This document shows, piece by piece, positions 1 through 64,000 of a stretch of DNA of 64,000 nt. Origin of the DNA: Acidobacteriota bacterium. Its GTDB lineage: Bacteria; Acidobacteriota; Terriglobia; Terriglobales; Acidobacteriaceae. Position numbers and translations under genes: made by a program. The notes beneath the pieces are model-generated. The model did no database searches. It saw nothing but the letters and a program-made list of their open reading frames with translations, and had not been told where the DNA came from. Location of the stretch: NCBI GenBank assembly GCA_021793405.1, contig JAJYSV010000012.1, positions 1 through 64,000 of the forward strand. The letters run 5' to 3'. The stretch's first letter is position 1. Every line of letters starts with the position of its first letter.

Positions 1-294
1 GGCCATCAACGCCATGCAAAAAAAAGGGATCGAAAGGCTCCCTGCGCGGCAAGTTCAAACGCGCCGGGTGGGACGATCACTACCTATTCCGCCTACTGGA
101 GCTATTTTGAAATGCGATTGCCCTGCAACCCATAGTTCCTGGGTTGCGTCATGATGTATCTTGAGCCACGTGCGGTACTAAGCGACGGATGTGAAATAGG
201 TGGGCTCCATTGACGGGTGGATTTACCGACGGAGAGATGACAACGCAAGTGGCTTCGGCTGAGACAACAATGGCAAAAACGCACTGTTTTCGTT
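1..294. other. Left-edge stretch, no supported gene
   Basis: A short open frame on the + strand runs from the edge to a TGA at 108-110 and ends in a plausible-looking tail (residues GKFKRAGWDDHYLF), so the 3' end of a gene cut by the window is possible. An A8 run near base 18 and two other open frames over the same bases make the frame uncertain. Nothing else recognisable was seen up to the start of the next gene's 3' end. Confidence 0.25.
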
Positions 295-675
295 TTATCG
301 AACGCGGCTGACGGGCTTCTTCTGTTTGGGCTTCCCGTCTTTTTCAGTTGCCAGCCCAAAGCCAGGGGAACTTTGCTGCTCCATCCAATTGTCCAGCAAA
401 GACCGTTTGAAGCGCCAGCGATTGCCTAGTTTGAAGGCTGGCACGACGTTTTCCGATGCGTACTTGTACAAGCTGTCGGAACTGATCCCGAGATACTCTG
501 CCGCTTGGCGAATGTCCATCACCTCGCGCGCTTCCCATGCGACGCGATTGTCGGTCATCGAAGACTTGGGGCCGGAAAAAGTCAGTGCGGCCCGGCGCTG
601 GTTTGCGCGGGTTGGATTCGCCGTCGCTGTCGAAGAGCCGGAAGTTGCGATTTTTCTGCGAACTGAGCCTGCCAT
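295..675 (-). CDS. Excisionase-type (HTH_17) DNA-binding protein
   Basis: A 126-residue basic protein with a winged-helix MerR/excisionase-like domain at about residues 53-103. It shows the family pattern of an initial helix (MDIRQAAEYLGISSDSLYKY) followed by a KLGNRWRF wing and a closing helix ending NWMEQ. Such domains bind DNA and are found in phage excisionases and in small chromosomal regulators. The start at 675 is preceded by a GGAGAG stretch at good spacing; an internal Met at residue 40 is possible but lacks such a site. The first 50 residues and the last 20 (Lys/Arg/Pro rich) look disordered. No integrase or attachment site is visible nearby, so a regulator role is as likely as an excisionase role. 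The target is unknown. Confidence 0.75.
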   Translation of the reverse strand: MAGSVRRKIATSGSSTATANPTRANQRRAALTFSGPKSSMTDNRVAWEAREVMDIRQAAEYLGISSDSLYKYASENVVPAFKLGNRWRFKRSLLDNWMEQQSSPGFGLATEKDGKPKQKKPVSRVR

Positions 676-1017
676 GATCTCTCTCCGCGAAATCCCAATT
701 TCACCGGCTTCTGCACCGGCTTGGGACTTTGGTTATAGGCCGTTTTTCTCGGGATTTCAACCCTATTTTTAGGGCGATTGCGGGAAGCACCGCGGGGACT
801 ATGAGGCATCACTCCGAGAATTCAATCAAAACACAACCCGGCAGGGTAGCTTCCCCACGAACCCCTGCTAATTGGGTTGTGGCATGCCTGATTCCCGCTT
901 CTACGGAACGCCCAATCCCCGCCTCCGCATCTTTTGTATCCCGAGACACTCGATTAAAGCACTACGGCCAGCCTAGGAAGACTGGCCGAAGTGTTGATGC
1001 AAAGTCCTTGCTGAGAG
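676..1017. other. Intergenic region upstream of the HTH gene
   Basis: About 340 bases without a convincing gene. It should hold the promoter of the leftward HTH gene and the 3' end signals of pfkA. Short open frames here have no recognisable content. The one structured element is the hairpin at 958-995. Confidence 0.4.
958..995 (-). terminator. Hairpin downstream of pfkA, possible terminator
   Basis: A 7-bp perfect stem (CGGCCAG at 965-971 with CTGGCCG at 982-988, 10-base loop) is extended by six more pairs (958-963 with 990-995, one G-T) past a single A-A mismatch. It lies about 23 bases beyond the pfkA stop in the direction of its transcription. The following U tract is poor (CTTTAATC), so it may be a weak or Rho-assisted terminator, or only an mRNA-stabilising hairpin. 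Confidence 0.4.
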
Positions 1018-2061
1018 CTACTTCTTGATGACAGCCTGCAGGTCGCTCGCCAGCGCCAGCAAATCGCCCCCAACGGTGCGGTTCTTGGCGATGGCATCCG
1101 CCAGCGGAATGTCGGAAATTTCCGTGCCACGCAGCACCACCAGGCGACCGAATTTCCCCTGATGCACCAGATCAATGGCTGCGGAACCGTAGCGAGTCGC
1201 GAGCATTCGATCAAACGCAGTGGGCGTTCCACCGCGCTGAGTGTGACCCAGGTTGACAGCGCGTGTTTCAAAGCCGGTGCGTTTTTCAATCTCATCGGCG
1301 ACGTACTGGCCAATTCCTAGCAGCCGGGCATGACCGAATTCATCCACCACCTTGCCGTGTGTTGCGACTTCGCCAGTGGCCGGCATCTTGGCTCCTTCGG
1401 CAACCACAACAATACTGAAATTCTTTCCGCGTGCGCGGCGCTGCTTGATCACGGCGATCACCGCGTCCAGGTCGATCGGCTTTTCCGGCACCAGGATGGC
1501 ATCTGCGCCGCCCGCAACACCGCTGTAAAGAGCGATCCAACCGGCGTCCCGGCCCATCACCTCGCAGACGATGACGCGGCTATGCGCTTCGGCGGTCGAG
1601 TGCAGCCGGTCGACGGCCTCAGTGGCAATGCTGACCGCCGTATCGAAACCAAAGCAAACGTCGGTGCCGTTCAGGTCGTTATCGATCGTCTTGGGAACGC
1701 CCACGCACCGTACGCCCTTCTGAATCAGCGCATTGGCAACGCCTTGGGTGTCATCGCCGCCGATGGTAATCAGTGCGTCCAGCATATTGCGCTTGATTGT
1801 TTGAATGCACTGCTCAATGCCGCCCTCTTTCTTGCGGACATTGGTGCGGGAGGTGCGCAAAATGGTCCCGCCCAGCTGCAGAATGCCGGAAACAGAATCG
1901 ATCGTCAGCGGCATGGTCTTGTTTTCCAAAACTCCTCGCCAACCTTCCATAAAGCCAATAAATTCATCGCCGTAATGAAAGATGCCCTTTCGTACCGCCG
2001 CGCGAATCACCGCGTTCAGGCCGGGACAGTCCCCGCCCCCCGTCAGAATTCCAACCCGCAT
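1018..2061 (-). CDS. pfkA: 6-phosphofructokinase, probably PPi-dependent type
   Basis: Phosphorylates fructose 6-phosphate to fructose 1,6-bisphosphate in the cytoplasm. The 347-residue length and the N-terminal GILTGGGDCPGLNAVIR motif place it in the PFK family. The catalytic TIDND motif is at 125-129. Residue 104 is Asp (GGDDT, 101-105) and residue 124 is Lys (PKTIDND), by count the same positions as in the E. coli enzyme. In ATP-dependent enzymes these are Gly; Asp104 plus Lys124 is the known signature of pyrophosphate-dependent PFKs such as that of Amycolatopsis. A reversible PPi-linked enzyme is therefore the favoured reading, not yet proven. The ATG is preceded by AAGGAG eight bases upstream. 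It is transcribed in the same direction as the acyl-CoA synthetase upstream, about 120 bases away. Confidence 0.93.
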   Translation of the reverse strand: MRVGILTGGGDCPGLNAVIRAAVRKGIFHYGDEFIGFMEGWRGVLENKTMPLTIDSVSGILQLGGTILRTSRTNVRKKEGGIEQCIQTIKRNMLDALITIGGDDTQGVANALIQKGVRCVGVPKTIDNDLNGTDVCFGFDTAVSIATEAVDRLHSTAEAHSRVIVCEVMGRDAGWIALYSGVAGGADAILVPEKPIDLDAVIAVIKQRRARGKNFSIVVVAEGAKMPATGEVATHGKVVDEFGHARLLGIGQYVADEIEKRTGFETRAVNLGHTQRGGTPTAFDRMLATRYGSAAIDLVHQGKFGRLVVLRGTEISDIPLADAIAKNRTVGGDLLALASDLQAVIKK

Positions 2062-2178
2062 GATGCTTTCTCCTTAGAGATCAATTTCAATTTGTAATGA
2101 GTTGTACTTAAGATTGTACGTCCGACAGGCTCACGAAGACTGGACGAGCGTCGTACCTGAATTACTGAAGAGTTCAGG

Positions 2179-3981
2179 CTATCGTTGCGCAGAACCATCT
2201 TCCTGGTAGAAGCGGGCAATCTCGGCTGCATAGCGCTGCTCGACCACGGACCGTTTCAGTTTCATACTGGGCGTCAACTCGCCGGTATCGACAGTCCATT
2301 CGTCGGCAACGATGTGAAGGCGCTTCAGCGTCTGAAAGCTCGCCAGCGTCGCATTCACGCGGTCCACTACTTGTTGGTAGGCGGCGATGACAGATGGATT
2401 CATGACCAGCTCCTGGCGCCCGCCGACGGCAATGTTTTTTCCCTGCGCCCACGCCTCCAGCGCGGGGAAATCCGGAGAAATCAACACCGACGCAAACTTT
2501 TTCTTGTCGCCCACCACTGCGGCGTGCGCTACCAGCGCATCGGCCTTCAGCTGGTTTTCAATAGGTTGAGGGGCGATTAGCTTTCCGCCGGAAGTTTTCA
2601 GAAGATCCTTTTTACGGTCTGTAATGTAGAGAAATCCATCCTCGTCCATGCGCGCGATATCGCCGGTGAGAAACCATCCCTCCCCATCGAAGCTTTCCGC
2701 TGTGGCCTCCGGTTTGTTCCAATAGCCTTGAAAGATAGAAGGGCCACGCAGCAGCAGTTCTCCATCCGCAGCTAATTTTGTTGCCACGTTTTCAAGTGGC
2801 CTGCCAACACTGCCTATACGGCACGGCAGGTGCGTGTTCAATGCAACAACCGGGGAAGTTTCTGTAAGGCCATAGCCCTCCTGAATACGAATTCCGGCGT
2901 CCAGAAACCATCCGGCCGTATCCGTGCCCAGCGGTGCACCTCCAGAAACGAACGTACCGACGCGGCCTCCGAAGCCTTCCCGAATCTTGCGATATACCAA
3001 CCGATCCGCAATCTTCCACGATGCCTTTCGTGGTGTATTCCCGGCCAACAACGTGGCGCGATACTTCTTTCCGCGCCGCAGCGACCACTGCAAGACCAAC
3101 GTCAGCACCCTGGACCCTTGGGCACGACGCTCAACTTCCTGTCGCACTTTCTCGTACACGCGCGGCACGCCGACGAAAATTGTCGGACGTACTTCGCGTA
3201 ATGCCTGCGGCAGCGCGTCAAACGGAGAGCAATACGCGATGGTCGCGCCATGGCAGAGAAGGGCATAGTCGACGTGCCTCGCTGTGATATGCGACAACGG
3301 CAGATAGGAAATACAGGAATCCTGCCGGCCCCAATGAAATGCCCCGGTGGAAAAATTCAGGTTCGACGCAATGTTGCCATGGGTCAACATGACGCCTTTG
3401 GCTTCGCCGGTGGTGCCGGAGGTATACATTATGGTGGCCAGATCGTCCGGCTGAATGTCGTAGGCGCGACGATCGAAATCGGCGTCGCGGTCAACCTGCG
3501 CTCCGCTCACACCATCGACAGGCATCAGATTGCCGAACCAGACCGCTTGCATTACGGTGGGCGCGTGATCCATCAAAACAATTCGTTCGATTTGGGTTTG
3601 GTCCCGCAGCGCAGCGACTTTCTCATACTGCTGCGCGGTCGAGACCACGATGACGCGCGCGCCGGAGTCCGCCAGCATGCTGGCCACCTGGTGCGCGGTC
3701 AGATTGGGATATAGCGGCACGTCGACTGCGCCCAGAGACAGGACGGCAAAGTCCGTCACCGCCCACTCCCAGCGATTCTCAGCCAGCAATGCGACCCGGT
3801 CGCCTTTGCCGATTCCCCAACCGGACAGCGCGGCGGCGAACGCCCGGACTCGCCGATAGAGTTGCCATCCAGTAATTGGCTGCCACTTGCCTGCGGTGTC
3901 GCGACATTGCATCACCTGTAGATCGCCGGCGCTGCAGGCACGAAAGAAAACGTCGTTCAGTGTTTTGAGGTCGAAAGTCAT
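2179..3981 (-). CDS. Long-chain acyl-CoA synthetase (AMP-forming)
   Basis: An adenylate-forming enzyme that activates a fatty acid with ATP and joins it to CoA, at the cytoplasmic membrane face. The AMP-binding loop YTSGTTGEAKGV is near residues 185-197, followed by EGYGLTET in the adenylate site and the TGD and DRKKDLLKTSGGK motifs of the mobile C-terminal domain. Full length for the long-chain (FadD/AAE15-like) group. The ATG at 3981 is chosen over a GTG at 3987 because AAAAGG lies six bases before the ATG and abuts the GTG. No other beta-oxidation gene is close, so chain length and role (degradation or lipid recycling) cannot be told. Confidence 0.9.
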   Translation of the reverse strand: MTFDLKTLNDVFFRACSAGDLQVMQCRDTAGKWQPITGWQLYRRVRAFAAALSGWGIGKGDRVALLAENRWEWAVTDFAVLSLGAVDVPLYPNLTAHQVASMLADSGARVIVVSTAQQYEKVAALRDQTQIERIVLMDHAPTVMQAVWFGNLMPVDGVSGAQVDRDADFDRRAYDIQPDDLATIMYTSGTTGEAKGVMLTHGNIASNLNFSTGAFHWGRQDSCISYLPLSHITARHVDYALLCHGATIAYCSPFDALPQALREVRPTIFVGVPRVYEKVRQEVERRAQGSRVLTLVLQWSLRRGKKYRATLLAGNTPRKASWKIADRLVYRKIREGFGGRVGTFVSGGAPLGTDTAGWFLDAGIRIQEGYGLTETSPVVALNTHLPCRIGSVGRPLENVATKLAADGELLLRGPSIFQGYWNKPEATAESFDGEGWFLTGDIARMDEDGFLYITDRKKDLLKTSGGKLIAPQPIENQLKADALVAHAAVVGDKKKFASVLISPDFPALEAWAQGKNIAVGGRQELVMNPSVIAAYQQVVDRVNATLASFQTLKRLHIVADEWTVDTGELTPSMKLKRSVVEQRYAAEIARFYQEDGSAQR

Positions 3982-4291
3982 TGCCACCTTTTCAAGTCAT
4001 CCAGAGCATCGCACCACCGCCGCAAGGCCCGAGGCAAACCCCGTTATATCAGACTTAGGCATCGGGGTTGGGTGGATTGGCATAAGGTACGCGAACTTCC
4101 GGCAGGGTCAGTTCCGGGTAGCCAGTAATTCAGGAGGAATTGCCAGACGAAATCGCGCATAGCTTCCGCTATGCCGATATCGATTAAGGCTATTTTTTTT
4201 CGGTAGAGGGCATCCCAAATATGAGTTGGTATGGTAGGGAGAGCATTGATAGTGGTGAGTTAGCGCATGAAGGGCTTGGAGGCATTGCACT
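3982..4291. other. Divergent intergenic region with inverted repeat
   Basis: About 310 bases between divergent genes, so both promoters should lie here. It contains a perfect 7-bp inverted repeat GCATAGC/GCTATGC with a 4-base loop at 4157-4174 and a run of eight T at 4193-4200. The T run is 18 bases past the stem, too far for a standard terminator. No gene was recognised. Confidence 0.35.
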
Positions 4292-5266
4292 ATGAACGAT
4301 AAGTCGTTGCCTGCTGACGGTGAACAGTCCCTACCGGTCAGCGAGGATAAGGCGCCTGAACATAATTCCGGCGAATTCGAATACGTGGACGACCTGCCAG
4401 ATGTGGTTTACCACTACACGTCGCTGGACGCGATGACCACGATCATCGAAACAGGGACTCTCTGGTGTACAGCAATCTCCTACCTAAACGATTTCTCTGA
4501 GCGGGAGATAGTTCGACCTGCGGTGAGAGCCCGGCTTGAGAGCTTGCAGAAAGGCGGTGCCCGCGTCGATCCCGCGTTGTCCCTAATCGATGATCCCTAC
4601 ACTCACGCTGGAAGCCGCCTGAGTAGCTTCGCCCCTGAGACCTTTGTCACCTCATTCGGATCGAACAACGACTCCCTGATGCACTGGCGCTCATACTGCC
4701 CACAGCATAGTGGTGTGGCGATTGGCTTCAAGAAAGAAGCGTTGAAGAATGCGCGTATCAACGAGAAACTGATGCCGGGTATGGTCCCCGAGAGCATCGC
4801 TTTTGGACGCGTTACGTATCTGAAGCGTGACGACTGGAACATGATCGACAAAATGATTTTGCTGACGGTTGACTATGCCAAAAAGACGGCCAAGCGGGTA
4901 TCGACGATGTCCGAGCCCTACACACTTTCCGACTACTTCAGCATGTACATTGATCGCTTTGCAGTCGGCAGCAAACTGAATGCTTTCGAGGCTGAAAATG
5001 AATATCGACTTGTACTCTTTGGGCTCTTCGCACGGGAGAATAACCTGAAGTTTCGGACCGTGCGTTCCACCCTTATCCCGTATGTGGAAGTCTTCATCCC
5101 CAGCACTAGCTCGTCTGCCAACGTATGGGATGCCATCGATTCCGTAACTATAGGGCCGACTGCGAATATGGAGCTTACATCACGTTCGGTGCGCGCTTTC
5201 TTGGACATAAGAGGAGCGCATGATGTGAAACTGATAACTTCTGACATTCCTTACCGCGATTGGTAG
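4292..5266 (+). CDS. DUF2971 domain protein
   Basis: A 324-residue soluble protein with the conserved features of the DUF2971 family: VYHYTSLDAM near residue 36, then GTLWCTAISYLND and a later SLMHWRSY. The function of the family is not established. The N-terminal H-Y-T/S motif followed by an ESGTLW-like segment vaguely recalls ADP-ribosyltransferase-like folds, which is only my impression. GGAGG lies nine bases before the ATG. It stands alone between a divergent gene and the arginine operon; such isolated DUF2971 genes are often accessory. The first 30 residues are low complexity and acidic, probably disordered. Confidence 0.8.
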   Translation: MNDKSLPADGEQSLPVSEDKAPEHNSGEFEYVDDLPDVVYHYTSLDAMTTIIETGTLWCTAISYLNDFSEREIVRPAVRARLESLQKGGARVDPALSLIDDPYTHAGSRLSSFAPETFVTSFGSNNDSLMHWRSYCPQHSGVAIGFKKEALKNARINEKLMPGMVPESIAFGRVTYLKRDDWNMIDKMILLTVDYAKKTAKRVSTMSEPYTLSDYFSMYIDRFAVGSKLNAFEAENEYRLVLFGLFARENNLKFRTVRSTLIPYVEVFIPSTSSSANVWDAIDSVTIGPTANMELTSRSVRAFLDIRGAHDVKLITSDIPYRDW

Positions 5267-5741
5267 CAAATGCATTCGTGGTGGTTTGTTTAGCTGAGGC
5301 GGATGCTCATTTTATGGCGCGACGTCGAAGAAGCGCATGAGCCGGCCTGTCATGCCGCAATTTTCAGGCGGGGGCCGTCCAGATTCGTTACACACGAACG
5401 ATGCCGTCCGGCTTAATAAACACAGGATTGGAAGTGATCAGAACGTGGCGCTCCAAAACCCGAACCCACTCTATTTGCCGGTCCGGATTATTGACGCCAC
5501 CCACGTTTCGAAGCCGAATTCGCTGATCGGCGGGGCGCACGCCAACTCGCGAAGCTCATATCACAGGCCCGGATCTTTGTGTACCCGGGGAAACGCCCTT
5601 TTCGTCACGAAACTCCATGATGGTTGGCCACCCGGAAAGTGACTCCGCTGCGCGTTCTTTCTGTCCGTAGCAGTTGCATATTTATGCACAGGTTTGTATT
5701 GTTATACACTAAATGAATCCGCGTCGGTTGCGGAAACCGTC
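5267..5741. other. Intergenic region upstream of argR
   Basis: About 475 bases. A 101-codon open frame at 5337-5642 has no recognisable protein features and no ribosome binding site, and is taken as noise. The 3' part contains the arginine operator described separately. The rest shows nothing I can name. Confidence 0.4.
5673..5710 (+). promoter_or_regulatory. Two tandem ARG boxes (ArgR operator)
   Basis: Two near-perfect 14-bp palindromes, TGCATATTTATGCA at 5675-5688 and TGTATTGTTATACA at 5695-5708, sit 20 bases apart centre to centre, on the same helix face. Expanded to 18-bp boxes they are separated by 2 bp. This matches the tandem AT-rich ARG boxes that hexameric ArgR binds in other bacteria. 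The pair lies just upstream of the likely argR start, so it should mediate arginine-responsive autoregulation of the whole operon. Confidence 0.8.
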
Positions 5742-6179
5742 ATGAAGAGTGAACGTCACAACGCGATCCTCACCTTGCTGAGCGAAGGCCCGGTCTCGAG
5801 CCAGGACGAGTTGCGTCGTAAGCTGGTGCGGCGGGGATTCGATGTGACCCAGGCCACGCTCTCCCGCGACATTCACGACCTGCGGCTGTATAAAGGGCCG
5901 AACGGTTACGCCGTGCCTAACGGCGCGGTTGAAGATGACCGGCCCTCGCTGAACGACGTATTTTCGAATTTTGGGCTGGCGGTTCGGCAGGCAACCAATC
6001 AGCTTGTACTGCGTACGACGGCTGGCAGCGCGCAGCCAGTCGCGGCTGCGCTCGATCACGAATACATTCCGGAAGTGCTGGGCACGATCGCTGGAGATGA
6101 TACGGTCCTGATTATTTGCCAGGATCCAAAGCACGCCAGCAGTTTGCGCCATCGCTTAGAGACCCTACTGGAAGCATGA
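5742..6179 (+). CDS. argR: Arginine repressor
   Basis: Transcriptional regulator that binds ARG boxes when loaded with arginine. From the ATG at 5742 it has 145 residues: an N-terminal winged-helix domain (MKSERHNAIL to the ATLSRDIHDL recognition segment) and a C-terminal hexamerisation/arginine-binding domain with the GTIAGDDTVLII motif. An upstream in-frame TTG at 5694 would put the start inside the operator palindrome, so the ATG is preferred. Its stop overlaps the argC start (ATGA), so it is the first gene of the arginine operon and likely represses its own transcription. Confidence 0.93.
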   Translation: MKSERHNAILTLLSEGPVSSQDELRRKLVRRGFDVTQATLSRDIHDLRLYKGPNGYAVPNGAVEDDRPSLNDVFSNFGLAVRQATNQLVLRTTAGSAQPVAAALDHEYIPEVLGTIAGDDTVLIICQDPKHASSLRHRLETLLEA

Positions 6180-7240
6180 TGCCCTCACCCTATCAAACCG
6201 CGGTATTCGGCGTCAGTGGCTATGCCGGTGCAGAGTTGGCGCGCCTGCTGCTGCATCATCCGCGGCTTCGCGGTCATGCGCCGATTTTTTTCGGACGCCC
6301 GGAAGAGGAGAAAGGCACGCCCATTGCACTGACGGACCTGCATCCTCAGCTTGCAGACAACAATGGTGCGGGCACACTCGCTGTGGAGCCATTTCACTGG
6401 GATGCGTTTGGCAAACAGAATGTGGATGTGGTCTTTCTGGCGACGCCGCATGAGCAGTCGCGCGCATGGGTGCCGAAGCTGCTGCGACATGGCGTGCGAG
6501 TCATCGATCTGAGCGGAGCATGGCGATTGGATCAGGAAACCAATCGGGCAATTTACAAGCTGGAAGACCAGGATCCGGACGCGGCGCATGCGATCCAGAA
6601 GAAGGCGGTTTACGGATTGCCGGAACTGCATCGCGAGCAGATCGCGTCGGCGCGATTGGTTGCCAATCCCGGCTGCTACGCAACTTCCATCATTCTGGCG
6701 TTGGCCCCTTTGATACGGGAAAAACGAATCGATTTGGGGCGCGGAATCGTTTGCGACTCTAAATCCGGAGTTTCCGGGGCGGGCAAGACACCGACGGCGA
6801 AAACGCATTTTATGCATGCTGCGGATAATTTGTCGGCTTACTCCTTGTTTAACCACCGGCATACCGGCGAGTTGCTGGAACAGCTCGGATTGCAAGCCGG
6901 AGACATTATTTTCACTCCGCACTTGTTACCGATTCCGCGAGGAATTTTTTCGACGATCTATGTAAATTTGCACGAATCCACGGCACCCGAAGTCATCGAT
7001 GCTTGTTATCGAAGCTTTTATGCGAACTCTCCCATGGTGCGATGGTCTGGCGCAAGATTGCCGGAGATTCAATATTGCGTTCGGACCAGCTATTGCGATC
7101 TTGGCTTTGCGCTGGCCCGCGACGGAAAAAGGTTGGTTCTGGTCGCGTGCCTGGACAATCTGCTGAAAGGCGCGGCTGGTCAGGCGGTGCAAAACATGAA
7201 CCTGCTTTTCGGCTGGCCGGAGCAGGAGGGACTCGCGTGA
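6176..7240 (+). CDS. argC: N-acetyl-gamma-glutamyl-phosphate reductase
   Basis: Third step of arginine synthesis: NADPH-dependent reduction of N-acetylglutamyl phosphate to the semialdehyde. The N-terminal GVSGYAGAEL nucleotide-binding motif and the active-site NPGCYA (Cys at about residue 167) are clear, with the HRHTGE motif following. The length (354 residues from the ATG that overlaps the argR stop) is normal. A second ATG follows directly at 6179. It overlaps argB at its stop (GTGA), so translation is probably coupled. Confidence 0.95.
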   Translation: MMPSPYQTAVFGVSGYAGAELARLLLHHPRLRGHAPIFFGRPEEEKGTPIALTDLHPQLADNNGAGTLAVEPFHWDAFGKQNVDVVFLATPHEQSRAWVPKLLRHGVRVIDLSGAWRLDQETNRAIYKLEDQDPDAAHAIQKKAVYGLPELHREQIASARLVANPGCYATSIILALAPLIREKRIDLGRGIVCDSKSGVSGAGKTPTAKTHFMHAADNLSAYSLFNHRHTGELLEQLGLQAGDIIFTPHLLPIPRGIFSTIYVNLHESTAPEVIDACYRSFYANSPMVRWSGARLPEIQYCVRTSYCDLGFALARDGKRLVLVACLDNLLKGAAGQAVQNMNLLFGWPEQEGLA

Positions 7241-8019
7241 AATTCGTCATTAAACTCGGAGGCGCGTCACTGGAAAATCCAGTGACGCTGCGCGGCAGCA
7301 CGCAGGCAATTGTCGACCTGGCACGCAATGGTCACCAGGTCGCCGTGGTTCACGGCGGGGGCGCCGCTCTCACGCGAACGCTGGCGCAACTGGGCAAGCA
7401 AAGTGAGTTTATCGCCGGTTTGCGGGTCACAGACGCGGAGACGCGCGATGCCGCTTTGATGGTGCTCGCCGGCCGCGTCAACAAGCAACTGGTGGCCGCG
7501 ATCGGCAAATTTGGTCAGGCGGCTGTCGGACTTTCGGGCGGCGATGGGCTGGTATTTCGCGCGCGGAAAAAGCGCACTGCGCCTGATCTTGGATTTGTCG
7601 GAGAAATCGCCTCGTCCGATCCACGGTGGCTGTTGGCAATCTGGCAGATGGGGGCGATCCCAGTCATTTCCAGTGTGGCGCTCGGCTTCGATGGCGAATA
7701 CTATAACGTGAATGCGGACGAGATGGCTGCCGCCTGTGCAATGACATGTCATGCCGACGTGCTGGTATTTTTGACCGATGTTCCCGGCGTGCGCGGGGCC
7801 GACGGCGAAGTGATGCGATGGCTGACGCTGAAACAAATTCCAGAGTTGACGCGCACCGCAGTCGTCAGCGGAGGCATGCTGCCGAAATTGAGCGCGTGTC
7901 GCGAGGCGTTGTTGGGCGGGGTGCAGCGCGTAAGGATTCTTCCCGCTGACTCGGCTGCGCTGTTGCCCGATCTTTGCTCGGCGCGAACCCCACAAGGCAC
8001 GGAGGTGATGGTGGCATGA
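7237..8019 (+). CDS. argB: Acetylglutamate kinase
   Basis: Phosphorylates N-acetylglutamate, the second step of the pathway. It begins at a GTG that overlaps the argC stop and starts MKFVIKLGGASL, the usual amino-acid-kinase N-terminus. A GGGAALT substrate loop and a VNADEMAAACA segment identify the family. The 260-residue length is normal. There is no N-terminal helix extension of the kind that goes with arginine-inhibited hexameric forms, so feedback may rest on the acetyltransferase or on ArgR; this is inference. Confidence 0.94.
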   Translation: MKFVIKLGGASLENPVTLRGSTQAIVDLARNGHQVAVVHGGGAALTRTLAQLGKQSEFIAGLRVTDAETRDAALMVLAGRVNKQLVAAIGKFGQAAVGLSGGDGLVFRARKKRTAPDLGFVGEIASSDPRWLLAIWQMGAIPVISSVALGFDGEYYNVNADEMAAACAMTCHADVLVFLTDVPGVRGADGEVMRWLTLKQIPELTRTAVVSGGMLPKLSACREALLGGVQRVRILPADSAALLPDLCSARTPQGTEVMVA

Positions 8020-9263
8020 AACTGGACGATATTCGCGCCGCGGAGGCGCATTTGCTGGTCAGAACCTATGACCGCACCCCTATTTGTTTCGTTGGCGGAG
8101 AAGGCGTCCATCTGTTCGATGAGAACGGGAACGCCTATCTTGACCTACTGAGCGGCATAGGTGTCAATGCGCTGGGCTACGGTCATCCCGCAGTTCAGGT
8201 CGCCATTGACGAGCAGAGCCGAAAGTCAATGCATATTTCGAACCTTTTCTATCATCCGGGGCAGGCAGAGCTCGCATTGCGGTTGACGGTGATGACGGGA
8301 CTGGACCGCGCATTCTTCTGCAACAGCGGCACGGAGGCATGGGAAGCAGCGTTGAAGCTGGCGCGTGCCTACGCTACGTTGCGCCGCTCGGAAGGCCATC
8401 GGCTGGGCACCAAAATTCTTGCATTGGAGCATGGTTTCCACGGCCGCAGCATGGGTGCGGTTTCGACGACTCACAAATTGAAATATCGCGAACCCTTTGA
8501 ACCGCTGGTGCCCGGTGTGGAGTTTGTGCGCTTCGATGACGTCGCCGACCTGGAAGCGAAATTCTCCAGCGAAGTGTGTGCTGTCTGTGTCGAAGCGGTG
8601 CAGGGAGAAGGCGGCGTCCACCCTGTGTCGAAGGAATTTTTCGCTGCGGCGCGACGGCTAACCGGCGAAACCGGAGCCTTGCTTCTTGCAGATGAAATTC
8701 AATGCGGGCTCGGCCGAACCGGCGAATGGTGCGCGTATCAGCATTATGGCATCCTGCCCGACGTGACGACGTTAGCCAAACCTCTCGGGGGAGGAATTCC
8801 CATTGGGGCGATGCTATGCACGGAGGAAGCCGCGCGCGCGTTTACCCCCGGTATGCATGGAACCACCTTTGGCGGCGGTCCATTGGCCTGTGCCGTTGCC
8901 ATTGCCGTCATCGATACCATGCGTCGCGACAACCTGCTAGACAATATTCGGAAGATGGGAAAATATTTTCTCGCACAACTGCAGTCGTTGGCCGCGAGTC
9001 ATGCCGTGATTACTGATGTGCGCGGAAGGGGGCTTATGCTCGGGATTGAGTTGTCAAACGCCGAATTGGCGAAGCACGTCGCTGCACAGATGATGGAGCG
9101 CCACATCCTGATCAATCGGACCAGCGAAACGGTCCTGCGGTTTTTGCCTCCCTATATCATCGAGCGCCACCATATCGATCTGGCCATACAAGCGCTGGAT
9201 GATATCTTGACCAATTTCCCGGTTGCGGTCTCGCCTGCGGCAGCGCAAGGAGCACGCGCATGA
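8016..9263 (+). CDS. argD: Acetylornithine aminotransferase
   Basis: PLP-dependent class III aminotransferase converting N-acetylglutamate semialdehyde to N-acetylornithine. It shows NSGTEAWEAALKLAR for cofactor phosphate binding, LADEIQCGLGRTG, and the PLP lysine in LAKPLGGG at about residue 255. The start ATG overlaps the argB stop and its own stop overlaps argF. The 415-residue length fits ArgD; some ArgD enzymes also serve lysine synthesis, which cannot be judged here. Confidence 0.93.
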   Translation: MKLDDIRAAEAHLLVRTYDRTPICFVGGEGVHLFDENGNAYLDLLSGIGVNALGYGHPAVQVAIDEQSRKSMHISNLFYHPGQAELALRLTVMTGLDRAFFCNSGTEAWEAALKLARAYATLRRSEGHRLGTKILALEHGFHGRSMGAVSTTHKLKYREPFEPLVPGVEFVRFDDVADLEAKFSSEVCAVCVEAVQGEGGVHPVSKEFFAAARRLTGETGALLLADEIQCGLGRTGEWCAYQHYGILPDVTTLAKPLGGGIPIGAMLCTEEAARAFTPGMHGTTFGGGPLACAVAIAVIDTMRRDNLLDNIRKMGKYFLAQLQSLAASHAVITDVRGRGLMLGIELSNAELAKHVAAQMMERHILINRTSETVLRFLPPYIIERHHIDLAIQALDDILTNFPVAVSPAAAQGARA

Positions 9264-10381
9264 CGACAAAATCCTACGCATTGAGACCGCCTGCCATCGG
9301 ATCGGAGACGCTCAATTCCATTCCCCCCTCGAAATTCCCGAACACGCTGACTGGACGCGACCTATGTTCGATCCGCGATTTGAGCGCCGCGGATGTGCGG
9401 CTGATTCTCGACACCGCACATGCTGTCAAGGCACATCCGGAACTCTACTGGCACGCGCTCAGCGCCAAACAACTCGTGATGTTTTTTGAGAAGGATTCGC
9501 TGCGCACACGGCTTACGTTTGAGACCGGGATCAACACGTTGGGCGGCTCCGCCATCTTTATCGACCAAAAGGGTTCGCGGCTCGGCGAGCGGGAAACCCT
9601 CGCCGACGTTGCTCACAATCTAGAGCGCTGGACTGATGTGATTGTGCTGCGTACCTTCAGACACGAAACGATCACCGACATGGCGAAGTATGCCCGTGTG
9701 CCGGTCGTGAATGCGCTAAGCGACATCGAACATCCATGTCAGGCGTTGGCCGACATCTTTACGCTCGAAGAACACTTCGGAGATCTGCGCGGGCTGCGCC
9801 TCGCCTATGTCGGCGACGGCAACAATGTCGCCCATTCGCTACTGCTGACCTCGGTGTTGACGGGTGCCCAGATTACCCTGGCCTCTCCAAAGGGCTATGG
9901 TCCCAAGCCGGAGTTTCTTGCCGCCGCCGAAGCCCTGGCCTCGACCGCTAAGCACGACATTCCCGCTGGAACGGTGACCTGCGTGACTGACCCAAGCGAA
10001 GCTGTTTCCGGTGCGGACGCCATCTACACTGACCAGTGGGCCAGCATGGGACAGGAAGCCGAAACAGAGATTCGAGAAGCGATCTTTGCTCCCTATCAGG
10101 TGAACCGTGCGATGATGTCGCTGGCGGCGCCACGCGCTGTCTTCATGCATTGTCTACCGGCGCGCCGTAACAAAGAAGTGACGGATGAAATCATGGACAG
10201 CGCGCAGTCGGTCGTCTTCGATCAGGCTGAAAACCGCATGCATGTGCAGAAGGCGATTCTCCTGCTGCTGCTCGATGCCGCTGGAGACGTCGCACCTCGC
10301 AGCAGCGTCAACGGTTCAAGGCTGGAAGATATCCGGCCCTTGACTCGCGGCCCGCGCAAGCGTTCGACGCCCTCGTTCTAA
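9260..10381 (+). CDS. argF: Ornithine carbamoyltransferase
   Basis: Forms citrulline from ornithine and carbamoyl phosphate. The carbamoyl-phosphate loop is FEKDSLRTR at about 75-83 (S-x-R-T-R), then HPCQALAD and the ornithine-binding HCLPAR at about residue 296. At 373 residues it is longer than the usual 300-340: about 30 extra residues precede the core and about 40 follow it, the latter ending in a basic tail. HCLP and HPCQ favour ornithine rather than N-acetylornithine as substrate, in line with ArgJ being present to deacetylate. Starts on the argD stop. Confidence 0.92.
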   Translation: MTTKSYALRPPAIGSETLNSIPPSKFPNTLTGRDLCSIRDLSAADVRLILDTAHAVKAHPELYWHALSAKQLVMFFEKDSLRTRLTFETGINTLGGSAIFIDQKGSRLGERETLADVAHNLERWTDVIVLRTFRHETITDMAKYARVPVVNALSDIEHPCQALADIFTLEEHFGDLRGLRLAYVGDGNNVAHSLLLTSVLTGAQITLASPKGYGPKPEFLAAAEALASTAKHDIPAGTVTCVTDPSEAVSGADAIYTDQWASMGQEAETEIREAIFAPYQVNRAMMSLAAPRAVFMHCLPARRNKEVTDEIMDSAQSVVFDQAENRMHVQKAILLLLLDAAGDVAPRSSVNGSRLEDIRPLTRGPRKRSTPSF

Positions 10382-10404
10382 AGGATTTGAAAAAGGAGTT
10401 TCAC

Positions 10405-11619
10405 ATGGCAAAGAAAGTTGTTCTGGCGTATTCCGGCGGGCTCGATACTTCCATCATTATCCCCTGGCTGAATGAGAACTATGGCATGGACGTGATCGCA
10501 ATGATCGCCGATGTGGGCCAGGGAGAAGACCTGGACGCGGTGAAGGCCAAGGCCTATGCCACCGGCGCAAAAAAGGCTGTGGTACTGGATTTGCGTGAAG
10601 AATTTCTGACCGACTACGTTTTCCCTACCGTACGAGCAGGCGCCGTGTATGAGGACAAATATCTACTTGGCACGTCGATCGCGCGTCCTGTGATTGCTAA
10701 ACATCAGGTGGAAGTCGCTCTGGCCGAGGGAGCGGAAGCCGTCGCCCATGGTTCTACGGGAAAAGGCAACGATCAGGTGCGGTTTGAGCATGCGTATCAA
10801 GCTCTTGCACCGGAGTTAGCCATTATTGCGCCCTGGCGTGAGTGGGACTTGAAGTCGCGCGAAGATTGTTTGGACTATGCCGAAGCGCACGGCATTCAAG
10901 TGGCACAAAGTCGCACGAAGATCCATTCCCGCGATCAGAATTTGTGGCACATCAGCCATGAAGGAGGCGAACTCGAAGACGCAGGCAATGCCCCGCTCGA
11001 TAGCACCTGGACATGGACACGCTCGCCGCAGGAGGCTCCAGATCGTACCGAGATGGTTGAGATTGGATTTGAACAGGGCAATCCGGTGTCTGTAAACGGA
11101 ATGCGTCTCGACCCGGTGCAACTGCTCGAACTGCTGAATGAAATCGCCGCACGCAATGCGGTCGGCCGCATCGATCTGGTAGAGAACCGCTTTGTCGGCA
11201 TGAAGAGCCGCGGCATCTATGAGACGCCAGGCGGCACGCTGATCATGGCTGCACATCGCGAGTTGGAAGCGATGACCCTGGAACGCGAAGTGAAGCACTA
11301 CAAGCAGCAGATTGCGCTGAAGTACGCCGAGCTGGTCTATTACGGCCTGTGGTTTACTCCGCTGCGCGAAGCTCTGGATAGCTTCGTTGCGACGACGCAA
11401 AAGACTGTCACAGGGACGGTGAAGTTGGCGCTCTACAAGGGCAATATCGGCATTGCCGGTCGAGCCAGCGAGTTTGCGCTCTACTCGCCAGAACTATCTT
11501 CCTTCACCATGGGGGCGAGTTATGACCAAAAGGATGCTGCCGGCTTTATTCGCATTCTTGGGTTGCCGGCACGCACACTCAATCATTTGAAAAAACGCCA
11601 GCAGGAGACCGTTCGGTGA
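10405..11619 (+). CDS. argG: Argininosuccinate synthase
   Basis: Condenses citrulline and aspartate using ATP. The ATP pyrophosphatase loop YSGGLDTS is at residues 9-16, with GSTGKGNDQVRFE and WSRDQNLWH-like (HSRDQNLWHIS) motifs further on. The ATG at 10405 is preceded by AAAAAGGAG at seven bases, the best ribosome site in the operon; an in-frame TTG at 10387 is therefore discounted. It is the only arg gene here with a real gap before it (23 bases), perhaps allowing its own translation rate. The stop overlaps argH. Confidence 0.95.
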   Translation: MAKKVVLAYSGGLDTSIIIPWLNENYGMDVIAMIADVGQGEDLDAVKAKAYATGAKKAVVLDLREEFLTDYVFPTVRAGAVYEDKYLLGTSIARPVIAKHQVEVALAEGAEAVAHGSTGKGNDQVRFEHAYQALAPELAIIAPWREWDLKSREDCLDYAEAHGIQVAQSRTKIHSRDQNLWHISHEGGELEDAGNAPLDSTWTWTRSPQEAPDRTEMVEIGFEQGNPVSVNGMRLDPVQLLELLNEIAARNAVGRIDLVENRFVGMKSRGIYETPGGTLIMAAHRELEAMTLEREVKHYKQQIALKYAELVYYGLWFTPLREALDSFVATTQKTVTGTVKLALYKGNIGIAGRASEFALYSPELSSFTMGASYDQKDAAGFIRILGLPARTLNHLKKRQQETVR

Positions 11620-13115
11620 AGATGTGGTCGGGCAGATTCCGTGAGCCACTCGATCCTACGTTCGATGGCTGGCAACGCTCGTTTCGCTTTGACTGGCGCC
11701 TGATTCCCTACGAAGTGGCCGCCAGCAAGGCGCATGCGCGCGCATTGGCGGAACTCCGCGTGCTCACCGAAGATGAGTTGCTGTCGATACATGGTGGGCT
11801 GGATAGCATCCTTGCTGAGTTCTATTCGGCATCCTCTGCTAACCACGGAAATTCCGGATCCGTCAGTCAGCTTGACGCGGAAGATGTACATCACTTCGTT
11901 GAATTGGAACTGAAAACGCGGATCGGGAACACCGCCCTGAAACTGCACACAGGCCGTAGCCGCAACGAACAGATTGCGACCGATTTGCGACTGTATATAC
12001 GCGATGCGATTGCCACATTACAGGCCGGCCTGCATGTGTGGATGAAGGCGTTTCTGACCTTGGCAAAATCCGCGGGTGACGCGGCGATGCCGGCCTACAC
12101 GCACATGCAGCGTGCCGAACCAGTCCTGGTCGCGCACTGGCTGCTGGCCTATGTCTCCATGTTGCAGCGGGACAGAACGCGGTTGGAGGATTGCGCGCGG
12201 CGCTTGAATATTTGCCCTCTCGGATCGGGCGCAGTTGCGGGCGCGACCTTGCCACTCGACCGCGTGTTGATTGCGCGGGAATTGGGATTCGATGCGCCAA
12301 CGACGAACAGCATGGACGCCACCAGCGATCGCGATTTCGTGCTGGAGTATTTGCAGTCACTGGCGCAGATTGCATTGCATGTGAGTCGCTTCGCCGAGGA
12401 AATCACTCTGTATGCAACGGCGGAATTTGGTTTTGTCGATTTGCCAGAGGCATTTTCGACTGGATCCAGCGCCATGCCGCAGAAGAAAAATCCCGATCTC
12501 ACCGAGCTTGCGCGCGCAAAGGCGGGCCGGATCATCGCGGCGTCTCATGCGGTTGAGCTACAACTAAAAGGATTGCCGCTAGCCTACAACAAGGACATGC
12601 AGGACATGCAGGAAGCATTATTCCCGGCTACAGAAGAAATGCACGCACTACTTTCTCTGCTGGGTCGATTCACCGAAGCGCTGCATTTCCGCACCGAGAA
12701 GATGCTTGCAGCCTCTACGGCTGGCTTTCTAAACGCAATGGCAGCTGCCACCTACCTTGTTCATAAGGGGGTGGCGTTTCGCACTGCCCATGAAATCATC
12801 GGCAATGCTGTGCGCCACTGTCTTGGCAAAGGTTGCGAGTTGGATGGACTCACGCTGGAGGAATTGCGGCAGTTCAGTCCGGCATTCGAACAGGATTTTT
12901 TTGCTGCCATCACGCTCGAAGCGACCCTCGATTGTCATGATGTCATCGGCGGAACTGCCCGTTCCCGCGTTCAGGATGCCCTGACGTTCGCGGAACTGCG
13001 CGCATCCCAGGGGACTGAATCAGAATCTGCTTCTTCTACGTCCAATGATCATGTCGAGGATACAGATGCAGTCGTCGAGATTGCGTCTCGAGGGGCGAAA
13101 CATGTTGGCTCGTAA
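11616..13115 (+). CDS. argH: Argininosuccinate lyase
   Basis: Splits argininosuccinate into arginine and fumarate, the last step. The fumarase/aspartase signature GSSAMPQKKNP lies near residues 283-293 and SRNEQIATD earlier. It begins with GTG overlapping the argG stop (an ATG is two codons further in). At 499 residues it is some 35 longer than typical, the extra part being a C-terminal Ser/Thr/Glu-rich tail that overlaps the next gene by 14 bases, so the tail may simply reflect loss of an earlier stop. Confidence 0.94.
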   Translation: MKMWSGRFREPLDPTFDGWQRSFRFDWRLIPYEVAASKAHARALAELRVLTEDELLSIHGGLDSILAEFYSASSANHGNSGSVSQLDAEDVHHFVELELKTRIGNTALKLHTGRSRNEQIATDLRLYIRDAIATLQAGLHVWMKAFLTLAKSAGDAAMPAYTHMQRAEPVLVAHWLLAYVSMLQRDRTRLEDCARRLNICPLGSGAVAGATLPLDRVLIARELGFDAPTTNSMDATSDRDFVLEYLQSLAQIALHVSRFAEEITLYATAEFGFVDLPEAFSTGSSAMPQKKNPDLTELARAKAGRIIAASHAVELQLKGLPLAYNKDMQDMQEALFPATEEMHALLSLLGRFTEALHFRTEKMLAASTAGFLNAMAAATYLVHKGVAFRTAHEIIGNAVRHCLGKGCELDGLTLEELRQFSPAFEQDFFAAITLEATLDCHDVIGGTARSRVQDALTFAELRASQGTESESASSTSNDHVEDTDAVVEIASRGAKHVGS

Positions 13116-13620
13116 GGCGCGTTTGCCGGATGCGAACGCGATCCACGACCTGATTCGCAGTCTCTCCTACGATGGTACTTTGCTGCCACGCAGCCCTGCG
13201 GAAATCTATGAGAACATTCGCGATTTCACTGTGGTGGAAACCGACGAAGGTAAGTTTCTCGGTTGCGGAGCGCTGCATCTCTATGGGCCGCATCTTGCAG
13301 AAATACGCTCCATCGCAGTCAGCGAAGAATCGATGCATCAAGGCGCGGGCGGTCACCTCATAGAGGCGTTGCTCGAGGAAGCCGAAAGCCATAGCGTTCC
13401 GTGTGTCTGCTTGTTCACTCGCATACCCGGCTTTTTTCAACGGTTCGGATTTGAGCAGGTGGACCGCACTGCTCTGCCGGACAAAATTTACAAGGATTGC
13501 GCGAATTGTCCTCGGCTGAATGCGTGCGATGAGTTCGCCATGGCACGCGGTACGTTGCCGGCCACAGCGGTTCTGGGACCGGTGAGAGTCAAAGAACATC
13601 TGGTTCCATTACAAGTGTAG
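13102..13620 (+). CDS. Short N-acetylglutamate synthase (ArgA-type GNAT)
   Basis: A 172-residue GNAT acetyltransferase resembling the C-terminal domain of ArgA without its kinase-like domain. Diagnostic features are RKARLPDANAIHDLI, LLPRSPAEIYENIRDF, GCGALHLYG, the acetyl-CoA loop QGAGGHLIEALL and the DCANCPRLNACDEFAM cysteine cluster seen in ArgA proteins. It should acetylate glutamate with acetyl-CoA as the entry step or to refill the acetyl cycle run by ArgJ. The ATG at 13102 has GAGGGG upstream; it overlaps the argH end by 14 bases and is the last gene of the operon. Confidence 0.85.
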   Translation: MLARKARLPDANAIHDLIRSLSYDGTLLPRSPAEIYENIRDFTVVETDEGKFLGCGALHLYGPHLAEIRSIAVSEESMHQGAGGHLIEALLEEAESHSVPCVCLFTRIPGFFQRFGFEQVDRTALPDKIYKDCANCPRLNACDEFAMARGTLPATAVLGPVRVKEHLVPLQV

Positions 13621-13639
13621 AGTGGGCGTCCGAGGCAAA

Positions 13640-14434
13640 TCACCACGCATGATAGAAGCCGTTTCGTTCGCCAAGCTCCACCTCGACTCCAAACAGTCGC
13701 CGCAGTCGGTCTGCGGTCAGCAGCTCAGCTTTCGACCCGTCGTCGACGATGCGACCCGCCTGCATCATGACCACGCGATCGATCTCCGGCAAGATGTCCG
13801 AAAGATGATGTGTAATCAACAAAATTCCGGTCCCCTGCTGTGCCAACCGGCGCATCGTATGTCGCAGTTCCCATTGCGCCGCCAAATCGAGACCGTTGCT
13901 TGGCTCGTCCAGCAGCAGAAAGCTTGGTCGATGGACTATGGCTCGCCCAATCAGAATACGCTTCGTCTCTCCGAGCGACATTTGGCCCACCGGCTTGTTG
14001 CGAAGGTGCTCGACTTCCAGCAGATGAAGAATCTCGTCCGCCCGCTCCCACATTTGTGGGGTCACGTGGAAATGCGGCCACAGTGTGGAACTCGAAAAAT
14101 AGCCGGAAACCACCACATCGCGACCCGTTGTATGAGGGGTTCGCTCGCCCGGAAGTTCTGCTGCGACGATACCGAGGTACCGGCGCAATTCGCTCAAGTC
14201 CCATCGTTCGTGGCCAAAGATGCGGAGATACGAACCTTCCCGCACCAGCGGATAGCGCTGGCAGGTGAGAGTCTGGATCAGCGTGGTTTTTCCGCAACCA
14301 TTCGGTCCCAGGATTGCGATGTGCTCCCGTTGTTCCACCCGCAGCGAGAGTTCGTGCAGCACTATGGCATCACCTCGCGCCACGGAAATCTTTCTCATTT
14401 CAATAAATATTGATGAATCCAATTCCATTCCCAT
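13640..14434 (-). CDS. ABC transporter ATP-binding protein
   Basis: A lone ABC ATPase of 264 residues. Walker A GPNGCGKTT, signature MSLGETKR (a variant of LSGGQ), Walker B FLLLDEPSNGLD and the switch His in LLITHHLSD are all present. It resembles the YlmA/ModF-like group of stand-alone ATPases. No permease is adjacent, so the transported substrate, or a non-transport role, is unknown. The start may be at 14434 or at the ATG at 14398; neither has a good ribosome site. It is convergent with the arginine operon (19 bases between stops) and divergent from argJ. Confidence 0.85.
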   Translation of the reverse strand: MGMELDSSIFIEMRKISVARGDAIVLHELSLRVEQREHIAILGPNGCGKTTLIQTLTCQRYPLVREGSYLRIFGHERWDLSELRRYLGIVAAELPGERTPHTTGRDVVVSGYFSSSTLWPHFHVTPQMWERADEILHLLEVEHLRNKPVGQMSLGETKRILIGRAIVHRPSFLLLDEPSNGLDLAAQWELRHTMRRLAQQGTGILLITHHLSDILPEIDRVVMMQAGRIVDDGSKAELLTADRLRRLFGVEVELGERNGFYHAW

Positions 14435-14447
14435 TCATAAAAGGATA

Positions 14448-15701
14448 ATGGCAATGTCGCACGAAGCCTTCGGACCCCCCAGTTTCTCCTTCGCTCATAC
14501 GCCTGTAGGCTTTCGCTTTGGCGCTGTGCGGGCAGGCGTCAAACCCAGCGGCAAGCCCGACTTTGCCTGTGTTCAGGCCATCGAAGGAACAACCGCGGCC
14601 GCCGTGTTTACCAGCAATCGTCTGGTCGCTGCTCCCGTCATCGTAGGCCGTGAACACCTGCGACAATCCGGCGGCCGCGTACGATTCGTTGCGGTCAATG
14701 CTGGCAACGCCAACTGCGCCACTGGAGAACAAGGCCTCGCAGCCTGCCGGACCGTCTGCCAGGCTGCGGCCCAGGAATTTGGATATTTCGAGCAGGAGAT
14801 TTTCCCTTCGTCCACGGGCATCATCGGTGTGCAGCTCCCTGGCGAGAAACTGATCGCCGCGCTGCCGCAGATCGCCGCGCAATTGGGGAAGACATCCGCA
14901 CACGTTCAGCAGTTCGCGGAAGCGATCCTTACCACCGACACGCGTGCGAAGATCGCCAGCGCCGAGGTCAAGGTGGGCAATCGGCAGGTCCACCTGTTTG
15001 GAGTGGCCAAAGGAGCGGGCATGATTGCACCTCAGCTGGTTCCTCACGCAACCATGCTGGTCTATCTCTTTACAGATGCGAGCGTCGCCGCGCCCGATCT
15101 GCAAACGCTCTTGAACGATGCCGTTCAGCCAACTTTCAACTGCATCTCGATCGACGGAGACACTTCGACGAACGACACCGTGCTACTGCTCGCAAGTGGG
15201 GCCAGCGGTGTATCCCTAACGCATACCGCTACGGAGGCAGGCTTAGGCGCTTTCTCCCACGCGCTCAAGCAAATCTGCGGATCCCTGGCCCGTCAAATCA
15301 TCGACGACGGAGAAGGCGCCGGACATGTCGTTGAGTTGGCGGTTGAGGGTGCGGCATCGGCTGCCGACGCGGAGCACATCGCTCGCAGCATCGCCAATTC
15401 TCCTCTTGTCAAGACCGCCTTTGCCGGGTGCGACCCCAACTGGGGCCGCATTCTGGGTGCGGCAGGCTATTCTGGAGCGGCGATGGATCCGGGAAGGGTA
15501 TCGATATGGATAGGTGGCTTGCCAGTTTGCCGGAATGGCCAGACCGCGCCAGATTTTGACAAAGACTGTGTCCATCGTGCCATGGTGGAACGAACTGTAA
15601 ATGTTCGCGTGTCGCTCGGAATGGGCAATGAAATCTGCGATTTTCTGACCTGCGATCTGACTGCGGAATACGTGCGCATCAACGCGGAATATTCAACCTG
15701 A
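14448..15701 (+). CDS. argJ: Glutamate N-acetyltransferase / amino-acid acetyltransferase
   Basis: Transfers the acetyl group from N-acetylornithine to glutamate, giving ornithine and closing the acetyl cycle. Features are GAVRAGVKPSG at the N-terminus, the KGAGMIAP loop and the ATML self-cleavage site (Ala-Thr near residue 201) where the precursor splits and Thr becomes the nucleophile. Two ATGs (14448 and 14454) follow AAAAGGATA; the second is better spaced. It is separated from the arg operon by a single opposing gene and lacks its own obvious ARG box. Whether it is bifunctional cannot be told from sequence. Confidence 0.93.
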   Translation: MAMSHEAFGPPSFSFAHTPVGFRFGAVRAGVKPSGKPDFACVQAIEGTTAAAVFTSNRLVAAPVIVGREHLRQSGGRVRFVAVNAGNANCATGEQGLAACRTVCQAAAQEFGYFEQEIFPSSTGIIGVQLPGEKLIAALPQIAAQLGKTSAHVQQFAEAILTTDTRAKIASAEVKVGNRQVHLFGVAKGAGMIAPQLVPHATMLVYLFTDASVAAPDLQTLLNDAVQPTFNCISIDGDTSTNDTVLLLASGASGVSLTHTATEAGLGAFSHALKQICGSLARQIIDDGEGAGHVVELAVEGAASAADAEHIARSIANSPLVKTAFAGCDPNWGRILGAAGYSGAAMDPGRVSIWIGGLPVCRNGQTAPDFDKDCVHRAMVERTVNVRVSLGMGNEICDFLTCDLTAEYVRINAEYST

Positions 15702-15872
15702 TTGACGGACCCTGAGTGTTTGTCCCTCGAAGCTCACGTCTGCTCAACATCGGCGTGGAAATCCGTGAGCCGCCTGATATCGAACAAGAAGGCCGCATCC
15801 GTCCGCGGGGAACGCATTCGAACAGGACGGTCACTGCGATACACTTGAGCTAGACGAGGGCTGACCCGGAAA

Positions 15873-16943
15873 ATGGCGACAAAAGTGAAGGAGCTGGGTG
15901 CAGGTGCGGCGGTAAGGTCGAACCACCCCAACCCATTGATCAGCAATGACAAGCTGAAGCAGATGTACAGCACGATGCTGAAATGTCGTCTTCTTGAAGA
16001 GCGTGCGCGAATCCTAAAGAAGCAGGCAAGATTCAAGGGTAATTATTACGCGGCCGTTGGCCAGGAAGCTACGGCAGTCGGCGCGGGCATCGACCTCCGG
16101 CCGGAGGACACGGTGGCTCCCTCGCACCGCGATTTTATTTTGAACTTCATCAAGGGCACGCCACTTACCGCAATGTTCAGTCAGCTTTACGGGCGCAGTA
16201 CTAGTCCGGACAAAGGGCGCTCGGCGCCAGCGCATGGCGGCTATGCACCCCTCAACATCATCACCCCAGGTTCGACAATCGCCGCTCAGTTGAACATCGG
16301 GACAGGCATCGCAATGGCCAACCAGATGAAGAAGAACGACAATGTAGTGGTCGCTTTTTCTGGGGAAGGCTCGACATCACTCGGTTTCTGGCATGAAGCG
16401 CTGAACTTTGCTGGCGTGCGCAACTTGCCCATCGTGTATGTCTGCCAGAACAACCTCTGGGCGGAATCGGTCTCGGTAAAATTGCAGACCAAGGTTGACG
16501 ATATCAGCCTGAAGGCAATCGGTTACGGCTTCCCCGGCATCACTGTGGACGGCAACGATGTCGTCGCCATGTATCGCGTTGCCCAAGAAGCGATTGCGCG
16601 AGCTCGAACCGGTGGTGGCCCGACCCTAATCGAGGCCAAGACATATCGGTGGTATGGTCACTCGGAAATCGACCCGGCCAGATACCGCAGTGCGGAAGAA
16701 GTGGAAGAGTGGAAGGCAAAAGATCCCATTGCCGCAATGGAGCGGTACCTGACTGGCAAAGATCTTTATTCGGATGCCTGGAAGAAAGAGATTTCGGAAG
16801 AATTTCAGAAGGAACTCGATGCGGCCATTGATGTTGCGGAGAAGGCTCCGCCGCCGGAGCCCATCGACTGCCTGGATTATCTCTACTCCTTCGACATACG
16901 CAATCGAGAACTGGATCGCAAGAACTACTCGCCGAAGTTCTAA
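15873..16943 (+). CDS. pdhA: Pyruvate dehydrogenase E1 component, alpha subunit
   Basis: Thiamine-diphosphate-dependent 2-oxoacid dehydrogenase alpha chain, 356 residues, which decarboxylates pyruvate (or a related acid) with its beta partner. The ThDP motif is complete: GEGSTSLG near residue 163 and CQNNLWAES about 28 residues later. The Ser-rich phosphorylation-loop region RWYGHSEIDPARYR is present. The beta subunit gene follows after about 30 bases. Acetoin or branched-chain acids are alternative substrates for this family; no lipoyl or E3 gene is near to decide. Confidence 0.88.
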   Translation: MATKVKELGAGAAVRSNHPNPLISNDKLKQMYSTMLKCRLLEERARILKKQARFKGNYYAAVGQEATAVGAGIDLRPEDTVAPSHRDFILNFIKGTPLTAMFSQLYGRSTSPDKGRSAPAHGGYAPLNIITPGSTIAAQLNIGTGIAMANQMKKNDNVVVAFSGEGSTSLGFWHEALNFAGVRNLPIVYVCQNNLWAESVSVKLQTKVDDISLKAIGYGFPGITVDGNDVVAMYRVAQEAIARARTGGGPTLIEAKTYRWYGHSEIDPARYRSAEEVEEWKAKDPIAAMERYLTGKDLYSDAWKKEISEEFQKELDAAIDVAEKAPPPEPIDCLDYLYSFDIRNRELDRKNYSPKF

Positions 16944-16973
16944 ATAATTTAATCCATTGGGGCGATAAGCAAT

Positions 16974-17966
16974 ATGCCGGTGAGCTATCTAGATGCGATC
17001 AATGCTGCGCTCAGAGAAGAAATGCAGCGCGATCCCAACGTGTTCATCCTGGGCGAAGATGTGGGTGTCATGGGAGGTGCGTTCGGCGTCACGAAGGGGC
17101 TGCTCGAAGAATTCGGCGCGGACCGCGTCATAGATTCCCCATTGGCGGAAGGCATCATTGTCAGCGCCTCCATCGGTGCCGCGATGGCTGGATTGCGTCC
17201 GGTCGCTGAGATCCAGTTCGTCGACTTCATCACCCCGGCAATGGACGCGATTACCCAGCAGGCAGCCAAACTCAGGTATCGTTCCGCGGGAACGCAGACC
17301 TGTCCTTTGACGGTTCGCGTCTGCTATGGCGGCGGTACTGGCGGTGGCTTGTATCATAGCCAGACCAACACGACATGGTTTGCGCATGAGCCAGGTTTGG
17401 TGGTGGTCGCACCCGCCACGGCCAGCGATGCCAAGGGAATGCTGAAAGCCAGCATTCGTCAGGACGATCCGGTTATTTACTTCGAGCATAAGAAGCTCTA
17501 TCGCCTGCCCGCCGTGAAGGAGGAACTGCCGGAAGGCGACGACCACCTTGCCGATCTGTTCCATTGCGCGATCCGGCGCCCCGGGAAAGACGCGACAATT
17601 GTCACCTACGGCTACATGCTGCAGTTGGCATTGCAGGCGGCAGAGAAAGTAGCCGAAGAAAGCGGTGCCAGCGTCGAGGTGATCGATCTGCGGGTATTGA
17701 ATCCGCTGGACCACGATACCATCCTGGAATCCGTATCGAGGACTGGCCGTCTCTGCATTGTGCAGGAGGACCATCGCACACTCGGGATTGGTTCCGAGAT
17801 TGCTGCGACAGTTGCGGAGCGCGCCTTCGATTGTCTGGATGCGCCCATTGTGCGCGTCGCAGCTCCCGACGTTCCCGCTATTCCCGCCGCCGAGTCGCTG
17901 GAACAGTTCTATATGCCCAATGTGAGTAAAGTTGTCGATGCATTACACAGAATATTGCAGTACTAG
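16974..17966 (+). CDS. pdhB: Pyruvate dehydrogenase E1 component, beta subunit
   Basis: Partner of the alpha chain, 330 residues, with the usual GEDVGVMGGAFGVTKGL opening, the ARTGR-like SRTGRLCIVQEDHRT segment and the C-terminal APDVPAIPAAESLEQFYMP motif. It supplies the second half of the ThDP site and docks to E2. The E2 acyltransferase and E3 are not adjacent: the next gene is an exported glucan-related protein, so the complex must be completed from elsewhere in the genome. Confidence 0.9.
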   Translation: MPVSYLDAINAALREEMQRDPNVFILGEDVGVMGGAFGVTKGLLEEFGADRVIDSPLAEGIIVSASIGAAMAGLRPVAEIQFVDFITPAMDAITQQAAKLRYRSAGTQTCPLTVRVCYGGGTGGGLYHSQTNTTWFAHEPGLVVVAPATASDAKGMLKASIRQDDPVIYFEHKKLYRLPAVKEELPEGDDHLADLFHCAIRRPGKDATIVTYGYMLQLALQAAEKVAEESGASVEVIDLRVLNPLDHDTILESVSRTGRLCIVQEDHRTLGIGSEIAATVAERAFDCLDAPIVRVAAPDVPAIPAAESLEQFYMPNVSKVVDALHRILQY

Positions 17967-18126
17967 GATTTCTCTGCCGTTGACGCTTTATAGACAAAAA
18001 ATGACTTCTGGTGCTCCTTTGGATGACGATTCGTGTCTAACATCAGTAGGATCGGCTGTGGTGTGGTTTGAAAGAACGTTATAGCGATCTCCGTTACCCA
18101 ACCGCCAGGTAAGGATTATTGCCCGA

Positions 18127-19557
18127 TTGAAAGACCAGCATGTTACACGCCGCGATTTGATACGCCGAGTCGGGGTTTCGGCGGCTGCTGGGCTGGCCAT
18201 GGGGCTGCCAGGGATCTCGCAATCACAACCTCCCGCGCAATCGCAGACTCCTTCCCCGGAGGGGGAAAAGACACCCAAACGCGAAAGTGAAGTTGCCCAG
18301 AAATATCCCCATCCTCCCGGGCAATTCATCAATCGTCCCCTGACTCAGATCTCCACCGTAGTCGATACGATGCTGGACGATATGGGAGGACGTGGCACCG
18401 CCTACTTCTATGAGCAGGCACATCCGCTTACTGGACTGGTCCGAGATCATGCGCCGGCAATCGGTATCGCGGAAAGTCGCGTAGCCAGCATTGCAGCCAC
18501 TGGCTTTGGCCTAAGCGCGCTCTGCATCGCAGCCCAGCGCAAATACATGTTGCCTTCCATCTGCGAACAACGGGTCGAAACCACGCTGGCATTCCTGTTG
18601 GAACAATGTCCGCATGTCCATGGATTTCTTTATCATTTTCTCGACATTGAGAGCGGCGAACGGCTCTTCGGCTCCGAACTTTCTTCCATCGACACATCCC
18701 TTCTGCTCTGCGGCATTCTGTTATGCCGCCAGTATTTCAGTGGCAATCTTCGCATTCACGCGCTGGCGACTACCCTATACGAACGCGTTGATTGGAAATG
18801 GATGTTGAACGGCAGCGACACGCTGTCGATGGGATGGCTGCCGGAATCCGGATTCATCCCGTACCGATGGGACGTCTATGCCGAAATGCTCACAATGTTG
18901 CTGATGGCGATCGGGGCGCCCCGCAATGCCATTCCATCCAGCACGTGGAATGCGGTCAGCCGTCCGGTCATCGAGTTTGGTGGCATCAACTTTATCAGCG
19001 GCGTGGCGCCAATCTTCACCCATCAATATGCTCAAGCGTGGTGCGATTTTCGGAATCTGCGCGATCGACATGCCAATTACTTCCTCAATTCCATTGCCGC
19101 AACCCGGGCCCACCAACTATTCTGTCTCACTCTCGGTCGTCAGTTCCCATGGATGGACCAGAACCTGTGGGGAATCAGCGCTTCCGAATCCCCGACCGGA
19201 TATCGCGTATGGGGAGGGCCGCCGGAATTTGGCGGTATCGATGGAACGATTGTTCCCTCCGCAACGGCGGGCTCGCTGGTATTTTTGCCCGCCGAGTGTG
19301 CTCATGTACTGTTTTCTATCCGGGAGAAATACGGCGAAAAAGCCTGGACTCGGTATGGATTTATCGATGCTTTTCAGCCGCAGACCAACTGGTATGCTGA
19401 GGATCAACTCGGCATCGATATAGGAATCAGCGTCCTCATGGCGGAGAACCTGCGCACCGGCTTTTGCTGGAATTACTTCATGCGGAACACGGAAATCACC
19501 AATGCCATGCAGATGGTTGGATTCGAGGCCGACTCCGGAGACTGCGGCGCTTTCTAG
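18127..19557 (+). CDS. Tat-exported glycoamylase-like (GH144/GH189-type) protein
   Basis: A 476-residue protein that starts at TTG with AAGGA eleven bases before. The N-terminus carries a twin-arginine signal (TRRDLIRR, then GVSAAAGLAMG), so it is exported folded. The mature part matches the glycoamylase-like (PF10091) fold: FLYHFLDIESG, SELSSIDTSLLLCG, YERVDWKWM, GFIPYRWDVYAEML and a C-terminal WYAEDQLGIDIGI. Family members include endo-beta-1,2-glucanases, and the cyclising domain of cyclic beta-1,2-glucan synthases is related. A periplasmic beta-1,2-glucan hydrolase or transglycosylase is a reasonable hypothesis given the synthase-like gene 11 kb away; the activity is not shown by sequence alone. 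Confidence 0.75.
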   Translation: MKDQHVTRRDLIRRVGVSAAAGLAMGLPGISQSQPPAQSQTPSPEGEKTPKRESEVAQKYPHPPGQFINRPLTQISTVVDTMLDDMGGRGTAYFYEQAHPLTGLVRDHAPAIGIAESRVASIAATGFGLSALCIAAQRKYMLPSICEQRVETTLAFLLEQCPHVHGFLYHFLDIESGERLFGSELSSIDTSLLLCGILLCRQYFSGNLRIHALATTLYERVDWKWMLNGSDTLSMGWLPESGFIPYRWDVYAEMLTMLLMAIGAPRNAIPSSTWNAVSRPVIEFGGINFISGVAPIFTHQYAQAWCDFRNLRDRHANYFLNSIAATRAHQLFCLTLGRQFPWMDQNLWGISASESPTGYRVWGGPPEFGGIDGTIVPSATAGSLVFLPAECAHVLFSIREKYGEKAWTRYGFIDAFQPQTNWYAEDQLGIDIGISVLMAENLRTGFCWNYFMRNTEITNAMQMVGFEADSGDCGAF

Positions 19558-19617
19558 TGAAATTCCAACTCAACCAGCAGGTTTATATCCGCTGTATTCG
19601 CGACTGACAGGCCAATC

Positions 19618-21855
19618 TTATTCGCCGACCTGCCATGGAACACCGATCACTTTGGATAGCTTGATATCTCGAGATGAGCTTCCCACCATGATTTTTACTT
19701 TGCCGCTTTCAAGAGACCATTGTTTCTTGGATGTATCCCAATACATCAGCGATTTTTCCGTCAAAGGCATTACAACGGTTTTCTTCTGTCCGGCCGGCAC
19801 GTTCACCCGTTGAAATCCTTCCAGTTCCAGATCCGGCATCGGTATTTTGGAATGGATGTGCTGGACATACATTTGAACGACTTCATCTCCAGAACGCTGA
19901 CCGGTATTTTGCACCTGCACGCTGACATCAATCGATTTCCCAGGAAATAGCCTCGACGCGCTCGTCTGCAGATTCGAGTAGGCAAACGTGGTGTAGCTCA
20001 GCCCATATCCGAAGGGAAACAATGGACTGCCGTGAAAGTACATGTAGGTGCGGCCATCCCGGATGTCGTAATCCATTATGGGTGGTAGTTGCTGCATCGA
20101 TTTTGGCCATGTAACCACCAGGCGGCCAGCGGGATCGTAATCGCCAAAAATTACATCGGCGAGGGCGTCGCCTTCCTCTTCGCTATTGTTCGCCACATGC
20201 AAAATAGATGGAATATGCCGCTTCGTCCAGTTGATGGTGTACGGGAAACTGGAAACCAGCACAACAATCGTACGCGGATTTGCCGCATAGACAGCCTGGA
20301 TCAGTTTTTCCTGGGATGGCTTTAGATGGATTTCCTGCCGATCGACGGCTTCCTGCCCCTCAGTCGGATCGGGACAAGGCAGAGTGTCGGTGCGTTTGTG
20401 GCACATCGGTCGATTGCCTACGACTACGATGGCAACATCGGAGGTCCGGGCTAGCCGCACCGCCGCGTCCTCGTTCGCGCTATAGCGAACGTCGACGCGC
20501 GAGCCCACTTTGTTTCGGATGCCTTGGACAGGCGTGACAGCAAAGGGCGGCGTGCCGCTATAGCCGTCTAAATACACAACGTTTGCCAGAGGCCCAACAA
20601 TAGCGATCGATTTTATCGACGATATATCGAGCGGCAAAAGATGGGGCGAATCTTTTAGTAGTACGATCGATTCCCGGGTAACTTGCAGCGCCAACGCTTT
20701 GCTGGACTCCTCATCCCAGGGTGCGGGCGCTTTGTCCGCCTTGATTTGCGTGTAAGGGTCAAGCATTGGAGGATCCAGGAAACCCAAACGGATCATGACT
20801 CGCAAAACGCCCTGCAGATTCTGGTCGATGTCCGCTTCCGTAATCAGCTTCTTCTGCAAGGCATCCTTGATCGCGTCCTGATACGAATTCAGAAACTGAT
20901 TGACTCCGGCGTGGATCGATCCCGCGACGGCTTCAGCCATGTTGGGATAGTACTTGTGTTTTGTCACCATAAACGTAACCGCGCCGCGGTCCGTGTCGAT
21001 CATGCCGTTGAATCCCCACCGCTGCATCAGCAAGTCCCTCAACAGCGGGCTTGCGGCCATGGGAATTCCATTAACTGCGTTATACGCAGTCATAATCGCA
21101 TTCGCTCGGCCCTGCTCAATCGCCATGCGGAATGGAGCGGAGTAATATTCATGCAATAGCCGATCATCGAAATTTGACGAAGACCCTGCGCGCCCATCCT
21201 CATTGCTATTCGCGAGGAAATGTTTGACCAGAGAGGCTGTCAACCAGGTTCGAGGATCGTCCCCTTGCAGCCCTTTTACAAATGCAACCGACATGGTGCC
21301 CACGAGGTAAGGGTCTTCTCCGTAGGATTCCTCCGATCTTCCCCAGCGCGGGTCGCGTGCCAAGTCGGCGTTGGGAGCACGCACAATCAACCCGCCGCGA
21401 TCGAAACTCTGGAATATATAACGTGCCTCGTGGCCTTCTTCGGCTGCAACTTTTTCGATCAGCGTAGGGTTCCAAGTCTCACCCAGGCCTACCGGCTGCG
21501 GGAACTGAGTGGTCGGGATCGTCGATGTGCCGCCAAACGGACCGGGAGCGCCTGGTGACTTGCGGCCCCAGTTGTTCGGCCCTCCCATCGCCAGGCCATG
21601 CAGTCCCTCAAATTGCCCGCTCGACCCGGGTATACTGTCGATTTTCCCGGATCCATAAATACCAAGGCGAGGCACATTCAGACTCTTCCCCAACAGATCG
21701 ATCTTCTCCTGCAGTGTCAAAAGTGACAGAACATTCTGAATGCGCTTGTCTGTGGGAAGGTTTTGGTTTTGAAAGGGGTAGTTATATTGGCCCAGCAGAG
21801 ACGGCCCCATTACGACGAGCAGGAAGAGCACCATAACCGCTTGGATCGTTTTCAA
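19618..21855 (-). CDS. Glycoside hydrolase family 3 beta-glucosidase
   Basis: A 745-residue secreted enzyme with a Sec signal peptide (KTIQAVMVLFLLVVMGPSLLG). The GH3 barrel has RAPNADLARDPRWGRSEESYGEDPYL and KHFLANSNE, and the nucleophile is the Asp in IDTDRGA (about residue 288; most relatives have SDWGA). The second alpha/beta domain and a C-terminal fibronectin-like domain (GDEVVQMYVQ) complete the usual BglX-like layout. It begins with TTG behind AGGAG at six bases. It lies 48 bases after treY on the same strand, so probably the last gene of the trehalose operon. The exact linkage cleaved is unknown; sophorose (beta-1,2) would fit the neighbourhood. Confidence 0.9.
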   Translation of the reverse strand: MKTIQAVMVLFLLVVMGPSLLGQYNYPFQNQNLPTDKRIQNVLSLLTLQEKIDLLGKSLNVPRLGIYGSGKIDSIPGSSGQFEGLHGLAMGGPNNWGRKSPGAPGPFGGTSTIPTTQFPQPVGLGETWNPTLIEKVAAEEGHEARYIFQSFDRGGLIVRAPNADLARDPRWGRSEESYGEDPYLVGTMSVAFVKGLQGDDPRTWLTASLVKHFLANSNEDGRAGSSSNFDDRLLHEYYSAPFRMAIEQGRANAIMTAYNAVNGIPMAASPLLRDLLMQRWGFNGMIDTDRGAVTFMVTKHKYYPNMAEAVAGSIHAGVNQFLNSYQDAIKDALQKKLITEADIDQNLQGVLRVMIRLGFLDPPMLDPYTQIKADKAPAPWDEESSKALALQVTRESIVLLKDSPHLLPLDISSIKSIAIVGPLANVVYLDGYSGTPPFAVTPVQGIRNKVGSRVDVRYSANEDAAVRLARTSDVAIVVVGNRPMCHKRTDTLPCPDPTEGQEAVDRQEIHLKPSQEKLIQAVYAANPRTIVVLVSSFPYTINWTKRHIPSILHVANNSEEEGDALADVIFGDYDPAGRLVVTWPKSMQQLPPIMDYDIRDGRTYMYFHGSPLFPFGYGLSYTTFAYSNLQTSASRLFPGKSIDVSVQVQNTGQRSGDEVVQMYVQHIHSKIPMPDLELEGFQRVNVPAGQKKTVVMPLTEKSLMYWDTSKKQWSLESGKVKIMVGSSSRDIKLSKVIGVPWQVGE

Positions 21856-21903
21856 TGCAGTCTCCTGGCTAGATGGCGGTGTTTGTAGGCGGAGGAAGCA
21901 AAC

Positions 21904-24810
21904 TTATCCGTCAGTACTCGGAGTGCCGAGAATCCAGACTGCGGGTAATGCACCCAAGACTTCTCCGGCAGGCAGCCGTGCCGCGCCATCGACATGATGC
22001 AGCGGGACCGCAGCTCCAGTAAGTACATTGGTGAATCTCATCCGCTGCAATCCATCGACATTTCCGAACACTGGCAATTTGATGATAGTCTCCTGCAAGC
22101 TTTTCTTCAGGTCTCCCAGCGCCTCAGGCGAAGATAACAAAGATGCAAACCAGCGGACCGCGACGGCCACTAATATTTTCCCGTCGTACTCGCGCCCAAA
22201 AGCCACCAGATGTTCCGTGTTTGGGCCTTCCACGCGCAGCGGCAAATAGCGTCCACGCGCGAGAAGTTCAGATTCTCGTTCGCGCAGACGCAGCCCCAGC
22301 GCCATGTACAGCAGCTTCACATCGCCAGTCCACCATGTCCGGCATAATTCCGAGACCGCATGGGCCCGCCGCTCGGGCGCGATCTTGGGAGCGGCGACGC
22401 GCTGCATCAATGAATGCAATCTCTGTTGGCGTGTTGCATAGTCGACCGGGCGGCGATTGTCTGGGTCCACCAGGCTCAGGTCCCACAACTCGCCTCCTTG
22501 ATATGTGTCAACGACGCCTGGGCTCATCAACTTCAAGGCGATCTGAGAAATCGACCCCCATGCGGCCAATATTGCGGCTCGCTCCGCAAACGGGACAAAC
22601 GATGCTAGAAAAGTGGAAGAAGACGGTCCGCGCAAGGTCTGCTCCACAAAATTGTCCACTGCCGTATCGTATTCATTCGACGGATTGATCCAACTGGTGT
22701 GGACTTTTGCCTCCTTGAGCGCCTTACTCATGAACGCCTTCATGCGGCTGACGATGTTTTCATCCGCCACTGTCTGACGCGGGGGCCACATTCCGAGCAG
22801 GTTTTGATAATACAGATATTCGTCTCCGGGATCGGGGGTAGGTTGGCCATTCACCAGGGTCTTCGCGGTGTCATTCACCTGCGACCAACGCAGCAGATTC
22901 GTTCTCCATTCCGCTGGCAACTCGGTCAGCGTATGGATGCGCATCCTTGCATCCTCACCGCGCTTGGTATCGTGCGTCGAGGTGGTCAGCATCGCATCCG
23001 GCCAGCGCTCCATGCGATGCATGTTGGCGTTGTGAAACTCCTGAGGGGATGTCGCTTTTCTTCCGGTTCCAGTGCCTACTTCGTTCAGCGAGGCCAGCGG
23101 ACTGTACCGGTAGAACACGGTATCTTCCATGCCCTTGGCCTGCACCGGGCTGGTGTATTGCTGAAATTTCATCGCAAATCGAAGACGTTGTGTGGCACTC
23201 TCCGCGGATTCATCTTGCTCGCACATGGGGCAAATGTGGGCCCGAATAAAGCCAAAAATAGAGGAATCGACATTTGGATTGCGCCGCATTGCTTGGCCGA
23301 TCGCCTCGTCGATTGCCATTTCGTCCGTTGTACTGAATCCACGTTTTGAAATATAGGTTCGATATACGGGGAAGCACGCGACCACCTCCCGCAACGCCTC
23401 CTGCAGACCATCCAGAGTAAAATCTCGGCTTCGCCGGTTCTGTTCAGAAAGACGGTTAAGTTCGTGGGCTAGCACATTCAGTTCACTGGCCATCGAAGAC
23501 GCGGTAATCAATTTCTTAGCGTTGTATACGACGTCTCGATCCGGCTTCACGCGTCCGCGAAAGTGCAGGTAGATCCGGTCAATTTCCGAGAGATTGTTTT
23601 CTTCCACCCATAACCCGTTCGAGAGGGCCAGGAATTCATAGCCGGTCGTGCCATCCACCGGCCACTCAGGGCTCAGCCATTCCTGTCGCGCAAGAATCTT
23701 CTCGACGATCACATAGAGAGGCTTGCCTGCTTTCGCAGTGACTTCGCGTAACTGTAACAGATATTGTTGCGGATCGAGCAGCCCATCAATATGGTCGAGA
23801 CGAACGCCATCGATCGCTCCCTGCTCCGCCAATTCAATCAATTTCGCATGGGCAGCTTGAAACAACGGCTCATATTCCATGCGGATGCCGATCAAATCAT
23901 TGATGTCGAAGAAGCGCCGGTAGTTTATTTCCTGCATCGCCGTGCGCCAATACGATAACCGATACGGCTGTTGTTCCAAAAGTTCATGCAGTAAGTCGAA
24001 CGATTCAGGTTGACCCGGCGTTCCATTGAACTCCTTGATCACAGCTTCCAGATGACGTTGGAGAGCGGGGTTTGTCCGGATCAAATGCACCAGTCGATGA
24101 GTTGCTATATTGGTCTCACGCTCGCGATCGGCACGCGCTTTCGGCCCAGCCTGCTGATAGTTGGGAATATGGTCCAGCTGAAATAGGACGCTTTCGTATT
24201 CCTGACGCGTCGAAAAATCGATATCTGTGAATGCTGCAGATTCCTCCCATCGATGACGCAGCAGGAGTTTAATCTGACGCGGATTAAGCGGCAAATTGTA
24301 ATCGCTATAAAGCAGGCAAAACTCTCCCTCGCGGTATTCAATGCGGAGTTTGCCGGATTCCAGAACGTCACCATATTGGCCGCCTAGAATCGCCAGCAGC
24401 ACTTTGCCGTGAAGATTGGAATTGACCGGATACCAATCGACGTCAAAATACTCCGAGACAGGAGAGGAAGGTCCGTTGGCGAGAACACTGCGCCACCACT
24501 GGTTCCATTGCGGATGGGCGCTCATGTGATTGGGAACGAAATCGATAACCATTCCCATGCCCTTGCTATGCAGCGCCTGAACTAGAGAATTGAACGCTTC
24601 TTCTCCTCCCAGTTCAGGATTGATCCGTGCGAAATCGCAAATATCATAGCCGCTGAGGCTGCCGGGGCGGGCTTCGAAAATCGGTGAAGCGTAGATGTGG
24701 CTGATACCAAGATCGTAGAAATACGGGACCAGGGCCTCGGCATCCGAGAATCGAAAATCCTTCGTGAATTGCAGTCGGTAGGTAGCGCTTACCCTTCTGC
24801 GAGCGGTCAT
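21904..24810 (-). CDS. treY: Maltooligosyl trehalose synthase
   Basis: Converts the reducing end of a maltodextrin to an alpha,alpha-1,1 bond, the first step of the TreY-TreZ route to trehalose. A GH13 enzyme of 968 residues, starting with the family's SATYRLQFTKDF and showing YASPIFEARPGS, DFVPNHM, the nucleophile region DGVRLDHIDGL and acid YVIVEKIL. A SWINPSNEYD segment is also typical. The start overlaps the treZ stop (ATGA). The length is at the upper end of the family because of inserted helical segments. Confidence 0.95.
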   Translation of the reverse strand: MTARRRVSATYRLQFTKDFRFSDAEALVPYFYDLGISHIYASPIFEARPGSLSGYDICDFARINPELGGEEAFNSLVQALHSKGMGMVIDFVPNHMSAHPQWNQWWRSVLANGPSSPVSEYFDVDWYPVNSNLHGKVLLAILGGQYGDVLESGKLRIEYREGEFCLLYSDYNLPLNPRQIKLLLRHRWEESAAFTDIDFSTRQEYESVLFQLDHIPNYQQAGPKARADRERETNIATHRLVHLIRTNPALQRHLEAVIKEFNGTPGQPESFDLLHELLEQQPYRLSYWRTAMQEINYRRFFDINDLIGIRMEYEPLFQAAHAKLIELAEQGAIDGVRLDHIDGLLDPQQYLLQLREVTAKAGKPLYVIVEKILARQEWLSPEWPVDGTTGYEFLALSNGLWVEENNLSEIDRIYLHFRGRVKPDRDVVYNAKKLITASSMASELNVLAHELNRLSEQNRRSRDFTLDGLQEALREVVACFPVYRTYISKRGFSTTDEMAIDEAIGQAMRRNPNVDSSIFGFIRAHICPMCEQDESAESATQRLRFAMKFQQYTSPVQAKGMEDTVFYRYSPLASLNEVGTGTGRKATSPQEFHNANMHRMERWPDAMLTTSTHDTKRGEDARMRIHTLTELPAEWRTNLLRWSQVNDTAKTLVNGQPTPDPGDEYLYYQNLLGMWPPRQTVADENIVSRMKAFMSKALKEAKVHTSWINPSNEYDTAVDNFVEQTLRGPSSSTFLASFVPFAERAAILAAWGSISQIALKLMSPGVVDTYQGGELWDLSLVDPDNRRPVDYATRQQRLHSLMQRVAAPKIAPERRAHAVSELCRTWWTGDVKLLYMALGLRLRERESELLARGRYLPLRVEGPNTEHLVAFGREYDGKILVAVAVRWFASLLSSPEALGDLKKSLQETIIKLPVFGNVDGLQRMRFTNVLTGAAVPLHHVDGAARLPAGEVLGALPAVWILGTPSTDG

Positions 24811-26720
24811 GTGAATATCTTCCCAGAGATAGGCGCAAAATCTTCGCTGGCGAAAATCACAGCGCCAGCTCGTTCCATAGTGAGCTTACCTGCGTTGGAT
24901 TGCCAAATGACCGGGCAGGCGTCGGAGGTATAGGTTGTGTCTTCGCTGCTGAAGCAAAGAGCCATGTCTGTCCACGCCTCATCCTGTGCGGCTGCCGGAC
25001 CCTCGAGCGCCACGATAGCAGAAACGCGGCCAAAAGCGGATTCCCATTGGGAATGAATCATTTTGGCATTCAACGCTTGGCATAATCGGAATTTAAAACT
25101 GGACAGCAAATATCTGCGAACATGTAATAGATCCCGATACCAATTCAAACACGCGACGTGTAATGGGCGCTGGCGGGCCGTCCAATCTAGCTTGCTCAGT
25201 CGAAATGTTTCTTTCCTTTGAGGGTCAGGAAGAGTGCCGCGGCGAGTCTCGTCTGCAAAGGCGGAAAAATGTTCAAACTCTTTACGTCGTCCTTCAGTGA
25301 CCATGCGGCCCAGTTCCTCATTGTGATCGGTGAAATACAGAAATGGCTCCGATGCTGCCCATTCCTGACCCATAAATAGTAAGGGAATTTCCGGCGCGAA
25401 CAGCAAAAGCGCGCTGGCTGCAAGATATGCGGGGTAAGAAATCTGAGACGACAAGCGCTCTCCGAAGGCGCGATTGCCGATCTGGTCGTGATTTTGAATG
25501 CAGAATACGCGCGACTCGTAACTTAGTCCGTCAGGTTTGGTACCGCGCCTATGGCCAGAATGGCGGGCGAATTGTCCGTTGAAAAACCATCCGTCGCGAA
25601 TCGTTCTGGCGATGCTTTCCGTTGTCCCGTCGAAATCCCGGTAATACCCGTCGCTGTCTCCAGCGAGCCGGTGGCGCATGTGATGATGAAAATCGTCAGA
25701 CCAGACTGCATCGAAACCATGTCCGCCCTGTTCCGATGGGAGCACAAGTCTGCGCTCATTACGCTCGTCTTCCGCGATGATAAAAATGGTTCTTCCTAGC
25801 GAGTGCGCCGCCGCATGGACGCGCTTCGTTAGATCCGTCAGAAACGGCGGGTCACTGTCATCCTGAATGGCGTGCGTTGCGTCCACCCTCAACCCATCCA
25901 CGCGGTAGTCGTAAATCCAGGCTAGGGCGCTCTCAATAAAATATGCTCGTACCTTATCGCCGCCGTCGCCGTCGAAATTCAACCCGTCGCCCCATGGCGT
26001 CTTATGTTTACTGGAATAAAACCCCGGCGCGAAGACGGACTGATACGCGCCGTCAGGTCCGAGGTGGTTATAAACCACATCCAGGCAAACAGCGATTCCT
26101 CGCTGGTGCGCTTCCTCAACCAGCTTGCGAAGATCGTCCGGGGTTCCATAACTGTGGGCCGGCGCATAGGGAAAAACTCCGTCGTAGCCCCAGTTATATT
26201 CGCCTGCAAAGTCCGCAATCGGCATCAATTCGATCGCATTGATACCCAGTTGTTGCAGGCCATCGAGCTTGTCGATCACTGCCAAAAATGTTCCTGCAGG
26301 GGTGAATGTCCCAACGTGTAGTTCGTAGAAAACCAACTCGCGCAGCGATGGCGACTGGAACTCGGTACTTTTCCATGCGAAGCAGTTGTGGTCGATGACC
26401 TGCGATGGGCCGTGAACGCCCAATGGCTGGAAACGAGAGGCAGGATCCGGATACGGACCTCTTCCGTTGATCCTGAACCAGTAACGCGCGCCGGAACCGA
26501 CCCCTTCCACGCGCACCTGATGCACTCCGCACGCATCCGGCAACATAGGAGTGCAGCGGGATGGTTCCCCGTCGAGAACTAACTCGATATTCGCATTCGG
26601 ACCGGCCCAGACACGAAACAGGCAACCGCCTTCCTGAATGGAAGCGCCTAAGCTTGCTACCCAGGAGTTTGCACGGACGCGGGGAGCTTGCGATTCGATT
26701 GCATGGGAAATGACTTTCAC
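24807..26720 (-). CDS. treZ: Maltooligosyl trehalose trehalohydrolase
   Basis: Releases trehalose from maltooligosyl trehalose. A GH13 protein of 637 residues with an N-terminal CBM48-like domain (GGCLFRVWAGPN), then ELHVGTFTPAGTF, DVVYNHLGPDGAY, nucleophile in GLRVDATHAI (about residue 277) and acid in IIAEDERNE (about residue 315), all typical of TreZ. The GTG start overlaps the GH15 stop, and its stop overlaps treY, so the three form a coupled unit. With treY it needs a maltodextrin or glycogen donor; no glycogen genes are in the window. Confidence 0.95.
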   Translation of the reverse strand: MKVISHAIESQAPRVRANSWVASLGASIQEGGCLFRVWAGPNANIELVLDGEPSRCTPMLPDACGVHQVRVEGVGSGARYWFRINGRGPYPDPASRFQPLGVHGPSQVIDHNCFAWKSTEFQSPSLRELVFYELHVGTFTPAGTFLAVIDKLDGLQQLGINAIELMPIADFAGEYNWGYDGVFPYAPAHSYGTPDDLRKLVEEAHQRGIAVCLDVVYNHLGPDGAYQSVFAPGFYSSKHKTPWGDGLNFDGDGGDKVRAYFIESALAWIYDYRVDGLRVDATHAIQDDSDPPFLTDLTKRVHAAAHSLGRTIFIIAEDERNERRLVLPSEQGGHGFDAVWSDDFHHHMRHRLAGDSDGYYRDFDGTTESIARTIRDGWFFNGQFARHSGHRRGTKPDGLSYESRVFCIQNHDQIGNRAFGERLSSQISYPAYLAASALLLFAPEIPLLFMGQEWAASEPFLYFTDHNEELGRMVTEGRRKEFEHFSAFADETRRGTLPDPQRKETFRLSKLDWTARQRPLHVACLNWYRDLLHVRRYLLSSFKFRLCQALNAKMIHSQWESAFGRVSAIVALEGPAAAQDEAWTDMALCFSSEDTTYTSDACPVIWQSNAGKLTMERAGAVIFASEDFAPISGKIFT

Positions 26721-28531
26721 CTCCGCAGTTTTTCATCTAAATGCAGAGCCGCACTTATCAGCCCTAGATGCGTGAACGCTTGTGGGAAGTTGCCAAGCGC
26801 GCTGCCCGTTGAACCGATCTCCTCGGAATACAGACCGAGCGGATTCCCATACGTAAGCATTTTTTCAAAGATGAACCGGGCCTCGTCGAGTCGGTCAGCG
26901 CGCGCCAGTGCATCTACCAGCCAGAACGTGCACATGCTGAATGTGCCTTCGTGCCCAGTCAAGCCATCTTTGCTTGCGAGCTCTCCACTCAGTTCATATC
27001 TATGCACCAGGCTGTCGGAAACGAGCTTCTCCATGATTTTGTCGATCGTACTGAGCATGCGCGGATCCTTCGGCGCGATGAACATCACAATGGGCATCAT
27101 CAGATTGCTCGCGTCCAGGGATTTCGAGTCATAGGATTGCGTGAAGCTTTGCTGCTTAGGATCCCAGCCATCCTTCATAATCGAGGCAAAGATGCGATCT
27201 CGTTCTGTTTCCAGCTTCACGCGGTCGAGCGGAAGGCTTCGCTGGCTTGCGAGCCGAATGCCCCGATCGAGAGCGACCCAGCATTGCAGTTTGGAATACA
27301 CGAACTGCTGTCGCTCACTACGCACTTCCCACAGGCCATCGTCCGGCTGGGTCCAGTTATCCGCAACCCACAGCAGCACCCCATGGATACGCATCCATAG
27401 ATCGTAGGAGATGGGAGAGACGTGTTTGTCGTAAAGATAAATCGCGTCCATCATCTCGCCGTAGATATCCAATTGCAACTGGTTGGAAGCCGCGTTGCCG
27501 ACTCGGACTGGTCGCGAGTTTCGATAACCCGTCATGTTCTCCAGGGTATATTCGGTTAAGCCGATCTCGCCGTCGATGCTATACATCGTGTTTAGCGGAC
27601 CCTGCGCACCCGCTTGCTCATGGATTCGCTTGGCCAGCCATTCAATGAAGGCAGTCGCCTCGTCAGTAAAGCCGAGACGCACCAGCGAAAATACAGTGAA
27701 CGCCGTGTCGCGTATCCACGTGTACCGGTAGTCCCAGTTGCGGACTCCACCGATTTCCTCCGGCAGACTGCATGTGGGTGCAGCCACCATTGCGCCCGTG
27801 GGATGATGGGTCAGCAATTTGAGCATCAGCGCAGAGCGAACAACCATCTCTCGCCAACGGCCTTCATACTTGCAATGCGACAGCCATTCGCGCCAGAATT
27901 CCAGAGTTTCATTCATCAGCCTGTCTCCGTCCACTGGGGCTTTGAAGTCGGCTCCGTCCTCTCCGGTCAGATATCGCAGGGCGAACTCCGCGGTTTCTCC
28001 CGGCTGCAGCGTAAATTGCTGGATCGCTTTTCCGTCCTCAATTCGCCATTCGCCGGGACCGAGAACAACCATACGATCTTTTTCCGCTTCGAATAGGACT
28101 CCCCCTTCCGTTAGAGTGGCTCGGTGCGAAGTCCGGGCATAGTTGAAAGCGGGAGCACACTCCAGCCGAAACCTCATTGCTCCGCGTACCGCTCTGGCAA
28201 TGCGCACAATCTCATGAATAACGGATTCGCTCCGCCGGTGCTTTTGCTGGCGAACCGGCATAAAGTCGATCACCTCGCCAACCCCTCCCGCGCATAGAAA
28301 TCGAGTCAGCAAAACGTTGGTTTCCGGCATATACATCTGGCGGTTGGTTCCGGCCTCCTCTGCCGCCAGCTTGAAATGTCCGCCTTTTTTCTCATCCAAT
28401 AGGGTGGCGAACACGCTGGGCGAGTCAAACTGCGGCAGGCAGCACCAATCGATGTCGCCATCCATCGCTACCAGTGCCACGGTATGCAGATCGCCAATTA
28501 CCCCACAGGATTCAATCGGTCTTTGGGCCAT
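26717..28531 (-). CDS. Glycoside hydrolase family 15 protein (glucoamylase or trehalase)
   Basis: A 604-residue cytoplasmic-type protein without signal peptide. It begins with the PIESCGVIGDLHTVALV motif of bacterial GH15 proteins, has the FDSPSVFATLLD segment, then the (alpha/alpha)6 barrel motifs NWDYRYTWIRDTAF and GLWEVR, and ends in TFSMCTFWLVDALAR. This group contains both glucoamylases and trehalases; being translationally coupled to treZ it may trim maltodextrins or recycle trehalose. The ATG at 28531 is preferred over an in-frame TTG at 28537. It is the first gene of the leftward operon, divergent from the exporter gene. Confidence 0.9.
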   Translation of the reverse strand: MAQRPIESCGVIGDLHTVALVAMDGDIDWCCLPQFDSPSVFATLLDEKKGGHFKLAAEEAGTNRQMYMPETNVLLTRFLCAGGVGEVIDFMPVRQQKHRRSESVIHEIVRIARAVRGAMRFRLECAPAFNYARTSHRATLTEGGVLFEAEKDRMVVLGPGEWRIEDGKAIQQFTLQPGETAEFALRYLTGEDGADFKAPVDGDRLMNETLEFWREWLSHCKYEGRWREMVVRSALMLKLLTHHPTGAMVAAPTCSLPEEIGGVRNWDYRYTWIRDTAFTVFSLVRLGFTDEATAFIEWLAKRIHEQAGAQGPLNTMYSIDGEIGLTEYTLENMTGYRNSRPVRVGNAASNQLQLDIYGEMMDAIYLYDKHVSPISYDLWMRIHGVLLWVADNWTQPDDGLWEVRSERQQFVYSKLQCWVALDRGIRLASQRSLPLDRVKLETERDRIFASIMKDGWDPKQQSFTQSYDSKSLDASNLMMPIVMFIAPKDPRMLSTIDKIMEKLVSDSLVHRYELSGELASKDGLTGHEGTFSMCTFWLVDALARADRLDEARFIFEKMLTYGNPLGLYSEEIGSTGSALGNFPQAFTHLGLISAALHLDEKLRR

Positions 28532-28728
28532 ATTCAAGTAATTTTAAGAATTGTCATAGCATTGCGGAAGGGCTAACCTAAACAGTCCATATCTCATCTA
28601 AACTCTACGTATCGGAACATCCAGCATCTTATTCGACAAGTGCCTGGCGGCCCCAGTTAATATCTCCATTGTAGTGGTCGAAATATTTTTGCTCTCATTC
28701 ACTATTAGTTTGTCCTGACTTTATATAG
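28532..28728. promoter_or_regulatory. Divergent promoter region, trehalose operon / glucan exporter operon
   Basis: 197 AT-rich bases between the GH15 operon and the exporter/synthase pair, necessarily holding both promoters. A TATATAG sequence lies only three bases before the annotated exporter ATG, so either that promoter element is fortuitous or the true start is downstream. No operator palindrome was recognised. Confidence 0.4.
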
Positions 28729-30576
28729 ATGCGGCATCGGCCTCCAGTGACGGAAACTACGAAGAACAAATCGTATGGAGATACATGGCGCTCGCGGCTG
28801 AGCGCCATGCGCAACATCCCCCCGGTGATGCGCATGGTTTGGGAGTGCGGACCGAAGACAGTCGTTTGGTCCGTGGCGCTTCGCATTGCACTGGCTCTGA
28901 CGCCTGTGGCGATTCTGAAAGTGTCTTATTGGCTTATCCAGGCAGTCGTCAACGGCTTCCGATACCACACACCTTTGCCGGCTTATTTCTGGTGGGTCGT
29001 AGGCCTGGAATTCGGATTGGCCTCGCTTGCCGCTATCTTGAGCCGTGGGGTTGGATTTTGCGACAGTCTGCTGGGCGATCTTTACCTGCAACACATTAGC
29101 GTTCGCGTAATGGAGCATGCTTCGCAGCTCGACATTACAGCATTTGAAAATCCGGATTATTACGATCGTCTGGAGCGGGCCAAGGCGCAGGCCACGGACC
29201 GCATCGCCATGATCCAGATGGTTGGCACGCTAATCCAACAGGTCTTAACCACGCTGTTTCTATCTCTGTATATCGCGAGCTTCTCTCCCTGGCTGCTGCT
29301 GCTGCTGATCGCTGGAACAATTCCCGCCTTGCTGGGAGAAAGCCACTTCGCATTTTTGGGATACGCCAAGAATTTCATGCAGACGCCTCTGCGCCGCAAA
29401 ATGGATTATCTGCGGGACCTAGGAGGCAGCAAAGAAGCAGCAAAAGAACTGAAGCTTTTTGGATTGCGGGATTTCCTGGTCGGCAGTTTTCGAGGAATGG
29501 CGAACACAATTTTCGATCAGAATGTCGATCTCTCGAAGCGCCGCCTCGCTGCTGGCTCGCTCCTTTCTCTGCTGGCAACCGCTGGGTATTACAGCGCCTA
29601 TGCACTGGTTTTGCTGGACACGATCCGAGGAAAATTCACAGTTGCTGGCCTCGCCGTTTTGATCAATGCGATCCTTCAAGTAAGCGCGAACCTGCAGCAA
29701 ATCTTCGTCAATGCCTCTGGCGTTGCCGATCAGGCTTTATTCTTGACCGATCTTCTCGGCTTCTTTGCAATGGAACCTACTGTCCGCTCCAAGCCGAACG
29801 CCATCAAAATTCCGCGGCCCATACGACAGGGCGTCGAGTTCCGGAACGTCTCATTTGCCTATCCCGGGACCACGCGCCTGGTGTTGAAGGACTTCAATTT
29901 TCATCTGCGTCCGGGAGAACGGGTGGCCCTGATCGGAGAAAATGGAGAGGGCAAAACCACCATCGTAAAGCTCATCACACGTCTGTATGACCCCACTGAG
30001 GGTCAGATCCTCATCGACGGCTTCGATCTGCGGGATTATGACCTGGAAGACCTCTGCCATGAGATCGGGGTCATCTTCCAGGATTTTATGAGGTACGAAA
30101 TGACGGCCAGAGACAATATCGCTGTCGGCCGCATTGAAGAACGCGACCGGTTGGACCGGATCGAAACCGCGGCCCAGATGAGCCTGGCAGATGAGGTGAT
30201 TGCGCGCCTCTCTGGTGGAATCGAACAGCAATTAGGCCGTCGCTTCGAGGGCGGCGTCGATCTGTCTGGAGGCGAGTGGCAGCGGATGGCGCTGGCACGC
30301 GCTTACCTGCGAGATGCACAGTTGCTGATCTTGGATGAACCGACTGCGGCGCTCGATGCACGCAGCGAGCAGGAAGTCTTTCAGCGTTTCGCGGAGCTGA
30401 CGCGAGGAAAAATGGCGCTGCTGATCTCCCATCGCTTCTCGACCGTGAAAATGACCGATCGCATCGTCGTTCTTTCGCACGGAGTGTTGACCGAAGAAGG
30501 AACGCACGAGGAATTGATCCAGCGTGGCGGCCTGTACGCTGAGATGTTTGAAATGCAGGCAGCGAGCTACCGATGA
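28729..30576 (+). CDS. ABC exporter, fused membrane and ATPase domains (NdvA-like position)
   Basis: A 615-residue type IV ABC half-exporter. Six membrane segments span roughly residues 40-330, followed by an ATPase domain with Walker A GENGEGKTT, signature LSGGEWQR, Walker B LLILDEPTAALD and the switch His in LISHRFST. It would act as a homodimer moving a substrate out of the cytoplasm. Its stop overlaps the start of the glucan-synthase-like gene (ATGA). In rhizobia NdvA exports the cyclic beta-1,2-glucan made by NdvB, so the pairing suggests a glucan exporter; the assignment rests on context, as ABCB-type exporters are varied. There is no ribosome site at this ATG; an in-frame ATG at 28807 is an alternative. 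Confidence 0.85.
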   Translation: MRHRPPVTETTKNKSYGDTWRSRLSAMRNIPPVMRMVWECGPKTVVWSVALRIALALTPVAILKVSYWLIQAVVNGFRYHTPLPAYFWWVVGLEFGLASLAAILSRGVGFCDSLLGDLYLQHISVRVMEHASQLDITAFENPDYYDRLERAKAQATDRIAMIQMVGTLIQQVLTTLFLSLYIASFSPWLLLLLIAGTIPALLGESHFAFLGYAKNFMQTPLRRKMDYLRDLGGSKEAAKELKLFGLRDFLVGSFRGMANTIFDQNVDLSKRRLAAGSLLSLLATAGYYSAYALVLLDTIRGKFTVAGLAVLINAILQVSANLQQIFVNASGVADQALFLTDLLGFFAMEPTVRSKPNAIKIPRPIRQGVEFRNVSFAYPGTTRLVLKDFNFHLRPGERVALIGENGEGKTTIVKLITRLYDPTEGQILIDGFDLRDYDLEDLCHEIGVIFQDFMRYEMTARDNIAVGRIEERDRLDRIETAAQMSLADEVIARLSGGIEQQLGRRFEGGVDLSGGEWQRMALARAYLRDAQLLILDEPTAALDARSEQEVFQRFAELTRGKMALLISHRFSTVKMTDRIVVLSHGVLTEEGTHEELIQRGGLYAEMFEMQAASYR

Positions 30577-33500
30577 ACTCTCCGAACATGACCGACCTGA
30601 ACACGCAAGGCCGCGCTTTCGCGAGCCGGCAGGCAATGATCATGCAGCACTCCAGCACAAAACCATTTAAACAACACACTCTTCTGATGGTGGCCTCCGC
30701 GTTTGCATTGGCGCGTTATACAGAGGAGCAACCCCGCGGGCAGCAAGCGACGGGGAAAGAAGAGAAAGCACCCGGCATCCAGCGCCTGGAAGGCAGCACG
30801 CGTCTGTTGCGAGCCTCCGCGATCGAAGTTCAGAATGCGGTGCGCATACTCGTGAGATTGCCATTTGCACGCAGCGTTACCGGACAGGAGGCTCCAAGAA
30901 TTCTCGGTGTCGCACAAGCGCTGTTCACAGCATCGACGTATCAGTGGAGCCTATCGGGACTTTCCACTTTTCTTGAAGGATTTCAAGTCGAAGAGCCCCT
31001 CAGTCTGCGGGAATTGTGGTTCTTTCCGGTTGCACTGAAAATGGCATTGTTGGAAGAAATTCTCGCCCAGGCCCCCGGAGCGTTCAGCAATCAGCCGACA
31101 AGCGACGCCGCTCTGAATGCGTCCCTGCTTTGCCTGCATGAGGTCAGTCTGCCAGTATGGGCGAACATTCTGGAGCCACTGGTTCCTTTTGAAGACGTCC
31201 TGCGACAGGATCCAGCTAACACGTATGCGCGCATGGATTTCGAAAGCCGCGAGATGTATCGCATCGCGGTTGCCAAGTTAGCGGAGCGATCTCCCTCGAA
31301 CGAAGTGGAGGTAGCCGGTATGGCGCTGACGATGGCACAAAATGCATCCCAGCAGCCAAATGTCAACGAGCGCATTACGGCACGCTGTTCTCATATCGGT
31401 TACTACCTCGTCGATCAGGGTTTAAGCGAACTGCGAAAACGTTGCGAGTTTCGACCTCGAATCTTGGATCACGTGCGATCCGTGCTGCGCTCGTATCCAG
31501 ACGATTTTTATATCGGCGGAATAGAAACCATCGCGCTCCTGGCCATGGCTGCGATCATTCTTCCCTTGGTACCTCTTTATAATCCGCTGGGAGGCTTGGC
31601 CATCGCATTCCTATTGCTGCTTCTGCCCGCTTCGCAAGGCGCAGTGGAGTTGATGAATCACACCCTCAGCGCCATTCTGAAACCGCAGACGCTGCCAAAA
31701 CTCGATTTCTCTGAAGGCATTCCCGATGACTGCAAGACGCTCGTGGCTGTGCCCACGCTTTTGCTGAACGAGCGGCAGGTCCGCGATCTCGTCGACGAAC
31801 TGGAAGTGCGGAGTCTGGCCAATCAAGACCCGAATATCCACTTTGCCCTGATCACTGATCTGCCGGACTCGGTGGAGAAGCCACTGGATCGCGATACCGA
31901 TCCCTTGGTGCTGCTGGCCGGGCAATTGATTGACGACTTGAACCGGCGTTATTCCAGCGCACAATGTGGCGGTTTCTTGATGCTGCACCGTCATCGCATC
32001 TATAACCCACGGCAGGGCGTCTGGATGGGCTGGGAACGCAAGCGCGGGAAATTGCTGGATCTGAATCGCCTGGTGATGGGTGGCATGGACTGCTTCCCAT
32101 ACAAGGCCGGCGATACGTCCATTCTGCGTGGAATGCGCTATGTATTGACACTGGATTCTGACACAAAACTGCCGCGCGACTCGGTGCACCGGATGGTTGG
32201 CGCGATGGCGCATCCACTCAACAGGGCCATCCTTGATCCGCAGCGGAGAATCGTAACCCAGGGCTATGGCATCATGCAGCCGCGAGTTGGCATCGCCGTG
32301 CATTCCTTCGCGCGTTCGCGCCTTGCGGCCATTTATTCTGGCCAGACGGGCTTTGATATCTATACGCGGGCCATCTCAGACGTCTATCAGGACCTGTACG
32401 GAGAAGGCATTTTCACTGGCAAGGGACTGTACGAAATAGAAATTCTCCACCGGGTGTTGGATCGTCGCTTCCCGCAGAATTCTCTTTTGAGTCATGATTT
32501 GATCGAGGGAGCCTATGCCCGCGTCGGCTTGTTGACCGATGTCGAAGTGATGGATGATTATCCGTCCCATTACAGCGCTCAAAATCGACGGAAACACCGG
32601 TGGGTCCGCGGTGATTGGCAAATCTTGCGTTGGCTGCTGGGTCGCGTTCCCAGTGATTCGGGAAAACTTGTTCCAAACCCGACTTCCAACATTTCCCGAT
32701 GGAAAATCTTCGACAATCTGAGACGCAGTCTAGTGGAACCGGCCACTTTTCTTCTGCTGGTTGCTGGTTGGTTGTGGTTGCCTGGAACCGCTCGTTATTG
32801 GACCATCGCCACTCTGTTGGTCGTGTTCGTTCCGGTCCTTGTCCAGTTCCTGTTTTCCCTGGTTCGGGCGAGCCTGGCGGAACAGCGCGGTTACGTCCGT
32901 CAGGCAATTCGCGATTCCCTGGTGCTGCTGTTTTCGACGGCTCTGAATTTTGTATTTCTCGCGCATCAGACTTTGCTGATGTTCGACGCAATAGTACGCT
33001 CCCTGGTCCGAAGTTTCGTCACCGGCAAACGTCTTTTGGAATGGGAAACCGCGGCAGAGGCGGAACTGGGAGGGAGTAAACGAACGCCGGTCGAGATCAC
33101 GATGGGACTTGTGCCCCTGCTATCGGCGGCGCTGCTGATCCTTGTCTTGCTCGTTCGTCCGCACGCATTGCCATGGGCGGCGCCCATCCTGATTCTTTGG
33201 TCCCTTGCAAAACCCATAACCCTATGGCTCAATCGTTCTCCGGGTGGACTTGCGGTCCAACTTTCCTTGCAAGACGAGCGATTCATGCGGAAAATTGCGT
33301 GGCGCACCTGGCGGTATTTCGTCCAATATTCCAATCCAGGCAATCACGCACTGGCGCCAGACAATGTACAGGAAGAAGGCAACGTCCAAGCCTATCGCAT
33401 TTCCCCAACCAACGCCGGATTGCAGTTGAATGCGCGACAGGCTGCCGTGCTTCTTGGGTACCTGACGTTGCCGGAATACGCGGAACAAACGCTCGCAAAC

Positions 33501-35030
33501 CTGCATACGCTTGATGAAATTCCCAAGTGGAAGGGTCATCTGCTGAACTGGTACACCACGGACACGCTGGAACCGATCGCGCCATATATCGCCTCCACAG
33601 TCGACAGCGGGAATTTTTTGGCTTCCTTATGCAGTCTGCGCATGGGCACGCTGGAGTTGTTGCAGTCTCCCATGCTGCCCTCGCTTCGGGAAGGTCTGCT
33701 CGACATTGTTGAGGATGTCCAGACGCCGTCCACGCTTGAGTCCCAAATAAAATCCGCATTGCGGATGGAAAAGAGCGCAGAACAAAACACATGGCTCAGA
33801 GCACTGCTTGGATTGGAGCTGCCGTTCAACTCCGATAAGCCCGACGAGATTGAATCTCGACTGCGCTCGCTTTTTGCTTTGGTCGAGATGTATTTACCGT
33901 GGCTGCTTCCGAAATTCTCAGTGCTAGACGGCGTGTCTGCTGGCGGAGAAGATCACCCACTCGATTACTACTCGCCGGAAAATGCATTGGATACTTGCCG
34001 TGCCCTACGGACATTGTGGATGCAAAGGGTACAGGACTCTGCTGAGAAAAATACCCCTCTCGCGAACGAGCTGATCGTTGCTCTGGATGCCAGCGAACGG
34101 TGGTTGAACGGATTGATTGAAAGTCTGCGGTCTATTGCGGAGATCTCCGAGCGCCTGTTTCAGGCCACCGAATATCAGGAGATGCTCGATCCTTATCGCC
34201 GGCTGCTGACGATCGGGTACGACACGGCTAGAAATTGTCGACTGGAGTCCTGCTATGATCTGCTGGCCTCGGAAGCGCGGACTGCCATCTTCCTTGCAAT
34301 TGCCAAGGGCGATACGCTGCAGGAAAGCTGGTTCAAGCTCGGCCGCAAGACAACAATGATCGATGGCAACCCAGTATTGCTCTCATGGTCCGGCACGATG
34401 TTTGAGTACATGATGCCGACTCTCTGGATGCAAACATCGCCCGGAACTTTGTTGGCGCAATCTTTGCCTGGAGCGGTCCGCGCACAGCAGGAATATGTCG
34501 CCCACAAGAGGATGCCGTGGGGAATCTCGGAAGCCTGCCATAGCCAGCGCGACGCGGCAGGAAACTATCAATACCATGCGTTCGGAGTACCCACGTTGGC
34601 ATTGAATCCGACAGCGGAAGGCTCGCTCGTGATAGCGCCGTATGCCACCGTGCTTGCACTGGAAGCGGACCCCGTTCGCGCGCTGGCCAATTTACACAAG
34701 ATGGAGAAACTCGGCTGGCTGGGAGATTTCGGCTTCTATGAGTCGGCGGATTATTCCACCAACACCGAACACGAAACAGGGATGCGATATACTCTGGTCC
34801 GCTCCTGGATGGTCCATCACCAGGGTATGTCTTTGCTCGCGATTACGAACCTTCTCGCCGATAAAGCCTTCCAACGCTGGTTTCATAGCGACCCTCGGAT
34901 CCGGGCTACTGAACTTCTCCTGCACGAGAAGCCTGTCCAGATCGTCGCCACTCAGGACACGCCTCGCGTAGGGAAAATTACCTTTCAGCCGACTAGGGTG
35001 AATCGACGAACAAGCGTCGAACATAATTGA
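30573..35030 (+). CDS. Cyclic beta-1,2-glucan synthase-like protein lacking the GH94 domain
   Basis: A 1485-residue membrane protein. N-terminal helical region, membrane segments near 315-355, a GT84 glycosyltransferase domain with LDSD near residue 527, LHRVLDRRFPQNSLLSHDLIEG and RKHRWVRGDWQ near 672-682, further membrane segments to about 890 including TGKRLLEWETAAEAE, and a C-terminal glycoamylase-like (GH189-type) region with SWSGTMFEYMMP, WGISEACHSQRD and SWMVHHQGMSL. Rhizobial NdvB and Brucella Cgs continue with a GH94 phosphorylase domain that limits chain length, reaching about 2800 residues. Here the protein stops about 20 residues after the glycoamylase region and the opposite-strand gene begins 30 bases on, so GH94 is absent rather than split off. 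The product is probably a beta-1,2-glucan of different size control. Coupled to the exporter gene upstream. Confidence 0.88.
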   Translation: MNSPNMTDLNTQGRAFASRQAMIMQHSSTKPFKQHTLLMVASAFALARYTEEQPRGQQATGKEEKAPGIQRLEGSTRLLRASAIEVQNAVRILVRLPFARSVTGQEAPRILGVAQALFTASTYQWSLSGLSTFLEGFQVEEPLSLRELWFFPVALKMALLEEILAQAPGAFSNQPTSDAALNASLLCLHEVSLPVWANILEPLVPFEDVLRQDPANTYARMDFESREMYRIAVAKLAERSPSNEVEVAGMALTMAQNASQQPNVNERITARCSHIGYYLVDQGLSELRKRCEFRPRILDHVRSVLRSYPDDFYIGGIETIALLAMAAIILPLVPLYNPLGGLAIAFLLLLLPASQGAVELMNHTLSAILKPQTLPKLDFSEGIPDDCKTLVAVPTLLLNERQVRDLVDELEVRSLANQDPNIHFALITDLPDSVEKPLDRDTDPLVLLAGQLIDDLNRRYSSAQCGGFLMLHRHRIYNPRQGVWMGWERKRGKLLDLNRLVMGGMDCFPYKAGDTSILRGMRYVLTLDSDTKLPRDSVHRMVGAMAHPLNRAILDPQRRIVTQGYGIMQPRVGIAVHSFARSRLAAIYSGQTGFDIYTRAISDVYQDLYGEGIFTGKGLYEIEILHRVLDRRFPQNSLLSHDLIEGAYARVGLLTDVEVMDDYPSHYSAQNRRKHRWVRGDWQILRWLLGRVPSDSGKLVPNPTSNISRWKIFDNLRRSLVEPATFLLLVAGWLWLPGTARYWTIATLLVVFVPVLVQFLFSLVRASLAEQRGYVRQAIRDSLVLLFSTALNFVFLAHQTLLMFDAIVRSLVRSFVTGKRLLEWETAAEAELGGSKRTPVEITMGLVPLLSAALLILVLLVRPHALPWAAPILILWSLAKPITLWLNRSPGGLAVQLSLQDERFMRKIAWRTWRYFVQYSNPGNHALAPDNVQEEGNVQAYRISPTNAGLQLNARQAAVLLGYLTLPEYAEQTLANLHTLDEIPKWKGHLLNWYTTDTLEPIAPYIASTVDSGNFLASLCSLRMGTLELLQSPMLPSLREGLLDIVEDVQTPSTLESQIKSALRMEKSAEQNTWLRALLGLELPFNSDKPDEIESRLRSLFALVEMYLPWLLPKFSVLDGVSAGGEDHPLDYYSPENALDTCRALRTLWMQRVQDSAEKNTPLANELIVALDASERWLNGLIESLRSIAEISERLFQATEYQEMLDPYRRLLTIGYDTARNCRLESCYDLLASEARTAIFLAIAKGDTLQESWFKLGRKTTMIDGNPVLLSWSGTMFEYMMPTLWMQTSPGTLLAQSLPGAVRAQQEYVAHKRMPWGISEACHSQRDAAGNYQYHAFGVPTLALNPTAEGSLVIAPYATVLALEADPVRALANLHKMEKLGWLGDFGFYESADYSTNTEHETGMRYTLVRSWMVHHQGMSLLAITNLLADKAFQRWFHSDPRIRATELLLHEKPVQIVATQDTPRVGKITFQPTRVNRRTSVEHN

Positions 35031-35060
35031 CCTGTCGGCACCTAAATCGATAGCGGAACG

Positions 35061-36479
35061 CTAAGTCGACACCTTAGGGCCGTTCGTCCTGCTGCGCATC
35101 AAGGCGCGCTTCAAGACAATTTCAAGCGCTGCTTTTTGCCGGTCGTATTCTTCAGGAGCGATACCGCCCTCCAGTCGCTCAGTTTCCAACGCAAACAGTT
35201 CGTTCTTCAATGCTTCCAGCAGGTTCGATTGAGGTTGTTCCATGATGTCCCTGCGCCCAACCGAGGTTCCAGACCGAGCGCTGGAGACGCCAGGTTGCGC
35301 CGCTGCCGGCGTGGCGCTGGCCACCTTCGAAGCTGAGCCCGTGGCCGGGGCTGTAGTCGGACTGGTCCTCTTCATCGAAATGCCCGCGCCCACCGCCAGC
35401 AAGACTACCACCAGGGAGACGATCCACCATTGATACTTGTGCAGCGGGTCCGGCGTGCCAATGGGTGCGCCCAATCCGATTCCAGGACGACTACTGTTAT
35501 CCGCAGCCCCCTGTGCTCCTGCCTCCGGGCCCATCGCGCCTGGCGACTGCCCCGCGCTGCTCCCACCGTTGTTGGCTCCTTCTTGTCCGCCGGCATTTTC
35601 CTCCGGTAGCAGTCCGGTGCCGGAGACCGCAAACGACAGCTTGGTTTGCGGGGTCACATTTCTGGCCAAATAGGTCTGGACTTTGATATCTTCATCGATT
35701 GGCTGAAACGCACTGGCTGGCGTCGCCGTAAATTGCATGCTCTTAGGCAGAATGATCGCGAGGTTATCTACTGGCGCAGCCACTCGCGGCTGAAACTGAA
35801 AGGTGCCTGAATAAGGTAGCTGATAACTGACCTGAAAGCGGGTCTCTCCTGGACGGAGGGGAAAAACAAAGCTGTAGTCGCCCGGAGGCCCAAGCGGTGT
35901 CGGTGGAGTTTGCAGTGGCATGCTACCCGGACCTTGAGCGGCCGCGGAAACAATCTGGGCGTTCTTTGGCAAATAAATTTCATAGGCGCGCGGACCATAT
36001 TGGGTCCGCGGGGGAGAGGAAGCGTTCTTCACGAAATAGTTCTCGATCACGCTTAGGCCATTGGGGCTGGCTTCAATCCGCACTACATCGGCTTCCGTGG
36101 AAACACCTTGCACCTTGGCGGCCGCATCGTAGACATCCACATCCACCGTTTGGGTGCCGGTTGGTACCGACTTGAAGTAGGTGGCCTTATCGTGCGTCAC
36201 GCGTAACAAGTGCATTGGATCGCTGTCAGCGGCATCCAGCGAGAAATGACCGCGGGCGTCGGTCTTGGTCTGCGCAACGACGTCCATGCCCAGCCGGACC
36301 AAGGCCACCGTGTCCCCGGCGGCCGGCTTCTTTGTCGTCTGGTTTGTCACGGTTCCAGAAATGGGTGCGGCTATAACCACAGAAGCGCCGCCCAGCAAGA
36401 TCACCGCCAGCAGCAGAGGAGTGAAGCCAGCCGCAGTGGCCCGCAGGCACTTTGGCAAAAATACATTCGAAATTCTCAT
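35061..36479 (-). CDS. Exported membrane-anchored protein with CcmI-like C-terminus
   Basis: A 472-residue protein of unknown function. A signal peptide (TPLLLAVILLGGASVVIAAP) is followed by a carboxypeptidase-regulatory-like beta domain (GTVTNQTTKKPAAGDTV), a longer beta-rich periplasmic part, a Gly/Asn/Ala-rich linker, one membrane helix (WWIVSLVVVLLAVGAGISM, about residue 355) and a cytoplasmic helical hairpin at the end. That hairpin (LKNELFALETERLEGGIAPEEYDRQ is the region at about 420-450) resembles the one in the small CcmI-like protein just upstream. It is the last gene of the cytochrome c maturation operon and may help apocytochrome handling; this is context only. Confidence 0.75.
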   Translation of the reverse strand: MRISNVFLPKCLRATAAGFTPLLLAVILLGGASVVIAAPISGTVTNQTTKKPAAGDTVALVRLGMDVVAQTKTDARGHFSLDAADSDPMHLLRVTHDKATYFKSVPTGTQTVDVDVYDAAAKVQGVSTEADVVRIEASPNGLSVIENYFVKNASSPPRTQYGPRAYEIYLPKNAQIVSAAAQGPGSMPLQTPPTPLGPPGDYSFVFPLRPGETRFQVSYQLPYSGTFQFQPRVAAPVDNLAIILPKSMQFTATPASAFQPIDEDIKVQTYLARNVTPQTKLSFAVSGTGLLPEENAGGQEGANNGGSSAGQSPGAMGPEAGAQGAADNSSRPGIGLGAPIGTPDPLHKYQWWIVSLVVVLLAVGAGISMKRTSPTTAPATGSASKVASATPAAAQPGVSSARSGTSVGRRDIMEQPQSNLLEALKNELFALETERLEGGIAPEEYDRQKAALEIVLKRALMRSRTNGPKVST

Positions 36480-36518
36480 GGATGTCCTTTTTTGAGTCGT
36501 GCTAGAGGGGGGAAGAGG

Positions 36519-36797
36519 TCAGGCCGCAGGCACATTGTCTTCCAAAAATTCGATCTCGGACAGCACCTGAGCCGCCTCATTTTCCATAGCCGCTCGCTGC
36601 GCCAGGTAATCTTCTTCCGGATATTTACCGGCCCGATATTCAAAGTTCAAGTCGCGCAGGTTTTCATAGATGGTTTCTTTCCGCTCCCGCAGATACTCCA
36701 GTCGTGTCTTCTGCGTCTGTTCTTCCGTTTTCCGCTGTGGATAGAAAATATAAATCAATATGCCAATCAAGAGCGCCGCGCAGGCAACAATTGTCAT
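36519..36797 (-). CDS. Small CcmI-like membrane protein
   Basis: 92 residues: one N-terminal membrane helix (VACAALLIGILIYIFYP), then a charged helical hairpin with ENLRDLNFEYRAGKYPEEDY, the pattern of the N-terminal part of CcmI (CycH), which presents apocytochrome c to the heme lyase. The TPR domain of full CcmI is missing. Its start overlaps the ccmH stop (ATGA), so it is made together with CcmH. A reduced CcmI is the best reading. Confidence 0.75.
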   Translation of the reverse strand: MTIVACAALLIGILIYIFYPQRKTEEQTQKTRLEYLRERKETIYENLRDLNFEYRAGKYPEEDYLAQRAAMENEAAQVLSEIEFLEDNVPAA

Positions 36798-37294
36798 AGT
36801 TCCGTCTCCCTTCGGATCTTGGCCAGAATCGCGTCGGTGCGGGCATCAGCCGCCGCTTCCGGAGGCATGGCAACCGTGTGCAGTTTCCATTTACGAATCA
36901 AGAATGCAGTGCCCAGCGTGGCCAGCAACAGAAACAGTCCAGGCGTAATCCAAGCCACCAGGTCGAATCCATGTTCTGGGGGTGCTGCGAGCACGGTAGG
37001 TCCATACTTCTGTACAAAATTTTGCAGAATCAGTTGATTGCTGTCGCCGCGACCCAGATCGGCGCGCAGTTCGGCTTCTTCCTGTGTTGAGACTGTACAT
37101 CCCACATGATTGCATTCCAGCAGCACCTGGTTACAGCCGCAGGTACACATCAACTGATGGCCAATCTGGTTATAACGCGCCGCGGTATCGCCTGCCCCGG
37201 CCATAAAAATAACCAGCAGACAGGCCACCGTCAGCTGGCCCCAGGTTCGCAGCAGCGAACGATCAAATATCCGCGAGGGAAGAAAACGACGCAT
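36794..37294 (-). CDS. ccmH: Cytochrome c maturation thiol protein
   Basis: A 166-residue membrane-anchored protein that reduces apocytochrome c before heme ligation. It has an N-terminal signal/membrane segment, the redox motif at about residues 49-56 and a C-terminal membrane helix (WITPGLFLLLATLGTAFLI). The motif reads LMCTCGCNQ instead of the classical LRCxxC, and a further CNHVGC follows eight residues on, giving five closely spaced cysteines. It starts three bases after the ccmF stop on the same strand. Confidence 0.85.
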   Translation of the reverse strand: MRRFLPSRIFDRSLLRTWGQLTVACLLVIFMAGAGDTAARYNQIGHQLMCTCGCNQVLLECNHVGCTVSTQEEAELRADLGRGDSNQLILQNFVQKYGPTVLAAPPEHGFDLVAWITPGLFLLLATLGTAFLIRKWKLHTVAMPPEAAADARTDAILAKIRRETEL

Positions 37295-37297
37295 GCG

Positions 37298-39346
37298 CTA
37301 ATCCCCAACTCCGGCAGGCAGTGCGACGCTTTCTTCCATCGGCTTTCGCGACTGTGCCGCCTGCTCCGCGCTCATGTTCGGAACCAGCGCAAGCAGCGTC
37401 CCGAGCGCCATCACCAGGACCCCAATCCAGATCCAGGCCACCAATGGGTTGATGAAGACTTTGATAATCGGTTGATTGGTGTCTGGATTGGCCCCCTCGT
37501 ACACCACATACAGGTCGCGCTCCAATGTGGAGTGGTCCGCCACCATCGTCTCCGTCTGCTGGCTGGCATGGTAGAAACGGCGCTCCGGTGCCATCTGCAG
37601 CAGAAATTTTCCGTTCTTATATACGTTCAGCAGTTCATATTCGCTGTCGTAGTTCGCGTTCGAGTCCTGCGTGTAGCTTTGGCACACCAGACGATACGGC
37701 CCAATCGTCATCGAGTCGTGGAAACCCATCTCCTGCTCGGCGGATTGGTTGAATGCCGATCCCGCTAGCCCGATGAATACAATGGCCACGCCAAGGTGCA
37801 CCATATAACCGCCGTACCGCCGGGTGTTGCGCCGGGTTAACTGCACCAGGGAAGACAGCATATTCTTGCCCGTGTGGCGCTGGATCACACGGGACCCACG
37901 CCAGAACTCGGTGACAATCGCTGTCGTTACCAAGGCACCCAGCGAAAAGGTCATCAGAGAATACAACGTACCGATGTCCTGCCAGGGACGCATGCCGGCC
38001 GCCATGAGGATCAGGGCCGTCGCAACTCCGGCAATCACCGGCCAGAGAAAGTTGCGCCGTACGCTCTTGAACGATGTGCTGCGCCAGGCCAACACTGGCC
38101 CGATACCAGTTAACAGCAGCAGGAAAATGCCGATTGGCACGGCAACGCGGTTATAGAACGGCGGCCCTACCGTGACCTTCGATCCTTCCACATATTCCGA
38201 GATGATGGGAAACAGGGTACCCCACAGAATGGTGAAACAGGCCGCCAGCAGGACAAGATTATTGAATAGAAAACTCGATTCGCGGGAAACCAGCGACTCG
38301 ATCTTATGCTCCGACTGCAAATTGTCCCGCTGCAAAATATAGGTAAACAGGCAAACGGCGAGCACGATGACCAGAAAGGCCCAGAACCAGGTGCCGATCG
38401 ATGACTCAGCAAAGGCGTGAACGGAACTGACCAGCCCGCTTCGCGTCAGCAGTGTGCCAAGAATCGACAGCATGAAGGTGGTAAAAATCAGCCATACGTT
38501 CCAGGACTTCATCATGCCGCGCTTTTCTTGCATCATCACGGAATGCAGAAATGCTGTTCCGGTCAGCCATGGCATCAGCGAGGCGTTCTCGACCGGATCC
38601 CAACCCCAGTATCCGCCCCAGCCCAGCACAGCATAGGCCCAGTGCATGCCAAGAAAGATGCCGCAGGTCAAAAACAGCCAGGTCACCATCGTCCAGCGCC
38701 TTGTGATGTGGATCCACTTCTCGCCCGGATACCGCATCATCAGAGCGCCCAGCGCAAAGGCGAACGGAACACTAAATCCCACGTAGCCCAGGTACAACAT
38801 CGGCGGATGGATGACCATTTCCGGATACTGCAACAGGGGATTGAGCCCGAATCCGTCGGTTGGAATCGCTCCCTGCACCAGGGCAAAAGGTGGCGCCGGG
38901 AAGACGATCAACAATGTAAAGAAGACCTGAACAGCGGCCAGAATCGTCGAGGCGTAGGCGGTCAGCTTGACGTCGACCCTATGCCGCACCCGCAAAACGA
39001 ATCCATAGGCCGCCAGCAGCCATGCCCACAACAGTAATGAGCCTTCCTGTCCAGACCATAACGCGGCAAACTTATACGGCCATGGCAGGGCGCGATTCGA
39101 ATGGTGAAGGATATACGCTACGGAGAAATCGTTGGTAAACGCGCAGTAGACCAGCGCGAAAGCCGCCGCACTGAGTGCAATAAAGCTCCCAATCCCAGCG
39201 CGACGCGCCGACTCCGCCAGGCGCTCTGGCGCCAGACTGGCCTGCGGATGAACCGCGATCTGCCGCAGGGCAATTGCGCCCACCACCAGATTGTAGGCAC
39301 ACAATACCAGCCCGAGAAGGATTGCGAAACTACCGAATGCAGCCAT
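37298..39346 (-). CDS. ccmF: Cytochrome c heme lyase subunit
   Basis: A 682-residue polytopic membrane protein that attaches heme to apocytochrome c in the periplasm. It shows the tryptophan-rich WWD motif (WGGYWGWDPVENASL at about 240-255), conserved His-bearing segments and about 14 membrane helices, with a long periplasmic C-terminal domain. The NrfE/CcmF group is clear. It is the first gene of the operon; ccmA, B, C and E are not here. AGAGGA lies directly before the ATG. Confidence 0.93.
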   Translation of the reverse strand: MAAFGSFAILLGLVLCAYNLVVGAIALRQIAVHPQASLAPERLAESARRAGIGSFIALSAAAFALVYCAFTNDFSVAYILHHSNRALPWPYKFAALWSGQEGSLLLWAWLLAAYGFVLRVRHRVDVKLTAYASTILAAVQVFFTLLIVFPAPPFALVQGAIPTDGFGLNPLLQYPEMVIHPPMLYLGYVGFSVPFAFALGALMMRYPGEKWIHITRRWTMVTWLFLTCGIFLGMHWAYAVLGWGGYWGWDPVENASLMPWLTGTAFLHSVMMQEKRGMMKSWNVWLIFTTFMLSILGTLLTRSGLVSSVHAFAESSIGTWFWAFLVIVLAVCLFTYILQRDNLQSEHKIESLVSRESSFLFNNLVLLAACFTILWGTLFPIISEYVEGSKVTVGPPFYNRVAVPIGIFLLLLTGIGPVLAWRSTSFKSVRRNFLWPVIAGVATALILMAAGMRPWQDIGTLYSLMTFSLGALVTTAIVTEFWRGSRVIQRHTGKNMLSSLVQLTRRNTRRYGGYMVHLGVAIVFIGLAGSAFNQSAEQEMGFHDSMTIGPYRLVCQSYTQDSNANYDSEYELLNVYKNGKFLLQMAPERRFYHASQQTETMVADHSTLERDLYVVYEGANPDTNQPIIKVFINPLVAWIWIGVLVMALGTLLALVPNMSAEQAAQSRKPMEESVALPAGVGD

Positions 39347-39592
39347 GGTCCTCTACTTTGGTTCCCGTCAGATTGCAGCAGAGCGAACAGGCGATCCCGG
39401 TCTGCGCGTTGAAAGTTGCCATCCGGCGAGACAGAAAAACCCTATTCCCTTTGCATCTCTTTAGCTTAAAGTTTAGGAGATTCTGCCGCGCCGATACAGT
39501 GACCCCCATCACAATCATACAGATTCGAGCGGTCCCATGATTTCTGGCCCCCAGCCAAAAACCACCCACGATTGGATATCGGGAGCGCGTTC

Positions 39593-40513
39593 TCAGATAA
39601 GATGTCCGCGAACGCCCAGCACGGGGCAGTTCGCCCCCCGGATGATATGGGAAAGCGTGGACCACGGCGAGTGGTCCGCGAGCGTCGATTTTTCGCGAAC
39701 CCCTACAATGATCAAATCCGCGGATTCAGATTCTGCAACCCGCAAAACCTCCTCGCTGGCGTTCCCCGCTTCCACGCGTATCTTCGGCTGACACCAAAGT
39801 TCGGCATCCGCAGGCAAAAGTTGTCGCAATGCACTGGCCAGGCGGTTCTCAAGGATTTCTGGCGAAACCTCATCAACTTTCAGTCCCGGCTTTCTTACAT
39901 GGAGCAATGTCAGACGGGCATTCATTTCTTCCGCGATGGAAGATGCGTACTGAGCCGGCCGGAATGCCCCAATCTCAAGGTCCGTCGCGAAAACGACGGA
40001 TTGAATGGAAGCAAGGTTTTTCTGGCAATGCGGGCCCAAAACCAGCACCGGACAAGGGACTCTTCGAAGAACACTCTCTGCGACCGACCCGAACGCCAGC
40101 TTTTCCAATCCATGAGCGCCGTGGGAACCAACCACAATCAGATCGATAGCCTGTGCCCGTGCAACCTCGTCAATCAGATCCGTCGGCTCGGCGAACTCTA
40201 CAATTATCTGGTAATGAATCGATCCCATCTTCACTTGCGACACGATGTCATCCACCTGCGCCCGAGCCGAATCCAAATCGACATCCAGTAAATCTGGCGT
40301 TGTGCCTGGGCCGTAGAGTACAGGCGGCACTGCATGGACCAGGAAAAGAATGCTTCCGAAGTTCTCTGCGAGCGACACGGCGGCATTCAATGGTGGAACC
40401 ATAGGCCCTGAAAAATCCATGCCGATTAGAATCTTGCGGAATTTCGCCTTGCAAGTTCCCAGATGCACATCATCACCGATCGAGGGAGCGGCTGTTTCAG
40501 GAATCTTATCCAT
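39593..40513 (-). CDS. Tandem universal stress protein
   Basis: 306 residues with two UspA domains. The first ends in the complete ATP-binding pattern G-2x-G-9x-G-S (VGSHGAHGLEKLAFGS); the second (from about residue 155) keeps VGVREKSTLADHS but lacks the glycine pattern, so probably only one half binds ATP. The start at 40513 follows GGAGGG at four bases, which outweighs a longer frame starting at 40579. Such proteins respond to starvation or envelope stress; no partner is evident. It reads toward the ccm operon, about 250 bases from ccmF. Confidence 0.88.
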   Translation of the reverse strand: MDKIPETAAPSIGDDVHLGTCKAKFRKILIGMDFSGPMVPPLNAAVSLAENFGSILFLVHAVPPVLYGPGTTPDLLDVDLDSARAQVDDIVSQVKMGSIHYQIIVEFAEPTDLIDEVARAQAIDLIVVGSHGAHGLEKLAFGSVAESVLRRVPCPVLVLGPHCQKNLASIQSVVFATDLEIGAFRPAQYASSIAEEMNARLTLLHVRKPGLKVDEVSPEILENRLASALRQLLPADAELWCQPKIRVEAGNASEEVLRVAESESADLIIVGVREKSTLADHSPWSTLSHIIRGANCPVLGVRGHLI

Positions 40514-41413
40514 AATTCCCTCCGCTAAATCGCCTATCTCTATACATACACCCAGGCAAGAGATGGCTTTAATTTCCACTTGGAGCCTAGCGCAAAGACG
40601 GGACGACTTCAGTGATTCGCGTCACATCTTAAACTGCGATGGGTCACTAACTCGAATGGAATGGACGGGCAAGCTCGAGTTGTACATCTTCATGCTTCGA
40701 ATCGACGTTTCCGCCCCGGGTTCGGGTTGCTGGCAACAATAGCGAGCGCGTCGACGTTCGCGTACTGCAGTGATCTATCGCTTTGCCTCCCAACTTACTG
40801 TGTACGCCGGCCAACGGGGCGATGTATTCATTCAGGGAGACAAGAACCGATGAGACATTGACGGCTACCCTCCTCACCAACTACAACAAGATGGTTTCAT
40901 CGGTGTTTTCTATGGATAGAACTGCGAGTCGTTCTCGAGGTGGCGCCGTCCGGAGGTCTCCGGCTATCTTTTCCAAACCTGCTTTGCTGGCTACTTCCGA
41001 TACAGCGCTAACCGCCCTGGCGAAGGTCTTGCGCGCTTCACTGCAGAAATAGTCGGCAATCTCGAAGTCGCAGATCAAGGAACACCTCCCAAGACTGTGC
41101 ACCGGCTTAGGGTGGCAGTTGACCGGATGCGCGTGCTTCTTTCAGACTTTCACAAGACTATAGATGACAAAGAACGGCTTTTCTGTCCGGCGAATTGAAA
41201 TGGTTTCGACAACAGCTCGGCACCGGAGAACTCGCCGCACATGTTCCAGGCCGCGCACGGAAATTGGAGAAGTGCTCTAGACTGGAGACATATGCTAGGC
41301 GTTAATTGTCCTGTGCTGCAGTCCGCCGCCATTTCGCTGAGCTTTGTCTCGCAGTCGTTGGACATGGAAGAGATTCCTCCCGCAAGTATTACGATTGGAG
41401 TCCGGCTCCTTTC
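40514..41413. other. Intergenic region, largely empty
   Basis: About 900 bases between the divergent stress-protein and transporter genes. No intact gene was recognised. An unstarted open frame at 40920-41198 looks protein-like and is listed separately. The rest should include both promoters. Confidence 0.35.
40920..41198 (+). pseudogene. Possible gene remnant, weakly CHAD-like
   Basis: An open frame of 92 codons bounded by TAG at 40917-40919 and TGA at 41196-41198, without ATG near its beginning. Its composition is protein-like and it contains KTVHRLRVAVDRMRVLLSDF, which resembles the first helix of CHAD domains (pattern VHxLRVAxRRLRxxL). CHAD proteins bind polyphosphate or associate with envelope functions. 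With no start and no continuation it can only be a decayed fragment, or chance. Confidence 0.25.
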
Positions 41414-42661
41414 GTGAAAAACATTCAACCCTCTACCCCCACTTCACTTCCCAAGCGATGGCAACTTTTCCTCGCTGTCATGGGTCCTGGAATCGTCGTC
41501 ATGCTTGCCGATACCGATGTGGGCAGCATCATCACTGCGGCTCAGAGCGGTGCCCAGTGGGGGTATCATTTGCTCCTGCTCCAGTTCCTTCTGATGCCGG
41601 TTCTTTTCGTGGTGCAAGACCTCACCGTCAGATTGGGTATCTTCACTGGCAAAGGCCATGGTGAACTCATCCGGGAGACTTTTGGCGCCGGTTGGGCTTG
41701 GGTTTCAGTGGTTGGCCTGGCCGTAGCCACCATTGGTGCTCTACTCACTGAGTTTTCCGGAGTGGCAGCCGTCGGCCAGCTTTTCGGTGTGCCGCGGGGG
41801 ATCAGCCTCGCGTTGGCGGTCGCTTTTCTGTTATTTGTGGTCTGGACTGGGTCGTACCGTCGCGTCGAGCGAGTGGCCATTGCTCTCGGGCTTTTTGAGT
41901 TTGCCTTTTTCTGGGTCGCACTTGCCGCCCACCCCCGCGGTCACGACTTGATGACAGGTCTGCTTCATGCTCCGCTGTCTTCCCCGACATATCTATATCT
42001 AGTCTCGGCCAATATCGGAGCGGTTATCATGCCGTGGATGATCTTCTATCAGCAGTCAGCGATCGCGGACAAGGGGCTACGCCGCGAACACTATCGCGAT
42101 GCGCGCTGGGACACGGCCGTCGGCGCAGTCGTTACCCAGTTGGTGATGGCCGCCGTACTGGTGTCCACCGCTGCCACCATCGGCAAGGTGAACCCCAACG
42201 CAAGCCTCAACACCATTGGCCACATTACCCACGCATTGACGCCCTTTATGGGTTTGGCCATGGGGCGATTGCTCTTTAGCCTTGGCGTCCTAGGAGCCGC
42301 CATGATTTCCTCTGTGGTAGTTTCGCTCGCCGCTGCATGGGGGTTTGGCGAAGTGACGGGGTTTAAACACTCTCTTGAGCACAATCCGCTGGAAGCCCCT
42401 TGGTTTTACGTGGTCTTCACTGTGGGCGTCCTCGCGGGTGCCGTCATGGTGGCAGCCATTCCCGATCTTGTGGCCCTCACCATATGGGTCGAGGTGATGA
42501 ACGCCTTCCTTCTCCCCATGGTCCTTGGTTTCCTTGTGGTCCTGGCTATGAAAGCGCTGCCGCCTGGGCACCGGCTGTCCGGTACGTATCGTTGGATTGT
42601 GATCGGCGTCACCGTTCTCACTTCGGGCCTGGCCCTCTACGCCGGCCTGCGCGGCATGTAA
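41414..42661 (+). CDS. Nramp-related divalent metal transporter
   Basis: A 415-residue membrane protein with eleven predicted helices and the overall Nramp pattern (GPGIVVMLADTDVGSI in helix 1, GAVIMPWMIFYQQSA in helix 6, DKGLRREHYRDARWD after it). The metal-site motifs differ from manganese/iron Nramps: helix 1 has DTDVGS in place of DPGN, and helix 6 has MPWM in place of MPHN. This is the style of the Nramp-related branch that includes magnesium transporters. Start: GTG at 41414 with a rather distant GGAG; a TTG at 41306 would add an unconvincing N-terminus. The ion is not determined. Confidence 0.8.
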   Translation: MKNIQPSTPTSLPKRWQLFLAVMGPGIVVMLADTDVGSIITAAQSGAQWGYHLLLLQFLLMPVLFVVQDLTVRLGIFTGKGHGELIRETFGAGWAWVSVVGLAVATIGALLTEFSGVAAVGQLFGVPRGISLALAVAFLLFVVWTGSYRRVERVAIALGLFEFAFFWVALAAHPRGHDLMTGLLHAPLSSPTYLYLVSANIGAVIMPWMIFYQQSAIADKGLRREHYRDARWDTAVGAVVTQLVMAAVLVSTAATIGKVNPNASLNTIGHITHALTPFMGLAMGRLLFSLGVLGAAMISSVVVSLAAAWGFGEVTGFKHSLEHNPLEAPWFYVVFTVGVLAGAVMVAAIPDLVALTIWVEVMNAFLLPMVLGFLVVLAMKALPPGHRLSGTYRWIVIGVTVLTSGLALYAGLRGM

Positions 42662-42848
42662 CGCTTCAGGGGCTGAGTCTGACTTCTCCCTCGCTCCCGT
42701 TGTCCCAAGTCGCGGAAGAAGTCCCATAGCCGCCGAAGATTGTCGCGGCTGGGGCCAGAATGGATATTTCCTGAAAATATTTGCTCGGACAAGGGCGATA
42801 GGGCCCTATCATGTAGCGAAATAAGTTCTGCATATCAAAGGTCTAGCT

Positions 42849-44165
42849 ATGCTGCACTATCCCGCTTTGCCATATCTGATTGCGTTCGCCGCGCTGATGT
42901 TTGTCTTCCGCTCGATGCTGCGCCATCATGCTGGAGAGCGCTTGGATTCATGGCTGCTGGGCTGGACTTTCCTCTTTCTGCACTTCGCTGCGCAACTGCT
43001 GAATATAAGCGGCGGTGTTTGGGGGATGGGGATTGCGACGGTCTCTCTGCTTAGCTTAGATCTGGCTGGAATAGCCTTCATCCGGGCTTCTTCTCGCTTT
43101 GATCTTCTGGCCGCGCGATCGACGCTCCTGGCAACCTGGGCAGTAGCCTTGATGGCATACAGCACGCTTGCAATCTGGGGCGTCGAACGTGTCCTGCCCT
43201 ACTACATCGCTGTCGCCGTGATGGCTACAAGTATCACTGCGCTGAATTATCGCATGAGGGCCAGGTGTTCCGCCGGAGACAACGTTTTCAGCTTTATGAT
43301 CGGCCTCGCGTTGCCGGTGTTGCTGGGCGGCCTTATTCCGCGAGATCAGATGGGCTATGGAATCAACGCGACGATTTCCTGGCTGTATCTAGTTGCGGGT
43401 ATCCGATATTGGCAGCGTTTCGAGCAGAAGAGTACGGGCGTTCTGACGGCGGTTCTTGGATTTTTGGTTGCCGCTGCGACTTTTCCGGTCGGCTTGTTGA
43501 TTGAGCAAATGTACCTGCCACACCTGAAACTCGATACCGCCGTGCGAAACATTCCAAAACTGATCATTGCCGTCGGTGTCTTGCTGACGTTCTTGGAAGA
43601 GGAGATCGGGCGGACGGAACATATGGCTCTCCACGATGTGCTAACTGGACTGCCAAACCGGCGTCTGCTGGAGGATCGCCTGGAAAACATGCTGGAGCGC
43701 GCGGAACGAAACCAACTCCGAGCGGCAGTATTGATGGTGGATCTGGATGGATTTAAACAAATCAATGATGCCTATGGACATGCCGTTGGAGATGAGTTCT
43801 TGCGAGAAGCCGCATTGCGCCTGGGCTCTGTCGTTCGGAAAGCCGACACGCTTGCACGCACTGGCGGCGACGAATTCACGGTTCTGGTTTCCGATATCGC
43901 GCAGCCAAACGGTGCGGAAATCTTGGCGCAGAAGCTACAACAGGTACTCGATCAACCCATTCCTGTGCGAGACCTGAAGTTGCGTGTTTCCGGCAGCATC
44001 GGCGTAGCTCTATATCCAGATGACGGCAAGACGGCAAACGAGTTATGCGCCGTCGCGGATGCCGATATGTATCAGGCCAAACGGCACACCAAGACACCAT
44101 CCGAATCGCCGTCCATAAGCACAAGCTCAGTTTTGCTCCCCGCGGCTAAGAGTCGTCGGGTATAG
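42849..44165 (+). CDS. Membrane diguanylate cyclase
   Basis: 438 residues. The first 255 or so form seven or eight membrane helices of an unnamed sensor type; the rest is a GGDEF domain making cyclic di-GMP. The active site reads TGGDEFTVLV at about residue 338, with HDVLTGLPNRR at the domain start. An RxxD inhibitory site (RKAD) lies five residues before GGDEF, so product inhibition is expected. No EAL domain. AAAGG lies seven bases before the ATG. Its targets and ligand are unknown. Confidence 0.92.
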   Translation: MLHYPALPYLIAFAALMFVFRSMLRHHAGERLDSWLLGWTFLFLHFAAQLLNISGGVWGMGIATVSLLSLDLAGIAFIRASSRFDLLAARSTLLATWAVALMAYSTLAIWGVERVLPYYIAVAVMATSITALNYRMRARCSAGDNVFSFMIGLALPVLLGGLIPRDQMGYGINATISWLYLVAGIRYWQRFEQKSTGVLTAVLGFLVAAATFPVGLLIEQMYLPHLKLDTAVRNIPKLIIAVGVLLTFLEEEIGRTEHMALHDVLTGLPNRRLLEDRLENMLERAERNQLRAAVLMVDLDGFKQINDAYGHAVGDEFLREAALRLGSVVRKADTLARTGGDEFTVLVSDIAQPNGAEILAQKLQQVLDQPIPVRDLKLRVSGSIGVALYPDDGKTANELCAVADADMYQAKRHTKTPSESPSISTSSVLLPAAKSRRV

Positions 44166-44194
44166 CTGGATTTAGACTGACCATGCCCATCGGA

Positions 44195-45794
44195 TCAGTC
44201 GTAACTGCGTGTGGGCCACAGCTTCACTGGGCTTCCAGTCGTGTCCTTGTATTTGTCGCGCAGCCCTTTGAGTTGAGCGACGAGATCTTCCGCGATCGAC
44301 TGATAGGCAGGATGGACTTTGTATCCCGACCATTCGAAAAGGTTTTCCATCTCGTCCGGATCCTTTTCCAGGTCGAACAATTCCCACTCATTCATCGTGT
44401 AATAACTGATCAATTTGTAGCGACTGGTACGAATTCCATAGTGCGGGAAGACCCAGTGAGGAGGCGCGAATTCGTAGTAGTGGTAATACATGGAGGTCTG
44501 CCAATCCGCTGGAGCGCTGCCTCGGAACAAAGGCACTAGACTCCGGCCCTGCATGTCCTCTGGAACAGGCAGGCCCGCCAGATCCAGTGCCGTTGGTGCA
44601 TTGTCGATGTTCACCACCCAATCCTTACTCACGCTGCCAGGCTTGATATGACCCGGATACCGAATCATCCAGGGAACTCGAAGCGCCTGCTCGTACATGA
44701 AGCGCTTATCGAACCAGCCGTGGTCGCCGAGAAAGAATCCATGGTCCGTCGTGTAGATAACGATCGTATTTTCCGCGAGTCCGCTTTTGTCCAGGTAATC
44801 CAGCAGTCGCCCCATATTGTCATCCTGGGAACGCAGCGTTTCCAGGAAATGCTCCATGAATTTCTGATAGTTCCACTGTTTGCGCTGACGTTCTGTCAGG
44901 TCTGCCGGAGGATTGAAGTCCGGCATATCCGCGATCCGCATCCGGGCCTCTCTCGCCGCCGAAGCCCGCATGGAATAGTCGTCATAAAACGTGGCCGGCT
45001 CCGTAATGCGTGTGTTGTCGTAGATGTGCTCGTATTTGTGAGGAGGATCAAATGGACGGTGGTCGTTGAAGAATTGCATCATCATGAAGAACGGCTGTTT
45101 GAATTGCTGTATCCCCTCGATCGCAAAATCGGTCATGTTGTCAGTGATGTATCCGGGATAGCTTTTCTCATGAATTTCATTGCTGCCTAAACTGGTATTT
45201 CGCAAATAGCCGTTCGGGTTGTAATACGGTGCCTCCGGCACCGTGCTTGAATACGAAATAATCGAACCCTGTCTCCCCGGGATTGGCTGGCAAGTGCCAC
45301 TTGCCCACCATCCCCGTCTGATACCCGTGGGCTTTGAAGATTTTCGCTACTGTCTCCTGAGAAGCGTCGAAAGTCGGGTGAGTCATACCACCCGTGGTAG
45401 CCCCCGGATTGGAAATCATTCCATTCAGATGGTCGTATTTCCCCGTAAGAAGCGTGGCCCTGCTGGGCGCACATAATGCATTCGTGCAAAAGCTGTTATC
45501 GAACCGCATTCCTTCATTGGCAATCCTGTCGATGTGCGGCGTCTTTATCAACTCGCTTCCATAGCAACTCAGCGCCTTGAGCGGAACACCCTCTCCGGTA
45601 ATCCACAAAATATTGGGCCTTCCTGAGGGACGACTCCCGGCACCGCTCTTCAGCACATGCGCTGGGGTGGTCGTCCCTTGCGCTGAACCCGCCTGAGCCG
45701 ACAGAAATGTTGGGGCGAACGCCGAACCCAATGCAGCGCCCCCTAGTCTTGCCAAAGCTTCTCTGCGACTGATCGAATCTTTCCTGTCGCTCAT
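44195..45794 (-). pseudogene. Sulfatase with a frameshift
   Basis: A Tat-exported (SRREALARLGGAALG) type I sulfatase split between two frames. The first 200 or so residues (45794 down to about 45230) include the formylglycine site CAPSRATLLTG and metal ligands; the rest (about 45241 to 44195) includes TTDHGFFLGDHGW and the C-terminal domain. Passing from GFDYFVFKHG to APYYNPNGYL needs one base skipped, so the sequence carries one extra base. The change falls at a perfect 8-bp hairpin (45226-45244). It may be a real null allele, a sequencing or assembly error, or much less likely a programmed shift. The start has AGAGGAG at seven bases, and both halves look under selection, so the event is recent. 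Substrate unknown. Confidence 0.85.
45226..45244. repeat. Perfect 8-bp inverted repeat at the sulfatase frameshift
   Basis: ACGGTGCC and GGCACCGT with a three-base loop (TCC). This GC-rich hairpin lies exactly where the sulfatase frame changes, which suggests slippage in replication or a read/assembly error there. Confidence 0.8.
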
Positions 45795-46006
45795 TATTTA
45801 CTCCTCTTTCTGGTGTAGGTTCATTCCTGCACGCCTGCGCTGTACATCAAGATAATAATGGTGGCTAGCTGCATCCATCAAAGGACCTCGATTCGCGAAA
45901 CGTCCATGCTTTCCATCCATTAGGGAGTGCTCCAGTCCCGAAGAGCCGGACAGGAGGCTCGTCAACAGATAAGGGTGGTCATAACCGAACGAGCACGGCT
46001 TGCTTT

Positions 46007-47590
46007 CTATTTTGTTTTGGACATTGCCAATCGGGCATAAATTACCTGTGCTCTCTTGAAGGTAGCGATTATCGCCTGCTGGTCCGCAATAGTCCTGAAC
46101 CCAGCAAGGTTCTGGTAAAATGTAACCTCCTGCTGCATTAACCTCATCATGTATTTCGCATCTTCTGGAACAATTCCAGGATCGTCGCCTACTCGGACAT
46201 AGACGGGGCTGGTATGCGCAAAGTGCACCGTTTCTGTCGGTTTTTCAAATGCGCGAGCCACAAACCACCCAGTATGATTGATTGGGATTGTGATATCCGC
46301 GCTCAGCTTGTGAACATCCGGCGGGGCTATGACCTGCTTCACTATCCTCCCCTTCCAGAGGATCTCTAAGCGGGCAATTGGGCCTAAAGAATATACTTCC
46401 GAATACACTCTTACAAGCCGGGTGGTGTTGCGCGCATCCGTGAAAAATTGAACTGTATCACCGGGTTCATGGCCATTCACAGTCAGGAAAAGCATTGGTC
46501 CATTGGTGGCAAAGCTATGACCCGCTTTGAGGGCATGGAACCACCCATTGTAACTGAACGTACCGGGAAGGTACACATATACTCGGTTGTAGCCCAAAGG
46601 GCTTGGCTTGACTCCTGAGGCCGTACCTGCCGAAACCGCTAGTTTGAAGCCGCAGTTGAGAAGCCTGTAATAAACGTCCATAGCCCAGTACATCCTGCCG
46701 CCGGGAGTACTGTACACAGCCTTGTTCTGGGAGATTGTTCCTCCCCCCAATTCGACGCCATACGGACTGAAGCTGTTATAGACAAGGCCGATCGAATCTA
46801 CTTGGTGCAATGCCACAAGCGCCGCACCGTCCCGCCAAGTAATTTTCTCGGCATCAACATAGCCACCTTGCTTGTGGGTCTGTGTAGTAAATGTTGTGTT
46901 GGGCGGCGCTAATCCGTAACCGTAGAACTCGATCGGCTTCTGCAGGCCGAGTAAGTCGATCGCACCCGGCCCCTCTCCGTTGCGCTCAATCTCCGAGTCG
47001 TAGATAGAATAAACATGGGTTGCATCTACACGGCGAATGGCTGACATATTCGCCGGAGGCTGCAGTGATATAGTTCTGGATATAAATACCCAGTTCGTTA
47101 TAGTAGGAGCAAGGTTTAGATCTTCCGACAAAAGAATCTCCGGCATTTCTCTCCAATTGCGATGGTTGTGCAAATCACCGGAGTACCACCCTCGTGCATT
47201 CATATTGAACCAACGGCTGAGTTCGGCCTTTTCGCGGAGAATCTCACCACCTTTGATTGTAAGTTGGCGTAAATATGGGCGATATTCCGTGCCTCGCTCT
47301 ATTCGCAGAGTATAAGTGCCAGGCGGAAGTTCGATTTCAAAGCTTCCAGCATCGATGAAATCCGATTCGGGAGGTTTCACGTACGTAATTGCACCTGAGG
47401 GTGTCCACCCGTGACCACTGGCGTCGGTGAGATAACACCGTGCATCCACCTTACGCCCTGTTGCTTGATCGATAGTCGTAACTAGGAGATGACCCCATAT
47501 CTGATTGCGCAGGCGAACGGCGCGCTGCGCCGATGTATTTGAGGCAGAAAAGCAAACAAGAACCGCTGCGAGAAATGTCCATTTCTTCAT
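46007..47590 (-). CDS. Secreted CehA/McbA-type protein
   Basis: 527 residues with a Sec signal (WTFLAAVLVCFSASNTSA). An N-terminal carboxypeptidase-regulatory-like beta domain (PPGTYTLRIERGTEYRP) leads into a region with GWYSGDLHNHRNW at about residue 135, the D-L-H-x-H motif of CehA/McbA-type PHP-like metallohydrolases. The C-terminal part is beta-rich. McbA and CehA hydrolyse esters, but the substrates of environmental members are unknown. GGAGG lies five bases before the ATG. It reads in the same direction as the sulfatase downstream (about 210 bases) and may share regulation with it. Confidence 0.75.
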   Translation of the reverse strand: MKKWTFLAAVLVCFSASNTSAQRAVRLRNQIWGHLLVTTIDQATGRKVDARCYLTDASGHGWTPSGAITYVKPPESDFIDAGSFEIELPPGTYTLRIERGTEYRPYLRQLTIKGGEILREKAELSRWFNMNARGWYSGDLHNHRNWREMPEILLSEDLNLAPTITNWVFISRTISLQPPANMSAIRRVDATHVYSIYDSEIERNGEGPGAIDLLGLQKPIEFYGYGLAPPNTTFTTQTHKQGGYVDAEKITWRDGAALVALHQVDSIGLVYNSFSPYGVELGGGTISQNKAVYSTPGGRMYWAMDVYYRLLNCGFKLAVSAGTASGVKPSPLGYNRVYVYLPGTFSYNGWFHALKAGHSFATNGPMLFLTVNGHEPGDTVQFFTDARNTTRLVRVYSEVYSLGPIARLEILWKGRIVKQVIAPPDVHKLSADITIPINHTGWFVARAFEKPTETVHFAHTSPVYVRVGDDPGIVPEDAKYMMRLMQQEVTFYQNLAGFRTIADQQAIIATFKRAQVIYARLAMSKTK

Positions 47591-48041
47591 CGAATCCTCC
47601 GGTTATGAACAAACAGGCAGGTGAGTGATCGAACGACTACATTAGACTCTCATAAAGAAAAGAATTGGAATTAACCCTGTAAAATTTTGTCCACATAGAC
47701 AGTCCAAACTACTCACTAAATCCGAGAGACTCCATCGGGAGGAATTCCCAATTGATTCGGAGTGATGTTCGGCTGCCAATTAATACTTAACTTCGCTTCG
47801 GGGATGGGGTATGAAACTTGCGCTATTCGTATCGAATTAAACTCATAGATTTCTGGAAGTGGCTCCTTTGAAGCGAAATGCGATGCCCGAGCCCAGGATC
47901 AGATGCAATGGATAAGTCCAAACTTCAAGACCGCTGTCAGCATACCCATCCATCAGCGCGCGCCGGCCGTCGTCGGCGCGCGCGATTGCGGTGCGAAGGC
48001 CGGACCAGCCCCGATGCAGCGGATAGAAGAGAGATCCTCCC
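47591..48041. other. Intergenic region with a gene-tail remnant
   Basis: About 450 bases. Besides the remnant at 47716-47898 there is a 73-codon frame on the minus strand (47843-48064) without recognisable content, taken as chance. The CehA/McbA promoter should be at the low-coordinate end. Confidence 0.4.
47716..47898 (-). pseudogene. Possible C-terminal remnant of an outer-membrane SusD/RagB-like lipoprotein
   Basis: An unstarted minus-strand frame of about 60 codons ending at TAG (47716-47718). It reads YEFNSIRIAQVSYPIPEAKL, then a Trp/Asn/Pro-rich segment, and resembles the common end of SusD/RagB glycan-binding lipoproteins (a YPIPxxE motif followed by an Asn-rich tail). Nothing of the preceding 400 or more residues remains. 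Seen only by eye; the match is short. Confidence 0.3.
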
Positions 48042-50921
48042 TTATTTTGCAGAACTTTGCGCAAGTGAGGAGGTGCTCACATCCTGCAACTGCGCGGTTC
48101 CGCGGGCAACTTCGCTCTGATAACTTGCCAGGTGCGCCGTGATCGAATGCTGCCAGTTCTCGCCAAGAATTTTGGCAATCTTCGTTTTATCCTCGGGAGT
48201 GATTGCGTCTTTCATCTTGTACACCGCTTCGACCGCCTTGGGGAGTTCCTGATGAAAGTGCGTGAGCTCCTGCGAAGCAGTCTCCGGATGATAGGTCAAG
48301 CGGTCACCGGTCTGCATGACATCGACCAGCGAATCGGGCGACCATGCCAGCGGAAACGTTTGGTTTAGCGTGTCATAAGCCTCGCGCAAACGCGTCATAT
48401 CTCCCGCGAAACCGTCCAACTCCGCGCGTCGGCGAATCAGAGCCATCGGTCGCTCCACATGGATCACGACTGGCTCGGCCGTGGAAATGCTTGGCAATGT
48501 GATGACCGTGGTCAAGGTGTTCCCTTCAAAATGCCATCCGGTAGCTCCGCTTACAGTCATGTACTTAAGCGCCATGCCATTTGCAGTTACCGACGCGGGT
48601 GGCCAGTCTCCAGGGAGCCGAAGTTCGTATGCACGAGCGTGCAACATTCCAGGGTAGCTGCCGCGCACAGGATCCACGGTGACGATCGTGTCCCCATCTC
48701 TCTGCCGCGCATGGATCGTGGTCCACGCGGCCTCATTCTGCTGGTATCCACGCCCGTTATCTCCTGCGTCCTCATACACCGTGTACTGCGAGGAGCTTCC
48801 GGGAGGTTGCGGAAACACCGTCAGGATCAAAGGGTCCACAGGCTTTTCGCCGATGTAGCTCATCGGCGGGGCCATGGGAACAATGGCGCCTTCCGGCACA
48901 TACACGGGAATTTGAGAGATGGAGAATTTGCGCTCAACTTGTATCGGTCCAGTGAAGTGCCTGCCTGTTTCCCATTCAATCCAGTTTCCCTTGGGTAGCC
49001 AGATCGACTCTGTCGCCAATTGCGACACGGAATCCACTGGAGTGGTTACAGGGGCAACCAGCATCTCCCTGCCAAATTGATATTCATTTTTCGAGTTGTA
49101 TGCCTCAGCGGCTTCCGGCCAGTTGTAATAGAGCGGCCGCAAAAATGCCACGCCAGTGTCATAGGTGCGGCGGGCTTCCGTATAGATGTATGGGACCAGC
49201 GCATATCTCAGTTGGAAAGTATTCCGCATTATGCCCGAATACGGCTCGGGATATGCCCAGATGCGACGCTCGGCTTCAGGATTTTTGGTGGTATGCGTGC
49301 GCAAAACTGGAGCAAATGCTCCAAACTGTACCCAACGCGTGTACAGCTCCGGATCGACCGCGCCAGGCATGTGGCCCCCGATGTCATGGCTCCAATAGGC
49401 ATACCCGACGTTGGCCGCAGTCGCTGTAAACCAGGGCTGGAAAGCCAGCGAGGACCAAACCGAAATAGTGTCGCCCGAGAAGCCAATCTGATACCGATGT
49501 TCCCCCAGGCCGCCCCAGCGATTTAACATGAGCGGTCGCTTTCCCTCGCGCGCCTGGTCACTGAAGAAAACGTAGCCGAGCCAGAACGTCGGGTTTACGT
49601 TAGGGATCTTTGTATAGTTCTGCTGTTGCCAGTCCAGCCACCAAAAATTGACTCCCTGTTTTTCCAGCGGGTGCAGCACAATATCAAAATAGTTGTCGGC
49701 AAATTTCCTGTTCGTAATATCGAAAGGCACATATTTCTCGGTCGCCGGATCGATGCCCATGGCGCGTGCCATCTGCGGATAACTTGTTTCCCATGGCTCA
49801 ATGCCGCCCGCAGGATGGAGGTTCAGCGTCACCTTCAGTCCTTCCCGATGAATGTTATTCAGGAATGCCGCGGGGTCCGGGAACAACAGTTTGTTCCAAC
49901 CGTAGCCAGTCCATCCCAGAGGCTGACCGGACTGGTCCTTTTTCGTGCTCCACCAGCTCTGTCGGAACGTTGGATGCCAGCCCATATCGATCACCAGCAC
50001 GTTCAACGGGGTGTCGTTTTGGTGAAAACCTCGAACGAGGTTATTGAGTTCCTGGTCCGTGTACGCCCAATAGCGGGACCACCACGTACCGAAGACGAAG
50101 CGGGGCGGCAGCGGAATCCGGCCCGCAACCTTTACGAAGTCGCCCAGCGCCTGTCTGTAGCGGTGCCCGTAGCCGAAAAAATACCAATCCTGATGGTCGC
50201 CTGTAGGCCGCGGGATTACCCATGGCCACGGGCTGTTTTCTCCTTGTTTGAACTGGAAATCTGTGGAATCGAATAGCGGACGATTGGAATCGTCAACCAC
50301 CACCCAACCCTGTCGCGAAACCAGACCCTGGCCGATCGGCTCCTTGGTCTGATTGCCCCGCGCGCCATCCAGCGTGCGTGTCGTGCCTTGAAGGTTTCCC
50401 GTGTCCGGCGTACCCGGATGCCACATCACCTGTCTCCCATCCAACCGGAAACTTACCTGGAGATCGTTCGGCGTGAACTTCCCATTACCACCCGGCGCAA
50501 GCGTGTAGAGGAGTGTCAACTGGTCCGTTTTCAGAGTCAGTCTTTGGCCACGGACGCTCTGCGCAACCATGTGTGTAAAAGTCGGCACCGGCATGTTCCG
50601 GTTCAGAAAAACGAACGTGGCGTGATCTTCAAATTTTCCATCCGCTGCCCACTCCATGCGGATCATGCTCGGAGTCAATACCGTAAATCGGGCATTGCCG
50701 AGAATCACGACCGCCTTGGGATTCGCGACTGGATCGTACAGTCCGGCAGGATGTGTTTCTGCCGAAGAGAAATTCGATTGCTGGCCAGCCGGAGAGGGAT
50801 TCGTCTGTCCCTGGCTTTTCAACGAGCAGAGGCCAAGACACAACAAGAGCGCGGGTAGGATGTATGTTTGGAGGTGACATTGAAGCTGCGTATTTCGAGT
50901 ACTTCGAGGGATGGATGTCAT
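48042..50921 (-). CDS. Glycoside hydrolase family 31 alpha-glucosidase-like enzyme
   Basis: A 959-residue secreted enzyme with an N-terminal signal (LPALLLCLGLCSLKSQG). It has the GH31 beta-sandwich, then the barrel with FGTWWSRYWAYTD and VLVIDMGWH, the nucleophile Asp in FWWLDWQQ and the acid Asp in GFSGDTISVWSS, followed by C-terminal beta domains and about 130 extra helical residues at the end. The WWLDWQ form occurs in GH31 members other than the classical alpha-glucosidases (WIDMNE), so alpha-xylosidase or another alpha-glycosidase is possible. Divergent from the M61 peptidase gene. Confidence 0.87.
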   Translation of the reverse strand: MTSIPRSTRNTQLQCHLQTYILPALLLCLGLCSLKSQGQTNPSPAGQQSNFSSAETHPAGLYDPVANPKAVVILGNARFTVLTPSMIRMEWAADGKFEDHATFVFLNRNMPVPTFTHMVAQSVRGQRLTLKTDQLTLLYTLAPGGNGKFTPNDLQVSFRLDGRQVMWHPGTPDTGNLQGTTRTLDGARGNQTKEPIGQGLVSRQGWVVVDDSNRPLFDSTDFQFKQGENSPWPWVIPRPTGDHQDWYFFGYGHRYRQALGDFVKVAGRIPLPPRFVFGTWWSRYWAYTDQELNNLVRGFHQNDTPLNVLVIDMGWHPTFRQSWWSTKKDQSGQPLGWTGYGWNKLLFPDPAAFLNNIHREGLKVTLNLHPAGGIEPWETSYPQMARAMGIDPATEKYVPFDITNRKFADNYFDIVLHPLEKQGVNFWWLDWQQQNYTKIPNVNPTFWLGYVFFSDQAREGKRPLMLNRWGGLGEHRYQIGFSGDTISVWSSLAFQPWFTATAANVGYAYWSHDIGGHMPGAVDPELYTRWVQFGAFAPVLRTHTTKNPEAERRIWAYPEPYSGIMRNTFQLRYALVPYIYTEARRTYDTGVAFLRPLYYNWPEAAEAYNSKNEYQFGREMLVAPVTTPVDSVSQLATESIWLPKGNWIEWETGRHFTGPIQVERKFSISQIPVYVPEGAIVPMAPPMSYIGEKPVDPLILTVFPQPPGSSSQYTVYEDAGDNGRGYQQNEAAWTTIHARQRDGDTIVTVDPVRGSYPGMLHARAYELRLPGDWPPASVTANGMALKYMTVSGATGWHFEGNTLTTVITLPSISTAEPVVIHVERPMALIRRRAELDGFAGDMTRLREAYDTLNQTFPLAWSPDSLVDVMQTGDRLTYHPETASQELTHFHQELPKAVEAVYKMKDAITPEDKTKIAKILGENWQHSITAHLASYQSEVARGTAQLQDVSTSSLAQSSAK

Positions 50922-51085
50922 CGGCCACCCGAGTATAACTCAGCCGAAGACAGCATTGTTCGTAGTCACGATTGCCTGCTGCGCGACCAAACCAGGCGAA
51001 TATTTTTTGAAGCTGCTGGCTCGAATCAGAATGTCGGCGAGCCGTGCGCGGCATTCCCACTCCCATAGGATTTACACTCATTGTC

Positions 51086-53062
51086 ATGATGCGTTTCCCT
51101 TCCCTGGTGCTGTTGGCCTCTGGTTTCTTCGCCTCCTGCGCTCTGGCACAGACAGCGCATCAGCCGCAACCGGAGCCTGTCCCGATGCCGCCGCCCATAG
51201 TGGCGCCGATTGACAAACCATATATAGGTCCGATCCGCCTGACAGTCGACCTAAGCAATAATGTGGACCGGGTCGAGAAGGTGCATGAAGAGATTCCGGT
51301 CGTGCCTGGCGCCAAACAGATGGTGCTGCTCTATCCGGAATGGATTCCGGGCGATCATGAGCCCGCGGGACCCATTGAGAGCCTGGCTGGCATCGTCACT
51401 ACCGTGGACGGAAAGCGCGTGCAGTGGGTGCGCGACCGCGTCAACATATACGCGTTCCACGTTCCACTCGGAGAGAGTGCGAAGACCATCGGTCTGGATT
51501 TCGATTACCTGTCTCCAATTAAGCCCAGCGCAGGACGTATCGAGATTTCAAATGCCATCGCCGATCTCGAATGGAACGAGGTCGTGATGTACCCCGCAGG
51601 GTATTTCTCGCGCGACATTCCCGTCGACACCGCACTGAAGTTGCCGAGCGGGTGGAAATACGCCACAGCACTTGAAACCACCTCCACTCAGGGTGACACG
51701 ATCCAGTTCGAGCGGACGCCGCTCAACACCCTGCTGGACTCTCCGCTGTACGCGGGCCTTTACTATAGTCGCGTCGATCTCTCCCCAACTTCAACTGACA
51801 TCGTGCATCTGAACATCTTTGCCGATGCGCCAGAAGACCTTAAGATGACCCCGGAGGAACTTGCCGAGCATAAGAATCTCGTCATGGAGGCTGACAAGCT
51901 CTACGGCTCGCACCATTACAAGCACTATGACTTCCTGCTGCTGCTCAGCGACAAGGTAGGAGGAGTTGGACTGGAGCACCACCAGTCGAGCGAGGATGGC
52001 CTGCACGCAAACTACCTGTCTGATTGGCCTCACGGCATTACGGACCGGGACCTGTTGGCGCACGAATACACACACTCGTGGAACGGGAAATTTCGCCGGC
52101 CGGCCGACCTCTGGACGCCGAATTTCAACGTGCCCATGCGCGACGACCTGCTCTGGGTCTACGAGGGCATGACGCAGTACTGGGGCAACGTACTGACCGC
52201 GCGGGCAGGTATGCGGACGCCAGAGCATACGCGTGACCTCTTCGCCCGCGTGGCCGCAAACTTTGCCGTCAATCCCGGTCGCGACTGGCGTCCGCTTGTC
52301 GATACTACCAACCAGCCCATCATCTCGGAGCGCCGTCCGGTCAGCTGGGTCAGCTATCAGCGGCCGGAAGACTATTACACTGAAGGTGAGCTAATTTGGC
52401 TGGATGCGGATACAAAGATTCGCGAGCTGACTGGCGGCAAGAAATCGCTCGACGATTTCTGCAAGAAATTTCTCGGCGTCTATAACGGAAGCATGATCAC
52501 CGACCAGTACACACTCGCCGATGTGGTGAACGACCTGAATGACGTCGCTCCCTACGACTGGAAGTCGTTCTTTCAGAAACGGGTCTACGACCTGCACCCT
52601 CCAGTCCCCATGAACGGGTTTACGCAGGGCGGCTACAAACTCGTCTACACGGACCAGCCGATTGAGTGGATCGAGAAAGAGCAAGCAATGCGCGGGTATG
52701 CGGATTTCTCCACTTCCCTGGGCATTTCGATGGGTTCGCGCCGCGGGCACGCCCCCTCCGGCATCATCTCCAACGTGTGGTGGGGCAGCCCCGCATTCAA
52801 GGCGGGCGTCACACCTAATATGGAAATCATATCGGTGAACGGTACGGCCTTTACAGCCAAGGTGCTCAAGGATGCGATCCTGGCGGCGGAAACGGATAAG
52901 AAACCGCTGCAGTTACAATTTCGCGACGGCAAGCAATTCAAAACGATCGCCATACCGTACTATGACGGCATGCGCTATCCGTCGCTCCAGCGTGTCGACG
53001 GCAATCCCGACCGGCTGGACGACATTCTCGCCCCCAGCAAGAGCCCGCTCCCGGCCATGTAA
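51086..53062 (+). CDS. M61 family metallopeptidase with PDZ domain
   Basis: About 658 residues from the ATG pair at 51086/51089, which gives a clean signal peptide (RFPSLVLLASGFFASCALAQ). A beta-rich N-terminal domain is followed by a thermolysin-like catalytic domain with the zinc motif HEYTH at about residue 326 and the third ligand in WVYEGMTQYW about 33 residues later. A C-terminal PDZ domain (GIISNVWWGSPAFKAGVTPNMEIISVNG) ends the protein, the usual glycyl-aminopeptidase layout. It is periplasmic or secreted. A longer frame from 51044 would mask the signal peptide. Confidence 0.9.
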   Translation: MMRFPSLVLLASGFFASCALAQTAHQPQPEPVPMPPPIVAPIDKPYIGPIRLTVDLSNNVDRVEKVHEEIPVVPGAKQMVLLYPEWIPGDHEPAGPIESLAGIVTTVDGKRVQWVRDRVNIYAFHVPLGESAKTIGLDFDYLSPIKPSAGRIEISNAIADLEWNEVVMYPAGYFSRDIPVDTALKLPSGWKYATALETTSTQGDTIQFERTPLNTLLDSPLYAGLYYSRVDLSPTSTDIVHLNIFADAPEDLKMTPEELAEHKNLVMEADKLYGSHHYKHYDFLLLLSDKVGGVGLEHHQSSEDGLHANYLSDWPHGITDRDLLAHEYTHSWNGKFRRPADLWTPNFNVPMRDDLLWVYEGMTQYWGNVLTARAGMRTPEHTRDLFARVAANFAVNPGRDWRPLVDTTNQPIISERRPVSWVSYQRPEDYYTEGELIWLDADTKIRELTGGKKSLDDFCKKFLGVYNGSMITDQYTLADVVNDLNDVAPYDWKSFFQKRVYDLHPPVPMNGFTQGGYKLVYTDQPIEWIEKEQAMRGYADFSTSLGISMGSRRGHAPSGIISNVWWGSPAFKAGVTPNMEIISVNGTAFTAKVLKDAILAAETDKKPLQLQFRDGKQFKTIAIPYYDGMRYPSLQRVDGNPDRLDDILAPSKSPLPAM

Positions 53063-53691
53063 TGGATCCGGCACGCGCCAGACCTTCTTGAGTTTTTGGC
53101 AAGGGTGCGAAGCGTGTCTGTGCGAGAGTGAACTTGCTGCTGAAGGGGACAGGCGCCGATGTAATTGACAAGCAGGGAGTCCATGGCATCCCAACGCCAA
53201 AGCCCAGATTTGTGACTGATGGTGCGCACACGGTCTAGCCGGATGATTAGGGGGTCGGGTCGCCCGCGGATAGCTGACGAGTGACCTTGAGAGCCTGTTC
53301 GAACATAATGGACCAGAGCATCGAAGTAGCCTTCATCCCGGAAGCCGACAGCGGTGGAGAAACAAGCAGCACTTTCACAATAAGACACCATCAGTTCTGC
53401 GAGACCTGCGTTCGCGAGGGCACATTTTTCTTGTCCTGGAGGAAGCCATGCTGGTCGTGGATTCCTGCCGTATCGGGAGCAATTGTGGATGCGCTGAGAC
53501 AAGCCGCGCAACGAGGCGGGGATGCGAAGCTGGTCGACCCTTCGCCATCAAGACGTTGAAGATGGTCGGCATTCTGAATATGTTTACGGTGTATCCATCT
53601 GAAGCCAGCGCCGTAGCTGCCTGCGGCGGTTTAGCCGCGGACGCGCGGACGCGCCCGGATCCTTCTCAGGATCGGGTCGGACACCCACTAT
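53063..53691. other. Intergenic region between convergent genes, no gene seen
   Basis: About 630 bases between the M61 stop and the disrupted kinase stop. Several open frames of 60-178 codons occur on both strands with unnatural composition and no recognisable motif. I see no repeats or hairpins worth naming. Confidence 0.4.
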
Positions 53692-54696
53692 CTAACTGTG
53701 ATGACGCGACAGAAGCAGCATCGCCACGAACAGAAGAATGGGAATCAGCGCCAGGGCTGAATACAAGAGCACATTGCGGGACACCGGCGACCGGGATTTC
53801 TTCCAATGGGTCAACTCGGCACGATCGGCAACACCGACCTGGTCCAGATGCTCCAGATCCAAAGCAAAAGCCTGGGCTGAGGGATAGCGATTTTTCGGCT
53901 CACGTTCGATGGCGCGATACAGCACCTTCTGCAGTTGAGGAGTGACGCTAGGCTCGGCGACGCGCGGCGGAAGAGGGTGGTTGATCAGGCGATCATTCAT
54001 GACTGCCAACGGTGAAGGGCCGGTGAAAGGGGTTTTGCCGGACAACATTTCGTAGAGCATAATCCCCACCGCATATAAGTCCGATCGCGCATCGCCACGC
54101 TTGCCTTTGACCTGTTCTGGAGCGATGTAGTCCGGGGTGCCCAGCGCTTGCGTATATCCGGTGTAGGTCAGGCGCTTGGCGCCTTCGATCGAAGCGATAC
54201 CGAAGTCGATCAGCTTAACATTGTCGTGATCGTCGACCATGATGTTTTCCGGCTTCAGATCGCGATGGACAACGCCGTGATTATGGATGTAATCGAGCGC
54301 CCGCAGGATTCCCAGCGTGATCTTGATGGCTCGCTCCGGGGCCAGCTTACCCTCTGCCGAGAGGATTTGGCGCAGAAGTCGGCCCTCGCACCATTCCATC
54401 ACCATATAAATGCCGGAACGATGATCATCGGCGTAAATCTTCATCACATTGGGGTGGTTCAATGTAGTGCCGATCTCTTCTTCGCGCCTGAACCGATCGG
54501 CTCGAACCGGGTCCTGTTCGAGCGGCCATGTGGGGAATTTTGATGGCGACCTGGCGGCCATCACGCATGTCGATAGCGCGGTAAATAGAGGCCATGCCGC
54601 TGCCAGCCGCCGCCGATTCAATGCGGTAGTGGTCCAGTTCCTGGCCCGGCGAAACTTGCCTGGATCGCTGGGCTGGCCAAAGAGGACGTCCAGCAT
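53692..54696 (-). pseudogene. Ser/Thr kinase with PP2C-like leader and two compensating frame changes
   Basis: A paralogue of the intact kinase at 54906-55898. The open frame starts at ATG 54696 behind GGAAGG and opens MLDVLFGQPSDPGKF, which matches the first 15 residues of the PP2C gene at 58076 (11 identical), not any kinase. The next segment encodes a normal ATP-binding lobe (GQELDHYRIE to VAIKIPHMA) but one base out, readable only in the frame that is open from 54721. The original frame becomes kinase-like again at LEQDPVRADRF and continues with HRDLKPEN, DFG and a C-terminal membrane helix. Read straight through, the product lacks the glycine loop and catalytic lysine, so it would be a dead or non-ATP-binding kinase. 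Sequencing errors could explain it. Confidence 0.8.
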
Positions 54697-54905
54697 AATG
54701 ACCTTCCGCGTGGAATGGCATGGCAGACGGACAGAGGCGACGAATTGCGCCCTATTGTGGCAATTTTTGCCGACTAATACCCGATTACACTTCGGATAGA
54801 ATCCCGGCAGCTAGAGTTCGTCACCGCCTCTGCGTAGAGTAATTATTGACCCTTAGCGTACTTATAAATTCTTTATACACACGCTGATACCATGAGGAGG
54901 ATCAG

Positions 54906-55898
54906 ATGGAGAACGTAAGCCCGATGAGTCTTACTGCTTTTGAATCCGGCCAGGAATTCGACCACTACCGCATCGAAGCTGCGGTGGCCGAGAGCGGGAT
55001 GGCTTCCATCTTTAGGGCAACCGATCTACTGAACGGACGCCAGGTCGCCATCAAGATTCCGCATTTTGCGATGGAGGCAGATCCAGCACTGTTTGACCGT
55101 TTCAAGCGCGAGGAGGAAATTGGAGTGGCGCTCGACCACCCCAATGTTATGAGAATCTTTTCCGACGACCAGCGCTCGCGGCCGTACATCGTCATGGAGT
55201 GGGTGAACGGTCGTCTACTGCGCCAGATATTGTCGGAGGAAGGCAAGTTGCCGACCGAGCGGGCAATCACGATCACGTTGGGAATCCTGAAGGCTCTTGA
55301 TTATATCCATAAACACGGCGTGGTTCATCGCGACCTGAAGCCTGAGAACATCATGATCGACGACAAGGACAACATCAAGCTGATTGACTTTGGGATCGCT
55401 TCCAAAGAAGGCGCTAAGCGGCTGACCTATGCAGGCTTCACGCAGGCATTAGGGACTCCCAATTACATTTCCCCGGAACAGGTCAAAGGCAAGCGCGGGG
55501 ATGCGCGCTCGGACCTCTATTCAGTCGGGGTCATGCTCTATGAAATGCTCTCTGGCAAAACGCCCTTTTCCGGCCCGTCACCCCTGGCGGTTATGAATGA
55601 CCGCCTGATCAACCATCCCTTGCCGCCGCGCGAGGCGGAGCCCAGTATCAGCCCGCAGTTGCAGGAAGTGCTCTACCGCGCCCTGGAGCGCGAGCCGCGG
55701 AACCGTTACCCGTCAGCCCATGCTTTTGCACTGGATCTGGAACATCTGGGTCAGGTTGGCGTGGCGGAACGGATTGAGTTGACGGATTGGAGACACCGCC
55801 GCTCCACCCGGTCACGGAAGGTCCTCTATTACGCGGCTCTCGCGTTGCTTCCGTTTCTCCTGTTCCTGATCATGGTGCTTCTAGCGCGCCATCGCTAG
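54906..55898 (+). CDS. Membrane-anchored Ser/Thr protein kinase
   Basis: 330 residues: Hanks-type kinase domain at about 18-275, then one C-terminal membrane helix (VLYYAALALLPFLLFLIMVLLA) with almost nothing beyond, so no periplasmic sensor. Catalytic Lys in VAIK (residue 50), HRDLKPEN near 140, DFG near 161 and GTPNYISPEQ are intact. The glycine loop is weak (VAESGMASIF instead of GxGxxG). AGGAGG lies five bases before the ATG. Divergent from the disrupted paralogue and followed by a permease and a PP2C phosphatase; likely substrates are unknown. Confidence 0.93.
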   Translation: MENVSPMSLTAFESGQEFDHYRIEAAVAESGMASIFRATDLLNGRQVAIKIPHFAMEADPALFDRFKREEEIGVALDHPNVMRIFSDDQRSRPYIVMEWVNGRLLRQILSEEGKLPTERAITITLGILKALDYIHKHGVVHRDLKPENIMIDDKDNIKLIDFGIASKEGAKRLTYAGFTQALGTPNYISPEQVKGKRGDARSDLYSVGVMLYEMLSGKTPFSGPSPLAVMNDRLINHPLPPREAEPSISPQLQEVLYRALEREPRNRYPSAHAFALDLEHLGQVGVAERIELTDWRHRRSTRSRKVLYYAALALLPFLLFLIMVLLARHR

Positions 55899-56105
55899 GC
55901 TTAAAACATTTTCTGACGCCAGTCTCGCCAAATCTTCATGAATTCCTCATAGGTATTTTGCGTTCATAGTAGGTATCCGGCAGACAAAACATTCCGCCGC
56001 TGATTCCAACCAGGATCCAATGGCATGGAATGGCCGAGGCGCATCTGGCCTGGCGACTCCACGGACAAGACTACTTGAGTATCTCGAACCACCAGGAGAA
56101 TGATC

Positions 56106-57917
56106 ATGGCAGAAGAAAAAACCGCCCCGACAATGCAGGCCACACTCGGTCTGACAGGCTTAACCAGCAATGCAATGGCACTGATTGCCCCCGGCGCCTT
56201 TCTATGGTTGACGTTCTTCATTCAGGCGACGACCGGGGCGACCGCTCCATCGATGTGGATTGGGATCTTCGCTGCCCTGATGCTCTGTCTGGCGACGGCC
56301 GTCTCATACGCGGAGATATCCAAGCTCTATCCCGGTACGGGCTCCAGTTATTACTATGCCGAGCAGGCCATGCTCTCCAAGGACAAAGCATTTAAGTATG
56401 CGCGCATATCCAAGTTCGTCGTCGGTTGGGGCTCCCACCTCTACTACTGGGTCTACCCGGGGGTGATGGTTGGCGTTACCGGCATCTTCGTCGGCTATAT
56501 CGTAGGCTTCCTCTGGCCGAACTTCATGAGCGGCTCCAACCCAGGACCTGTGTTCATGGGGTTGGTTGCGGTTGCATTTTCCTTCGCCGTGGCCTGGATC
56601 GCGCAAAAGGGAGCCAATGCTTCGACCGCGGTGAACCTGGCCATCAACGTGGTGCAGATCTCCGCGCTTGTCTTGTTCAGCATCCTTGCGATCGGTTACC
56701 GGGTAAACCACCCCGCTGGTACTGCCGCTCTGCAGTACGACGCAACCACGCAAGCGACGTATACCTATGAGTTCGCAAGCAAGCCCGATGGCACCGTCAT
56801 CCGCGATGCCAGCAACGTTCCGCAGCCTCTGATGGACGCGGCCGGCAAACCTGTTCCTTTCCACATTCAATATCCGGAAATGGATTCGACCGGCAAATTG
56901 TTCATGAGTCACCCGACCGCCAAGTCGGTAGTCTCCGTGCACAACTTTAACTGGGTCATGATCCAGGCTACCGTCGCCATCCTGATCCTGGTCGGATTTG
57001 AGTCCGTCACGTCACTGGGAGGCGAGGCAAGAAACGCCAAACGAGATATCCCGATCGCGGTGATCGCTTCCCTTCTGATTCAGGGACTGGTGTGTTATCT
57101 CATCGAATATTTCGCGGCAAATTACTTTCTCAACTCGGGGTACTCCATGCAAAGTGCGGTCGGCTCGGCAGCTCCCATCGGCGACATGATGATCATTGTC
57201 GGCGATGCGCTGCTGGGCCAGGGACACGGCAAGTATTTCATGCTCGCCGAGGCGGTCACCGTGTTTCTGGCGTTGATCGGCACCACCCTCGCCTGCATGA
57301 ATACTGGAGCCCGCGTTACCTACGCCATGGGCCGGGACGCGGAGGCGCCGGAGCACTTTGGCATGCTGCACGACAAGAACCTCACGCCGCATCGTGCGGT
57401 CTGGACGCTGGCCACCATCACGGCGGTCATCGGGGTTCTCTCCATTATCCTTTGCTTCGGCGATGCCGCCGCCCCCACCGACGCAACCATTCAGGCGCTT
57501 CCTCACGGCCTTCTTTCCAGTGTTGGCTACATGTCCCATGCTACGATGGCTGCACTTCCCAACTCACTGTTGATGGCGACCTTGACATCCAACTTCGGCA
57601 CCTTCATTCTGTACGCCCTCAGTTGCATGTTGTGCATCATCGCCTTCCACGGCCGTTCGGACTTCAACCTTGTCAAACACCTGCTCATTCCCGCGTTTGG
57701 CCTGGTGGCCAACCTGGGATGTATGGCGTTCTACCTGATCGGACCGACGATGGGCTATGGCACGGTCAAAGAGCCTCTCGGCGCGCTCCTCATCGCCGGA
57801 GTCTGGGGCTTGTACGGCGCCTTCTATTTCATGCGCAGCTCGAAGGCCAAGGGCAAGGTCATGCTGCTTCAATCCAAGGATGGTCAAGTGATGGCCTCCG
57901 CGGAGAGCATTAAATGA
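56106..57917 (+). CDS. APC-family amino-acid permease
   Basis: 603 residues with about 12 membrane helices. It opens GLTGLTSNAMALIAPGAFLWL and continues with YAEISKLYPGTGSSYYYAEQAM, the helix 1 and helix 2 patterns of the amino acid-polyamine-organocation family, and GFESVTSLGGEARNAKRDIP in helix 6. A loop of about 70 residues between helices 5 and 6 (about 200-280) has an unusual polar sequence, probably periplasmic. The ATG at 56106 is chosen because AGGAG lies seven bases before it and only one base before the ATG at 56100. Its substrate is unknown; the placement between kinase and phosphatase genes suggests phospho-regulation. Confidence 0.88.
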   Translation: MAEEKTAPTMQATLGLTGLTSNAMALIAPGAFLWLTFFIQATTGATAPSMWIGIFAALMLCLATAVSYAEISKLYPGTGSSYYYAEQAMLSKDKAFKYARISKFVVGWGSHLYYWVYPGVMVGVTGIFVGYIVGFLWPNFMSGSNPGPVFMGLVAVAFSFAVAWIAQKGANASTAVNLAINVVQISALVLFSILAIGYRVNHPAGTAALQYDATTQATYTYEFASKPDGTVIRDASNVPQPLMDAAGKPVPFHIQYPEMDSTGKLFMSHPTAKSVVSVHNFNWVMIQATVAILILVGFESVTSLGGEARNAKRDIPIAVIASLLIQGLVCYLIEYFAANYFLNSGYSMQSAVGSAAPIGDMMIIVGDALLGQGHGKYFMLAEAVTVFLALIGTTLACMNTGARVTYAMGRDAEAPEHFGMLHDKNLTPHRAVWTLATITAVIGVLSIILCFGDAAAPTDATIQALPHGLLSSVGYMSHATMAALPNSLLMATLTSNFGTFILYALSCMLCIIAFHGRSDFNLVKHLLIPAFGLVANLGCMAFYLIGPTMGYGTVKEPLGALLIAGVWGLYGAFYFMRSSKAKGKVMLLQSKDGQVMASAESIK

Positions 57918-58075
57918 TGTCACACGTGTAATCTGAGCCGCACCATTCACTGCCAGAAAGTTTGCCGTCTGCTTCAGATCACTCTGGGGCAGACGGCAAA
58001 ACCCCGTTTGCCTGCGTTGCAGGCATAGGCCCGAGGAACCATTCGCGGAGCAAAAAGCTTAGGGCGGCGATCCGA

Positions 58076-58882
58076 ATGTTGGATGTAGTTTTTGGTCAGG
58101 CAAGCGACCCCGGAAAAATTCGCGGGAATAACGAGGACTCGATGGGTGCCTTCGTTCCCAGATCGCGGCAAAAGGCGCGCTCTCACGGCTGGATGTTTGT
58201 CGTTGCGGACGGCGTCGGCGGGACGGAGTTCGGCGAAGTGGCCTCAGCCCTGGCTGTGAAGGTAATGACCGAAGGCTTCGCCCAGGCGCAGGAAAGAGCG
58301 GCTCACGCCAGCCTGCTCCCGCGCTTGATCCAGCATGCAAATGCAGCCATTCACGATGAAAGACTCCAGCCGGGACGGCGTGGCAGGCGCATGGCGACGA
58401 CGGTGGTCTCCTGTGCGCTACGCTATGACGAGGCATGGATTGCTCACGTAGGAGATTCCCGTTGTTATCAAGTGCGCGATGGCCGTGCAACTGCGCTCAC
58501 GCAGGACCATACATTGGTTGTTGAACAGCGTAAGCTCGGGCTTATCTCGGCTGCGGATGCGGAACAGTCCGAAAACCGCCACGTACTCACCCGCTCGCTT
58601 GGCCCCGAACTATTTGTGACGGTTGAGACCAGAAAAGTCTCGCTCCAAGCCGGCGATTATCTTGTGCTCTGCACGGACGGACTCTATGGAGGCCTGTATC
58701 ACGAAGATATTGCTCGAATAACTTCTCAGAAAAAGGACATTGAGGCAGTTGCACAGGAACTAGTGAATTACGCCGTCGAGGTCGATGGCTCCGACAATGC
58801 AACCGCACAGGTGATTAATATCCGTTCAATTGAACAGATGGCGATGTATCGCGGCCGTCTCTACCCACTTCATGGATCATAG
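58076..58882 (+). CDS. PP2C-type Ser/Thr protein phosphatase
   Basis: 268 residues, a stand-alone metal-dependent phosphatase. It opens MLDVVFGQASDPGKIRGNNED, containing the RxxNED metal motif, then VVADGVGG, THVGDSR-like (AHVGDSRCYQ), a LTRSLG segment and LCTDGLY, with NDNAT-like (GSDNATAQV) at the end. All four metal-binding acidic residues appear present. The start chosen (58076) is the one repeated in the neighbouring kinase frame; a frame open from 57962 has no support. It most likely reverses the action of the kinases upstream. Confidence 0.92.
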   Translation: MLDVVFGQASDPGKIRGNNEDSMGAFVPRSRQKARSHGWMFVVADGVGGTEFGEVASALAVKVMTEGFAQAQERAAHASLLPRLIQHANAAIHDERLQPGRRGRRMATTVVSCALRYDEAWIAHVGDSRCYQVRDGRATALTQDHTLVVEQRKLGLISAADAEQSENRHVLTRSLGPELFVTVETRKVSLQAGDYLVLCTDGLYGGLYHEDIARITSQKKDIEAVAQELVNYAVEVDGSDNATAQVINIRSIEQMAMYRGRLYPLHGS

Positions 58883-58892
58883 TCGCGAACAT

Positions 58893-59300
58893 CTATCGGA
58901 CTCTGGATTTCGAGAGGGTGCTTCGAGCAGATGCCCAAGCGATGGATTCACATCGCCGACGCAAAAACTGCCGCCTCCGGTGCGTTTTTTGCTTCTGTAC
59001 GGGGAGAGCCAGGAAAATCATGAACTGCGCCGCGACGGTCAACTCCACCATCAGCGGCACGCCGTGCTGGAGGCGAACCAAAATCACCACCAGTACCATC
59101 GAAAACCACTGCCATCGCGTCACGCTCAACCGTTCCAATCGGTCCTTGAGTCGGAGAAAGTTTCGCGGCGTAAGAGCGACTTTGCCGATATCGTCCGCGC
59201 GGGCATTAAAACAGGCAATCGCGAAAATCCTGAGAGAAGGAGTTCCAGAACCGGCGATTCCGGTCATCAAGAAACGCGTACAACTGGGACGAAATTTCAT
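58893..59300 (-). CDS. Small conserved-looking membrane protein downstream of trpD
   Basis: 135 residues, unknown function. The best feature is the start: ATG at 59300 with GGAGGG four bases before, 46 bases after the trpD stop, same strand. The core LTPRNFLRLKDRLERLSVTRW is followed by two hydrophobic segments (WFSMVLVVILVRLQ and ELTVAAQFMIFLALP), then a basic tail. It is probably an inner-membrane protein cotranscribed with trpD. Nothing in it suggests a tryptophan enzyme. Confidence 0.55.
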   Translation of the reverse strand: MKFRPSCTRFLMTGIAGSGTPSLRIFAIACFNARADDIGKVALTPRNFLRLKDRLERLSVTRWQWFSMVLVVILVRLQHGVPLMVELTVAAQFMIFLALPVQKQKTHRRRQFLRRRCESIAWASARSTLSKSRVR

Positions 59301-59346
59301 GCAACCCTCCGGGGATTCTGATGCGCCAGATCTTATTCCAATCGCG

Positions 59347-60405
59347 TCATTTTTGTAGATCGACCGGTGAACGCCTCTCGAATTCCACGAGTGCGGCCAC
59401 CATTTGGCGCACTGCGCCCGAATCGATGGCTCGCGCAGAAAGTTCAATGCCAGCGCAAAAATCCGGTGCGATACCTGCCGCGACCAAGGTTGCTGCCGCG
59501 TTGACCAGGACAATGTCGCGCCTTGGACCGGCTTCGCCTTCGAATATGGCTCGCAGGATGGCGACATTCTCCTCGGCGTCGCCGCCCTGGAGAGAGGAGA
59601 GCGGTGCCCGTTTCAGGCCAGCGTCCTCAGGGGAAAATTTGAAGAGGTGAAATGCGCCGTCCTTCACCTCGGCGATCTCCGTTTCTCCGCTGAGAGTAAT
59701 TTCATCCAAACCATCCGATCCGTGCACTACGAAGCCGTGTCGCACTCCCAGCTTGACCATGGTTTCTGCGACCAACGGGACTAGTTCGGCCGCATACACG
59801 CCCAGCACCTGCGCCGGCGCCAGTGCGGGATTCGTCAGCGGCCCCAGAATATTGAACACGGTTCGCCTCCCAAGCGACCGCCGGATTGGCTGGACTCGCC
59901 GCATCGCCGGATGCATCAACGGGGCAAACAAAAATACAAATCCTGTGGCACGCAGGCACTCCACCGCAGCCTCGGGAGCCAGCGCCGTGGGCACTCCCAG
60001 TGCATCCAATACGTCCGCCGAGCCGCAGCGGCTGGTAACGTTGCGATTGCCGTGCTTGGCGATTTTCGCTCCTGCGGCCGCAGCAATCAGTGCAACAGCC
60101 GTGGAAATATTGAACGTTCCGCTAGCATCGCCTCCTGTACCGCAGGTATCCACTAGAGAAGCGCGTTCGTCGTCTGGGAACGGCAAAGTTACGGCAGTCG
60201 CGCGCATGGCGTCGACAAAACCAGTCAATTCGTCGGCGGTCACCCTACGCGCCGCCAGCGCGGTTAGCAACTCCGCGATATACACGTCCGGCAAGATATT
60301 CTGGGTGTCTTCCAGGATCGTCTGCATCGCGGCGCGGGCCTGCTCGCGGCTGAGAGTCGCATGCTGTTCGGCAAGAATGGACAGTACGTTTGTGAGATCT
60401 GCCAT
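59347..60405 (-). CDS. trpD: Anthranilate phosphoribosyltransferase
   Basis: Second step of tryptophan synthesis: joins anthranilate to PRPP. Motifs [17 protein letters not shown] (PRPP loop), [17 protein letters not shown], and [16 protein letters not shown] are intact. From the ATG at 60405 the protein has 352 residues, the normal size; a longer frame from 60528 adds 41 basic residues without homology. No other trp genes are adjacent, so trpD is detached here. Divergent from sucC. Confidence 0.92.
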
Positions 60406-60571
60406 CGGGGGCCGTAGTCGCTTCACTATTCCGCGGGGGTCGTCGGTTTGCTCGCCCCTCCCTCGTCCGATAGTATCGAAGGTTCGCTGTGTTTTGTTTT
60501 TTCTTGTCCGCGGATGGCGATTGGTCATGCCATCCGGCCCAGCGACGTGTCGTTACAATAAGAGATATCTT

Positions 60572-61750
60572 ATGAAAATTCACGAATATCAGGCAAAAGA
60601 CATTCTTGCGAAATACGGCGTTGCTGTACCCCGCGGCGAAGTGGCTAATACCGTGGAAGAGGCAGTCGACGTGGCTAAGAAACTGTTTGCTGGTGGGGCT
60701 AATGGCGTGGTGGTCAAAGCGCAGATTCACGCCGGCGGCCGCGGCAAAGGCGGCGGCGTCAAGGTGGCGAAAAATCTTGGCGACGCCGAGGACTATGCCA
60801 AAAAAATTCTTGGCATGCAATTGGTGACCCATCAGACCGGGCCGGAAGGCCAGAAGGTCAAGCGCCTACTGATTGAAGAGACGGCTGCGATTGATCGAGA
60901 GCTGTACCTGGGGATGGTGCTCGATCGAGCAGCGGCGAAGCTGGTGTTCATGGCCTCCCAGTCTGGCGGCATGGAGATCGAGGAAGTCGCCGCGAAGACT
61001 CCCGAGGCTATCTTCAAGGAGCATATCGATCCAGCAGTGGGTTTTCAGCCATATCAGGCGCGCAAGCTGGCTTTTGCCCTGGGATTGAAGCCAACGCAGA
61101 TCAACCAGGCCGTACAATTCATGACCGGCCTCTATAAGGCGTGTGTCGAGACCGACGCATCGCTGATGGAAATCAATCCATTCATCACCACGAATGACGG
61201 AAAGTTGTTTGCGCTCGACTGCAAGATGAACTTCGACGATAACGCGATGTTCCGGCATAAGGACCTGAAGGAACTGCGGGACACCAACGAAGAAGATCCT
61301 CTCGAAGTGGAAGCCTCCAAGTTCGCGCTGAACTACATTCGCCTCGACGGCAACATTGCCTGCATGGTGAACGGCGCCGGCTTGGCCATGGCGACCATGG
61401 ACATCATCCAATACGCCGGCGGCTCTCCGGCAAACTTTCTTGACGTTGGAGGCGGCGCCAACCAGGAACAGATCGAAAACGCGTTTCGTATTTTGCTTTC
61501 CGACAAGAATGTAAAGGCAGTATTCATCAATATCTTCGGCGGCATCCTGCGCGTCGATACGCTGGCGCGCGGTGTCGTGGAGGCAGCCAGAAAAATGAAT
61601 GTCAAAGTGCCCGTGATTCTCCGCCTGGAAGGCACCAACGTGGAAGAAGGGCGACAGATATTGAAGGAGTCGGGCCTGAATTTCATCATCGGCCAAACCA
61701 TGAAGGACGCGGCCGAGAAGGCCGTGGCTGCCGCGAGAGGGAGCAAATGA
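60572..61750 (+). CDS. sucC: Succinyl-CoA ligase, beta subunit
   Basis: 392 residues; the nucleotide-binding half of the TCA-cycle enzyme that interconverts succinyl-CoA and succinate with NTP formation. It opens [17 protein letters not shown] and shows the ATP-grasp loop [17 protein letters not shown] and the DVGGGAN phosphate motif near the end. The stop overlaps the sucD start (ATGA). ADP or GDP preference cannot be told. Confidence 0.96.
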
Positions 61751-62622
61751 GCGTACTCGTCGACAAGAACACCCGCCTGATCGTGCAGGGGATTACTGGC
61801 CGCGAAGGCACGTTCCACGCCAAGGGCTGCGCCGAATATGGCACCAAGGTGGTTGGCGGCGTGACGCCGGGCAAAGGCGGGACCACTCATGAAGGCTGGC
61901 CGGTGTTTGACACGGTAGAGCAGGCCGTCAACAACACCGGCGCCAATGCCACGGTGATTTTTGTGCCGCCACCTTTTGCGGCGGACGCGATTCTGGAAGC
62001 GGAAGACGCCGGTCTGCCGCTGATTGTCTGCATCACGGAAGGAATTCCGACCCTCGACATGGTGCGCGTGTGGGAAAAGCTGAAGCATTCCAACTCGCGG
62101 CTCATCGGGCCAAATTGTCCAGGTGTGATTTCGCCCGGAAAATGCAAAATCGGGATCATGCCGGGCCGGATACACGCCGAGGGAAGCATTGGCATCATTT
62201 CTCGTTCCGGCACACTTACGTACGAGGCCGTCTTCCAACTGACTCAGCGGGGCATTGGCCAATCGACCGCCATCGGCATTGGCGGCGATCCGATCATCGG
62301 AACCACCCATGTCGATGGGCTTCGTCTGCTGAATGAAGATCCAGACACGGAAGCGATCATATTGATCGGCGAGATCGGCGGAACGGCGGAAGAGGCTGCT
62401 GCCGAGTATGTGAAGCAGCACGTGAAAAAGCCAGTCGTCGGGTTCATTGCTGGGCAGACGGCACCCCCGGGTCGCCGCATGGGTCATGCAGGTGCCATCA
62501 TTTCCGGAGGGCAGGGAACGGCCGCCGACAAGATGAAGGCCCTGGAAGCAGCCGGCATTCACGTAGTCAAGTCCCCGGCATTGATTGGCGAAACGCTCGC
62601 CCAGGTCATCGGTAAGGCATAA
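61747..62622 (+). CDS. sucD: Succinyl-CoA ligase, alpha subunit
   Basis: 291 residues; CoA-binding and phosphohistidine half of the ligase. [12 protein letters not shown] at the N-terminus, NCPGVISP and SRSGTLTYE in the middle, and the phosphorylated His in [10 protein letters not shown] near residue 247. Coupled to sucC by a 4-base overlap and followed by ndk after 40 bases; the three form one energy-metabolism operon. Confidence 0.96.
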
Positions 62623-62662
62623 GCAGTATCAACGTATTTCCAGCATCTGAAGGAGAGTTTCT

Positions 62663-63076
62663 TTGCAACGTACTTTCAGCATCATCAAACCGGATGCAGT
62701 CCGCAAGGGCCATACCGGAGCTGTCCTTGCCATGATTGAAAAAGCAAGCTTCCAGCTTGTTGCGATCAAGAAATTATCGATCAGCAAACGGCAGGCCGCA
62801 GGTTTTTATGCGGTCCATGCCCAGCGGCCATTCTTCAATTCACTGACCGACTTTATGTCCTCAGGGGCCATTTTCGTCATGGTGTTGGAGAAAGAGAACG
62901 CGATCGCCGATCTGCGCAAGCTGATGGGCGCAACCAATCCGGCGAACGCGGAAGAAGGTACGATCCGGAAGAAGTTTGCCGGCAGCATCGAGGAAAATAC
63001 CATCCACGGATCGGATGCCGAAGAAACCGCGAAGTTTGAGATCGGCTACTTTTTCGCCGGCTACGAATTGGCATAG
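62663..63076 (+). CDS. ndk: Nucleoside diphosphate kinase
   Basis: 137 residues, equilibrating nucleoside di- and triphosphates. It starts at TTG with AAGGAG upstream and reads [19 protein letters not shown]; the catalytic His is in [10 protein letters not shown] near residue 113. Following sucCD it can turn the ligase's NTP product into other triphosphates, a known functional association. Confidence 0.96.
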
Positions 63077-63412
63077 CACTCGAGTCCACCGCTCGCACAC
63101 ATCCGCCCCTGATCGAACCGACGGCACACTTGCCCGCCGAAGAGGTGGCTGACCTTTGCAGAATTGCCTGCGATCCACTGCGTTGTGCGCGTTGTGGGCG
63201 AGCAAGTGAAGGAATCCGATTGGCCCCCAGCGGCTGGAGCCGGCTGTGCCGGAATAGGGCTTAACCTGGACTGTAACTTGGCGAAAGAACTGCAGAGCGG
63301 AAAGGAAGGAGGGTTCAGGGCTGGGGGAGGGCCTAGTTTCCAATCCGCTCTAAGTTGCCATAGTCATCTTCGCGCGCTTGCTCGTCAAAGTACGAAAGTA
63401 TGCATACTTTGG
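63077..63412. other. Intergenic region, no gene seen
   Basis: About 340 bases between ndk and the convergent barrel gene. Short frames only, none with recognisable content. No clear terminator hairpin was found. Confidence 0.4.
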
Positions 63413-64000
63413 TTACTTATGGAACGGATTGTGTAAGTTCCAATGTTTTCTTTTAGATGGAGACGCACTGCCGGAAGTGTCGAGGTGGCCGAGCCGAAAG
63501 ATCGGACCCACGGAAAATCCAAAGTTCTGCTGTGCCGTGCCGCCATAATGCGTCAGCAAGAGTTCCGGTTGCACGCGAAAAGCGATCCGAGGACTGTAGT
63601 TGTAATCGAATGTGCTGCCGATGGCACCGCTAAACGTCCACTGAGTCGCAAAGAGTCCGATCGTCTGAACATTCAGACCCGTCAGGTGGGCGGAGTCGAA
63701 AATGCCCCAGGCATTGCCAAACATCGCATGAAACGTGGCGGAAGCCCTGGCACGGCGAAACACGCGATATTCCGGACCCGCCATGAAGTAATACTGCATA
63801 ATGCGTGGTCCGGTCACGGTGGGATTGTTGTAACAGGTAGATTGAAACGGTTTGCACGGTGGAATGGGCAGTCCGCCATTCGCATTTGGAAACACGCCGG
63901 AGGTACCAATGTACTGGCGCGCATCGGCCATAAGACCCCAGTGCCATCCCAGCCAGTAGCTTGCGGAAGTCTCCCATCCGCCTAGGTTGGACCGTTGCAG
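63413..64000 (-). CDS. Outer-membrane beta-barrel protein, N-terminus beyond the window
   Basis: The frame is open from the right edge (upstream of the Met at 63931 it reads WETSASYWLGWHWGLMADAR) to a stop at 63413, so at least 195 residues. Alternating aromatic strands, a CKPFQSTCYNNP loop with two cysteines and a terminal FGFSVGPIFRLGH strand fit a small OmpA-like or OprB-like barrel. The last 20 residues after the barrel are charged. Function unknown; the true start lies outside the window. Confidence 0.65.
   Translation of the reverse strand: MQRSNLGGWETSASYWLGWHWGLMADARQYIGTSGVFPNANGGLPIPPCKPFQSTCYNNPTVTGPRIMQYYFMAGPEYRVFRRARASATFHAMFGNAWGIFDSAHLTGLNVQTIGLFATQWTFSGAIGSTFDYNYSPRIAFRVQPELLLTHYGGTAQQNFGFSVGPIFRLGHLDTSGSASPSKRKHWNLHNPFHK

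Follow-up and report, generated by a model that had tools for sequence, protein, structure and literature searches.

A cyclic beta-1,2-glucan synthase-like protein that stops where a C-terminal GH94 phosphorylase domain would be expected to begin is encoded in a 64,000-nucleotide stretch of Acidobacteriota DNA (the window), and this GH94-less architecture is real and conserved. No description of a natural GH94-less synthase was recognised in the open-access literature searched; one source, PMC13228077, mentions GT84 in a table. Our reading, which we consider likely, is that the gene specifies a functional membrane enzyme for cyclic beta-1,2-glucan synthesis that naturally does without GH94, is served by an ABC exporter, and forms rings that are larger or more varied in size. 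The first-pass annotation of the window had proposed a synthase of this type making glucans of uncontrolled or different size, or linear chains, an interpretation that is partly supported by the analysis presented here.

The synthase ORF (30573..35030, plus strand, as are all features placed below unless noted) starts with ATG and encodes 1485 aa, an extent defined by translation, sequence search and family alignment. In sequence searches the protein matches Agrobacterium Cgs (8rf9/8rf0, E 1.6e-216), with an alignment that spans the N-terminal domain, GT84 and the whole of GH189. Residues 900-1460 match the TiCGS cyclase domain (8wy1, E 4.9e-97). The sole Pfam domain found in the protein is PF10091 'Glycoamylase', at residues 1231-1439, with no Pfam match to GH94, and NCBIfam models gave no match at E 0.001. 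The N-terminal domain (30573..31502, residues ~1-310), matched to 8rf9 through its model, is a helical scaffold as in Cgs, and is followed by a hydrophobic block (31503..31661, residues 311-363) that probably represents TM1-2, by the GT84 domain (31719..32777, residues ~383-735), by further hydrophobic blocks that probably represent TM3-6 (32787..33203, residues 739-877), and by the GH189 cyclisation domain (33270..34952, residues ~900-1460), which is matched to 8wy1 in both sequence and structure. There are probably six transmembrane helices, a number that fits the hydropathy blocks and the helices of the models. What remains, at the expected start of GH94, is a short low-confidence tail and the stop (34953..35030), as placed by the 3' ends of relatives and by the models.

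AlphaFold models of two segments of the protein both retrieve Cgs as the top Foldseek match. The model of residues 1-700 has a mean pLDDT of about 75, with much of 570-696 below 50, and matches 8rf9 with a Foldseek E of 7.7e-26 and a TMq of 0.74, while the model of residues 290-1485 has a mean pLDDT of 80, with the last 31 residues below 50, and superimposes on Cgs residues 393-1524 (Z 52.9, 3.0 A, 1055 residues). For the modelled cyclase, the superposition on 8wy1 covers 557 residues at 2.6 A (Z 60.6). Because the alignment reaches Cgs residue 1524 and the phosphorylase part of Agrobacterium Cgs starts at residue 1536 (PMC10901819), the window protein ends at a domain border, as the first-pass annotation had it. 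The annotation also placed an opposite-strand neighbour 30 bases on; the spacing is correct in coordinates (ORF 35061-36479), but it is the 3' end of that ORF, not its start, that faces the synthase gene.

The catalytic residues of the retained domains are in place. Published residues from PMC10901819 and PMC10834661 were mapped onto the window protein, with the GT84 residues D527, D624, D626, D739, R773 and R776 corresponding to D429, D528, D530, D642, R676 and R679. Y694, the priming tyrosine of Agrobacterium Cgs (PMC10901819), aligns with Y597 (32361..32363), the predicted primer for glucosylation. By alignment with TiCGS, the GH189 acid/base is E1234 (34272..34274; TiCGS E1356) and the nucleophile is E1320 (34530..34532; TiCGS E1442). 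In the family of short sequences described below, the six GT84 residues and the equivalent of Y597 are kept in 110/110, both GH189 glutamates in 109/109 of those that reach the columns, and each of the two flanking histidines in 108/109. None of the GT84 residues checked is missing, and the annotation's assignment of a GT84 transferase joined to a cyclising region stands.

Is the short gene simply a broken long one? A search with the short protein found 268 relatives in 280 candidate stretches (genome contigs), of which the best 80 were kept. All 80 of these best matches are titled Acidobacteria or genera of that phylum, and all are short, a uniformity that is partly selection because they are the loci nearest to a short query. 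Searches of genomes from the window's family and from the phylum provide a fairer sample. Pooling all searches gave 172 synthase frames no shorter than 1200 aa. Of these 140 are distinct, and they divide into 110 short sequences, counting the window's own, and 30 that are long or clipped. Four sequences that were fragments or duplicates had been set aside beforehand, as had every frame below that length; G041, a short gene with its 5' end missing, was one of those removed. The 3' end is visible in 102 of the 110 short sequences, the other 8 running past the 3' end of their contigs with no stop visible, and in 102/102, again counting the window, the stop lies 7-45 residues after GH189. Since all of these sequences end at one point, chance is excluded as the cause of the early stop. 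Short genes closed at both ends (n=97, the window's excluded) measure 1367-1673 aa from stop to stop, with a median of 1509, and complete long genes (n=21) have frames of 2765-3002 aa.

A GH94 query taken from a Sinorhizobium synthase had no match at E 1e-8 in the 110 short loci, and matched 26 of the 30 long or clipped loci, its own source among them; the four that it missed (L158, L160, L162 and L187) all end early. A local truncation or frameshift is rejected on the common stop point and on the failure of this query to find GH94 in any short locus. Nor was the domain found in a separate gene, close by or far off, in line with the first-pass annotation: with that one query the 110 short loci yielded none, and with two models, PF17167 and PF06165, no match was found in the window's genome (4.6 Mb in 137 contigs, completeness listed as 100%). 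Short forms were also sought on proteobacterial plasmids, where 8 of 131 matching plasmid records were examined and all 8 genes proved to be long.

Most short forms belong to the window's family, and a small number to other parts of the phylum. Among 150 genomes of the family, 81 have a synthase match: 74 carry the short form, and in the other 7 the sole form is long or a broken long one, so that the homologues do not all carry GH94. Short and long were told apart manually, on frame length and identity, and several of the sequences are fragments. Both forms occur together in G116, G124 and probably G131. In a phylum-wide sample of 297 genomes, 82 have a match, 20 inside the window's family and 62 outside it. 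Frames of at least 2600 aa are present in 46 of the 62, one of which (G296) also carries a closed short gene, and shorter frames in the other 16, of which the one examined, G238, runs off its stretch. Within the same order, another family includes a closed short gene (G043), the short gene without a 5' end (G041) and two genomes with long genes (G042 and G046). Four short rows are titled Sulfotelmatobacter, a name that NCBI assigns to a family other than the window's. In an unrooted 61-row tree of 32 short sequences chosen for diversity and 29 of the 30 long or clipped ones, the short rows, including G043 and G296, form one side of a single branch with SH-aLRT support of 100. A GH144 outgroup attaches between short and long forms, on very long branches; support stands at 12 for the long group and at 85 for the short one. 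It is conceivable that the two-domain form came first and that the long lineage later gained GH94.

The short synthase is paired with an ABC exporter (28729..30576), identified by its ORF and by profile searches as a 615-aa protein that combines the membrane and ATPase parts in a single chain. The exporter ORF and the synthase start share four bases, ATGA, the overlap that the annotation described, and the pairing extends well beyond the window: an exporter homologue lies upstream on the same strand in 63/63 short loci that have 1900 bases or more of upstream sequence, 60 of them within strict spacing. At E 1e-8 no homologue was found upstream in 17 long loci with such room, a count that covers those loci alone and not the rest of the long-form genomes. 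At E 1e-150 an exporter match is present in 70 of the 74 short-form family genomes versus 2 of the 76 others, and in 0/7 of the long-only genomes (Fisher p 6e-35 for short form and exporter over 150 genomes, uncorrected for shared descent); these 150-genome tallies, like those for GH94 below, take the GH94, synthase and exporter searches to cover the same genomes, and the listed handles agree. Short-form genomes with no exporter match are G069, G074, G085 and G105, each in 320-560 contigs, and genomes with a match and no short synthase are G078 and G138. Furthermore, exporter and synthase distances correlate over 60 loci (r 0.85, species descent uncontrolled). The best-scoring solved relatives of the exporter are B-family transporters and MsbA, and because it passes neither curated glucan-exporter cut-off, its cargo is deduced from gene order and co-occurrence, which suggest an exporter dedicated to the glucan of the short synthase.

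How might a synthase without a phosphorylase function? GT84 would glucosylate Y597 from UDP-glucose and then lengthen the beta-1,2 chain in the cytoplasm, whereupon GH189 would cleave the chain, keep it on E1320 and close the ring by transglycosylation, and the co-encoded ABC exporter would carry the ring into the periplasm. Priming, elongation and cyclisation would all be covered by the retained parts, the adjustment step alone being missing. Chain length would depend on how far GH189 can reach, and perhaps on export, with no phosphorolytic trimming, so that rings would probably be larger or more varied than those of rhizobia. Consistent with this scheme, the isolated TiCGS cyclase domain cyclises without GH94 (PMC10834661), and Brucella Cgs without its phosphorylase domain, expressed in E. 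coli, yields cyclic glucans of lower TLC mobility, which the authors read as larger (PMC11071196). Counting against our reading is Agrobacterium Cgs, which no longer functioned in a growth assay once its C-terminal region had been removed in whole or in part, suggesting a scaffold role for the region (PMC10901819); the short forms have no such region to rely on. On whether GH94 is needed, the results of truncating the Agrobacterium and Brucella enzymes seem to be at odds. Large rings may also be hard to export, because those of Brucella were not seen in the medium of E. coli carrying the Brucella transporter (PMC11071196). A short form with a near-constant exporter of its own fits a system adapted to the absence of GH94. 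A bolder and less likely possibility is that it constitutes a separate natural large-ring system, in which a synthase that at no point relies on phosphorolytic trimming co-evolved with an exporter for rings with which the Brucella transporter seems to cope badly.

One alternative is that GH189 itself sets ring size, in which case rings would fall in a narrow range near DP 17-26 and the absence of GH94 would matter little. We regard this as rather unlikely, although the isolated TiCGS cyclase domain, given linear glucan, does produce rings of DP 17-26 (PMC11842490) and growth was only slightly affected when the catalytic acid of the phosphorylase was mutated in Agrobacterium (PMC10901819); the larger size attributed to the glucans of truncated Brucella Cgs (PMC11071196), and the shortening of Agrobacterium Cgs products by phosphate (PMC10901819), both count against it.

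The linear chains raised in the first-pass annotation fare worse. Intermolecular transfer by GH189 can yield linear products (PMC10834661), and a gene for a GH144-like beta-1,2-glucanase neighbours the synthase and exporter in some loci. In the window this gene (18127..19557) lies 12 kb from the pair and encodes a 476-aa protein with a PF10091 match, resemblance to GH144 beta-1,2-glucanases (XCC2207, 8xul, E 7.6e-57) and a Tat-type start, a twin-arginine motif being located close to its start. Relatives occur in 31/66 larger loci, 22 of 32 glucanase proteins contain the motif by a simple pattern, and the gene adjoins the pair in 18/55 loci with room when either strand is counted (19/57 in a same-strand tblastn count). 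Yet the release of mostly linear glucan is improbable, because both GH189 glutamates are kept in every short sequence that reaches them and the TiCGS domain closes rings on its own, with no GH94 attached; the GH189 family is described as performing transglycosylation without hydrolysis, converting long chains to rings (PMC10834661). The secreted GH144 enzyme may clear linear by-products or recycle glucan. Least probable by far is that a separate gene supplies GH94 in trans and trimming persists, since the 11 of 74 short-form family genomes with some GH94 gene over the cut-off are set against 63 with none, to which the window's genome and the 110 unmatched short loci can be added.

A trehalose cluster (TreY-like, TreZ and GH15) was considered as part of the system and is unsupported, with TreY in 5/110, TreZ in 5/110 and GH15 in 1/110 short loci, counts that include the window's own locus and many loci extending only a few kb upstream.

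The short form offers a natural test of what fixes the ring size of cyclic beta-1,2-glucan, and of whether GH94 is needed as trimmer or scaffold. It also suggests beta-1,2-glucan ring synthesis in a common group of soil Acidobacteria, and should those rings be larger, the synthase and exporter could supply carbohydrate carriers of new sizes.

The closest known systems are Agrobacterium Cgs/ChvB, NdvB and Brucella Cgs, which share with the window protein the N-terminal domain, the GT84 residues, the priming tyrosine, GH189 and the order of these parts, but which possess a C-terminal GH94 for length control that the window protein lacks. The engineered Brucella Cgstr lacks the same part and still gives cyclic glucans read as larger (PMC11071196); it is a laboratory construct whose large rings were unseen in the medium, whereas the natural short form has its own exporter. 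The TiCGS cyclase domain (8wy1), the founder of GH189, shares the fold and catalytic residues and works in vitro without GH94 (PMC10834661), but was studied as an isolated domain and not within a whole synthase. Similarly, NdvA, ChvA and Cgt are ABC exporters that partner a cyclic glucan synthase, as the window's exporter appears to do, although the latter falls below the curated family scores of NdvA/ChvA (180 of 585 bits for TIGR01192 and 232 of 733 bits for NF010178).

Downstream of the short synthase, 14 of 66 loci have a GH39 protein (as at L053:8105-9748) and 13 a large outer-membrane barrel protein (as at L056:13931-17455), each name being taken from one member. On the other side of the synthase in the window, a gene for a Tat-type, GH144-like beta-1,2-glucanase (18127-19557) faces a GH3 gene (19618-21855), and the two could possibly form a pair for beta-1,2-glucan breakdown. 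They lie 9-12 kb from the synthase. Adjoining the glucan genes is an opposite-strand run (21904-28537) of an alpha-amylase-family gene, which by its position is probably TreY, together with TreZ and a GH15 trehalase-like gene; in other loci these genes are seldom neighbours of the synthase.

Relatives of the exporter are present in two genomes in which the short synthase was not found, at G078:C13:125658-127376 and at G138:C19:17502-19340, the latter only 43% identical. An Acidobacteriota genome (G296; loci L185 and L186), related to that of the window at phylum level only, encodes both a short synthase with an exporter and a separate full-length synthase. Full-length synthases, annotated as 'glucoamylase family protein', are also carried by six proteobacterial plasmids (L165-L169 and L171), five of which (L165-L169) have a universal stress protein gene immediately preceding the synthase.
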